DNA of 34,076 nucleotides from the NCBI GenBank assembly GCA_900298995.1, contig OMIC01000021.1, positions 1 to 34,076 of the forward strand, given 5' to 3'. Shown here in pieces: positions 1 through 34,076 of the stretch. A program made the translations under genes and the position numbers. How positions within the stretch are numbered: the stretch's first letter is position 1; each line of letters starts with the position of its first letter. The notes under the pieces are model-generated. The model did no database searches. It was not told the origin of the DNA and saw only the letters and a list, made by a program, of their open reading frames with translations. The DNA comes from Hyphomicrobiaceae bacterium (GTDB lineage Bacteria > Pseudomonadota > Alphaproteobacteria > Rhizobiales > Aestuariivirgaceae).

Positions 1-175
1 CTGTTCTTCACCCTCGACCAGGCCCGGGAGGCGGTCGCTGCGTGGGCTGAGGACTACAACACCACAAGACCGCATTCGTCGCTGGCCTATGAGACGCCCG
101 CGGCTTACGCCCCGAAGTTCACTGCAACAGGCCGAGACTGTAAAAGCCGCTGGATGAAAGTTCAGTGGCAGGTCA
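1..175 (+). mobile_element. right end of an IS3-family insertion sequence (left part outside window)
   Basis: The first 140 bases encode the C-terminal end of an IS3-type transposase. The stretch at about 146-175, ending in ...TGGCAGGTCA, resembles the terminal inverted repeat of rhizobial IS3-family elements (on the other strand an end starting TGACCTGCCACTG). The element boundary is therefore placed at 175, 74 bases before the stop codon of the neighbouring DUF4424 gene. The left end lies outside the window, so the inverted repeat and target-site duplication cannot be checked. The boundary rests on remembered similarity of such ends, so it is only moderately sure. Confidence 0.5.
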
Positions 176-234
176 CTTACAATCGAAGAGGCTGCCTGAT
201 TGCAAGAGCAGTCCACTTTGCAATCTATCGCTGA
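1..234 (+). CDS. IS3-family transposase (OrfB), C-terminal fragment, 5' truncated by window
   Basis: Frame 1 is open from the window edge to the TGA at 232-234. It encodes the end of the DDE/rve integrase domain: the pattern W-x3-YN-x2-RPHSSL-x4-P-x-AY is the hallmark of the C-terminus of IS3-family OrfB proteins and lies just after the last catalytic Glu, which is outside the window. This transposase would cut and join the ends of its element. Oddly, the frame has no stop inside the presumed element: it reads through the putative terminal repeat and stops about 57 bases beyond it. That suggests the original C-terminus was shortened or fused to flanking DNA. Family assignment is firm; whether the element is intact is unknown. 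Confidence 0.75.
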   Translation: MFFTLDQAREAVAAWAEDYNTTRPHSSLAYETPAAYAPKFTATGRDCKSRWMKVQWQVTYNRRGCLIARAVHFAIYR

Positions 235-248
235 TTTTAGTCTCGCGC

Positions 249-1337
249 CTACTGCGCACCTTCGGCTGGATCAATCCATTCAACGATCAAAACGCGCAGA
301 TCCTTCAAAGGCTCAAAGTCTTCTTTCTTCATCTCGAATTGCGTGGACGAAATCTTCCGCACATCTGTTCCACAGAAACTTACGAGATTTTCCGGCTTAC
401 CCTTGTCAACTACCAGTCGAAACTTTGCGATGGGACCCTTCCAATTGGCGCCTGATGACAAGACATACCCCACCCATCGCTCGTAATAGGGGGAGGGAAG
501 TTCCTTGGTGGAACGTTTCTTGATGGCCCGGTCCAGCGCCTCAAACCAACTCTCCTCGATGCAGAATGACTGCGCATGCTTCTGCGACCAGTCTTCATTC
601 CGGAATTTCGCGTCAAGTCCGCCAGCCACGCTGGCTCCCACAATGGGCTTGTAGCTATGACGAACAGAGATTGTTTTGCCCGCCGGAAACAGCTGCGTCC
701 GGGTCACCGTGGTGCGGATCTTCCACATGGGCCGATAATAGGGCTGCTCGTCCGAACCGACATTCTCGAGAAGGCGCTGTGTGGTCGCATCCGCCAACTC
801 TTCGGGCGTCAATTGACTGACTGCAGATTCAAACGCCTCATTATTGTAGGGTGTCTCAGGCGCAAGACCGAACCGGGCGAGAGACACCGTCACGTCCATG
901 CCCGCAATCAAAGCCTGGGTAACGACATCATATTCCACGGTTTTGCCTTCCACGACGCTCCGAAATTTCAGTTGCTTCCGCAAGTCCTGAAGGTTTGAAA
1001 GTTCATCGGAAAAGTCCTGATCTGGAAGAGGAAAGGCCACGAGGGCTTCGATATCTTCGCCAGAATGGTTCGTGAAACGATAGTCCACGCGCACCTCATC
1101 CTGCGAGATGAACAGGTCCTCACTATCCAGACTGATCTGGTCACTCTGCCGCAGAACAAGGCCGCCCAGAGCTATTTCGGCAATACTGTCATTTGCCTCG
1201 GCTGCACAGGTACCGAAGCCCAAGAGCGACAACATTGCAAGCACCCGAAAACACCCTGCCGCGCAAGCATTAAGCCAATTCCTGGAGGAAAAATCTGGCT
1301 GAATGCACGCTGTAACCGGTTTCGCACCTGCAAACAT
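249..1337 (-). CDS. secreted DUF4424 domain protein
   Basis: A 362-residue protein of the DUF4424 family, whose function is not known. A basic/hydrophobic segment at about residues 18-48, ending AAEA before NDS, looks like a signal peptide, so the mature protein is probably periplasmic. After it comes the family core, with GGLVLRQSD, a SEDLFIS-x-DEVRVDYRF stretch and an aromatic-rich C-terminal half with two separated Cys residues. The start at 1337 leaves an N-terminal extension before the signal; an internal Met near residue 35 is another candidate, and neither has a strong ribosome site. The gene is monocistronic, transcribed away from the ABC operon, and its 3' end lies 74 bases from the IS end. 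Its composition looks less GC-rich than the genes at the right end of the window. Confidence 0.8.
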   Translation of the reverse strand: MFAGAKPVTACIQPDFSSRNWLNACAAGCFRVLAMLSLLGFGTCAAEANDSIAEIALGGLVLRQSDQISLDSEDLFISQDEVRVDYRFTNHSGEDIEALVAFPLPDQDFSDELSNLQDLRKQLKFRSVVEGKTVEYDVVTQALIAGMDVTVSLARFGLAPETPYNNEAFESAVSQLTPEELADATTQRLLENVGSDEQPYYRPMWKIRTTVTRTQLFPAGKTISVRHSYKPIVGASVAGGLDAKFRNEDWSQKHAQSFCIEESWFEALDRAIKKRSTKELPSPYYERWVGYVLSSGANWKGPIAKFRLVVDKGKPENLVSFCGTDVRKISSTQFEMKKEDFEPLKDLRVLIVEWIDPAEGAQ

Positions 1338-1564
1338 GACAGAACCAATTCCCTGATGGTTGCCACTTACCGCCCTTGTTACCCCAAGTCGGGTGGGGTG
1401 TATGCGGCGAAATCGGTTACTCCGACCGCCCGTCCTTATAAAAAAGCGCTTTGCTTGAAACGGCGCTCGTGCTCCTATGAGCCTGCAAAACCGTTACCGG
1501 CCGGGATACACATCACAAGGCCGGACGGCGGAGCAATGGGGCGGAAACAAAAGGGAACACCTGC
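1338..1564. other. divergent intergenic region (DUF4424 / ABC transporter)
   Basis: This 227-base region must hold promoters for both divergent genes, but none stands out. The best plus-strand candidate is TTGAAA at 1455-1460, with poorly spaced TATGAG-like bases at 1476-1481. A weak dyad, CCGGCC (1497-1502) with GGCCGG (1519-1524) around a 16-base loop, lies in the leader of the binding-protein gene. A purine-rich AAAAGGGA about 8 bases before the ATG at 1565 is its ribosome site. No TPP-riboswitch landmarks were found. Confidence 0.35.
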
Positions 1565-2551
1565 ATGAATATCAAGACAGTTCTGAAATCAGCCACCGGA
1601 GTTTTGGCAGCAGCGGCGATCATCGGCGCAGCCCTCCCGGCGGAAGCCGGCACGATGCGGCTCGGCATGACGACATGGGTCGGTTACGGCCCGATGTTTC
1701 TCGCCCGCGACAAGGGCTTTTTCAAGGAAAACGGACTCGATGTCGATCTACGGATCATCGAGGATGCCTCCATCTACATGGCGGCTGTCGCTTCCGGTGA
1801 ACTGGACGGCAATGCATCCACCCTCGACGAGATCATGAAGTACCGGTCCCCGGACTTCTGCTTCAAGGCCGTTGTAGCGCTGGATGACAGTCATGGCGGC
1901 GACGGCGTGCTGGTGCGCGAAGATGTCAAATCGCTGACGGACCTCAAGGGCCAGCAAGTTGGCATGAACGAAGGATCAGTGTCGCAATTCTGGTTCAACA
2001 TTCTTCTGAGCCGCGAGGGCATGACCGAGAAGGACCTGCAGATTACAAACATGACCGCTGATGATGCGGCTGCGGCATTCATTGCCGGTCAGATCCCCGC
2101 CGCCGTGACCTGGGAACCGCATTTGAGCCTGGTTCGCAGCAAGAAGCAGGGTAAGGTTTTGATCGACTCTTCCGAAACGCCAGGCCTCATCGTCGACGTT
2201 GTCGATCTCACCTGCGACTACATCAAGAACAATCCCAAAGATGTCGAGGCTTTTGTGAAAGGCCTTTACAAAGCAGTCGATTTTATCAAGACAAACCCCG
2301 AGGAGGCCTATGCGATCATGGCCAAGGGTGTGGGTGGCTATCTTGAGAATCCGGCTGATTTTGCCGAAGCCGCCAAGGGTGTTCGCTTCTATGACCAGGC
2401 CCGCAATGTCGAATTCTTCGGTTCCAAGGACAAGGGAGAAGCCAAGGACCTTATGGAAATGGGCAACAAGATCTGGGGCGGTTTCCAGAAGATGAAGATG
2501 GAAATCGGGTATGACGATCTCATCGACCTGAGTTTCGTGAATCCAAAGTAA
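1565..2551 (+). CDS. ABC transporter substrate-binding protein, NitT/TauT (SsuA/THI5-like) family
   Basis: A 328-residue periplasmic binding protein. Residues 1-28 are a classic signal peptide (basic MNIK, an Ala-rich core, cleavage after AEA). The mature part opens with the fold typical of the NMT1/THI5/SsuA group: a first strand (MRLGMTTWVGYGPMFLA), then KGFFKENGLDVDL. Residues such as E and D in the SGELDGN region would line the ligand cleft. Members bind taurine, alkanesulfonates, nitrate, pyrimidine thiamine precursors and other small solutes, so the ligand here cannot be named. The gene starts the transporter operon, ends with tandem TAA stops, and is followed by a strong hairpin before the permease gene. 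Such an arrangement usually gives excess binding protein over membrane components. Confidence 0.88.
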   Translation: MNIKTVLKSATGVLAAAAIIGAALPAEAGTMRLGMTTWVGYGPMFLARDKGFFKENGLDVDLRIIEDASIYMAAVASGELDGNASTLDEIMKYRSPDFCFKAVVALDDSHGGDGVLVREDVKSLTDLKGQQVGMNEGSVSQFWFNILLSREGMTEKDLQITNMTADDAAAAFIAGQIPAAVTWEPHLSLVRSKKQGKVLIDSSETPGLIVDVVDLTCDYIKNNPKDVEAFVKGLYKAVDFIKTNPEEAYAIMAKGVGGYLENPADFAEAAKGVRFYDQARNVEFFGSKDKGEAKDLMEMGNKIWGGFQKMKMEIGYDDLIDLSFVNPK

Positions 2552-2567
2552 TAAGGTCAATCATGTG

Positions 2568-2601
2568 ACAACAAGGCGGGCAACAAAGCCCGCCTTGTTG
2601 T
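2568..2601 (+). terminator. 14-bp stem-loop between binding-protein and permease genes
   Basis: ACAACAAGGCGGGC (2568-2581) pairs perfectly with GCCCGCCTTGTTGT (2588-2601) around a 6-base AACAAA loop, 16 bases after the binding-protein stop. The downstream run is only TGATTTC, so this is not a clean rho-independent terminator. An intra-operon attenuating terminator or an mRNA 3'-end stabiliser that raises binding-protein expression is most likely. Confidence 0.7.
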
Positions 2602-2622
2602 TGATTTCAGCGGCATGCACAA

Positions 2623-3426
2623 ATGAACGGCAAGCGTAACCTCGTCAGATCTTTCACAACTCCCTTCGGTGACGTCCCGGCACCCGCAGCCTTCATTGCA
2701 GCGACGACCGTCTGGGTCGCGGTGCTCGGCACGTGGGCGGTTGCCACCTATGGGGGGTATGTGGCTGACATGTTTCTCCCCGTGCCCGATGCCGTCATAC
2801 GGCGCGCGTGGAAACTCGCAAGTGACGGCACGCTGTTTGTACATCTCTGGTCAAGCGTCGAAGTGGTTCTGCTTGGATTTACCGTTTCGGCGGCAATAGC
2901 GGTTCCCCTGGGTCTCTACATGGGAACCTACAAGATCGTTCAGGCCGCGCTGGAGCCCCTTGTCAATTTCATCCGTTATCTGCCTGTGACCTCCCTCGTG
3001 CCGCTCTTCATTCTCTGGATTGGCATCGGGATCGGCCAGCGGATCACGGTCATCTTCTTTGGCACATTCTTCTCCCAGCTCATCATGATTTCAGATGAAG
3101 CACGTGCTGTGTCCCGCGACCTCGTGAACGCCAGCTACACGCTCGGAACGACGCGCCGCGAGGCCGTGTGGCATGTCATCTTCCCCGCAGCGCTTCCCGG
3201 CATCATCAACACGCTCCGGGTCACAATGGGTTGGGCCTGGACCTATCTCGTCGTCGCTGAACTCGTCGCCGCCAACAGCGGGCTCGGATTCATTTCGCTC
3301 AAGGCCATGCGTGGGTTCCAGGTCGACACGATCTTCCTTGCTATTTTTCTGATCGGGCTACTGGGGCTCATCACCGACATGGGTTTCCGACTGATGCGGC
3401 GCTGGCTGTGTCCGTGGGCGGCTTGA
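2623..3426 (+). CDS. ABC transporter permease, NitT/TauT (SsuC/TauC) type
   Basis: A 267-residue inner-membrane permease with about six hydrophobic segments. The conserved cytoplasmic EAA loop is at about residues 184-210 (REAVWHVIFPAALPGIINTL), which docks on the ATPase. It is followed by GWAWTYLVVAELVAANSGLGF, typical of the SsuC/TauC group. The protein would form the translocation channel as a homodimer for the solute delivered by the upstream binding protein. A 71-base gap with a strong hairpin separates it from the binding-protein gene. The ATG at 2623 has no good Shine-Dalgarno sequence, so translation may be weak. The stop at 3424-3426 lies two bases before the likely ATG of the ATPase gene, indicating coupling. 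Confidence 0.9.
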   Translation: MNGKRNLVRSFTTPFGDVPAPAAFIAATTVWVAVLGTWAVATYGGYVADMFLPVPDAVIRRAWKLASDGTLFVHLWSSVEVVLLGFTVSAAIAVPLGLYMGTYKIVQAALEPLVNFIRYLPVTSLVPLFILWIGIGIGQRITVIFFGTFFSQLIMISDEARAVSRDLVNASYTLGTTRREAVWHVIFPAALPGIINTLRVTMGWAWTYLVVAELVAANSGLGFISLKAMRGFQVDTIFLAIFLIGLLGLITDMGFRLMRRWLCPWAA

Positions 3427-3428
3427 CC

Positions 3429-4211
3429 ATGACCAACACCAGAGGCAGCCTGTCAATTCAGAATGTTTCACTCAGCTATGGCAAGGCCGAGAAACGCGTA
3501 CTCGCTCTGGATGGCATTTCCTTCGAGGTGCGCTCGAACCAGTTCACCGTCATCGTGGGCCCGTCAGGATGTGGAAAGTCGAGCCTGCTCTACATCGCGG
3601 CTGGCCTTCTCGAGGCAAGCGCCGGTGGCGTGACCGCCAGTGGACGCCTCGTCGAAGCGCCAGGGGCCGACCGCGGCATGGTGTTCCAGTCATATACGCT
3701 TTTCCCGTGGCTCACCGTTCGCGACAACATCGGGTATGGCTTGCGACGCAAGTCCATGCCAGCTGCCGAGCGCGAAGCAATCGTCGCGCGCTATCTCGAC
3801 GAGGTGGGACTTACTGCGTTTGCGGGTCACTACCCCAAGCAATTGTCCGGCGGTATGATGCAGCGCGTGGCGATTGCCCGCGCCCTCGCCAATGATCCCG
3901 ACATCTTGCTGATGGACGAACCCTTCGGCGCCCTCGACAGCCAAACCCGGCATTCCATGCAGAAGCTATTGCTCCGCGTATGGGAACAATCGCAAAAAAC
4001 AGTTGCCTTCGTGACCCATGACATCGACGAGGCAATCCTGCTGGGTGACCGGGTCATTGTGATGACGGCGCGACCCGGAAAGGTAAAGGCAGACATCGAG
4101 ATCAACATTCCCCGCCCGCGCGCGCCAGAGATCGAGCTCGAATCCGAGTTTATTTCGCTCAAGCGCCGCATTCTCAATGAACTGCGCGGCGAGATTGACG
4201 AGGACCATTGA
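3429..4211 (+). CDS. ABC transporter ATP-binding protein, NitT/TauT (SsuB/TauB) type
   Basis: The nucleotide-binding subunit, 260 residues from the ATG at 3429. All motifs are intact: Walker A GPSGCGKSS, Q-loop QSYTLFPWLTV, signature LSGGMMQR, Walker B ILLMDEPFGALD, and the switch His in FVTHDIDEA. It powers import by the adjacent permease. A GTG at 3408 in the same frame would add seven residues and overlap the permease gene. The ATG is preferred because it sits two bases after the permease stop with GGGCGG upstream, and family members start close to this point. The gene ends three bases before the ATG of the dehydrogenase gene, so transporter and enzymes are co-transcribed. Confidence 0.9.
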   Translation: MTNTRGSLSIQNVSLSYGKAEKRVLALDGISFEVRSNQFTVIVGPSGCGKSSLLYIAAGLLEASAGGVTASGRLVEAPGADRGMVFQSYTLFPWLTVRDNIGYGLRRKSMPAAEREAIVARYLDEVGLTAFAGHYPKQLSGGMMQRVAIARALANDPDILLMDEPFGALDSQTRHSMQKLLLRVWEQSQKTVAFVTHDIDEAILLGDRVIVMTARPGKVKADIEINIPRPRAPEIELESEFISLKRRILNELRGEIDEDH

Positions 4212-4214
4212 GCC

Positions 4215-4979
4215 ATGTCCGGGCCATCCCTCTTCGACCTGACCGGACAGGCCGCGCTGGTGACTGGCGCAAGTCGGGGCATCGGTGAGCAACTGGCCCT
4301 TGCCCTGGCCCGCGCAGGTGCCGACGTGGCCATCACGGCGCGCAGTCCGGAAGGCCTCGTTCCCTGTGCAGCCGCCATCACCGCGCTGGGACGAAAGGCA
4401 GTACCCCTCGAGCTCGATCTGCGCGATGTCAAGAACATCGGAGCTGTCGTCAGTGCCGCCGTTGCAGGTCTCGGCAGACTTGACGTCCTCGTCAACAACG
4501 CCGGTGTGGAATAGGTAAAGCCCGCCCTCGAGGTCAGCGAAGATCTCTGGGACAAGATCATCGACACCAATCTCAAAGGCGCGTTCTTCTGCTCTCAGGC
4601 CGCTGCCCGCCACATGACCGCCGGGGGCAGGATCATCAATCTGTGCTCGCTCACCTCCGAAGTCGGAATCCCCACCGCTGTTCCCTATGGTTCTTCCAAG
4701 ACCGGGCTTCTCGGCATGACCCGGGCACTGGCTGCGGAATGGGCTGAGCGCGACATTCGGGTGAATGCCATCGCACCTGGTTACTTCCGTACCGCCATGA
4801 CGGAAGTCTTCTACCGCGATGAAGCCTGGCAGACGGCCATGCGCGCCAAGATTCCGATGCGTCGCTTCGGCGATCTGTCTGATCTTGATGGCATCACCGT
4901 GTTTCTTGCATCCCAGGCCTCGGCCTACATCACCGGGCAGTGCTTTGCAGTCGATGGTGGTTTTCTCGCCTCGATCTGA
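4215..4979 (+). pseudogene. short-chain dehydrogenase/reductase interrupted by an in-frame TAG
   Basis: Read through, this is a 254-residue SDR of the gluconate 5-dehydrogenase/diacetyl reductase type. It has a Rossmann glycine motif TGASRGIG near residue 20, NNAG near residue 94, the catalytic Y-x3-K in VPYGSSK, and a normal C-terminus (AVDGGFLASI). The frame is broken only by TAG at 4512-4514, directly after NNAGVE. Both sides are in the same frame with no insertion or deletion, and the downstream half looks fully conserved. In relatives a residue such as Gln or Lys stands here, so one base change (CAG or AAG to TAG) explains it. As written, the product is a 99-residue fragment without the active site. 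Alternatives are a base-call error, nonsense suppression, or reinitiation at the ATG at 4614. Confidence 0.85.
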
Positions 4980-4994
4980 CAGAAAGGGGGGACG

Positions 4995-5987
4995 ATGAAG
5001 GCCGTAAGACTCTATGCGGCAGGTGATCTCCGCGTCGAAACTGTTGCAGCGCCGGGCCCGCCCGCCCCACGCACAGTGACGCTTCGCATTATGGCAGCAG
5101 GCATCTGTGGATCCGACTTGCACAACTTTCGAACCGGCCAGTGGATCACGCGCAGTCCATCCATACCGGGTCATGAACTCATCGGCCGCGTCATTGCAGT
5201 AGGCGAAGGCGTTGACGATTTCGTCATCGGTGATCGCGTGGTGGCAGACTCCCGTTTCTGGTGCGGTGAATGCCCCGCCTGCATGAAAGGGAATTGCCAC
5301 CTCTGCAGTCGGCTGGGATTTGTAGGCGAGGTCTGCGACGGCGGATTTGCCGAAGAGGTCAACCTGCCCCATCGTCTGATCCACGCCCTGCCCCACACCC
5401 TGTCAGACGTTGCCGCCGTGATGGTGGAACCTGTCACTGTGGCACTCCACGCCGTCAACCGTCTTGCTGTTCCGCGCGATTGCCCGGTTCTCATCGCCGG
5501 TTGCGGGCCCATTGGCGGCCTTGCAGCCCTCGTCCTCTCAGAACATGGCCACAGCGACATCCGGGTAGCCGACCACAATGAGGAACGGCTGAAGCGCGTC
5601 TGCGACGTCACGGGCGCCGCAGCAGTTACGCTTGACCCCTCCTCCGCAGGCGCCGGCATTAGCCATGCCATTGAAGCCACCGGCAGCCCACGCGCCCTGG
5701 AACAACTCTTGAAGGCAGTTGAGCCGGGGGCAAGAATTTCCCTCGTGGGCATCATGCATGGCCGGTTGGATCTGGATCCGAACCTGCTAGTCGAGCGCGA
5801 GATCAGCTTGATTGGCTGTCATGCCTTTCAGGATGAACTGCCAAGCGCCATCGCCTTTCTCGAAACCTGCGATGACCGCGCCCGCCGCCTCGCCGATCAG
5901 GAAGTACCACTGGATGAGGTACCCGAGGCCTACCGAAGGTTGATTGCGGGGCAGGCAACCGGGCTAAAAACCATCGTCAAGCCCTGA
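4995..5987 (+). CDS. zinc-dependent medium-chain alcohol/polyol dehydrogenase
   Basis: A 330-residue MDR-family NAD(P)-dependent dehydrogenase. Catalytic zinc ligands are visible as Cys38 (GICGSD) and His60-Glu61 (PGHE). The structural zinc site is intact with Cys90, Cys93, Cys96 and Cys104. The cofactor domain has a GCGPIGGLAA glycine motif. It resembles L-idonate 5-dehydrogenase, sorbitol/butanediol dehydrogenase and threonine dehydrogenase, all of which oxidise a secondary alcohol next to another hydroxyl or amino group. The good ribosome site AAAGGGGGG lies just before ATG 4995, 15 bases after the SDR stop. Next to an SDR and acetoin-dehydrogenase-like genes, a role in turning an imported diol or sugar acid into a ketone is inferred. 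The substrate is not determinable. Confidence 0.87.
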   Translation: MKAVRLYAAGDLRVETVAAPGPPAPRTVTLRIMAAGICGSDLHNFRTGQWITRSPSIPGHELIGRVIAVGEGVDDFVIGDRVVADSRFWCGECPACMKGNCHLCSRLGFVGEVCDGGFAEEVNLPHRLIHALPHTLSDVAAVMVEPVTVALHAVNRLAVPRDCPVLIAGCGPIGGLAALVLSEHGHSDIRVADHNEERLKRVCDVTGAAAVTLDPSSAGAGISHAIEATGSPRALEQLLKAVEPGARISLVGIMHGRLDLDPNLLVEREISLIGCHAFQDELPSAIAFLETCDDRARRLADQEVPLDEVPEAYRRLIAGQATGLKTIVKP

Positions 5988-6010
5988 ATTCATGCTGTGT
6001 CGCACCTGCA

Positions 6011-6026
6011 CAATGACCGGCCATTG
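6011..6026. promoter_or_regulatory. imperfect 16-bp palindrome upstream of the E1 operon promoter
   Basis: CAATGACCGGCCATTG is a palindrome with one mismatched pair. It lies 15 bases upstream of the -35 hexamer at 6042. The position suits a second operator or activator site for the SorC-family regulator encoded at the end of this operon, but nothing ties it to that protein. Confidence 0.3.
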
Positions 6027-6041
6027 CCATTTCAATACTTA

Positions 6042-6069
6042 TTGACGTTTGTACGAACAAAAGTATCAT
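6042..6069 (+). promoter_or_regulatory. sigma70-type promoter of the acoAB-like operon
   Basis: TTGACG (6042-6047), a 16-base spacer and TATCAT (6064-6069) form the best plus-strand promoter in the left part of the window. It is 59 bases before ATG 6128. It starts a second transcription unit (E1 alpha, E1 beta, E2-like, SorC regulator) separate from the transporter/dehydrogenase unit. Confidence 0.65.
6048..6061. promoter_or_regulatory. candidate operator inside the promoter spacer
   Basis: TTTGT-ACGA-ACAAA is a dyad with 5-base arms lying exactly between the -35 and -10 hexamers. A bound regulator would block RNA polymerase. SorC/DeoR-type regulators bind AT-rich dyads of this general TGT...ACA kind, and the operon encodes a SorC-family protein, so autoregulation is inferred. 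Confidence 0.45.
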
Positions 6070-6127
6070 AACGACGGTTGGAACTTCATCCGACAGCCTT
6101 GAGCTAAAAGAAGCGGGGAACGGCATC

Positions 6128-7144
6128 ATGAACGCCTTTGGCAGCATCAAGCCCAACGCCCGACCCTTCTATCAAAAACATTCAAGCGAAGAACTTCTGC
6201 AGGCGTTGCGCCGCATGTATCTCATTCGCCGTTTTGAGGAGGGCGCCGAGGAAGCCTATATGCGCGGCCTCATCCACGGCACCATGCATCTCTCGATCGG
6301 CCAGGAGGCCAGTGCAGTTGGCGCAACAATGGCGCTGCGCCGGTCCGATTACATCACCTCCACCCACCGCGGTCACGGACACTGCATCGGCAAGGGTGCG
6401 GACCCCAAACTGATGTTTGCCGAGTTCTTCGGCAAGGAAGAAGGCTACTGCCGGGGGCGTGGCGGCTCCATGCACATCGCCGACGTGGCGTCAGGCAATC
6501 TCGGCGCCAATGGCATCGTCGGCGGCGGGTTGCCCATTGCCGTGGGCGCCGCCCTCGCCATTCGCAAGAAGAAGCGCGACGACGTGGCCGTGTGCTTCTT
6601 TGGCGACGGCGCCTCGAACGAGGGCGCCTTTCACGAGTCCCTGAACATGGCATCGCTTTGGAAGCTGCCGGTCATCTTTGTCTGTGAGAACAACAAGTAT
6701 GGCATGTCTGTTTCAACCGAACGGTCCATGGCGGTTGCCAATGTTGCAGACCGCGCAGCCGCCTACAAAATGCCTGGCATCATCGTGGATGGAAATTCGA
6801 TTGCCGATGTCGCGGAGGCCGTGGCAGAAGCTGCTGCACGCGCGCGGCGTGGCGACGGTCCAAGTCTCGTCGAATGCAAGACCTACCGGACGCGCGGTCA
6901 TTCGCGCTCAGATCGCAACCGCTATCGCAGTAAGGAAGAAATCGAGGATTGGAAGGCACGCGATCCCATTCCCCGCTTTGAAGCTGAACTGAGGGCCTAT
7001 GGAGTTGCGGGCGAAGCCGCGCTCACGGCCATCCGCGAGTCGGCAGAAGCCGAAATTGCCGCTGCCATCGAATTTGCCCGCAACGGAACCGATCCCAACC
7101 CTGCTGACCTCATCCGCGATGTCCATTCGCCCAGGGCCGCCTGA
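6128..7144 (+). CDS. acoA: ThDP-dependent 2-oxo acid/acetoin dehydrogenase E1 component, alpha subunit
   Basis: A 338-residue alpha subunit of a two-gene E1 (acetoin dehydrogenase/PDH type). The ThDP-binding motif runs from GDG (159-161) to NN (188-189), with the intervening [17 protein letters not shown] matching the family. HRGHGH (80-85) and the loop [11 protein letters not shown] also match. E1 decarboxylates a 2-oxo acid or cleaves a hydroxyketone and passes the acyl group to the lipoyl arm of E2. It is the first gene after the promoter at 6042. Its stop TGA shares one base with the next ATG (TGATG), so it is translationally coupled to the beta subunit. AcoA is the closest name, but pyruvate or branched-chain specificity cannot be excluded from sequence alone. 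Confidence 0.88.
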
Positions 7145-8136
7145 TGACGGTACGCGAACTCACCTACGCCCAGGCTATTCAGGAAGCCCTGGCGCAGGCC
7201 ATGGACGCAGACCCTGACGTCTTTCTCATGGGAGAAGATATTGGCGTTTACGGTGGCGCCTTTCAGGTGACGGGAGATCTCGTTCAGCGATATGGCGAAG
7301 AGCGGGTCATGGATGCCCCCATCTCTGAACTGGGGCAGGCAGGGGTCGCCGTCGGCGCAGCGCTCGCAGGCTGCAAGCCGGTGCTTGAGTTTCAGTTTTC
7401 TGACTTCGCCACTCTGGCCATGGAGCAGATCGTCAATCAGGCTGCCAAACTGCGCTTCATGCTGGGTGGAAAGGTGAATGTACCGCTTGTGATGCGGCTT
7501 CCAGCCGGGTCCGGCACTGGCGCGGCGGCGCAACATTCGCAGTCCCTCGAGGCATGGTTTGCGCACGTCCCGGGGCTCAAGGTGGTACAGCCTTCAACTC
7601 CGGCAGATGCCAAAGGCATGCTCCTGGCGGCAATTGATGATCCCGACCCGGTAATGGTTTTTGAACACAAGCTTCTCTACAAGATGAAGGGCGAGGTTCC
7701 TGAACATCCCTATCGCGTACCAATCGGCAAAGCCCATGTGGCGCGCGAGGGCCGTCACGTCACGGTGGTCGCCACAGCAATCATGGTGCACCGCGCACTG
7801 GAAGCTGCCGACACACTTGCCACCGAAGGCATCGAAGCAGAGGTCATTGATCTTCGCAGCCTGCGTCCGATCGACACCGACACAATCGTCAGAAGCGTGC
7901 AGAAGACCACCCGCCTTGCCTGTGTCTATGAGGGCGTCAAGTCTCTGGGCATCGGAGCCGAGATCAGTGCACGCATTGCTGAGAGCGAGGCCTTCGACTA
8001 TCTGGATGCACCAATCATGCGGCTGGGTGGCGCCGAAGCGCCTATCCCCTATAATCCCACGCTCGAGAAGGCGGCGGTGCCGCAGGTTCCAGACATCGTC
8101 ACCGGACTCCGCAATCTGGTGAGCGGCCGCATCTGA
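7144..8136 (+). CDS. acoB: ThDP-dependent 2-oxo acid/acetoin dehydrogenase E1 component, beta subunit
   Basis: A 330-residue transketolase-like beta subunit. Landmarks are [11 protein letters not shown] near residue 30, the APISE segment whose Glu activates Th[21 protein letters not shown], and the C-terminal transketolase domain with [12 protein letters not shown]. It completes the alpha2beta2 E1 with the upstream product. It starts one base inside the alpha-subunit stop codon and ends one base before the ATG of the E2-like gene, a normal E1alpha-E1beta-E2 order. No dihydrolipoamide dehydrogenase (E3) gene lies in the locus, so the complex would borrow E3 encoded elsewhere. All expected family motifs are present. 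Confidence 0.88.
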
Positions 8137-8137
8137 C

Positions 8138-9193
8138 ATGGCTGTCGAGGTCATCCTTCCCCGCGTCGACATGGACATGACGAGCGGCATCATCAGCAAG
8201 TGGCATGCGCGCGCCGGAGACCGTGTGGTGCGGGGCTCAGCGCTGTTCGAGATCGAAACCGGCAAGGCCTCCATGGAGATCGACTCCCCCGCCGATGGGA
8301 TCCTCGACAACATCCTCGTGGTTGAAGGCGGTTCGGCACCGGTCGGGGTGGCAGTGGCCTATATCCTTGAGGAGGGTGAAACAACCGTCCAGATATCATC
8401 TAACAGTATTCGAACCTCCGAGCCTGTGCCCGAAACCGAGCGCCTCGAACACCCAACTGTGACACCCCTCATCCCGACAAGCATCGAAACATCAGCCAGC
8501 CAGGCACCTCGCGCCACCCCCCTTGCGCGCCGCCTCGCGCGGGAGGCTCGTCTTGAGCTCAAGACCATTTCTGGGACAGGCCCGCATGGCCGCATTACTG
8601 CCGAAGATGTACGCGGGGCAAACATGCATCCGCCACACAGCCAAATTCTGCTTAGTCTGAGCATGATCTGCCGCATGGACAGCCTGATCGATATCACGGA
8701 ACGTCTGAATGCCATCGCCCTCAGGACGCCGGGTGACCAAACCATATTGAAAATCACGCCTGAAGCCGTAGCCATCAAGGCATTGGCATTGGCAAGTCAG
8801 CGGCTGGACCATCCCTTGCTGACCCGAGCAAGCATCCGTCATGGATTCGGCCATATCCTGCCGAATGTCTCGGAACGCAGTCTCTCAGAGATCACGGGCT
8901 TACTGGAAACTCCAGACGCTTCCGGATCAGGAACGGCCGTGATCGCGGTTTGGCCCTTGTTCCAACAGGGCATCGAACAGGCCGCCATCCCATTCACACC
9001 GCCCGACATAGCAAGCCTGACAATGGGTGCCATCGTGGAGACTTTCGCTCCTGTCAACAGAGAGCCGGTCCTCGTTAAACAGATGATTTGCACCCTCCTC
9101 TGCGATTCTCGTTTGATCAGGCCCGATAAAGCCACCCAATTCCTCCAGTCCTTCCGCAGGCTGCTGGAAGACCCAGTACTGATGCTCGCATGA
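8138..9193 (+). CDS. E2-like lipoyl protein with a degenerate acyltransferase domain
   Basis: A 351-residue protein with the usual E2 domain order. The lipoyl domain is residues 1-80, with Lys43 as lipoylation site in EIETGKASME. A linker follows, then the E1/E3 subunit-binding domain at about 125-160 (TPLARRLARE...GPHGRITAEDV). The C-terminal acyltransferase-like domain (168-351) is about 40 residues shorter than usual. Its active-site motif, normally DHR-x2-DG, reads D323-S324-R325-L-I-R-P-D330-K, so the catalytic His is replaced by Ser and the DG pair is lost. The end (FLQSFRRLLEDPVLML) is still clearly family-like. The protein could serve as a swinging-arm carrier or scaffold without transferase activity, or be decaying. 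Alternatively, acyl transfer is done by another E2. Confidence 0.82.
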   Translation: MAVEVILPRVDMDMTSGIISKWHARAGDRVVRGSALFEIETGKASMEIDSPADGILDNILVVEGGSAPVGVAVAYILEEGETTVQISSNSIRTSEPVPETERLEHPTVTPLIPTSIETSASQAPRATPLARRLAREARLELKTISGTGPHGRITAEDVRGANMHPPHSQILLSLSMICRMDSLIDITERLNAIALRTPGDQTILKITPEAVAIKALALASQRLDHPLLTRASIRHGFGHILPNVSERSLSEITGLLETPDASGSGTAVIAVWPLFQQGIEQAAIPFTPPDIASLTMGAIVETFAPVNREPVLVKQMICTLLCDSRLIRPDKATQFLQSFRRLLEDPVLMLA

Positions 9194-9209
9194 TTGACGC
9201 TCCGACCAG

Positions 9210-10199
9210 ATGACGGACAATTCCTCAACTCGCAAGAGCCGTGCAGCGCTCACGTCCGAGCGGGGATCTGGCCGTGTGGCGCGCAACCGCATGCGCATTG
9301 CCTGGATGTATTATGTCGAAGGCCTCACGCAGAATGAAATTGCCGATCGACTGGGAATTGGCCGCATTACGGTAGTGCGAAACCTTAACGAGGCAATGCG
9401 ACAGCGCGAGGTCAAGATTTGGATCGAGGGTGAAGTCTCGGAGTGCTTTTCACTCGAAGCTGAATTGAAACATGCCTTTGGCCTCAAGGAGGCCGTGGTG
9501 GTGCCACAGCCGGTCAAGCCCGAAAACGTGACGAGATCGATCGGCGTTGCGACTGGCATGCATGTATCCGACCATCTCTCTGAGGGAATGACTGTCGGCG
9601 TGGGTTGGGGAGCAACACTATATGAGTCGCTCGCCACTCTGACACCTCGCGAAGCATCTGGCATGCAGGTAATCTCCCTTCTGGGCGGTATCGTCCAGGC
9701 ACGACGGTTCAATCCGGCAGAGTTCGCATGGCAATTCGCCCGGCTCATGGAAGCGGACTGCTACCTGTTTCAGGCGCCAGCCGTTGTTGATTCCCCGGCA
9801 ACACGGGACACGCTGATCGATCGGTGTGGGCTCAACGATATCATCCGCCGCGCCCAAAGCCTGGACCTTGCCCTGCTGAGCGTTGGCACAATGGCGGCCT
9901 CGTCAACCGCTTTCCGCTTCGAACTGATCAGCGCACAGGAACGGAATGAACTCTTGGAGCGCGGTGCCGTAGGTGATCTGCTCTACAACTTCTTCGATAT
10001 TGATGGACGTCTGGTCGACCACCCCGTGAATCGACGGGTTATGTCTGTACCCGTGGCGCAACTGCGCGACGTACCTACGCGGATCATTGCGTCAGGAGGT
10101 CAGGACAAGGTCGAAAGCCTGATGGGCGCCATCAGGCTGATCGACTGCAATGTGCTGGTAACCGATGAGGTCACCGCACGTTCGCTTTTGGACCGTTAG
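9210..10199 (+). CDS. SorC-family transcriptional regulator
   Basis: A 329-residue regulator with an N-terminal helix-turn-helix at about residues 31-62 (YYVEGLTQNEIADRLGIGR), then the large SorC/DeoR-type sugar-binding domain (GVGWGATLYESL, LLSVGTMAASST). Such proteins are controlled by phosphorylated sugars, polyols or related effectors and usually regulate the catabolic operon they sit beside. It lies 16 bases after the E2-like gene as last gene of the unit, so autoregulation through the dyad at 6048-6061 is plausible. A basic extension of about 25 residues precedes the HTH. Its stop codon overlaps the stop of the convergent gene that ends at 10196, leaving no space for an intergenic terminator. 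Confidence 0.87.
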   Translation: MTDNSSTRKSRAALTSERGSGRVARNRMRIAWMYYVEGLTQNEIADRLGIGRITVVRNLNEAMRQREVKIWIEGEVSECFSLEAELKHAFGLKEAVVVPQPVKPENVTRSIGVATGMHVSDHLSEGMTVGVGWGATLYESLATLTPREASGMQVISLLGGIVQARRFNPAEFAWQFARLMEADCYLFQAPAVVDSPATRDTLIDRCGLNDIIRRAQSLDLALLSVGTMAASSTAFRFELISAQERNELLERGAVGDLLYNFFDIDGRLVDHPVNRRVMSVPVAQLRDVPTRIIASGGQDKVESLMGAIRLIDCNVLVTDEVTARSLLDR

Positions 10200-11359
10200 T
10201 CACCCGAGTAAAGATTGAGGATACCCCACATAAAGTCATATTCATGTGAGCCCTTGATCGAAGACAAGATCGGCTTTCCGACCGGGTTCGAAACCATCAT
10301 GGCGTTTGCTGCGTCAGTTGGCTCGCCATTAGGCCCAAAGGAGGCATAAGCATGGCAACTGATGCAGGATCCGATCAACTCGCCATTGAACGGGATTCGT
10401 TCAGTGACTGAATTCGTCAGGACTGTCGGGACACCGTTGTCATCGACAAAGTCGACCTGGGTCGACTTTAGACAGTAATTCCTCCATACAGCACCAAGAC
10501 CAGCCGCATTCATGACTGACAGAAGTTCCGGCGTCTTATGACAGGCGCCATACTGCGTGTTTGGCTTGGTATAGTCCGGCATCACAACAGGCTTTATGGC
10601 GCCGAAGCTGTCAATGCAGCCAATCGCGTCGCACCGGCCGGGATTGTTGCGCTGCTCAAAAGTACCCCATACCCAGTTGGGGTTCTGAGCAGTCGAGAGG
10701 TGCAGGGCCACAAGTCCATACTCCACCTGATCGGATACGATGGTGTAGTAATGCTTTCTGACATCGACCAAAGTCAGTTCGGGGATCCACTTGACGATGT
10801 CCTTCACAGGCACCCAATCCGCCTTGACCGCGATGGACTTGGCAGGCATGGCCACTTCTTTGCCGGATTTGTAGAAGGCCGCGACGCCTTCTCTGCTATA
10901 GAGGCCGTTGTTGACGATGTAGTTGTACTGGACACGGTTCCGATAAACACCCTCGGCGATGCAGCCCTTGGGAGGAAAGTTCGAGACATAGGGGTTGTCC
11001 GGTGTGGCGCAGGGAACGCCAGCCAGAGCCGGAACGTGATTCCTGCCCTGTTTGCTCGCCTGAAACTTGATCGGAGCACTTGAACTCGGCCAACGCGGGT
11101 TGGCCCGATAGATATCGGAATCCGTGGCCCAGGTCGCAAACTCCGGGACCTTGCCACCAGGCGCCTGCTTCACAACATCGACAAATACGTTCCAGATGTA
11201 TTCATCGGAGTTTTCCGAATGGCCGTCGACCTTGCCTGCCAGTGCCGGCACGACGATGGCCGGCACAGAAATCCGGGTTTCCGCGCGGGTTTCAGCAATA
11301 TTCTGCCAAAAGCCCAGCAATCCGCCCACGGCCGTGACCGCAATCAAACCAAGCTTCAT
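10196..11359 (-). CDS. secreted protein with a single CXXCH haem-binding motif, function unknown
   Basis: About 387 residues from the ATG at 11359. That start is chosen because GAGGAG lies about 10 bases upstream and because MKLGLIAVTAVGGLLGFW begins a good signal peptide. An upstream in-frame ATG at 11395 lacks a ribosome site. Near the C-terminus SCISCHAYA gives one CXXCH motif expected to bind haem c covalently in the periplasm. Several further Cys residues (GRC-x4-C, GACH) could form disulfides or another metal site. The long N-terminal part contains no domain I recognise. It could be a c-type cytochrome fused to a catalytic or sensory domain. It is convergent with, and overlaps by the stop codon, the SorC gene. 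Confidence 0.7.
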   Translation of the reverse strand: MKLGLIAVTAVGGLLGFWQNIAETRAETRISVPAIVVPALAGKVDGHSENSDEYIWNVFVDVVKQAPGGKVPEFATWATDSDIYRANPRWPSSSAPIKFQASKQGRNHVPALAGVPCATPDNPYVSNFPPKGCIAEGVYRNRVQYNYIVNNGLYSREGVAAFYKSGKEVAMPAKSIAVKADWVPVKDIVKWIPELTLVDVRKHYYTIVSDQVEYGLVALHLSTAQNPNWVWGTFEQRNNPGRCDAIGCIDSFGAIKPVVMPDYTKPNTQYGACHKTPELLSVMNAAGLGAVWRNYCLKSTQVDFVDDNGVPTVLTNSVTERIPFNGELIGSCISCHAYASFGPNGEPTDAANAMMVSNPVGKPILSSIKGSHEYDFMWGILNLYSGD

Positions 11360-11428
11360 GATTCCCGATCTCCTCAAGGTCAATACCTCCTTCATGACAA
11401 GCTACGGACTTGCCGAGAATAGGTAAAA

Positions 11429-11995
11429 CTACCTTGATGTGATCACATCGCTGATCGTACGCGCCGCAGTGCGCAGGCGCCAGCCAAAAACCAGCAGCAC
11501 CAACCCCACGATCACGGCAGTGCCGGCAATGATCCAGATAATGCTGACTGTCGCATCGGCGGGATAAAATATGATGAGCAGCCCAAGAGCTGCGCCTACG
11601 AGACCTGCGAGTGCCAGCAACCCTGCGTTCTCGATGTCCTTCCACAATACCAGCGCACCGATGAGTTGCAGAAGTCCCGCAGCCACGTTCCAGAGACCGA
11701 TCAGAAGAACCACATAGACAACAGCAAAACCGGGGAAGAGGAGGCAGACGAGACCCGCCGCGATCCCGGCGAGCGCCGTGAGCAGACTTGGTACGGAGCG
11801 CCCTTCTGCCTTGCCACGAAACACACCCCACAGGGCGAGAAGGCCATCCACGAGGGCATAGATACCGAATATGGTAACCACTACCGCCAGCGTAATGCCT
11901 GGGTAGATAAACGCCAGGATACCGAAGGCGAGGCTTGCGAGACCGCGCAACAGGATCGTCCGCCACATCTCCGTGAAGAAATTGCGCATCGCCAT
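11429..11995 (-). CDS. HdeD/DUF308 family membrane protein
   Basis: A 188-residue, very hydrophobic protein with about six transmembrane segments in three hairpin pairs (for example LASLAFGILAFIYPGI near residue 20 and ALAGIAAGLVCLLFPGF near 75). The repeated ...G-x4-P-G/A pattern is typical of the HdeD/DUF308 family. E. coli HdeD is linked to acid resistance at high cell density; the molecular role is unknown. It lies upstream of the CXXCH-protein gene on the same strand with a gap of about 70 bases, so they may be co-transcribed. Family assignment is good and function is not established. Confidence 0.8.
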   Translation of the reverse strand: MAMRNFFTEMWRTILLRGLASLAFGILAFIYPGITLAVVVTIFGIYALVDGLLALWGVFRGKAEGRSVPSLLTALAGIAAGLVCLLFPGFAVVYVVLLIGLWNVAAGLLQLIGALVLWKDIENAGLLALAGLVGAALGLLIIFYPADATVSIIWIIAGTAVIVGLVLLVFGWRLRTAARTISDVITSR

Positions 11996-12037
11996 GACTG
12001 GTTCCTCCCCTTCACTAAACTCAGGCTAACACGGACG

Positions 12038-12056
12038 GGCAGTTCCGGAAACTGCC
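12038..12056 (-). terminator. stem-loop just after the lipoprotein gene
   Basis: GGCAGTT (12038-12044) and AACTGCC (12050-12056) form a 7-bp stem with a 5-base loop directly after the lipoprotein stop codon. There is no clear T-run downstream on the minus strand, so terminator function is only probable. Confidence 0.4.
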
Positions 12057-12057
12057 T

Positions 12058-12609
12058 TCAGCCCGCCCCCATCACTTGTGCCCATTCACATGCCAGAGGT
12101 GCCTGCCCCTTGGCGAGCGCCTCAGCCTGCGCCTGCTGGGCGGGCGTCATCCGGACCCAGAGGTCTGCGGCAGACTTGCCGCCGCCAGCCTCTCCCAGAC
12201 TGGCCGCGCGCTGATACCAGGCGTAGGAGATCGGCAGATTGGTGCGCGGGTCTGCTACTTTTGCAGCCCCCCGCCGCATCATGCGCGGGCCGGACACGAT
12301 ATCGCCCGAATAGATCTCGCCGAGCTTGAGTGCTGCAGGTGCATAATTCTGCGCAGCCGACCGGCACAGCCATGAAACCGATTGCTGAGTATTGTAAAAA
12401 CTGGGACCATCCTCATCCAGGGCGCAGCACAGGGATTTGCCAACCTTGTACTGTGCCTCGGCATTTCCGGCCTCTGCGGCCGCCATGTTGGCTTCCGCCT
12501 CGGCCTTGTCCCTTGCAATGCTCGCACCCTCGATTGCTACCCCGGCGCAACCGGCCAGCAGCAGCGCCATTGCCACCACCGTGGCCTTCGCCCATACATT
12601 GCGTATCAT
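12058..12609 (-). CDS. Sel1-like repeat lipoprotein
   Basis: A 183-residue outer-envelope lipoprotein. From the ATG at 12609 the protein begins MIRNVWAKATVVAMALLLAGC, a lipoprotein signal peptide with lipobox LAGC at Cys21. A longer in-frame start at 12756 would bury this signal and overlap the divergent transferase gene, so 12609 with its upstream GGGGACG is preferred. The mature part has an Ala/Glu-rich helix, then GNAEAQYKVGKSLCC, APAALKLGEIYSGD and AYAWYQRAASLGEAGG-like units, the signature of Sel1/TPR-type short repeats that mediate protein contacts. An RMTPAQQAQAEALA helix closes it. The partner is unknown. Confidence 0.72.
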   Translation of the reverse strand: MIRNVWAKATVVAMALLLAGCAGVAIEGASIARDKAEAEANMAAAEAGNAEAQYKVGKSLCCALDEDGPSFYNTQQSVSWLCRSAAQNYAPAALKLGEIYSGDIVSGPRMMRRGAAKVADPRTNLPISYAWYQRAASLGEAGGGKSAADLWVRMTPAQQAQAEALAKGQAPLACEWAQVMGAG

Positions 12610-12704
12610 CCGCGTCCCCGCCCCATCGCCTTGTGAATCACTCGCTGGCATTGTGCACAGGCCGGGATTGGCGCGGCATCCGTAAAGACACGCAGGAGAG
12701 ACCA

Positions 12705-13649
12705 ATGCAGCCGCCACCCGGCAACCGCCACGCCAAATATGATGCGCTGATCGCAAGGGCCGCGGCGCTGGGTCCGGCAGTCACCGTGATCGCCCATCCC
12801 TGTGACGCGGCCTCGCTGGAAGCCGCCGCCGGAGCCGCCGGACTGGGTTTGATCACGCCCGTGCTGGTGGGGCCCCGGCACAAGATCGAGGTCGCCGCCA
12901 ATCAGGCCGGGGTGCCAATCAGCAGCTTTCGCCTTGTCGATGCGCCCCACAGCCATGCCGCCGCCGCCCAGTCCGTGGCCATGATCCGGATGGGCGAGGC
13001 TTCCCTGCTCATGAAAGGCAGCCTGCACACCGATGAATTGATGCACGAGGTGACGGCCTCGGAGACCGGGCTTCGCACCGAACGGCGTGTCAGCCATGTC
13101 TATGTTATGGACGTGCCCACCTATGGCGAGTTGCTGTTCATCACCGACGCCGCCATCAATATCTTTCCCGATCTCGACGCCAAGGCCGACATCGTCCGCA
13201 ACGCCATTGACCTTCACCACCAGATCGGGCTCGGCACGCCACGCGTCGCCATCCTGTCGGCGGTGGAAACCGTAACCAGAAAAATCCCCTCCACGATCGA
13301 GGCGGCGGCCCTGTGCAAGATGGCGGACCGCGGCCAGATCACGGGTGGGCTTGTCGACGGCCCACTGGCCTTCGACAACGCCATCGACATGGAAGCGGCG
13401 CGAATGAAGGACATCCGATCAGAAGTTGCAGGCCGCGCGCAGATCCTCGTCGTTCCCGATCTCGAGGCCGGCAACATGCTTGCCAAGAACCTCACCTTCC
13501 TCGCAGGCGCAGATGCCGCCGGTGTGGTTGCCGGCGCCCGTGTGCCGATCGTGCTGACCTCACGAGCGGACTCGCCGCGCGCCCGCATGGCTTCTTGCGC
13601 AATTGCCGTGCTGGCGGCCGAAGCACGCCGCCGCCAACCTTCCGTCTGA
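12705..13649 (+). CDS. phosphate acetyl/butyryltransferase (PTA/PTB domain)
   Basis: A 314-residue enzyme of the Pta/Ptb fold, which interconverts acyl-CoA plus phosphate with acyl-phosphate plus CoA. The ATG at 12705 has AGGAG at 12694-12698; an upstream extension of the frame to 12330 overlaps the lipoprotein gene and is not credible. Family segments include LLMKGSLHTDELMHEV, RRVSHVYVMDVP, ITDAAINIFPDL, GLVDGPLAFDNA and VVPDLEAGNMLAKNLTFLAGA. It resembles the C-terminal half of the bifunctional enoyl-CoA hydratase/phosphate acetyltransferase proteins. The usual acetate or butyrate kinase partner is not adjacent, so it stands alone here. Whether it takes acetyl-CoA made by the E1/E2 locus is speculation. 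Confidence 0.85.
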   Translation: MQPPPGNRHAKYDALIARAAALGPAVTVIAHPCDAASLEAAAGAAGLGLITPVLVGPRHKIEVAANQAGVPISSFRLVDAPHSHAAAAQSVAMIRMGEASLLMKGSLHTDELMHEVTASETGLRTERRVSHVYVMDVPTYGELLFITDAAINIFPDLDAKADIVRNAIDLHHQIGLGTPRVAILSAVETVTRKIPSTIEAAALCKMADRGQITGGLVDGPLAFDNAIDMEAARMKDIRSEVAGRAQILVVPDLEAGNMLAKNLTFLAGADAAGVVAGARVPIVLTSRADSPRARMASCAIAVLAAEARRRQPSV

Positions 13650-13861
13650 GCACTTTGCGCTTGACTGTGACGATGCCCCGGTCCAAGTGCGAGACGCTCG
13701 GCGGGGATGTTCCCAGCCGGTACTCAACAGGAACCTCAAACCCCATGCCAAGCGACAGTCCCAGTCGATCGGCCAGGCCGTTGCCGGCCCGCGGGGTCAC
13801 CTTCTGAGGAAGGGTTCACCAGCGGCTCCCGGAAACGGCTGGCCACAGAAAGGTGAACCCC
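13650..13861. other. intergenic region without recognisable gene
   Basis: The region holds only short frames. A minus-strand frame ending inside the transferase gene has no family features. GAAAGGTG just before 13862 serves as ribosome site for the next small gene. No promoter or terminator is convincing. Confidence 0.4.
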
Positions 13862-14056
13862 ATGAAAGTCCCGACTTCCATCGTCCGTAACAGAAACGGT
13901 CAGACGAAGAGCTCCGGAGCGGATGTTATCGTCCTGCTGATGATGGCCCTTGTCTTCGTGCCGATTTTCGCAATTCACGCCGCAATGATTTGGCAAACCA
14001 CGGCGTCCGGCCAGGAATTGGCCAGCCTGGTGGGCAGATTCATGCCGAACTTCTAG
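13862..14056 (+). CDS. 64-residue single-pass membrane protein, unknown
   Basis: A small open frame from the ATG at 13862, preceded by AAAGGTG at suitable distance; a GTG nine bases earlier in frame is also possible. The N-terminus is polar and basic (VPTSIVRNRNGQTKSSG). It is followed by one long hydrophobic segment at about residues 24-46 (VIVLLMMALVFVPIFAIHAAMIW) and a short tail ending MPNF. This gives a credible N-in single-span protein. I do not recognise the family. It points toward the convergent cytochrome c gene with a 57-base gap. Evidence is limited to the ribosome site and composition. Confidence 0.5.
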   Translation: MKVPTSIVRNRNGQTKSSGADVIVLLMMALVFVPIFAIHAAMIWQTTASGQELASLVGRFMPNF

Positions 14057-14113
14057 AAGCGGGTCAGGGCCCGTTGCTTACGGTTGTGGCCAAGGCTGCC
14101 ACCCACGAATGGC

Positions 14114-14551
14114 CTAGGGGGACGCGCCCGTCTGCAGCGTGGCGATATAGTCCACGAGATTGCTCACCCGGTGCTCCACCGACCCGTCGTCGCCCTCGGC
14201 CCCGCCGAGTTCGGCGGCGGCCTCCTGCTTGAACCAGACACCCCACACCGGCATCTCGCGCTCACCGTGCCCCGCAATCGGTTCGCGCCCGTCGATCAGG
14301 CGCATCAACCTGTCCTTCGGGAAAGAACCATACCGCACTGATAGCGTCGTCAGGTCGGGGACGGCCATGCTGAGCGCAAACGACTTGGGACCGTCGCCCT
14401 TGCCGTTCTGGCCATGACAACTGGCGCAATACATGTTGAAATCAGCCTCACCTGATATCTCCGCATTGGTGACATCTGCCGCCAGTGCTGGCGCGGCGCA
14501 TGCGAAAAACACAAGCAGGATCAATACAGGGCGCAGACAAGACATGCTCAT
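14114..14551 (-). CDS. small periplasmic c-type cytochrome
   Basis: A 145-residue protein with a signal peptide (residues 1-24, cleavage after ALA) and a class I cytochrome c fold. The haem motif is CASCHG near residue 42, followed by GQNGKGDGPKS. The distal Met ligand is probably in EMPVWG near residue 100. The closing helix has VSNLVDYIATLQ. It would carry electrons in the periplasm; its donor and acceptor are not encoded nearby. It resembles the cytochrome-c-like domains seen beside dehydrogenases and oxidases. The gene lies downstream of the suf operon on the same strand, 79 bases after sufA. A weak ribosome site (AAGGAGATGC) precedes the ATG. Confidence 0.85.
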   Translation of the reverse strand: MSMSCLRPVLILLVFFACAAPALAADVTNAEISGEADFNMYCASCHGQNGKGDGPKSFALSMAVPDLTTLSVRYGSFPKDRLMRLIDGREPIAGHGEREMPVWGVWFKQEAAAELGGAEGDDGSVEHRVSNLVDYIATLQTGASP

Positions 14552-14630
14552 GGAAGCATCTCCTTTCTATCGTCGCCACATTCCCCAGCGTGAGCCTAGG
14601 GCGATCCGGTGCTGATCCGCAAGAGCGGGA

Positions 14631-15005
14631 TTACTCCGTGCCTGCCGCTTTCAGTTGCACGCTCTCGCCGCAGCCACAGGCCGAGACCTGATTGGGGTTG
14701 TTGAACACGAATCCCGACTTCAGCGTTGTGCTCTGGTAGTCCATCTCCGTGCCCAGCAGGAACATCATGGCCTTGGCGTCGATCAGCACCTGGACGCCCT
14801 TGTCTTCCACCACCTCATCGAAAGGCTTTCGGTCCTCGGCCCATTCCAGCGTATATTCCATGCCGGCGCAGCCACCGTTCTTGACCCCGACGCGCAAGCC
14901 GGCCACCGGCTTGTCGGACGCCGCCATGATTTCCCTCACTCGGTCTGCGGCCGCGTCGGTCAGTGTCATGATCTGGGGGCGCGGGCGCGGCGTTGCGGTA
15001 GCCAT
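14631..15005 (-). CDS. sufA: A-type Fe-S carrier SufA
   Basis: A 124-residue HesB/IscA-type protein that accepts Fe-S clusters from the SufBCD scaffold and hands them to apo-enzymes. The three ligand cysteines are present: one in KNGGCAGMEY and the pair in ACGCGES near the C-terminus, the invariant C-x(60-65)-C-x-C pattern. The ATG at 15005 (MATATPRP) has AAGGAGAAGG upstream and fits the family. A longer frame to 15131 runs into sufT and is rejected. It is the last gene of the suf operon, 10 bases after sufT. Confidence 0.93.
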   Translation of the reverse strand: MATATPRPRPQIMTLTDAAADRVREIMAASDKPVAGLRVGVKNGGCAGMEYTLEWAEDRKPFDEVVEDKGVQVLIDAKAMMFLLGTEMDYQSTTLKSGFVFNNPNQVSACGCGESVQLKAAGTE

Positions 15006-15015
15006 GACCTTCTCC

Positions 15016-15396
15016 TTACCACATGTTGAGGGCGACGCGGGCCTCATCCGACATGCGGCTGTGGTCCCACGGAGGGTCGAAGACAATTGTGGCGCGGGCG
15101 CTCTTGACGCCCGGGACGACGGAAACGGCATTCTCCACCCAGCCCGGCATGTCGCCAGCGACAGGGCAACCAGGTGCTGTCAGGGTCATCTCGATGGCCA
15201 CATTGCGCTCATCATCGATGTCAACCTTGTAAACCAGACCCAGTTCGTAGATATCGACCGGTATTTCGGGGTCATAGACGGTCTTGAGCGCAGCCACGAT
15301 GTCATCCGTCAGCCGCGCCAGTTCATCCGCCGGAATGGCGGAGGGGTTCGGCGCTTCAGTGGCCTTGGTCTCAGGCGCGGCAGCGACATCCGTCAT
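15016..15396 (-). CDS. sufT: SUF system maturation protein SufT (MIP18/DUF59)
   Basis: A 126-residue DUF59 protein with a flexible Ala/Pro-rich N-terminus (1-25) and the conserved core DPEIPVDIYELGLVYKV, then TLTAPGCPVAGDMPGWVENAV. That core contains the invariant Cys thought to take part in Fe-S handling. SufT helps mature Fe-S proteins under high Fe-S demand. Its start overlaps the sufS stop (ATGA), so the genes are translationally coupled. The order sufS-sufT-sufA is common in alphaproteobacteria. Confidence 0.92.
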   Translation of the reverse strand: MTDVAAAPETKATEAPNPSAIPADELARLTDDIVAALKTVYDPEIPVDIYELGLVYKVDIDDERNVAIEMTLTAPGCPVAGDMPGWVENAVSVVPGVKSARATIVFDPPWDHSRMSDEARVALNMW

Positions 15397-16613
15397 GCGA
15401 AGATCCTCCGGGCCGCGATGAGCGCATCAGCCAAAGCATCGGCTTCTTCCAGGGTGTTGTACATGGCAAAGGAGGCGCGGCAGGTTGCTGTCAGGCCGAA
15501 GCGCTGCAGCAGCGGCTGGGTGCAATGCGTTCCCGCCCGCACGGCAACACCTGAACGGTCGATCACGGTGGCAACGTCATGCGCATGCGCCCCCTCCATG
15601 GTGAAGGACAGGATCGCGCCCTTGTTGCGCGCCCGACCGACCAGCCGCAGCGAATTGATGGCCGAGAGGCGCTCGGTGGCATGATCGCGCAGCTTCGCCT
15701 CATGGGCGGCAATGGCCTCGAGACCGATGCACCGCATGTAGTCGAGGGCAGCCCCAAGGCCGATGGCCTGGACGATTGCCGGAGTACCAGCCTCAAAACG
15801 ATGCGGCGGATCGTTGTAGGTGATCGTCTCTGTTGTCACCTCGGATATCATCTCGCCCCCGCCCTGATAGGGCGGCATGCGCGACAGCAGGGCCTTCTTC
15901 CCGTACAAGACACCGATCCCCGTGGGGCCATAGGTCTTGTGGCCGGTAAAGACATAGAAATCAGCGTCGAGCGCCTGCACATCGACCGCCATGTGCACTG
16001 TTGCCTGCGAACCATCCACCAGCACCGGAATGCCGCGCGCATGTGCGAGCCGGATGACCTCCGCCACCGGCACGATGGTGCCGAGCGCATTGGACATCTG
16101 GGTTATGGCAACGATCCTGGTCCGGGGCGTCAGTAGCTTCTCGAATTCTTCGAGCAGGAGATTGCCATCACCATCGACGGGGATCCACTTCAGAACCGCG
16201 CCACGCCGCTCACGGTGAAAATGCCATGGTACGATGTTTGAATGATGTTCGAGAATGGAGAGGACAATTTCATCCCCCTCTCCGATGCTCATGCCCCCGA
16301 AGCTTTGCGCCACGAGGTTGATGGCCTCCGTTGCATTGCGGGTAAAGATGATTTCATCCGCCGAAGCGGCATTGAGAAAACGCCGCACACTCTCACGCGC
16401 CGCCTCAAAAGCCTCGGTTGCCGCATTCGACAGAAAATGCAGTCCTCGGTGAACATTGGCATAGCCTTCCGTGTAGGCGCGCGTCATGGCCTCCAGAACC
16501 GGCTTCGGCTTCTGGGCCGAGGCCGCGTTGTCGAGATAGACGAGCGGCTTGCCATAGACCTCGCGGCCCAGGATTGGGAAGTCGCGCCGGATCGCCGCAA
16601 CGTCGTAAGCCAT
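15393..16613 (-). CDS. sufS: cysteine desulfurase SufS
   Basis: A 406-residue PLP enzyme, class-II cysteine desulfurase. It removes sulfur from L-cysteine as an enzyme persulfide for cluster assembly. The PLP lysine is in FTGHKTYGPTGIGVLYG, and the persulfide Cys is in RAGTHCTQP near residue 357, with the short loop typical of SufS rather than IscS. YLDNAASAQKP at the N-terminus also matches. No SufE gene is seen; a partner may lie elsewhere. The ATG shares one base with the sufD stop (TGATG), and the 3' end overlaps sufT. Confidence 0.94.
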   Translation of the reverse strand: MAYDVAAIRRDFPILGREVYGKPLVYLDNAASAQKPKPVLEAMTRAYTEGYANVHRGLHFLSNAATEAFEAARESVRRFLNAASADEIIFTRNATEAINLVAQSFGGMSIGEGDEIVLSILEHHSNIVPWHFHRERRGAVLKWIPVDGDGNLLLEEFEKLLTPRTRIVAITQMSNALGTIVPVAEVIRLAHARGIPVLVDGSQATVHMAVDVQALDADFYVFTGHKTYGPTGIGVLYGKKALLSRMPPYQGGGEMISEVTTETITYNDPPHRFEAGTPAIVQAIGLGAALDYMRCIGLEAIAAHEAKLRDHATERLSAINSLRLVGRARNKGAILSFTMEGAHAHDVATVIDRSGVAVRAGTHCTQPLLQRFGLTATCRASFAMYNTLEEADALADALIAARRIFA

Positions 16614-17785
16614 CAGCTGGCCCTCCGGTGCTGGGTGAGCCAGTGTGCCGCAAAGGCCGTCAGTGCCTCGCGCAATCCGTCATGGTGAATAGTCTCGAAA
16701 GCTTCACCCGCAAAGGCAGCAATCAACAAGGCCTTGGCCTCAGCCTCGGGAATGCCCCGTGACTTCAGATAAAAGAGATGGTCGTGGTTCAGTTCACCCG
16801 CCGTCGCGCCATGCCCACAAGCCACATCATCCGCGTAGATTTCAAGTTCAGGCTTCGCATCGAACTCTGCGGTGCCAGACAGCAAAAGCGCATGACTCGA
16901 CTGCTTCCCGTCTGTCTTTTGTGCTCCGGGCCGCACGATCACCTTGCCCTGGAATATCCCGCGTGCCTGCTCACCCAACACGCACTTGAACAACTCGCGG
17001 CTCACGCAATTGGCAAGTTGATGATCGACGACAAGGCGGGTGTCTGCGTGCTGGCGTCCAGCCAGCAGATAGGCGCCCGAAACACGCGCGTCGGCATATT
17101 CGCCCGCGAAGCGATAGGTACCATTCTGGCGGTTCACCCGCGCACCAGTCGTTAGTGTAAAGTCACGCAACGTCGCGCTATGTGCCAGCGTGACATCGGC
17201 ATGCGCGAGATGCGTCGCACCAGGCGCCTCGATTTCCGATTTCACCCTGTCGAGCCGCGCACCGTGTCCGACCCGGATTTCAGTGATGCTGCTGGACAGA
17301 TAGGTTCCCGCGCCGAGATGGGTCTCGATCAGGGTGGCAGAAGAATTGTCCGCGACCTCGATCACGTTGTGTGTAGCCAGCATCCGTGGCGCAGCATCGG
17401 TTGCAATGAACACCAGCTCCACCGGCGTGTCGGTATTTCCCTCGAATTTCAGCCGCGCACCATCGGTTGCAAAGGACGTATTCAGGCGTACCAGCGGATC
17501 TTCCATCGGAATTCGGGACTCAACCCATCCATTGGCCATCCTGGAGTGGGCTGCATCATACTCACCGTTCACGAACACCATGCGGGTCGCGGCAACATTG
17601 CGGAACAAGGAGGATGCAAGCAACCTTTCCACATCGCCAGCCGCGGCCACCTCCTTCTGCCGGGGCGGATAGGGCCTGTCGACGAGTTGGCGCAAATCAG
17701 TCCAGCGCCATTCCTCCATGCGCCTGTGCGGCAGGTCAAACCCAAGAGCCTGCTCGGCTTCGGTGCGTACAGGCAGGGCGTTCAT
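16613..17785 (-). CDS. sufD: Fe-S assembly protein SufD
   Basis: A 390-residue right-handed beta-helix protein, partner of SufB in the SufBC2D scaffold. The C-terminal family segment is clear: RPGAQKTDGKQSSHALLLSG, then AKPELEIYADDVACGHGATAGELNHDHLFYLKSRGIPEAEA, with the conserved His of the CGHGA motif near the position needed for cluster assembly with SufB. The N-terminal part (RRMEEWRWTDLRQL) is the usual helical region. The ATG overlaps the sufC stop by four bases (ATGA). Confidence 0.93.
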   Translation of the reverse strand: MNALPVRTEAEQALGFDLPHRRMEEWRWTDLRQLVDRPYPPRQKEVAAAGDVERLLASSLFRNVAATRMVFVNGEYDAAHSRMANGWVESRIPMEDPLVRLNTSFATDGARLKFEGNTDTPVELVFIATDAAPRMLATHNVIEVADNSSATLIETHLGAGTYLSSSITEIRVGHGARLDRVKSEIEAPGATHLAHADVTLAHSATLRDFTLTTGARVNRQNGTYRFAGEYADARVSGAYLLAGRQHADTRLVVDHQLANCVSRELFKCVLGEQARGIFQGKVIVRPGAQKTDGKQSSHALLLSGTAEFDAKPELEIYADDVACGHGATAGELNHDHLFYLKSRGIPEAEAKALLIAAFAGEAFETIHHDGLREALTAFAAHWLTQHRRAS

Positions 17786-18543
17786 GCGGCGTCCTTGGAG
17801 AATTCGGCGTAGCCTTTTGCTTCCAGCTCCCGCGCCAGACCCTTGTCGCCCGATTTCACGATCCGGCCAGCGGAGAGCACATGAACAAAATCCGGCACGA
17901 TATAGTCGAGTAGTCGCTGATAATGGGTAATCACGATCATCGCGCGATCAGGTGACCGCAAGGCGTTGACACCATCGGCAACAACCCGCAGCGCGTCGAT
18001 GTCGAGGCCGGAGTCAGTCTCGTCCAGGATGCACAGTGACGGCTCCAGCACAGCCATCTGGAGAATTTCAGCCCTTTTCTTTTCGCCACCGGAAAAGCCG
18101 ACATTGACCGGCCGCTTCAGCATGTCCTGCGTCACATTCAGCTTTGCCGCCCGATCCTTTACCAGCCGCATGAAATCCGGTGTGGAGAGTTCCTTCTCGC
18201 CACGCGCCTTGCGCTGGGCGTTGAGAGCCACCTTGAGAAACTGCATGGTGGCAACACCGGGGATTTCAATCGGGTACTGGAACGCGAGGAACACACCCTT
18301 CGCGGCGCGCATTTCCGGAGCCATTTCGAGAAGGTCCTCTCCCTTGAACGTGACGGACCCTTCTGTGACCTCGTATCCTTCCCGCCCGGACAGTACATAG
18401 GACAGCGTCGACTTCCCAGAACCGTTCGGGCCCATGATCGCGTGCACCTCGCCCGGTTTCACGGAAAGCGTGAGACCGCGCAGGATCTCGCGGTCCTCAT
18501 CCTCAAGCTTCACATGAAGGTTCTTGATATCAAGCAGGTTCAC
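17782..18543 (-). CDS. sufC: Fe-S assembly ATPase SufC
   Basis: A 253-residue ABC-type ATPase that drives conformational change of the SufBCD scaffold. Motifs: Walker A GPNGSGKSTL, a Q-loop in FLAFQYPIEIPGV, the SufC-type signature FSGGEKKRAEI, Walker B CILDETDSGLD and switch His ITHYQRLL. The start is taken as GTG at 18543 (VNLLDIKNLHVKLED) because it gives the family length and has GAGG about 8 bases upstream. The longer frame to 18609 would run into the preceding small gene. That ribosome site overlaps the stop of the 62-residue gene, so the two are coupled. Confidence 0.92.
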   Translation of the reverse strand: MNLLDIKNLHVKLEDEDREILRGLTLSVKPGEVHAIMGPNGSGKSTLSYVLSGREGYEVTEGSVTFKGEDLLEMAPEMRAAKGVFLAFQYPIEIPGVATMQFLKVALNAQRKARGEKELSTPDFMRLVKDRAAKLNVTQDMLKRPVNVGFSGGEKKRAEILQMAVLEPSLCILDETDSGLDIDALRVVADGVNALRSPDRAMIVITHYQRLLDYIVPDFVHVLSAGRIVKSGDKGLARELEAKGYAEFSKDAA

Positions 18544-18553
18544 GGTTCTTGCC

Positions 18554-18742
18554 TCAATTTGTGGTAATAAACTTGTAGCCCAGTGTGATGATGCCAAGGC
18601 CGATGGCACCCTTCAAACCGTCTGCCGCAGCTTTCGCTACTGCTTGCGACACTCCAGCCCTGGCATACTGGCTGTAACGGAACACCGCGAAAACCAACCC
18701 AAGGCCCACAGGTAACGCAAGATCCAGAAAGGTGAGCGTCAT
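18554..18742 (-). CDS. 62-residue membrane protein embedded in the suf operon
   Basis: A small gene between sufB and sufC. Its ATG overlaps the sufB stop by four bases (ATGA), and its stop overlaps the sufC ribosome site, so its place in the operon is very tight. The protein has two hydrophobic helices, about 5-21 ([17 protein letters not shown]) and 44-60 ([14 protein letters not shown]). Between them is a mostly alanine/lysine amphipathic stretch with one Tyr-Ser-Gln-Tyr turn. I do not recognise a family. Possible roles are membrane anchoring of the SufBCD complex or an unrelated function carried along by the operon. No Cys is present, so direct cluster binding is unlikely. Confidence 0.75.
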
Positions 18743-20253
18743 CCGACACTTCCTTCCAGCGAGATACCGATGAGCTTCTGCGTCTCAGCCATGAATTCCA
18801 TCGGAAGCTGCTGCAACACATCGCGCACGAAGCCATTGACGATCAGCGCCACGGCCTCTTCCTGAGAAAGACCGCGTGACATGCAGTAGAACATCTGGTC
18901 GTCCGAGATCTTCGATGTTGTGGCTTCATGCTCGAACTGCGCGGTGGATGTCTTGGACTCGATATAGGGAACGGTGTGCGCACCGCATTTGTCGCCGATG
19001 AGAAGGGAGTCGCACTGCGTGAAGTTACGTGAATTGATGGCCTTGCGGTGTGCAGACACCAATCCGCGATAGGTGTTTTCCGAACGGCCGGCTGCTATGC
19101 CCTTGGAAATGATGCGGCTTGAGGTGTTGCGGCCGAGATGGATCATCTTGGTACCGGAATCGACTTGCTGACGCCCATTGGAAATGGCGATGGAGTAGAA
19201 CTCGCCACGCGAGTCATCCCCCCGGAGGATGCAGCTCGGATATTTCCACGTGATGGCCGAACCTGTTTCAACCTGCGTCCACGAAATCTTCGAACGGGAA
19301 CCACGGCAATCGCCGCGCTTGGTCACGAAGTTGTAAACGCCGCCCTTGCCCTCGGCATCGCCGGGATACCAGTTTTGAACCGTCGAATACTTGATCTCTG
19401 CATCGTCCAGCGCGACCAGCTCGACAACAGCGGCGTGGAGCTGGCTTTCCTCTCGCATTGGCGCGGTGCAACCTTCGAGATAGGAGACATAAGAGCCCTT
19501 GTCGGCGATGATGAGGGTGCGTTCGAATTGCCCGGTGTTCTTGGCGTTCATCCGGAAATAGGTCGAGAGTTCCATCGGGCAGCGAACGCCGGGCGGCACA
19601 TACACGAAGGAGCCGTCCGAAAACACCGCCGAATTGAGCGCGGCGTAGTAATTGTCGGTTTGAGGCACGACGGAGAAGAGATACTTCTTCACCAGGTCCG
19701 GATGCTCGCGCAGCGCCTCAGAGATTGAACAGAAGATCACGCCGGCCTTTGCCAGCTCCGCCTTGAAGGTCGTCACGACCGAGACCGAGTCGAACACGGC
19801 GTCGACAGCGACCTTGCCAGAGGCGTATTCACCGCCCGCTTCGTCAAGTTCACTCCGCTCGCCCTGCTTTCTTACACCCGCAAGGATTTCCTGCTCCTTC
19901 AGTGGAATGCCAAGCTTGGCGTAGGTTTCAAGAAGCTTGGGGTCCACCTCATCGAGGCTCTTTGGAGCGGACACCCCCTTCGGCGCCGCGTAGTAGTAGA
20001 TATCCTGGAAATCGATCCGCGGGTAATCGACCCGCGCCCATGTCGGCTCCTCCATGGTCAGCCAGCGGCGATAGGTCTCGAGGCGCGCCTCCAGCATCCA
20101 GCCGGGCTCGTTCTTCTTTTTCGAGATGAAGCGGACAGTGTCCTCGCTGAGGCCCTTGGGTGCAAACTCAGCTTCAATGTCGGTCGTGAAACCGTATTTG
20201 TACTTGTCGACGTCAATGTCCTTGACGAGTTCGATTGTCTCAACCTCTGCCAT
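18739..20253 (-). CDS. sufB: Fe-S cluster scaffold protein SufB
   Basis: A 504-residue scaffold subunit on which the new cluster is built with SufC and SufD. Family marks include [18 protein letters not shown], the [10 protein letters not shown] stretch with a conserved Cys, and the core [22 protein letters not shown]. The C-terminus reads [19 protein letters not shown]. Several conserved Cys and the Glu of the catalytic pair are kept. Length is slightly above the usual 480-500 because of a normal N-terminal segment. It starts six bases after the NifS-like gene, and its stop overlaps the next small gene. Confidence 0.95.
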
Positions 20254-20259
20254 GATGCC

Positions 20260-21348
20260 TCAAGCCGCTGCTCTGGCCTTGTGGCGCAGAACGACCTTGC
20301 GCCACGCCGCGATGAATTTGTCGATGTGCTGATCGGTCGTATCCCATCCCAGTGATACGCGAATTGCAGCGTTGGAGATTTCCGCCGGCACGCCCATGGC
20401 GGCCAGAACATGCGATTTCGCCACTTTTCCGGAAGAGCATGCCGAGCCGGAAGAAACCGATACGCCCTCAAGATCCAGCGCCATCAGAAGCGTTTCCGCG
20501 CTCATGCCGGGAGCCGCGATACAACTGGTATTGGGGAGCCGGCTTGCTCCAGCCCCGAGGACCACCACGTCCTCCAGGCTGGCCTCCAGCCTGTCGCGCA
20601 GACCTGCGACATCTCCCATGGCCGCCCCCGCCACGGCGCCGAATCCCGCCACAGCGGCGACATTCTCGGTGCCGGCCCGGCGGCGCAGTTCCTGGCCGCC
20701 GCCATGGATGAAGGGCGGCATGGGCAACCCGTCACGCAGCACAAGCGCACCTGCTCCAATCGGACCGCCGAGCTTGTGGGCGGACAACGTCATCAGATCC
20801 ACGCCCAAAATCCCGAAATTGACCGGGATCTTGCCAAGGGCCTGCACGGCATCGCTGTGAACGCGCGCGCCATGGGCCTGCGCGAGACGGACAGTGTCGG
20901 CGACCGGCTGGAGGACACCCGTCTCGTTGTTGGCGAGCATGAGACTGACAAGCGCAGTCGGGCCACTTGCCAGCAGACGCTCCAGAACCGCGAGATCCGC
21001 AATACCGCGACCATCCACGGGCAGCAATTCGACGGTCCTGCCCGAGGCTCTGGCCGCTTCCAGCACGGAAGGATGCTCGACCGCCGAAATGATCAGTCGT
21101 TCGGCCGGCACGCCCTTGATGGCCATGTTGTTGGCTTCGCTGCCGCCAGACGTGAACACCACCATCGGTGCGATCACTCCGACCGCGCGCGCAACCTGAT
21201 CGCGCGCCGTTTCAAGACGCTGCCGCGCCGCCCGGCCTTCGGCATGAACCGAGGATGCGTTGCCAGCCGGACCCATGGCCTCCAGCATCGCCGCCTTCGC
21301 CTCGGGGCGGAGCGGTGAGGTGGCGTTATGGTCGAGATAGGCTCTCAC
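20260..21348 (-). CDS. NifS/IscS-type cysteine desulfurase
   Basis: A 362-residue PLP-dependent class-I cysteine desulfurase, different from SufS in the same operon. YLDHNATSPLRPEA opens the protein. PLP binding is through the Lys in SAHKLGGPIGAG, and the active-site Cys is in SVSSGSACSSGKV near residue 305, in the long flexible loop typical of NifS/IscS. It supplies sulfur to Fe-S assembly or to other acceptors such as tRNA thiolation. Its ATG overlaps the iscR stop (ATGA), and sufB follows after six bases, so it is an integral second gene of the operon. Confidence 0.93.
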   Translation of the reverse strand: MRAYLDHNATSPLRPEAKAAMLEAMGPAGNASSVHAEGRAARQRLETARDQVARAVGVIAPMVVFTSGGSEANNMAIKGVPAERLIISAVEHPSVLEAARASGRTVELLPVDGRGIADLAVLERLLASGPTALVSLMLANNETGVLQPVADTVRLAQAHGARVHSDAVQALGKIPVNFGILGVDLMTLSAHKLGGPIGAGALVLRDGLPMPPFIHGGGQELRRRAGTENVAAVAGFGAVAGAAMGDVAGLRDRLEASLEDVVVLGAGASRLPNTSCIAAPGMSAETLLMALDLEGVSVSSGSACSSGKVAKSHVLAAMGVPAEISNAAIRVSLGWDTTDQHIDKFIAAWRKVVLRHKARAAA

Positions 21349-21815
21349 GCCATGGCCCCCTCGGGATGACGGTCCTTGGTCTGCTTGATGGCGGCGGCGA
21401 GAGCGAGGTTGCGCTTCTCAACCACATCTTCGAGTGAAATCGATGACAGGAAATACATCATCTGGCGGCCGAGGCTCGACCACAGGTCATGGGCGTTGCA
21501 GCGGTCGCCCTTGACGCAGCCCTCGACGGCATCTCCGCCGCAGCGTGTGAACTGCACCTCTTCGTCTACGGCGGCTATGATTTCGGCTACGGCAATGTCA
21601 TTCATGGCACGCGCCAGGCGGTAGCCCCCGCCGGGTCCGCGGGCGCTTTCGACCAACCCCGCCTTGCGCAGCCGGCCGAACAATTGCTCGAGATATTCGT
21701 GACTTATGTCCTGCCGCTCAGCGATTTCGGCAAGCGACACGGGCGCGCCGCGCGAGTGCACGGCGATGTCGATCATCGCCATCACGCCATAGCGCCCCTT
21801 GGTGCTCATCTTCAT
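21345..21815 (-). CDS. iscR: Rrf2-family Fe-S-sensing regulator IscR
   Basis: A regulator of about 156 residues with an N-terminal winged helix (MSTKGRYGVMAMIDIAVH, then SLAEIAERQDISHEYLEQLF). It also has a cluster-binding loop with three Cys and one His: C-x7-C-x5-C-x2-H in the RCGG...CVKGDRCNAH stretch. This matches the ligand set of E. coli IscR except for a longer first spacing. It is expected to repress the operon when loaded with a [2Fe-2S] cluster. Starts at 21815 or 21809 are equally possible; an ORF start at 21860 is too long. As first gene downstream of the IscR-like box it would be autoregulated. The protein is not RirA-like, since the sequence around the winged helix and Cys loop is of IscR type. 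Confidence 0.88.
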   Translation of the reverse strand: MKMSTKGRYGVMAMIDIAVHSRGAPVSLAEIAERQDISHEYLEQLFGRLRKAGLVESARGPGGGYRLARAMNDIAVAEIIAAVDEEVQFTRCGGDAVEGCVKGDRCNAHDLWSSLGRQMMYFLSSISLEDVVEKRNLALAAAIKQTKDRHPEGAMA

Positions 21816-21909
21816 CTGTCGCCGCCCGCATCCAACTGCACGAAATCCTTGATTTTTCACCCCTCACCCGTGCTAAAGGCGAGACGGCGCGGCGGGTTGA
21901 CCCTGCCAG

Positions 21910-21926
21910 TTTCGAATAGTTCTAAA
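21910..21926. promoter_or_regulatory. ICE-like (Irr) box at the iscR-suf start site
   Basis: TTTCGAATAGTTCTAAA differs by one base from the alphaproteobacterial iron control element TTTAGAA-N3-TTCTAAA bound by Irr. It lies just downstream of the -10 hexamer of the suf promoter, overlapping the expected start point, a position where Irr would act as a repressor. The consensus is from memory of published alphaproteobacterial regulons. Confidence 0.65.
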
Positions 21927-21930
21927 CAAG

Positions 21931-21959
21931 GATATAGAAAACCCGAGTTCCGGAGTCAA
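21931..21959 (-). promoter_or_regulatory. sigma70-type promoter of the iscR-suf operon
   Basis: On the minus strand TTGACT (21959-21954), a 17-base spacer and TATATC (21936-21931) give a near-consensus promoter about 115 bases upstream of iscR. It drives the nine-gene Fe-S assembly operon. Confidence 0.75.
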
Positions 21960-21963
21960 TTAT
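21939..21963 (-). promoter_or_regulatory. type-1 IscR-like binding site overlapping the -35
   Basis: The minus strand reads half-site ATAATTGACT, five central bases CCGGA, then half-site ACTCGGGTTT. Compared with the E. coli type-1 IscR consensus (ATA-S-YY-GACT, five bases, AGTC-RRS-TAT), the first half-site has one mismatch and the second has two. It covers the -35 hexamer, as expected for repression by cluster-loaded IscR. Confidence 0.6.
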
Positions 21964-21982
21964 TCCGCGATGCATCGCGGAA
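21963..21982. repeat. perfect 20-bp palindrome upstream of the suf promoter
   Basis: TTCCGCGATG is followed directly by its exact reverse complement CATCGCGGAA. The palindrome lies 4 bases upstream of the suf -35 hexamer and 39 bases before the ATG of the divergent hydrolase gene. It may be an operator for a third regulator or a hairpin in the hydrolase leader; the sequence does not decide. Confidence 0.7.
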
Positions 21983-22021
21983 CTATCCGGAGCCGGTTTA
22001 TCCCATGAGGATCAAAGCATT

Positions 22022-22675
22022 ATGCCGGAAGTGATTTTCAGCGGACCAGCAGGCCGCATCGAGGCGCGCTACCACCATTCAAAGGCGGCCGGATCGCCGA
22101 TCGCCATCCTGCTCCACCCCCATCCGAGCTTCGGCGGCACCATGAACAATCCGATCGTTCATGCCATGTATCAGATGTTCCAGAGCCGTGGATTCTCGGT
22201 TTTACGCTTTAATTTCAGAGGTGTAGGCCGGAGCCAGGGTGAATTCGAGAATGGCGCGGGCGAACTCTCCGACGCCGCCTCTGCGCTGGACTGGCTGCAG
22301 TCCTTCAACCGCGAGGCCAGGATCTGCTGGATCGGCGGCATCTCATTCGGTGCCTGGATTTCCATGCAACTCCTTATGCGGAGACCAGAAATTTCCGGTT
22401 TCATCTCCGTCGCGCCGCTGGCGAAACACTATGATTTCTCCTTCCTCGCGCCCTGCCCGGCGTCGGGACTTTTCATCAACGGTGAAAAGGATACCGTGAC
22501 GCCGCCGGAGGCGGTGCACAGCCTGGTGTCGAAACTCAAGACCCAGAAGGGCATCGCGGTGGAGCACAAGGTGATCTCGGGAGCCAACCACTTCTTCCAG
22601 GACAAGATCGACGAACTGTCCAAGATCTGCTCGAGCTATCTCGACAAGCGGCTCGCGGCGGAAGGGCAACTCTGA
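22022..22675 (+). CDS. alpha/beta hydrolase
   Basis: A 217-residue cytoplasmic hydrolase of the dienelactone-hydrolase-like/serine-peptidase-like group. The oxyanion segment HPHPSFGGTMNN is near residue 32. The nucleophile Ser is in GGISFGA near residue 105, the acid Asp in NGEKDTVTPP near 160, and the His in SGANHFF near 187, a complete triad. The physiological substrate is unknown. It lies divergent to iscR and its start is 60-odd bases from the suf promoter, so the two may share regulation. The gene is also found next to iscR/suf in other alphaproteobacteria (from memory), which hints at a maintained link. Confidence 0.83.
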   Translation: MPEVIFSGPAGRIEARYHHSKAAGSPIAILLHPHPSFGGTMNNPIVHAMYQMFQSRGFSVLRFNFRGVGRSQGEFENGAGELSDAASALDWLQSFNREARICWIGGISFGAWISMQLLMRRPEISGFISVAPLAKHYDFSFLAPCPASGLFINGEKDTVTPPEAVHSLVSKLKTQKGIAVEHKVISGANHFFQDKIDELSKICSSYLDKRLAAEGQL

Positions 22676-22706
22676 CGCTTTATCAAGGACTTGCCGGGAA
22701 GGATCG

Positions 22707-23627
22707 ATGACTCCGGCCAGCCCCCATATCCAGTTGCGCGACTGGGGCCTGCTGGTGCTGCTGTCAGTGCTGTGGGGCGGATCCTTCCTGTTCGTCGGCA
22801 TCGCGGTGAAGGACCTCTCGCCTCTGGTCATCGTCATGGCGCGGGTGGCGATCGCAGCGGCGGCGCTGCTGCCTTTGCATCTGATTCTCATCGGCCCCCT
22901 GCCGCGCGACCGCGAAACCTGGCAGTCCATCATCGGGCTGTCTCTGCTTAACAATCTGATTCCATTCACACTTCTGGTCACCGGCCAGACCGTGATCGCA
23001 AGCGGACTGGCCTCCGTCATCAACGCGACGACGCCACTCTTCGGCGTGGTCATCCTGGCGGCGACGGGCCGCGAAACCCTCGTGCTGCGCAAGACAGCCG
23101 GCATCCTGATGGGCGTGGCCGGTGTCGCAATCCTCAAGGGCGGGGTGTGGCCGGACGCCGGATCGCAGACTATCGGCATTCTGTTTTGTCTCGGTGCTGC
23201 AATGAGTTACGGACTCGGAAGCCTATGGACGAAACTCACTTACAAGGGGACTGCGCCGCTCAGCATGGCGACCGGACAGCTGCTCTGTTCATCGCTCGTC
23301 ATGGTGGTGCTGGCCTTCGGATTCGACGATCCGGGGCAACTGCTGCGCGCCTCGCTGGCCAGCTGGCTGGCGCTCCTCGGTCTCGCCCTGCTCGCTACGT
23401 CATTGGCTTATTTGATCTTTTTCCGTGTTGTGGCGCGCGCTGGCCCGGCCAATGTGCTGCTGGTGACCATGATGATTCCGGTCTCGGCCATCGCCATGGG
23501 CGCCGCCGTGCTCCATGAAAAACTGGAACCTTCTGAAATTGTTGGGACTTTTGTAATCCTGCTGGCGCTGCTGCTCATCGACGGGCGGGTGCTGCGGCTA
23601 CTCGGGCCGCGCAAGGACGCCGCCTGA
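22707..23627 (+). CDS. EamA-family (drug/metabolite transporter) permease
   Basis: A 306-residue inner-membrane transporter with about ten hydrophobic helices in two EamA repeats. The first opens with LLVLLSVLWGGSFLFVGIAVKDLSP, the classic DMT start. The second begins near residue 155 (IGILFCLGAAMSYGLGSLWTKL). A short charged tail follows (LLGPRKDAA). DMT proteins export amino acids, nucleosides or other metabolites; the substrate is unknown. GGGAAGGATCG precedes the ATG, 31 bases after the hydrolase stop, so both genes are probably co-transcribed. The 3' end overlaps the convergent anmK gene by 30 bases. Confidence 0.88.
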   Translation: MTPASPHIQLRDWGLLVLLSVLWGGSFLFVGIAVKDLSPLVIVMARVAIAAAALLPLHLILIGPLPRDRETWQSIIGLSLLNNLIPFTLLVTGQTVIASGLASVINATTPLFGVVILAATGRETLVLRKTAGILMGVAGVAILKGGVWPDAGSQTIGILFCLGAAMSYGLGSLWTKLTYKGTAPLSMATGQLLCSSLVMVVLAFGFDDPGQLLRASLASWLALLGLALLATSLAYLIFFRVVARAGPANVLLVTMMIPVSAIAMGAAVLHEKLEPSEIVGTFVILLALLLIDGRVLRLLGPRKDAA

Positions 23628-24704
23628 CATCGCCTTCGGCACGCCGGTCGTTCCGGGAAAGCTGATGGGCAGTCCGGCAAGGCTTCGCAGCGCCAGATAG
23701 GCCCAGGCTTCCGCCTCCAGCGCGTCACCATCAAATTCTATTTTTTCTGCTGTAATAACATTTATTTGCAGAAGTTCTCTCAAGCTCTGCATGAGTACCG
23801 GATTGTGCCGCCCGCCGCCGCAGGCGACGATCACGGCGGGCTTCCGGGGCACAAGGGCGAGACTCGCGGCGACGGCGGCGGCCGTGAAGCGCGTGAGTGT
23901 CGCAGCGCCATCGGCAACCGACAGGCCATCGACAATTGATGCATTGAAGCTGTTGCGGTCGAGCGATTTGGGTGCCGCCGTAGCAAAAAACTTGCTGTTC
24001 AGTAGCTGTCCGAGCGCATCCGCATCAACATTGCCGCGCGACGCCAATTGACCGTCACGGTCGAATGACACTCCGGTGTGTCGTGCGCACCAGTCATTGA
24101 TGAGGGCGTTGCCGGGTCCGGTGTCGAATGCGATCAGGCTGCCGTCCGCCCCGATCCAGGTCAGGTTGGCGACCCCGCCGATATTCAGGAAGGCGGCAGG
24201 TCGCTCCTGCAACCTTGTGGCGAGGGCTCGGTGATAGACAGGAACCAGCGGCGCCCCCTGCCCGCCTGCCGCCACGTCGGCGGCCCGCAGGTCGTAGACG
24301 ACCGGCACGCCGGTCAGCCGGGCGAGTTCCGGGCCAAGACCGAGCTGGACGGTCAGACGCCGCTCCGGGCGGTGAATCACGGTCTGGCCATGAAAGCCGA
24401 TGACATCGACCTCGCCGGGTGTGAGGCCAATCTCCGACAGGAACCGCGCCACGGCTGCGGCGTGCCAGGCGGTGAGGGCCTGCTCGGCCCTAGCCAGTAC
24501 GCCCGGCCGCGCGTCGCGGCGGGCCAGTTCCCGCGCCTCGGCCAGTGCCGCGCGCAGCAACGCCTGCTGATCGCCGTCATAGGAATAGGTTGCGGCGGGC
24601 CCGCGCTCGACCACAGCTTCGCCGTCGCTGCGGATCAGCGCCACGTCGATCCCATCGAGCGAGGTGCCCGACATCAGGCCCAGCGCAGTCAGCAATTTTG
24701 ACAC
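23598..24704 (-). CDS. anmK: anhydro-N-acetylmuramic acid kinase
   Basis: A 368-residue sugar kinase that opens and phosphorylates 1,6-anhydro-MurNAc released from peptidoglycan, giving MurNAc-6-phosphate for cell-wall recycling. The ATP-binding motif GLMSGTSLDGIDVAL opens the protein. VIGFHGQTVIHRP, NIGGVANLTWI and DTGPGNALINDW follow, and CGGGRHNPVLM near the C-terminus completes the family set. The start is a GTG at 24704 with GGAG upstream. The gene is divergent from tyrS across only 51 bases and convergent, with a 30-base overlap, with the EamA gene. Confidence 0.93.
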   Translation of the reverse strand: MSKLLTALGLMSGTSLDGIDVALIRSDGEAVVERGPAATYSYDGDQQALLRAALAEARELARRDARPGVLARAEQALTAWHAAAVARFLSEIGLTPGEVDVIGFHGQTVIHRPERRLTVQLGLGPELARLTGVPVVYDLRAADVAAGGQGAPLVPVYHRALATRLQERPAAFLNIGGVANLTWIGADGSLIAFDTGPGNALINDWCARHTGVSFDRDGQLASRGNVDADALGQLLNSKFFATAAPKSLDRNSFNASIVDGLSVADGAATLTRFTAAAVAASLALVPRKPAVIVACGGGRHNPVLMQSLRELLQINVITAEKIEFDGDALEAEAWAYLALRSLAGLPISFPGTTGVPKAMSGGVLARPE

Positions 24705-24755
24705 TGCATAGCTCCGTGGTAAGAGCCCGCAGCCCTTCGCGAAAGTTGCCGTTTC

Positions 24756-25997
24756 ATGAGCCAGTTCAAGTCCGAGTTCCTCGCCATACTGTCAGAGCGG
24801 GGCTTCATTCACCAGATCTCCGACCCCGAGGGGCTGGACGCCGCCGCCAAGGCTGGCGCCATTTCCGGTTACATCGGCTTCGACGCCACCGCCAGCTCCC
24901 TGCATGCGGGCTCGCTGGTCCAGATCATGATGCTGCGCTGGATGCAGAAGACGGGTCACAGGCCGATCGCACTGATGGGCGGCGGCACCACCAAGATCGG
25001 CGACCCGTCGTTCAAGGATGAATCGCGCAAGCTGCTCTCGGTCGAGCAGATCGCAGCCAATCTCGCAGGCATCCGCCAGGTGTTCGGCAAGTTCCTGAGC
25101 TTCGGCGCGGGGCCGACGGATGCCCGCATGGTGAACAATGCCGACTGGCTGGATCATCTCAACTACATCGACTTCCTGCGGGACTATGGCGTGCACTTCA
25201 CCATCAACCGCATGCTGAGCTTCGATTCCGTGAAACTCAGGCTGGAGCGCGAACAGCCGCTCACCTTCCTCGAATTCAACTACATGATCCTGCAGGCCTA
25301 TGATTTTCTGGAACTGTCGCGCCGCCAGGACTGCGTTCTGCAGATGGGCGGATCGGACCAGTGGGGCAACATCGTGAACGGCATCGAACTGGGCCGCCGC
25401 TGCGACCAGCGGCAGCTCTTTGCGCTGACCTCGCCGCTGCTGACCACCTCATCCGGGGCCAAGATGGGCAAGACCGCAGCGGGCGCGGTGTGGCTCAACG
25501 CCGACATGCTCTCGCCCTATGACTATTGGCAGTACTGGCGCAATGCCGAGGACGCAGACGTGACGCGTTTCCTCAAGCTCTATACGGAACTGTCGCTCGC
25601 CGAGATTGCGAGGCTTGGCGCACTGGGCGGCGCGGAGATCAACGAGGCCAAGAAGGTACTCGCCACCGAAGCCACCGCCATGCTGCATGGCCGCGCGGCC
25701 GCAGAGGCCGCCGCAGAGACGGCACGGCGCACCTTCGAGGACGGCCAGAGCGCCGCAGGCCTACCGACGCTGACCCTCGACCTCGACGGCGGCACCGGGC
25801 TTCTGGCGGCCATGGTGGCGGCGGGCTTTGCAACCTCGAACGGCGAAGCCAGACGGTCGATCCAGGGCGGCGCCGTCCGCATCAATGATGAGCCGGTGGC
25901 AGACGACAAGCTGGTGCTCACCCGTGCGCTGCTGGCGGATGGCGCGATCAAGCTCTCCATGGGCAAGAAGAAGCATGTGCTGGTGAAGCCCGCGTGA
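24756..25997 (+). CDS. tyrS: tyrosyl-tRNA synthetase
   Basis: A 413-residue class Ic aminoacyl-tRNA synthetase that charges tRNA-Tyr. The HIGH-like signature appears in [16 protein letters not shown] near residue 50. The tyrosine pocket is seen in [25 protein letters not shown], and the KMSKS motif as AKMGKT near residue 233. A C-terminal S4 RNA-binding domain covers about 345-413 ([21 protein letters not shown]). Length and domain order are normal. No tRNA gene or T-box-like leader is seen. The gene is divergent from anmK and followed by a repeat-rich gap. Confidence 0.96.
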
Positions 25998-26086
25998 GGG
26001 CTGCCGGGGCCAGGCCTGGAGGTGACCAGGCTGGCGCCGCTGCGAGGCATTGGGACTCGCCCGGGCTTGCCCGAAGTTGACTTCCA

Positions 26087-26125
26087 GCTTTTGCTGACCG
26101 AACGGCGCCGGGGTTCAGCGCGGTC
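26087..26125 (+). repeat. direct repeat, copy 1 (about 39 bases)
   Basis: The stretch from GCTTTTGCTGACC to TTCAGCGCGGTC is repeated with about six differences at 26291-26329. Conserved blocks are CTGACCGA, CGGCGCC and TTCAGCGCGGTC. It sits 10 bases before the first palindrome. Confidence 0.65.
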
Positions 26126-26135
26126 TTCATGGAAG

Positions 26136-26158
26136 ACCCCCGGGTCAAGCCCGGGGGT
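26136..26158. repeat. REP-like palindrome, copy 1
   Basis: ACCCCCGGG (26136-26144) and CCCGGGGGT (26150-26158) form a perfect stem around a TCAAG loop. Alphaproteobacterial genomes carry many such extragenic palindromes. Confidence 0.75.
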
Positions 26159-26223
26159 GACGAGGCTCAGGAATCGTGTGCCGACAGGACGGCATGCGAC
26201 TTGAATGTGGCCGTCCCAGAAGA

Positions 26224-26244
26224 CCCCCGGGTCAAGCCCGGGGG
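26224..26244. repeat. REP-like palindrome, copy 2
   Basis: CCCCCGGG (26224-26231) and CCCGGGGG (26237-26244) surround the same TCAAG loop as copy 1, and the preceding GAAGA is also shared. The two copies are 88 bases apart in the same orientation. Confidence 0.75.
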
Positions 26245-26290
26245 CCACGAGATTGAAGACGAGACTCAAGAGTTGCAAGATGTCGATACA

Positions 26291-26329
26291 GCTTGCACTG
26301 ACCGAGCGGCGCCTGGATTCAGCGCGGTC
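26291..26329 (+). repeat. direct repeat, copy 2 (about 39 bases)
   Basis: Second copy of the repeat at 26087-26125, starting GCTTGCACTGACC and ending TTCAGCGCGGTC. Here it follows rather than precedes the palindrome, so the pair brackets both palindromes. Confidence 0.65.
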
Positions 26330-26389
26330 GCCAAACGCGAGCGAGCCTGAGCGATCAGAAAATCCTTCTGACTTGCGCCAAAACCGGGA

Positions 26390-29300
26390 TCAGCCGGAAG
26401 AGCCTGCCGGCTTGGCGCCGCCGAGCGGTTCGCAGCGGCTGCTGTATTCGAAGAACTTGCGCAGGAAGCCCGGCGCCACCGCCGACATGGGGTTCATCTG
26501 GAAGGATGGTTTGTCCACCGTGCCGCCAAGTGCGAAGGTGAGGCCGATGAGGCCCTGCCCGCGCCCGCCGGTCAGAAGATCGCCGACCAGCGGAATGTCG
26601 CCCAGCGCGGCATTGACCGCATAGGCCGGCGTGATGGTGCCCGCGATGTCGATGGCGCCGTCGGACTTGCGGATCAGACCCGCGGCGCTGGCGCCGAGTT
26701 CAGCCCCGCGCACCAGGCTCTCGCCGATGCAGATGAAGCGGCTGTCGGCGGTGAAGGGAAGGCTGAGCTTGGCGAAGGACAGCGACTCGCGGCGCGGACC
26801 GGCGCGCTTGGGCTTGCCGCGCGAGTCGAGTTCGGCGAGCGCGGCCTCGTTGCGCACCTCGAAATTGCGCAGCACGAGCTTTCCCTTGCGCACCGAGGCG
26901 CCGTCATTTCCGAGGAGCGCGTAGAATTCGATCTGGCCGCCCGCCACCTTGGAATAGAGATTGGCCGCACGGATGGCAGCACCGCCATCACGGCCATTGA
27001 TGCGCATCTCGCGCCCGCCCTCCACGGGCGTGACACGGAACACCACCGGCTGGCCGCTCAGGAAGGCCCCCGATATTTCGGCGCGTTCGAGCAAGGAATT
27101 GCGCGCCGACACCGTGCCGCTGACACCGGTGAGGATCTCGCCGCGATTGGCATGGACGCGCGCGAGGTCGATCGACAGGCGCAGTGGCCCCCCTGACTTC
27201 GACACCGGTGCCTGCTGCTGGGAGGCCTCGTCGCGGTTGCGCGCGCCGAACATGCCGCGGATCATCGGCCGGGCATCCAGGCTGTCACCCTTGACGTCAA
27301 CCCGCAGGCCGCCACCCTCCTCGGACTTGATGGTGACGGCAAACCGGTTTTCCTCCGAGAGATTGATTTCAGTGAACCGCGCGGCGCGCAGTCCGCGCCG
27401 GTCGGGGGACAGCCCGATCTCGCCACGGATCGACAGGTCGCTGCCCTTGATCGCCAGATCGGCGATGCGGGGCGCATTCTCGCCCTTGCTGACATAGGTG
27501 AAGCTGGCCGATGTCTTCGGCATCGCGGGCCGCCTCCAGCCGATCGGCTGGATTCGAAGTTCCACCTCACTGAGGTCGGCGGCGACATCGACCCGGCCCT
27601 GCGGATCGGCGAGATCGGGAATGGTGGCAGTGACGCCAACCGGGCCGCGCGCGAAAGTGCCGAGATCAATGCCAAGCGTCTGGCGCTGCTCGCCGTCAAG
27701 CTTGGTCTTGATGACGGCAGACTGCGCGTAGCCAGGTCCCGGACCGCGCTGCCATGACAGGCTGGCGGGAATGCCATTGACCCTGGCCGGACCCTTGGCC
27801 TCAATCACACCGGCGGCCAGGGTAAGACCGAAGTCGCCCTCGGTGATGTCAACGCCAGGCAAGGCATCCTTGAGAGACATCTCCATGAGCTTGCCCGTGG
27901 CCTCGATCCGGAAACGATCCTTCGGCACGTTCTTGATCATCGGAAAGGCAATATCGACCTGCGCATCGACCTTGCCCGCCAGCCGAGATGTCTCGAGTCC
28001 GGTGTTGCGGATGAGATCGAGCGCCGGAAGATCGAGATATTCGAGAAGCGGCTGGATGCCGGACTCGATATCAAGCCGGATGTTGGCCCTGGTCTCGACC
28101 TCGAGGATGCCCGTCGTGCGCATGGTCGCTGATTTGAGCCGCCCGGAACCGCCGGAGGGCAGCCGGATGTCCGCCCCAGCGAGAGTGATGACGAAGTCAT
28201 TGTCGGTGAGCTTCGCCTCGCCCGATGCGCCCCTGAGCGGCGGCAGGTCCTTGAAGTAGCCGCTGGTCACGTCCTTCATGGTGAAGGACAGGCTGAAAGA
28301 ACCCGGCGGCAGGCGGCGCTGGCGCTGCGCCCTGGCCATGGCATCGACCGGGAGATTGACCACGAACTCGCCCTCGGTGATGAGGCCTTCGCGAACATTC
28401 TCGTTGACCCAATTGCGGGTGCGCGGCGTGACGATGGGCGGCCAGAGCTGCTTGAGCAGCGGCGCCGGCAGATCGCGGATGCGGCCCGAGAGGCGGATGC
28501 CTGCCGAGTCGGTGCCGCCGGTGATGGCGCCGCGCAGCCGGATGCCCGCGCTGCCCGACATGATGAGCAGGTCGTCGATGTCGAGCCGAGCTTCCTCCAT
28601 GGCGGCATTGCCGGTGAATTCGACACGGTCCACCGCAACGGGGTTCTTGTTCGATCCTTCGGTGTCGATTGCGACGTTCCGCGCCTGCAGCCCGATCTTC
28701 AGCGCGGTGAGCCGCCCGTCGGCATTGCGCGCCGGAAGGATGCTGCCCTTCACCTGGGCGCGGGAACTGCCGACCAGCAGGTTCGAGTCGGTGATGACGA
28801 TACCGCCCGTGACGGGATCATAATCGGCGCGCAGCGAGCCCTCGTCGATCACGAGCGGCTCGGCGAGATAGTCCGGCAGATCGACAACGCCCGCCGAGGC
28901 GGTGAATTCGCCGGTCGCCTTGGTCACAAGCCCGGCCTCGGTGACCTCGAGCTCGACATGACCGGCCAGCGGAACCTTGACGCGCGCCAGCTTGGAGAGC
29001 GCGAAGACCTCGTCGGAGATGTTGGCGGGCACGAGATCGTTGATGCGCGCGCTGATGGCAAAGCTGCGGGTGTCGCGCCGGTAGCTGGCCGCGAGATCGG
29101 CCGTCCAGCGGCCCGCCTCCTCGCCGTTCAGGATGGCGGCATTGGCTGCGATGGCGAAGCCGTAGCTCATGCGCTGGAAGGCCAGCTCGGCCTGCGGGAT
29201 CTCCCAAATAGCGTCATTGGCCTCGTCGAAGAAAGTGATCTGGGCCTCGGCGACGCGGATCGTCTCAATTGTGCTGATCGAGCCCTGCGCGGGATCGGCC

Positions 29301-29845
29301 CCGCCGCTCAGCAGTTGCAAGAGCGCAGTGCCGGAGAGGCCCGTTGCGGGAGGTGTGGTGTCTAGCGCCTGGAGATCGCCCGCCTCCGGCGCCGACGCGT
29401 CAATCGTCACGGCCTCGCCCTCGGGCGCCGCCTCGCTGAAGCCCAGTTCGAAGCCGCCGCCGATGCGGCGCATGATGCGGATGCGCGGGCCGATCAACTC
29501 GATCGAGGACGGCACGAGGGCGGCCCGGAACAGCGCATCCTCGCGCACGCCGATGGCAGCGCGCGGGGCACGGGCCACGAGATTGCCCTGCTTGTCCTTC
29601 AGCACCACATTGCGCAGCCGCACATGCGGCACGCCGGTCTCGTCCGAGCGTTCGATCACCACGCCGCCGAGGCTCACGCTCATGTCCGGCAGGCTGGCAT
29701 TGATGCGGTTCTCGACCGCCGCCCGCATGAAGTCGAGCGACACCGGCCCCTGCGCCAGGCGCAGGTAGAAGATGCCCGCCACGAGCACAACGCCGACAAG
29801 AACTGCCAGCAGCGAAAAACCGCTTATGCGAGCGAGACGGCGCAA
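26390..29845 (-). CDS. DUF3971/AsmA-like (YhdP-type) envelope protein
   Basis: A giant protein of 1151 residues with one N-terminal transmembrane helix (about 8-28, GFSLLAVLVGVVLVAGIFYL) and a long periplasmic part made of repeated beta-strands. This fits the AsmA/TamB/YhdP superfamily thought to form bridge-like lipid-transfer grooves between the membranes. The region around residues 230-600 resembles DUF3971. The end (IDIAGTITPAYAVNAALGDIPLVG...GLIGLTFALGGTVDKPSF) is typical of the AsmA-like C-terminal domain. It likely helps phospholipid movement or outer-membrane barrier function. The gene stands alone, convergent with tyrS and divergent from the DUF1330 gene. Confidence 0.87.
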   Translation of the reverse strand: MRRLARISGFSLLAVLVGVVLVAGIFYLRLAQGPVSLDFMRAAVENRINASLPDMSVSLGGVVIERSDETGVPHVRLRNVVLKDKQGNLVARAPRAAIGVREDALFRAALVPSSIELIGPRIRIMRRIGGGFELGFSEAAPEGEAVTIDASAPEAGDLQALDTTPPATGLSGTALLQLLSGGADPAQGSISTIETIRVAEAQITFFDEANDAIWEIPQAELAFQRMSYGFAIAANAAILNGEEAGRWTADLAASYRRDTRSFAISARINDLVPANISDEVFALSKLARVKVPLAGHVELEVTEAGLVTKATGEFTASAGVVDLPDYLAEPLVIDEGSLRADYDPVTGGIVITDSNLLVGSSRAQVKGSILPARNADGRLTALKIGLQARNVAIDTEGSNKNPVAVDRVEFTGNAAMEEARLDIDDLLIMSGSAGIRLRGAITGGTDSAGIRLSGRIRDLPAPLLKQLWPPIVTPRTRNWVNENVREGLITEGEFVVNLPVDAMARAQRQRRLPPGSFSLSFTMKDVTSGYFKDLPPLRGASGEAKLTDNDFVITLAGADIRLPSGGSGRLKSATMRTTGILEVETRANIRLDIESGIQPLLEYLDLPALDLIRNTGLETSRLAGKVDAQVDIAFPMIKNVPKDRFRIEATGKLMEMSLKDALPGVDITEGDFGLTLAAGVIEAKGPARVNGIPASLSWQRGPGPGYAQSAVIKTKLDGEQRQTLGIDLGTFARGPVGVTATIPDLADPQGRVDVAADLSEVELRIQPIGWRRPAMPKTSASFTYVSKGENAPRIADLAIKGSDLSIRGEIGLSPDRRGLRAARFTEINLSEENRFAVTIKSEEGGGLRVDVKGDSLDARPMIRGMFGARNRDEASQQQAPVSKSGGPLRLSIDLARVHANRGEILTGVSGTVSARNSLLERAEISGAFLSGQPVVFRVTPVEGGREMRINGRDGGAAIRAANLYSKVAGGQIEFYALLGNDGASVRKGKLVLRNFEVRNEAALAELDSRGKPKRAGPRRESLSFAKLSLPFTADSRFICIGESLVRGAELGASAAGLIRKSDGAIDIAGTITPAYAVNAALGDIPLVGDLLTGGRGQGLIGLTFALGGTVDKPSFQMNPMSAVAPGFLRKFFEYSSRCEPLGGAKPAGSSG

Positions 29846-29972
29846 GATCCGACCGATTCACCTCAAGATCACGCCCCACATGTGCCATCAAGGCTGGCCT
29901 CAGGCAATGCGCAAGCCGAAACCGGCTGCTTGGCGGCCAATCAGGGCCAAAGCATGACCGCGCGGCGCCCCG

Positions 29973-30001
29973 CTGGACCTCGGCGCACGGCCCGCTATAG
30001 T
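29973..30001 (+). promoter_or_regulatory. possible promoter of the DUF1330 gene
   Basis: CTGGAC (29973-29978), a 17-base spacer and TATAGT (29996-30001) precede the ribosome site AAGGAG at 30012-30017. The -10 is good and the -35 is weak. The leader would be very short. Confidence 0.35.
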
Positions 30002-30025
30002 GAAACCTTTCAAGGAGTTGAGAAG

Positions 30026-30313
30026 ATGCCCAAGGGGTACTGGATCGCCCATGTGACGGTCACCGATGCCGAGCAATACCAGCACTATGCCAGCGCCACA
30101 CGCGAGGCCTTCCAGAAGTATGGCGCCAACATCCTGGCGCGCGGCGGCGCCTTCCGGCAGATGGAGGGCGAGGGCCGGCCGCGCAATGTGGTGATCGAGT
30201 TCCCGAGCCTGGAGGCCGCCATCGCCTGCTACAATTCGACCGAATATCAGGCCGCCAAGGCCAAGAGGGCTGGCGCGGGGATCGCCGAGATCGTGCTGGT
30301 CGAGGGCGTGTAG
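30026..30313 (+). CDS. DUF1330 family protein
   Basis: A 95-residue protein with the DUF1330 (dimeric alpha/beta-barrel, NIPSNAP-like) pattern: KGYWIAHVTVTDAEQYQHYA at the start, ILARGGAFRQMEG in the middle and VVIEFPSLEAAIACYNSTEYQ, then the closing strand EIVLVEGV. Such proteins are small cytoplasmic homodimers of unknown function. The ATG at 30026 is chosen because AAGGAG lies nine bases upstream; the open frame extends further 5' without support. It may form an operon with dapB, 63 bases downstream. Confidence 0.88.
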   Translation: MPKGYWIAHVTVTDAEQYQHYASATREAFQKYGANILARGGAFRQMEGEGRPRNVVIEFPSLEAAIACYNSTEYQAAKAKRAGAGIAEIVLVEGV

Positions 30314-30376
30314 CTCTCTTCTTTCCATGGCGCGGGCCGGTTGCTAAGACCGGGAGGAAACGAAGGGATACGAGAC

Positions 30377-31177
30377 ATGAAACTCGCCATCGCCGGGGCA
30401 GCGGGCCGCATGGGCCGGGTGCTGACGCGGATCGTCAATGAAACGCCGGGCGCCGAGGTGGCGGGCGGTCTCGAGCCCGCGGGCTCGCCGCATCTGGGTG
30501 CCGACATGGGCGAGTTGGCCGGCATCGGGCGGCTCGACGTGGCGATCAGCGCGGATCCGCTCGAACTCTTCCCCCGCATCGACGGCCTCATCGACTTCAC
30601 CGTGCCCGCCGCAACGCTTGCGCTTGCGGAGCTCGCAGCCCAGGCGCGGATCGTGCATGTGATCGGCACCACCGGCATCGACGAGGCGGGCGAGGCCAGG
30701 ATCCGCGCCGCCGCGCGCCATGCGCGCATCGTCAAGTCCGGCAACATGAGCCTCGGCGTCAATCTGCTGGCCTCGCTGGTGCGCAAGGTGGCCGCAACGC
30801 TGGGCGAGGAGTATGACATCGAGATCGTCGAGATGCACCACAAGCACAAGATCGATGCGCCCTCGGGCACGGCGCTGATGCTGGGCGAGGCGGCGGCGAA
30901 GGGCCGGGGCATCGACCTCCGGACCCGCGCGGTGCGCTCGCGCGACGGCCACACCGGGGCCCGCGCGGCGGGCGACATCGGATTTGCCACGCTGCGCGGC
31001 GGATCGGTGGTGGGCGAGCATACGGTGATGTTCGCAGGCGAGACCGAGCGCATCGAACTCACCCACAAGGCCTCGAGCCGCGAGATGTTCGCGCGCGGCG
31101 CGGTAAGAGCCGCCCAGTGGGCCATGGACAAGCCGCCCGGCCTCTACGCGATGGCCGATGTTCTGGGACTGGAGTAA
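30377..31177 (+). CDS. dapB: 4-hydroxy-tetrahydrodipicolinate reductase
   Basis: A 266-residue NAD(P)H-dependent enzyme of the diaminopimelate/lysine pathway. The cofactor motif GAAGRMGRV begins at residue 7. IDFTVP lies near 74 and the family signature [18 protein letters not shown] near 155, which contains the catalytic His pair and the Lys. The ATG at 30377 is preferred because [13 protein letters not shown] is the usual beginning and GAAGGGA lies upstream; the frame opens 36 bases earlier. The stop is three bases before gpmA, so the two are co-transcribed. Confidence 0.95.
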
Positions 31178-31180
31178 GCG

Positions 31181-31798
31181 ATGGATCGTCTTCTCGTGCT
31201 CGTCCGCCACGGACAGAGCGAATGGAACCTCAAGAACCTCTTCACCGGCTGGAAGGACCCCGCACTCACCGAGCAGGGCATCCGCGAGGCCCATGAGGCG
31301 GGCCGCAAGCTGAAGGCCAAGGGCTTTCACTTCGACAAGGCCTATACGAGCGCGCTGAGCCGGGCCCAGCACACGCTCACCATCATGCTCGACGAGCTGG
31401 GCCAGGCCGGGCTCGAGACCACGCGGGACAAGGCGCTGAACGAGCGCGACTATGGCGACCTGACCGGCCTCAACAAGGACGACGCGCGCAGGAAGTGGGG
31501 CGAGGAGCAGGTCCACATCTGGCGGCGCTCCTATGATGTCGCCCCGCCCGGCGGCGAGAGCCTCAAAGACACGCTGGCCCGCGCCCTGCCCTATTACATG
31601 AAGCACATCCAGCCCGACGTGCTGTCGGGCAAGCGCGTGCTGGTGGCCGCGCATGGCAATTCGATCCGTTCACTGATCATGGCCATCGAGGGACTGACAC
31701 CCGAGGAGATCCTCAAGCGCGAGCTCGACACCGGCGTGCCGGTCGTCTACCGGCTGGGCGCGGACTCGCGGCCCGTGTCGGTCGAGGTTCTGGGCTAG
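31181..31798 (+). CDS. gpmA: 2,3-bisphosphoglycerate-dependent phosphoglycerate mutase
   Basis: A 205-residue histidine phosphatase-superfamily enzyme that interconverts 3- and 2-phosphoglycerate in glycolysis. The phospho-acceptor His10 is in VRHGQSEWN, with the catalytic [11 protein letters not shown] stretch near 87 and the second His in [10 protein letters not shown] near 155. It is a short form (about 205 residues) common in alphaproteobacteria, lacking the insertion of E. coli GpmA (about 250). It starts three bases after dapB and ends three bases before the convergent oxygenase gene. Confidence 0.93.
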
Positions 31799-31801
31799 GG
31801 T

Positions 31802-32806
31802 CTAGACCCCCAGGCAGTCCCTCACGCGCTCCTGGAAATAGTGAACGCCCTGCTCATGGCGCGGCGACAAGGGACCCGGGCGGTAGTTGCCGGCCTCGTA
31901 ATTCCGGTGCGTGGCGACGCAGATCTCGTAGTCCTCGCGCACCACGGCGAGATTGCGGGCAATGGTGTCGCTGCGCGCCTCGTCCTGTTCGGGCGCGAGA
32001 TCGGCAAAGTAGAAGTGATAGATCTGCTCGGTGCGGTTGGCCGCGACCGGGTTGATGCGCGAGGTGTTCATGCCGCCCGCGAACAGCGACAGCGTCCAGT
32101 TGGGCCACATCCACAGCCATTTGCCGCGATAGAACAGGCCCTCGCGCGGCGGCGCGGTCATGCGGATGAAGCCCCGGTGCGCGGTGGTCTCGAATGCCTC
32201 AAAGTCGATGGCGGCGAAGAACTTCGGGTGAATGCCCGGGATGTGATAGCCCTCGACGAAATTGTCGGTGTAGATCTTCCAGTTGGCATCGAAATTGACG
32301 GTCTCGGAGCGCACCGCCTGATAGGTCTCGATCGGCTCGCCGGACAGTTCGTCCACGAGATCGCCGAGCTGCGCGGCGAGATCCTCCTGCGGGTCGACCG
32401 CCACGAAGAGGAGCCCGCGCCACACGGCGGCGTGGATTTCCTCCAGCGGCCAGTCCTCGGGCCGGAAGCCCGGTTCCTCGCCGAACCAGGGCGCGTTCAG
32501 CAGCCGCCCGTCATCGGCGAAGACCCACTGGTGATAGGGGCAACGGATCGTGGCGCAGCGGCCGGCGCCATCCTCCAGCAGCTTTGCGCCCCGGTGACGG
32601 CAGACATTGCGGAAAGCCCGCAGCCTGCCGTCGCGGCCGCGAATGGCGAAAACCTTGAGCCCGGCCAGATCGGCCGCAACATAGGCTCCGCGCTCGGCCA
32701 CCTGCGCGGCCGGCCCCAGCAACTGCCAGGTTCTGGAAAAGATCGCATCCCGCTCTCGCTGCAGCACGGCGGGATCGACATAGAGCCGGGGGTCGAGATT
32801 GAGCAT
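31802..32806 (-). CDS. Rieske-type ring-hydroxylating/N-demethylating oxygenase alpha subunit
   Basis: A 334-residue oxygenase component. The Rieske cluster ligands are Cys69, His71, Cys89 and His92 (CRHRG...CPYH). The mononuclear iron site is formed by His188 and His193 in NFVEGYHIPGIH and by Asp292 (VVREDYEIC). Asp181 links the two centres, so the enzyme appears complete. The fold and the YHIPGIHP motif fit the choline monooxygenase/carnitine/betaine-type group rather than classical aromatic dioxygenases; the substrate is open. No ferredoxin or reductase gene is nearby, so electrons must come from a partner encoded elsewhere. Confidence 0.85.
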   Translation of the reverse strand: MLNLDPRLYVDPAVLQRERDAIFSRTWQLLGPAAQVAERGAYVAADLAGLKVFAIRGRDGRLRAFRNVCRHRGAKLLEDGAGRCATIRCPYHQWVFADDGRLLNAPWFGEEPGFRPEDWPLEEIHAAVWRGLLFVAVDPQEDLAAQLGDLVDELSGEPIETYQAVRSETVNFDANWKIYTDNFVEGYHIPGIHPKFFAAIDFEAFETTAHRGFIRMTAPPREGLFYRGKWLWMWPNWTLSLFAGGMNTSRINPVAANRTEQIYHFYFADLAPEQDEARSDTIARNLAVVREDYEICVATHRNYEAGNYRPGPLSPRHEQGVHYFQERVRDCLGV

Positions 32807-32852
32807 GGTGGGCGCGCCTCCTCAGGCGACGAGAGTGCCCCACAGGCCGCGG

Positions 32853-33984
32853 CTATTCAATATCCTCTATCACCTGATCGCCGCCGCCCTTCACCTTGTG
32901 GGCGAGCGAGGCCTGGATGAACTCCTCCACCTCGCCGTCCAGCACGTCGCCGGGGGCCGTGGACGTATGGCCGGTGCGCAGATCCTTCACCAGCTGATAG
33001 GGCTGGAGCACATAGGAGCGGATCTGGTGGCCCCAGCCGATGTCGGTCTTCTTGGCGTTGGCGGCGTCGATCTTCTCCTGCTGCTTCTGCAGCTCCATCT
33101 CGTAGAGCCGCGCCTTCAGCATCTTGAGCGCAGTGGCACGGTTCTTGTGCTGGGAGCGCTCGGCCTGGCAGGCGACGATGATGCCGGTGGGAACGTGGGT
33201 GATGCGCACCGCGGAGTCGGTCGTGTTGACGTGCTGGCCGCCAGCACCCGAGGCGCGGTAGGTATCGACCTTCAGGTCGCTGTCCACCACCACGATGTCG
33301 ATGTTGTCATCGACCACCGGATAGACCCAGACCGAGGCGAAGGAGGTGTGCCGCCGCGCATTCGAGTCATAGGGCGAGATGCGCACCAGCCGGTGCACGC
33401 CGGACTCGGTCTTGAGCTTGCCATAGGCATTGTGGCCCTTGATCTGCAGCGTACAGGACTTGATGCCCGCCTCTTCGCCCGGATGCTCGTCCAGCACCTC
33501 GGCCTTGAAACCGTATTTGTTGGCGTAGCGCATGTACATGCGCATGAGCATGGACGCCCAGTCCTGGCTCTCGGTGCCGCCCGCGCCGGCGTTGATCTGG
33601 AGATAGGTGTCGTTGCCGTCGGCCTCGCCCGAGAGCAGCGTCTCGATCTCAGTCTCGGCAACCCTCGGCTTCAGCGCGAGGAGCGCCTTCTCGGCCTCGG
33701 TGACGACCGACTGGTCAGCCTCCATCTCGCCCAGCTCGATCAGTTCCGTGTTATCGGAGATCGCCTGCTCGAGCTCGAGGATCATCTTGATGCGGCTGTC
33801 GAGATCCTGCCGCTTGCGCATGATCTCCTGCGCCTTCTGGGGGTCGTTCCAGATCGACGGGTCTTCGGAGCGGGCGTTCAGTTCGGCGAGGCGGCGGACG
33901 GCATTGTCCCAGTCAAAGATGCCTCCTCAGCAGTCCGATGGACTGCTTCATGTCGTCGACCAGCGACGAGATTTCAGCGCGCAT
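32853..33984 (-). CDS. prfB: peptide chain release factor 2, expressed by programmed +1 frameshift
   Basis: RF2, 376 residues, ends translation at UGA and UAA. The gene starts at ATG 33984 ([15 protein letters not shown]). It reads 23 codons and meets an in-frame TGA at 33915-33913; after a +1 shift it continues from GAC (33914-33912) as [14 protein letters not shown] to the stop at 32853. The frame must be joined as 33984-33916 plus 33914-32853. The domain order is normal: helical N-terminal domain, codon-recognition region with [13 protein letters not shown] (SPF replaced by SPY), the catalytic GAGGQHVN and a C-terminal tail. It lies downstream of the PBP1A-like end. Confidence 0.93.
33912..33927 (-). 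promoter_or_regulatory. prfB programmed frameshift site
   Basis: The minus strand reads AGGAGG-CAT-CTT-TGA-C. A Shine-Dalgarno-like AGGAGG lies three bases before the slippery CTT, followed by the UGA stop and C. This is the known RF2 autoregulatory signal: low RF2 favours +1 slippage and so more RF2. Confidence 0.95.
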
Positions 33985-34019
33985 GATGTCTTCTCAGCTC
34001 TTGCCTGATTTGATTGCCG

Positions 34020-34076
34020 TCAATAGAGGCCGCTGCCACCGCCCGTCAACCCGCCATCGGCGGGCGGCGCGGCGGC
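34020..34076 (-). CDS. C-terminal end of probable penicillin-binding protein 1A (cut by window edge)
   Basis: The minus strand frame from the window edge reads 18 codons, ending in LTGGGSGLY, then TGA at 34022-34020. A Gly-rich tail ending in GGLY-like residues upstream of prfB recalls the C-terminus of PBP1A (mrcA/ponA) in rhizobia-type genomes, where that gene often precedes prfB. Only the tail is visible, so domains cannot be checked. Confidence 0.45.
   Translation of the reverse strand, partial: AAAPPADGGLTGGGSGLY

Follow-up and report, generated by a model that had tools for sequence, protein, structure and literature searches.

In the textbook 2-oxo acid dehydrogenase complexes, the acyltransferase and the lipoyl arm are carried on one chain and coupled to E1. 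Human PDHX has a Ser at the position of the catalytic His. As described in the available part of PMC10156792, the E3-binding proteins (PDHX and the fungal protein X) keep an E2-like domain order but are inactive; the animal proteins lack the catalytic histidine and the fungal ones have a reduced, acyltransferase-derived domain. The C-terminus of the AcoC-type E2 of acetoin dehydrogenases is likewise no working 2-oxoacid acyltransferase but an alpha/beta-hydrolase.

The locus studied here lies in a stretch of 34,076 nucleotides, hereafter the window, from a genome of the genus Aestuariivirga (Aestuariivirgaceae). It encodes an E2-derived protein beside its E1 genes, which the initial annotation regarded as a selected carrier with an erased acyltransferase active site rather than the result of random decay. 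A search of the open-access literature yielded no description of a bacterial E2 of this kind, nor of E1 operons in which the lipoyl protein stands alone.

Domain organization of the E2-derived protein

The E2-derived frame starts directly after the stop codon of E1 beta (Table 1). It comprises 351 codons in a single open frame, with none of the stop codons or frameshifts of a pseudogene. The entire protein is covered by a single tblastn match without a change of frame, so that its length changes are in frame and a frameshift or mis-called start is ruled out.

Table 1. Features of the E1-E2 locus and its neighbourhood in the window
Feature	Positions	Strand	Evidence
Zinc-type alcohol dehydrogenase upstream of E1	4995..5987	+	Pfam; locus comparison
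E1 alpha, 338 aa, conserved	6128..7144	+	PF00676 E 3e-90; invariant columns
E1 beta, 330 aa, conserved	7144..8136	+	PF02779/PF02780; invariant columns
E2-derived protein (lipoyl, subunit-binding and reduced acyltransferase-derived domains), 351 aa	8138..9193	+	ORF list, Pfam, alignments, tblastn
Lipoyl domain, residues 1-80; K43 lipoyl-lysine codon 8264-8266	8138..8377	+	Pfam PF00364 at residues 4-76
Peripheral subunit-binding (E3-binding) domain, residues 124-159	8507..8614	+	Pfam PF02817 E 2.4e-15
Reduced acyltransferase-derived domain, residues 166-351, non-catalytic by sequence	8633..9190	+	Partial PF00198 match, invariant columns, model and fold search
Lost SNLG motif site, reads AVWP, residues 270-273	8945..8956	+	Alignments
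Degenerate DHRxxDG motif DSRLIRP, residues 323-329	9104..9124	+	Sequence and alignment
E2-regulator junction, 16 nt; PfkB-family kinase gene here in L060, L065	9194..9209	+	Locus comparison
SorC/DeoR-type sugar-binding regulator	9210..10199	+	PF04198; orthologues in sister clusters

Both N-terminal domains, previously judged to look functional, are retained. The lipoyl domain scores above the PF00364 cut-off, has K43, the lysine of the DKA-type turn, and keeps 27 of the 30 columns that are invariant among the orthologues, with 3 changed; PF02817 identifies the peripheral subunit-binding domain expected of an E2, and the linker/subunit-binding region (residues 81-164) keeps 14 of 14 such columns. 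The lipoyl domain is nevertheless not wholly intact. Indeed, the Asp beside the lipoyl lysine, invariant in 15/15 orthologues, is Gly in the window (residue 42, positions 8261-8263). In the Bacillus stearothermophilus E2, according to the available part of PMC6270654, every substitution of D41 lowered reductive acylation while lipoylation still occurred; by analogy, D42G may make acylation of the window lipoyl arm slow.

The C-terminal part is not a complete acyltransferase domain of a 2-oxo acid dehydrogenase E2. The acyltransferase profile PF00198 is matched only at its positions 168-231/232, over residues 287-350, and this match, though incomplete, is above the Pfam cut-off (36.6 bits vs 23). 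The shortness of the domain holds up: from the Pro-His pair to the end it counts 186 residues, whereas 14 of the 16 orthologues have 208 (the two exceptions are one truncated at a contig end and one without the marker motif), and alignments show that the helix MRRxIAxRL preceding the Pro-His pair and part of DVGVAV..GG are deleted. Sequence and alignment also confirm the reported motif, D323-S-R-L-I-R-P-D-K, in which the catalytic His has become Ser (Ser324) and the Asp and Gly have become Arg and Pro. The Ser/Thr of SNLG is equally absent (AVWP). DHRxxDG is kept in all 15 aligned orthologues that extend into the acyltransferase domain. It is also seen in 19 of the 23 homologous loci surveyed, including the genome's own OGDH E2; the remaining four are the window, counted twice, one contig end and the genome's own PDH E2, which reads DHRCIDG. 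Judged from these residues, the acyltransferase has almost certainly been lost in this lineage and is dead in cis.

An AlphaFold model of the monomer, built with 34 homologues, predicts a reduced E2-core fold with block pLDDT of 81-94 at residues 291-351 and a weak region (50-82) at residues 231-290. The best solved matches of this model in Foldseek are E2 proteins and cores. The single-sequence model, made without homologues, is uninformative (pLDDT 38 at the C-terminus), and the predicted fold of the reduced domain leans on the intact homologues.

Selective constraint on E1 and on the two halves of E2

Comparison with 16 orthologues revealed that the E1 genes beside the reduced E2 are intact, as proposed, with 160/161 invariant columns kept in E1 alpha and 202/203 in E1 beta. 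In the acyltransferase domain of the window protein, only 23 of 89 orthologue-invariant columns are kept, 40 being substituted and 26 deleted; in a leave-one-out control, four intact orthologues had 0-3 invariant columns changed per protein. The lipoyl domain and residues 81-164 together keep 41/44 columns, whereas the C-terminus keeps 23/89, indicating that the two halves of E2 are under different selection. A similar gradient is observed in identities to the seven closest relatives (L059-L062, L064-L066), which amount to 81-87% for E1 alpha, 88-89% for E1 beta and 71-78% for the lipoyl domain, but only to 25-31% and 43-47% for two parts of the acyltransferase domain; as a control, L059 and the other six relatives share 70-91% over the same parts. 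The placement of the window in the E1 tree is weakly supported (41).

A branch codon model was applied to nine taxa, with sucCD as control genes; it assumes stationary composition, and the third-position GC of the window genes is lower than that of their relatives. Purifying selection on E1 is undiminished on the window branch, omega being 0.034 there vs 0.036 in the background (2dlnL 0.05), and sucCD gave 0.029 on the window branch vs 0.034 elsewhere. The acyltransferase domain is strongly relaxed, with an omega estimate that depends on the synonymous clock used. When dS is set to the value of the neighbouring E1 genes, omega is 0.48, neutrality being rejected by 20 lnL and the one-ratio model by 72 lnL. 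With free dS, omega is 0.25 and the neutral model worse by 4 log units, though the free-dS fits of this and the lipoyl domain are saturated or poorly identified, and for the acyltransferase domain an optimiser failure left the two-ratio fit 0.1 lnL lower than the one-ratio fit. With the dS of sucCD, omega rises to 0.95 and neutrality is not rejected. The initial annotation had named a dN/dS near 1 as the mark of simple decay; the first two estimates lie away from this value, the third does not. We prefer the E1 clock since the synonymous length of the domain is 1.0-1.26 times that of E1 on five other terminal branches. On the window branch, the E1/sucCD synonymous-length ratio is 1.9 vs 1.1-1.65 on five others, so the E1 clock may be long and the domain omega somewhat above 0.48. 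The lipoyl domain is also accelerated with the E1 dS (omega 0.12 vs 0.03), with no difference when dS is free.

Drift was then simulated from three intact orthologue starts to the observed divergence (d 0.4), with prior constrained divergence included. The C-terminal frame stayed open in 2-6% of these runs (P 0.02-0.06), and in 5-9% at d 0.3. Of the changed hydrophobic columns, 69% are still hydrophobic in the window protein vs 46-51% under drift (P 0.0025-0.011 at d 0.4); the signal is weaker at d 0.3 (P 0.005-0.037, up to about 0.04). When all hydrophobic columns are counted, P ranges from 0.0075 to 0.034 at d 0.4 and from 0.077 to 0.18 at d 0.3. In the same simulations, polar columns showed no significant retention beyond drift (P 0.12-0.35). 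Simulations omitting the prior constrained divergence are less cautious and are not those relied on; they gave P(no stop) of 0.006-0.044 at 0.45-0.57 substitutions/site (starts L059, L061, L065) and, from the starts L059 and L060, hydrophobic P of 0.0000-0.0013. Against the latter, the 90%-invariant columns of the C-terminus are kept at the drift rate (0.40 vs 0.38-0.39 simulated). Since conserved positions were lost at the drift rate while the hydrophobic pattern was held, constraint seems to have been lifted from the catalytic residues but to persist in part on the fold. Pure drift of the acyltransferase domain looks unlikely, as both the open frame and the hydrophobic pattern argue against it.

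Relatives, operon context and other E1 sets

To find relatives, the E2 protein was run against 61 genomes and E1 beta against the 37 of the genus, while the C-terminal part alone served as query for 397 genomes of the order (E <= 1e-12, a cut-off that a more distant reduced form would escape); a named genome collection was also searched. A full-length E1 beta match of at least 73% identity is present in 24 of the 37 genomes of the genus, own included. No second genome with a reduced acyltransferase domain was found with the C-terminal query at E <= 1e-12 among the 396 other genomes of the order; five of them match, and all five E2s keep the motif. The suggested search for other E2s with a residue other than His at this site thus gave none in those 396 genomes at this cut-off, and no other Ser variant occurred among the best 80 of 229 loci from the named collection, some of which duplicate contigs already present among the other genome loci. 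Of these 80, 41 have DHRxxDG, 12 are truncated by the end of their contig, 2 carry a frameshift and the other 25 have full length but a different C-terminus; the latter were judged AcoC-type from their last 60 residues, one of them (L126) being checked by Pfam.

A homologue of the same length that kept the motif would have pointed to a local error, but none was found: the only short hit, L013 (355 aa), contains a run of N and was discarded. L008, on the same contig as L123, is cut by the contig end. Two further short E2s from other genera of Hyphomicrobiales, L156:4001-4594 and L177:4001-4981, have DHRAVDG in another frame and were set aside as frameshift-interrupted copies.

The surroundings of the operon vary between relatives. 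In L060, the order is DRL (a DXR-II-like oxidoreductase, PF21135), E1 alpha, E1 beta, E2, PfkB-family kinase and, further on, the regulator; in L065, alcohol dehydrogenase, E1, E1, E2, kinase and regulator follow each other, which is the window order plus the kinase. The DRL gene lies between alcohol dehydrogenase and E1 in L060 and is missing there in L065. Transporter genes were also seen by eye in the clusters of L062 and L067. DRL matches of at least 70% and PfkB matches of at least 72% each occur in 23 of the 37 genomes of the genus (two partial in each case). The own genome has neither orthologue, only paralogues of 56% and 48% being found, and the ancestral pathway is thus incomplete in the window lineage. 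Its E1 must therefore serve something else or a remnant of that route. Two other genomes combine an intact E2 with the apparent lack of one of these genes: searches of G011 (87% complete) gave no DRL orthologue, and those of G020 (99% complete) none of PfkB. The window alcohol dehydrogenase shares 68% identity with that of L060 vs 85% for L065, and the regulator 75% vs 91%, whereas the transporter binding protein shares 93% vs 92%.

E1/E2 sets of this kind are known for acetoin-type cleavage. Based on DXR-II chemistry (in the available part of PMC3847144), our guess by analogy is that degradation of a branched or 1-deoxy sugar is the role of the ancestral operon. The L060 cluster (L060:6179-16798), which joins DRL, the E1/E2 set, the PfkB kinase and the SorC-type regulator, is possibly a route for a branched/1-deoxy sugar such as methylerythritol. 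Downstream in the window lie a phosphate acetyl/butyryl transferase gene (12330-13649) and an iron-sulphur (Suf) cluster (14631-21860).

The own genome, a 2.99 Mb draft in 58 contigs of which the window is C21, has five E1 alpha genes, and that of the window is a distinct paralogue with 43-48% identity to the other four. Four kinds of lipoyl partner accompany them: a normal E2, that of PDH (C32), lipoyl-hydrolase proteins (C19, C37), the window protein and, on C24, a stand-alone lipoyl protein of 80 aa. An E3 gene, recognised by eye from its sequence, adjoins PDH. The C24-type operon is composed of E1 alpha, E1 beta, the 80-aa stand-alone lipoyl protein, a class II aldolase and a lipoate-ligase-like gene (L084:9149-13003, i.e. 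G000:C24:33148-37002; also L220-L224, L226). Eight such loci were examined, the own one and seven others from about ten E1 beta rows at 41-44%; seven share this order including the lipoate-ligase-like gene, and in the eighth the contig ends after E1 beta. With one Shinella query in tblastn, no acyltransferase was found in any of the eight stretches. Because C24-type loci recur without an acyltransferase, an E1 with a transferase-free carrier appears, from gene content, to be an arrangement already existing in the genus. The stand-alone lipoyl type is rare outside the genus at E <= 1e-12: among the matches listed for 150 genomes drawn from the order, only the own lipoyl frame is so short.

Plasmids of Shinella, Rubrobacter and Sphingobium also carry E1, E1 and a lipoyl protein. 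On the Shinella plasmid (L228:4966-10600), E2 is split between two genes, one for an 80-aa lipoyl protein and the other for a 225-aa acyltransferase (DHRALDG), with a lipoyl synthase and a sugar-binding regulator nearby. On the plasmid of the actinobacterium Rubrobacter (L229:2721-5042), E1 alpha is 71% identical to that of Aestuariivirga C24, an identity that suggests transfer between phyla.

Competing explanations and comparison with known systems

The window protein derives from the ordinary E2 of the E1 alpha, E1 beta and E2 operon present in most Aestuariivirga genomes. Its C-terminal acyltransferase has lost, in frame, the catalytic residues and about 45 residues of the fold, whereas selection continued to act on E1 and on the two N-terminal domains, lipoyl and subunit-binding. 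In our leading explanation, to which we give an even chance, the protein has been kept as a lipoyl carrier and scaffold that is acylated by E1 and unloaded in trans. With the E2 gene presumably expressed and K43 lipoylated, E1 would acylate the lipoyl arm, and the acyl group would pass to the catalytic domains of another E2 in the cell, that of PDH or OGDH; unloading of such a carrier is probably in trans. Candidate partners encoded in the genome are the PDH E2 (DHRCIDG), the OGDH E2 (DHRIVDG) and the two lipoyl-hydrolase proteins. Alternatively, an AcoC-type alpha/beta-hydrolase E2 could free the acyl group, the alpha/beta-hydrolase ABHD11 being described in the available part of PMC12643935 as hydrolysing acyl-lipoyl (glutaryl). 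E3 would re-oxidise the arm. The carrier is weakened by its occurrence in one genome, the two missing pathway orthologues, the clock-dependent omega, the acceleration of the lipoyl domain with the E1 dS, D42G, the homologue-dependent model and the drift statistics, which lose strength at lower divergence. In addition, the His375Ala exchange in E. coli E2o costs 54-fold (available part of PMC5986005), so that transfer may survive the loss of the His by itself.

The main rival explanation is decay in progress of an operon that ceased to serve its old pathway after the loss of DRL and PfkB, with E2 dying from its C-terminus, its frame open by luck, short time or translation coupling to the regulator, and E1 kept for an E2-independent reason, e.g. 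as a free ThDP decarboxylase or carboligase. This is a serious possibility, although we would not expect it to be the case. Besides the missing orthologues, it is favoured by the lipoyl domain, which carries D42G and is also accelerated with the E1 dS, by the greater divergence of the alcohol dehydrogenase and regulator (the transporter binding protein excepted), by a first-position GC of 0.58 in the C-terminal part vs 0.64-0.71 in E1, by the single occurrence among 397 genomes of the order (E <= 1e-12), by the omega obtained with the sucCD clock and by a probability of an open frame that is not negligible. However, the contrast in invariant columns between the N-terminal regions and the C-terminus and the hydrophobic pattern held beyond drift speak against it, and loss of pathway genes need not bring loss of E2, since G011 and G020 keep theirs intact. 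The earlier preference for a selected carrier stands as far as random decay of the whole gene is concerned, which the in-frame damage, the hydrophobic pattern, the retained lipoyl and subunit-binding domains and selection on E1 make unlikely; the single genome limits the rest. An analogue of the E3-binding protein, whose reduced C-terminus would bind another E2 core such as that of PDH and recruit E1 or E3 as in fungi and mammals, would account for an order of domains, a missing catalytic His and a C-terminal reduction like those described in the available part of PMC10156792, and the linker and subunit-binding region has kept all its invariant columns. We find it improbable, as the gene sits in its own E1 operon rather than with PDH and its E1 is a distinct paralogue. 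The single genome and the draft assembly could also raise the question of an assembly or sequencing artefact. It seems very improbable in view of the continuous frame, the correct operon joints, a third-position GC of 0.65 in the C-terminal part (0.66-0.70 in E1) and homology searches in which no chimera partner was seen.

If the carrier explanation is extended to the genus, the window protein could be an E2 caught midway in its conversion to a transferase-free carrier and the C24 operon the finished, conserved form, both discharged in trans, so that in-cis coupling of E1 and E2 would be optional in this class. We regard this as a speculative proposal that is rather doubtful.

Among known systems, the operon of the Aestuariivirga relatives is the closest in descent: the E2 occupies the orthologous position and can be aligned with the window protein over the full length of the lipoyl and subunit-binding domains, but in the relatives the catalytic motif and the core of 208 residues are preserved, and many have the PfkB kinase and DRL within the operon or nearby. 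The AcoC-type E2 also has lipoyl and subunit-binding domains beside E1 genes; its C-terminus is an alpha/beta-hydrolase (Pfam; L126, L085, L086), whereas that of the window is an acyltransferase remnant. No hydrolase family was found in the window protein by Pfam at E <= 0.001, and NCBIfam PRK14875 matches it only at residues 2-163. The stand-alone lipoyl operons of Aestuariivirga C24 and of the Shinella, Rubrobacter and Sphingobium plasmids share an E1 with a lipoyl protein devoid of acyltransferase, but this protein has about 80 aa and no subunit-binding domain and its E1 is a different paralogue. Shinella has a separate acyltransferase gene, unlike the eight C24-type loci examined, in which none was found.

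The nearest parallel to the loss of the acyltransferase in a single lineage, within a preserved E1-E2 set, is the eukaryotic E3-binding protein. The window protein has the domain order and the inactive domain by which that protein is described (available part of PMC10156792). The eukaryotic protein resides inside PDH beside an active E2, whereas the window protein is the sole E2 of its operon, E2s of PDH and OGDH with intact motifs being encoded elsewhere in the genome. A bacterial E2 without transferase but with a constrained E1 would parallel the E3-binding protein, and would make testable the passage of an acyl group from the lipoyl arm of one complex to the core of another. The second E1 operon of the genus, conserved in the loci examined and having a lipoyl protein without transferase, sharpens this question.
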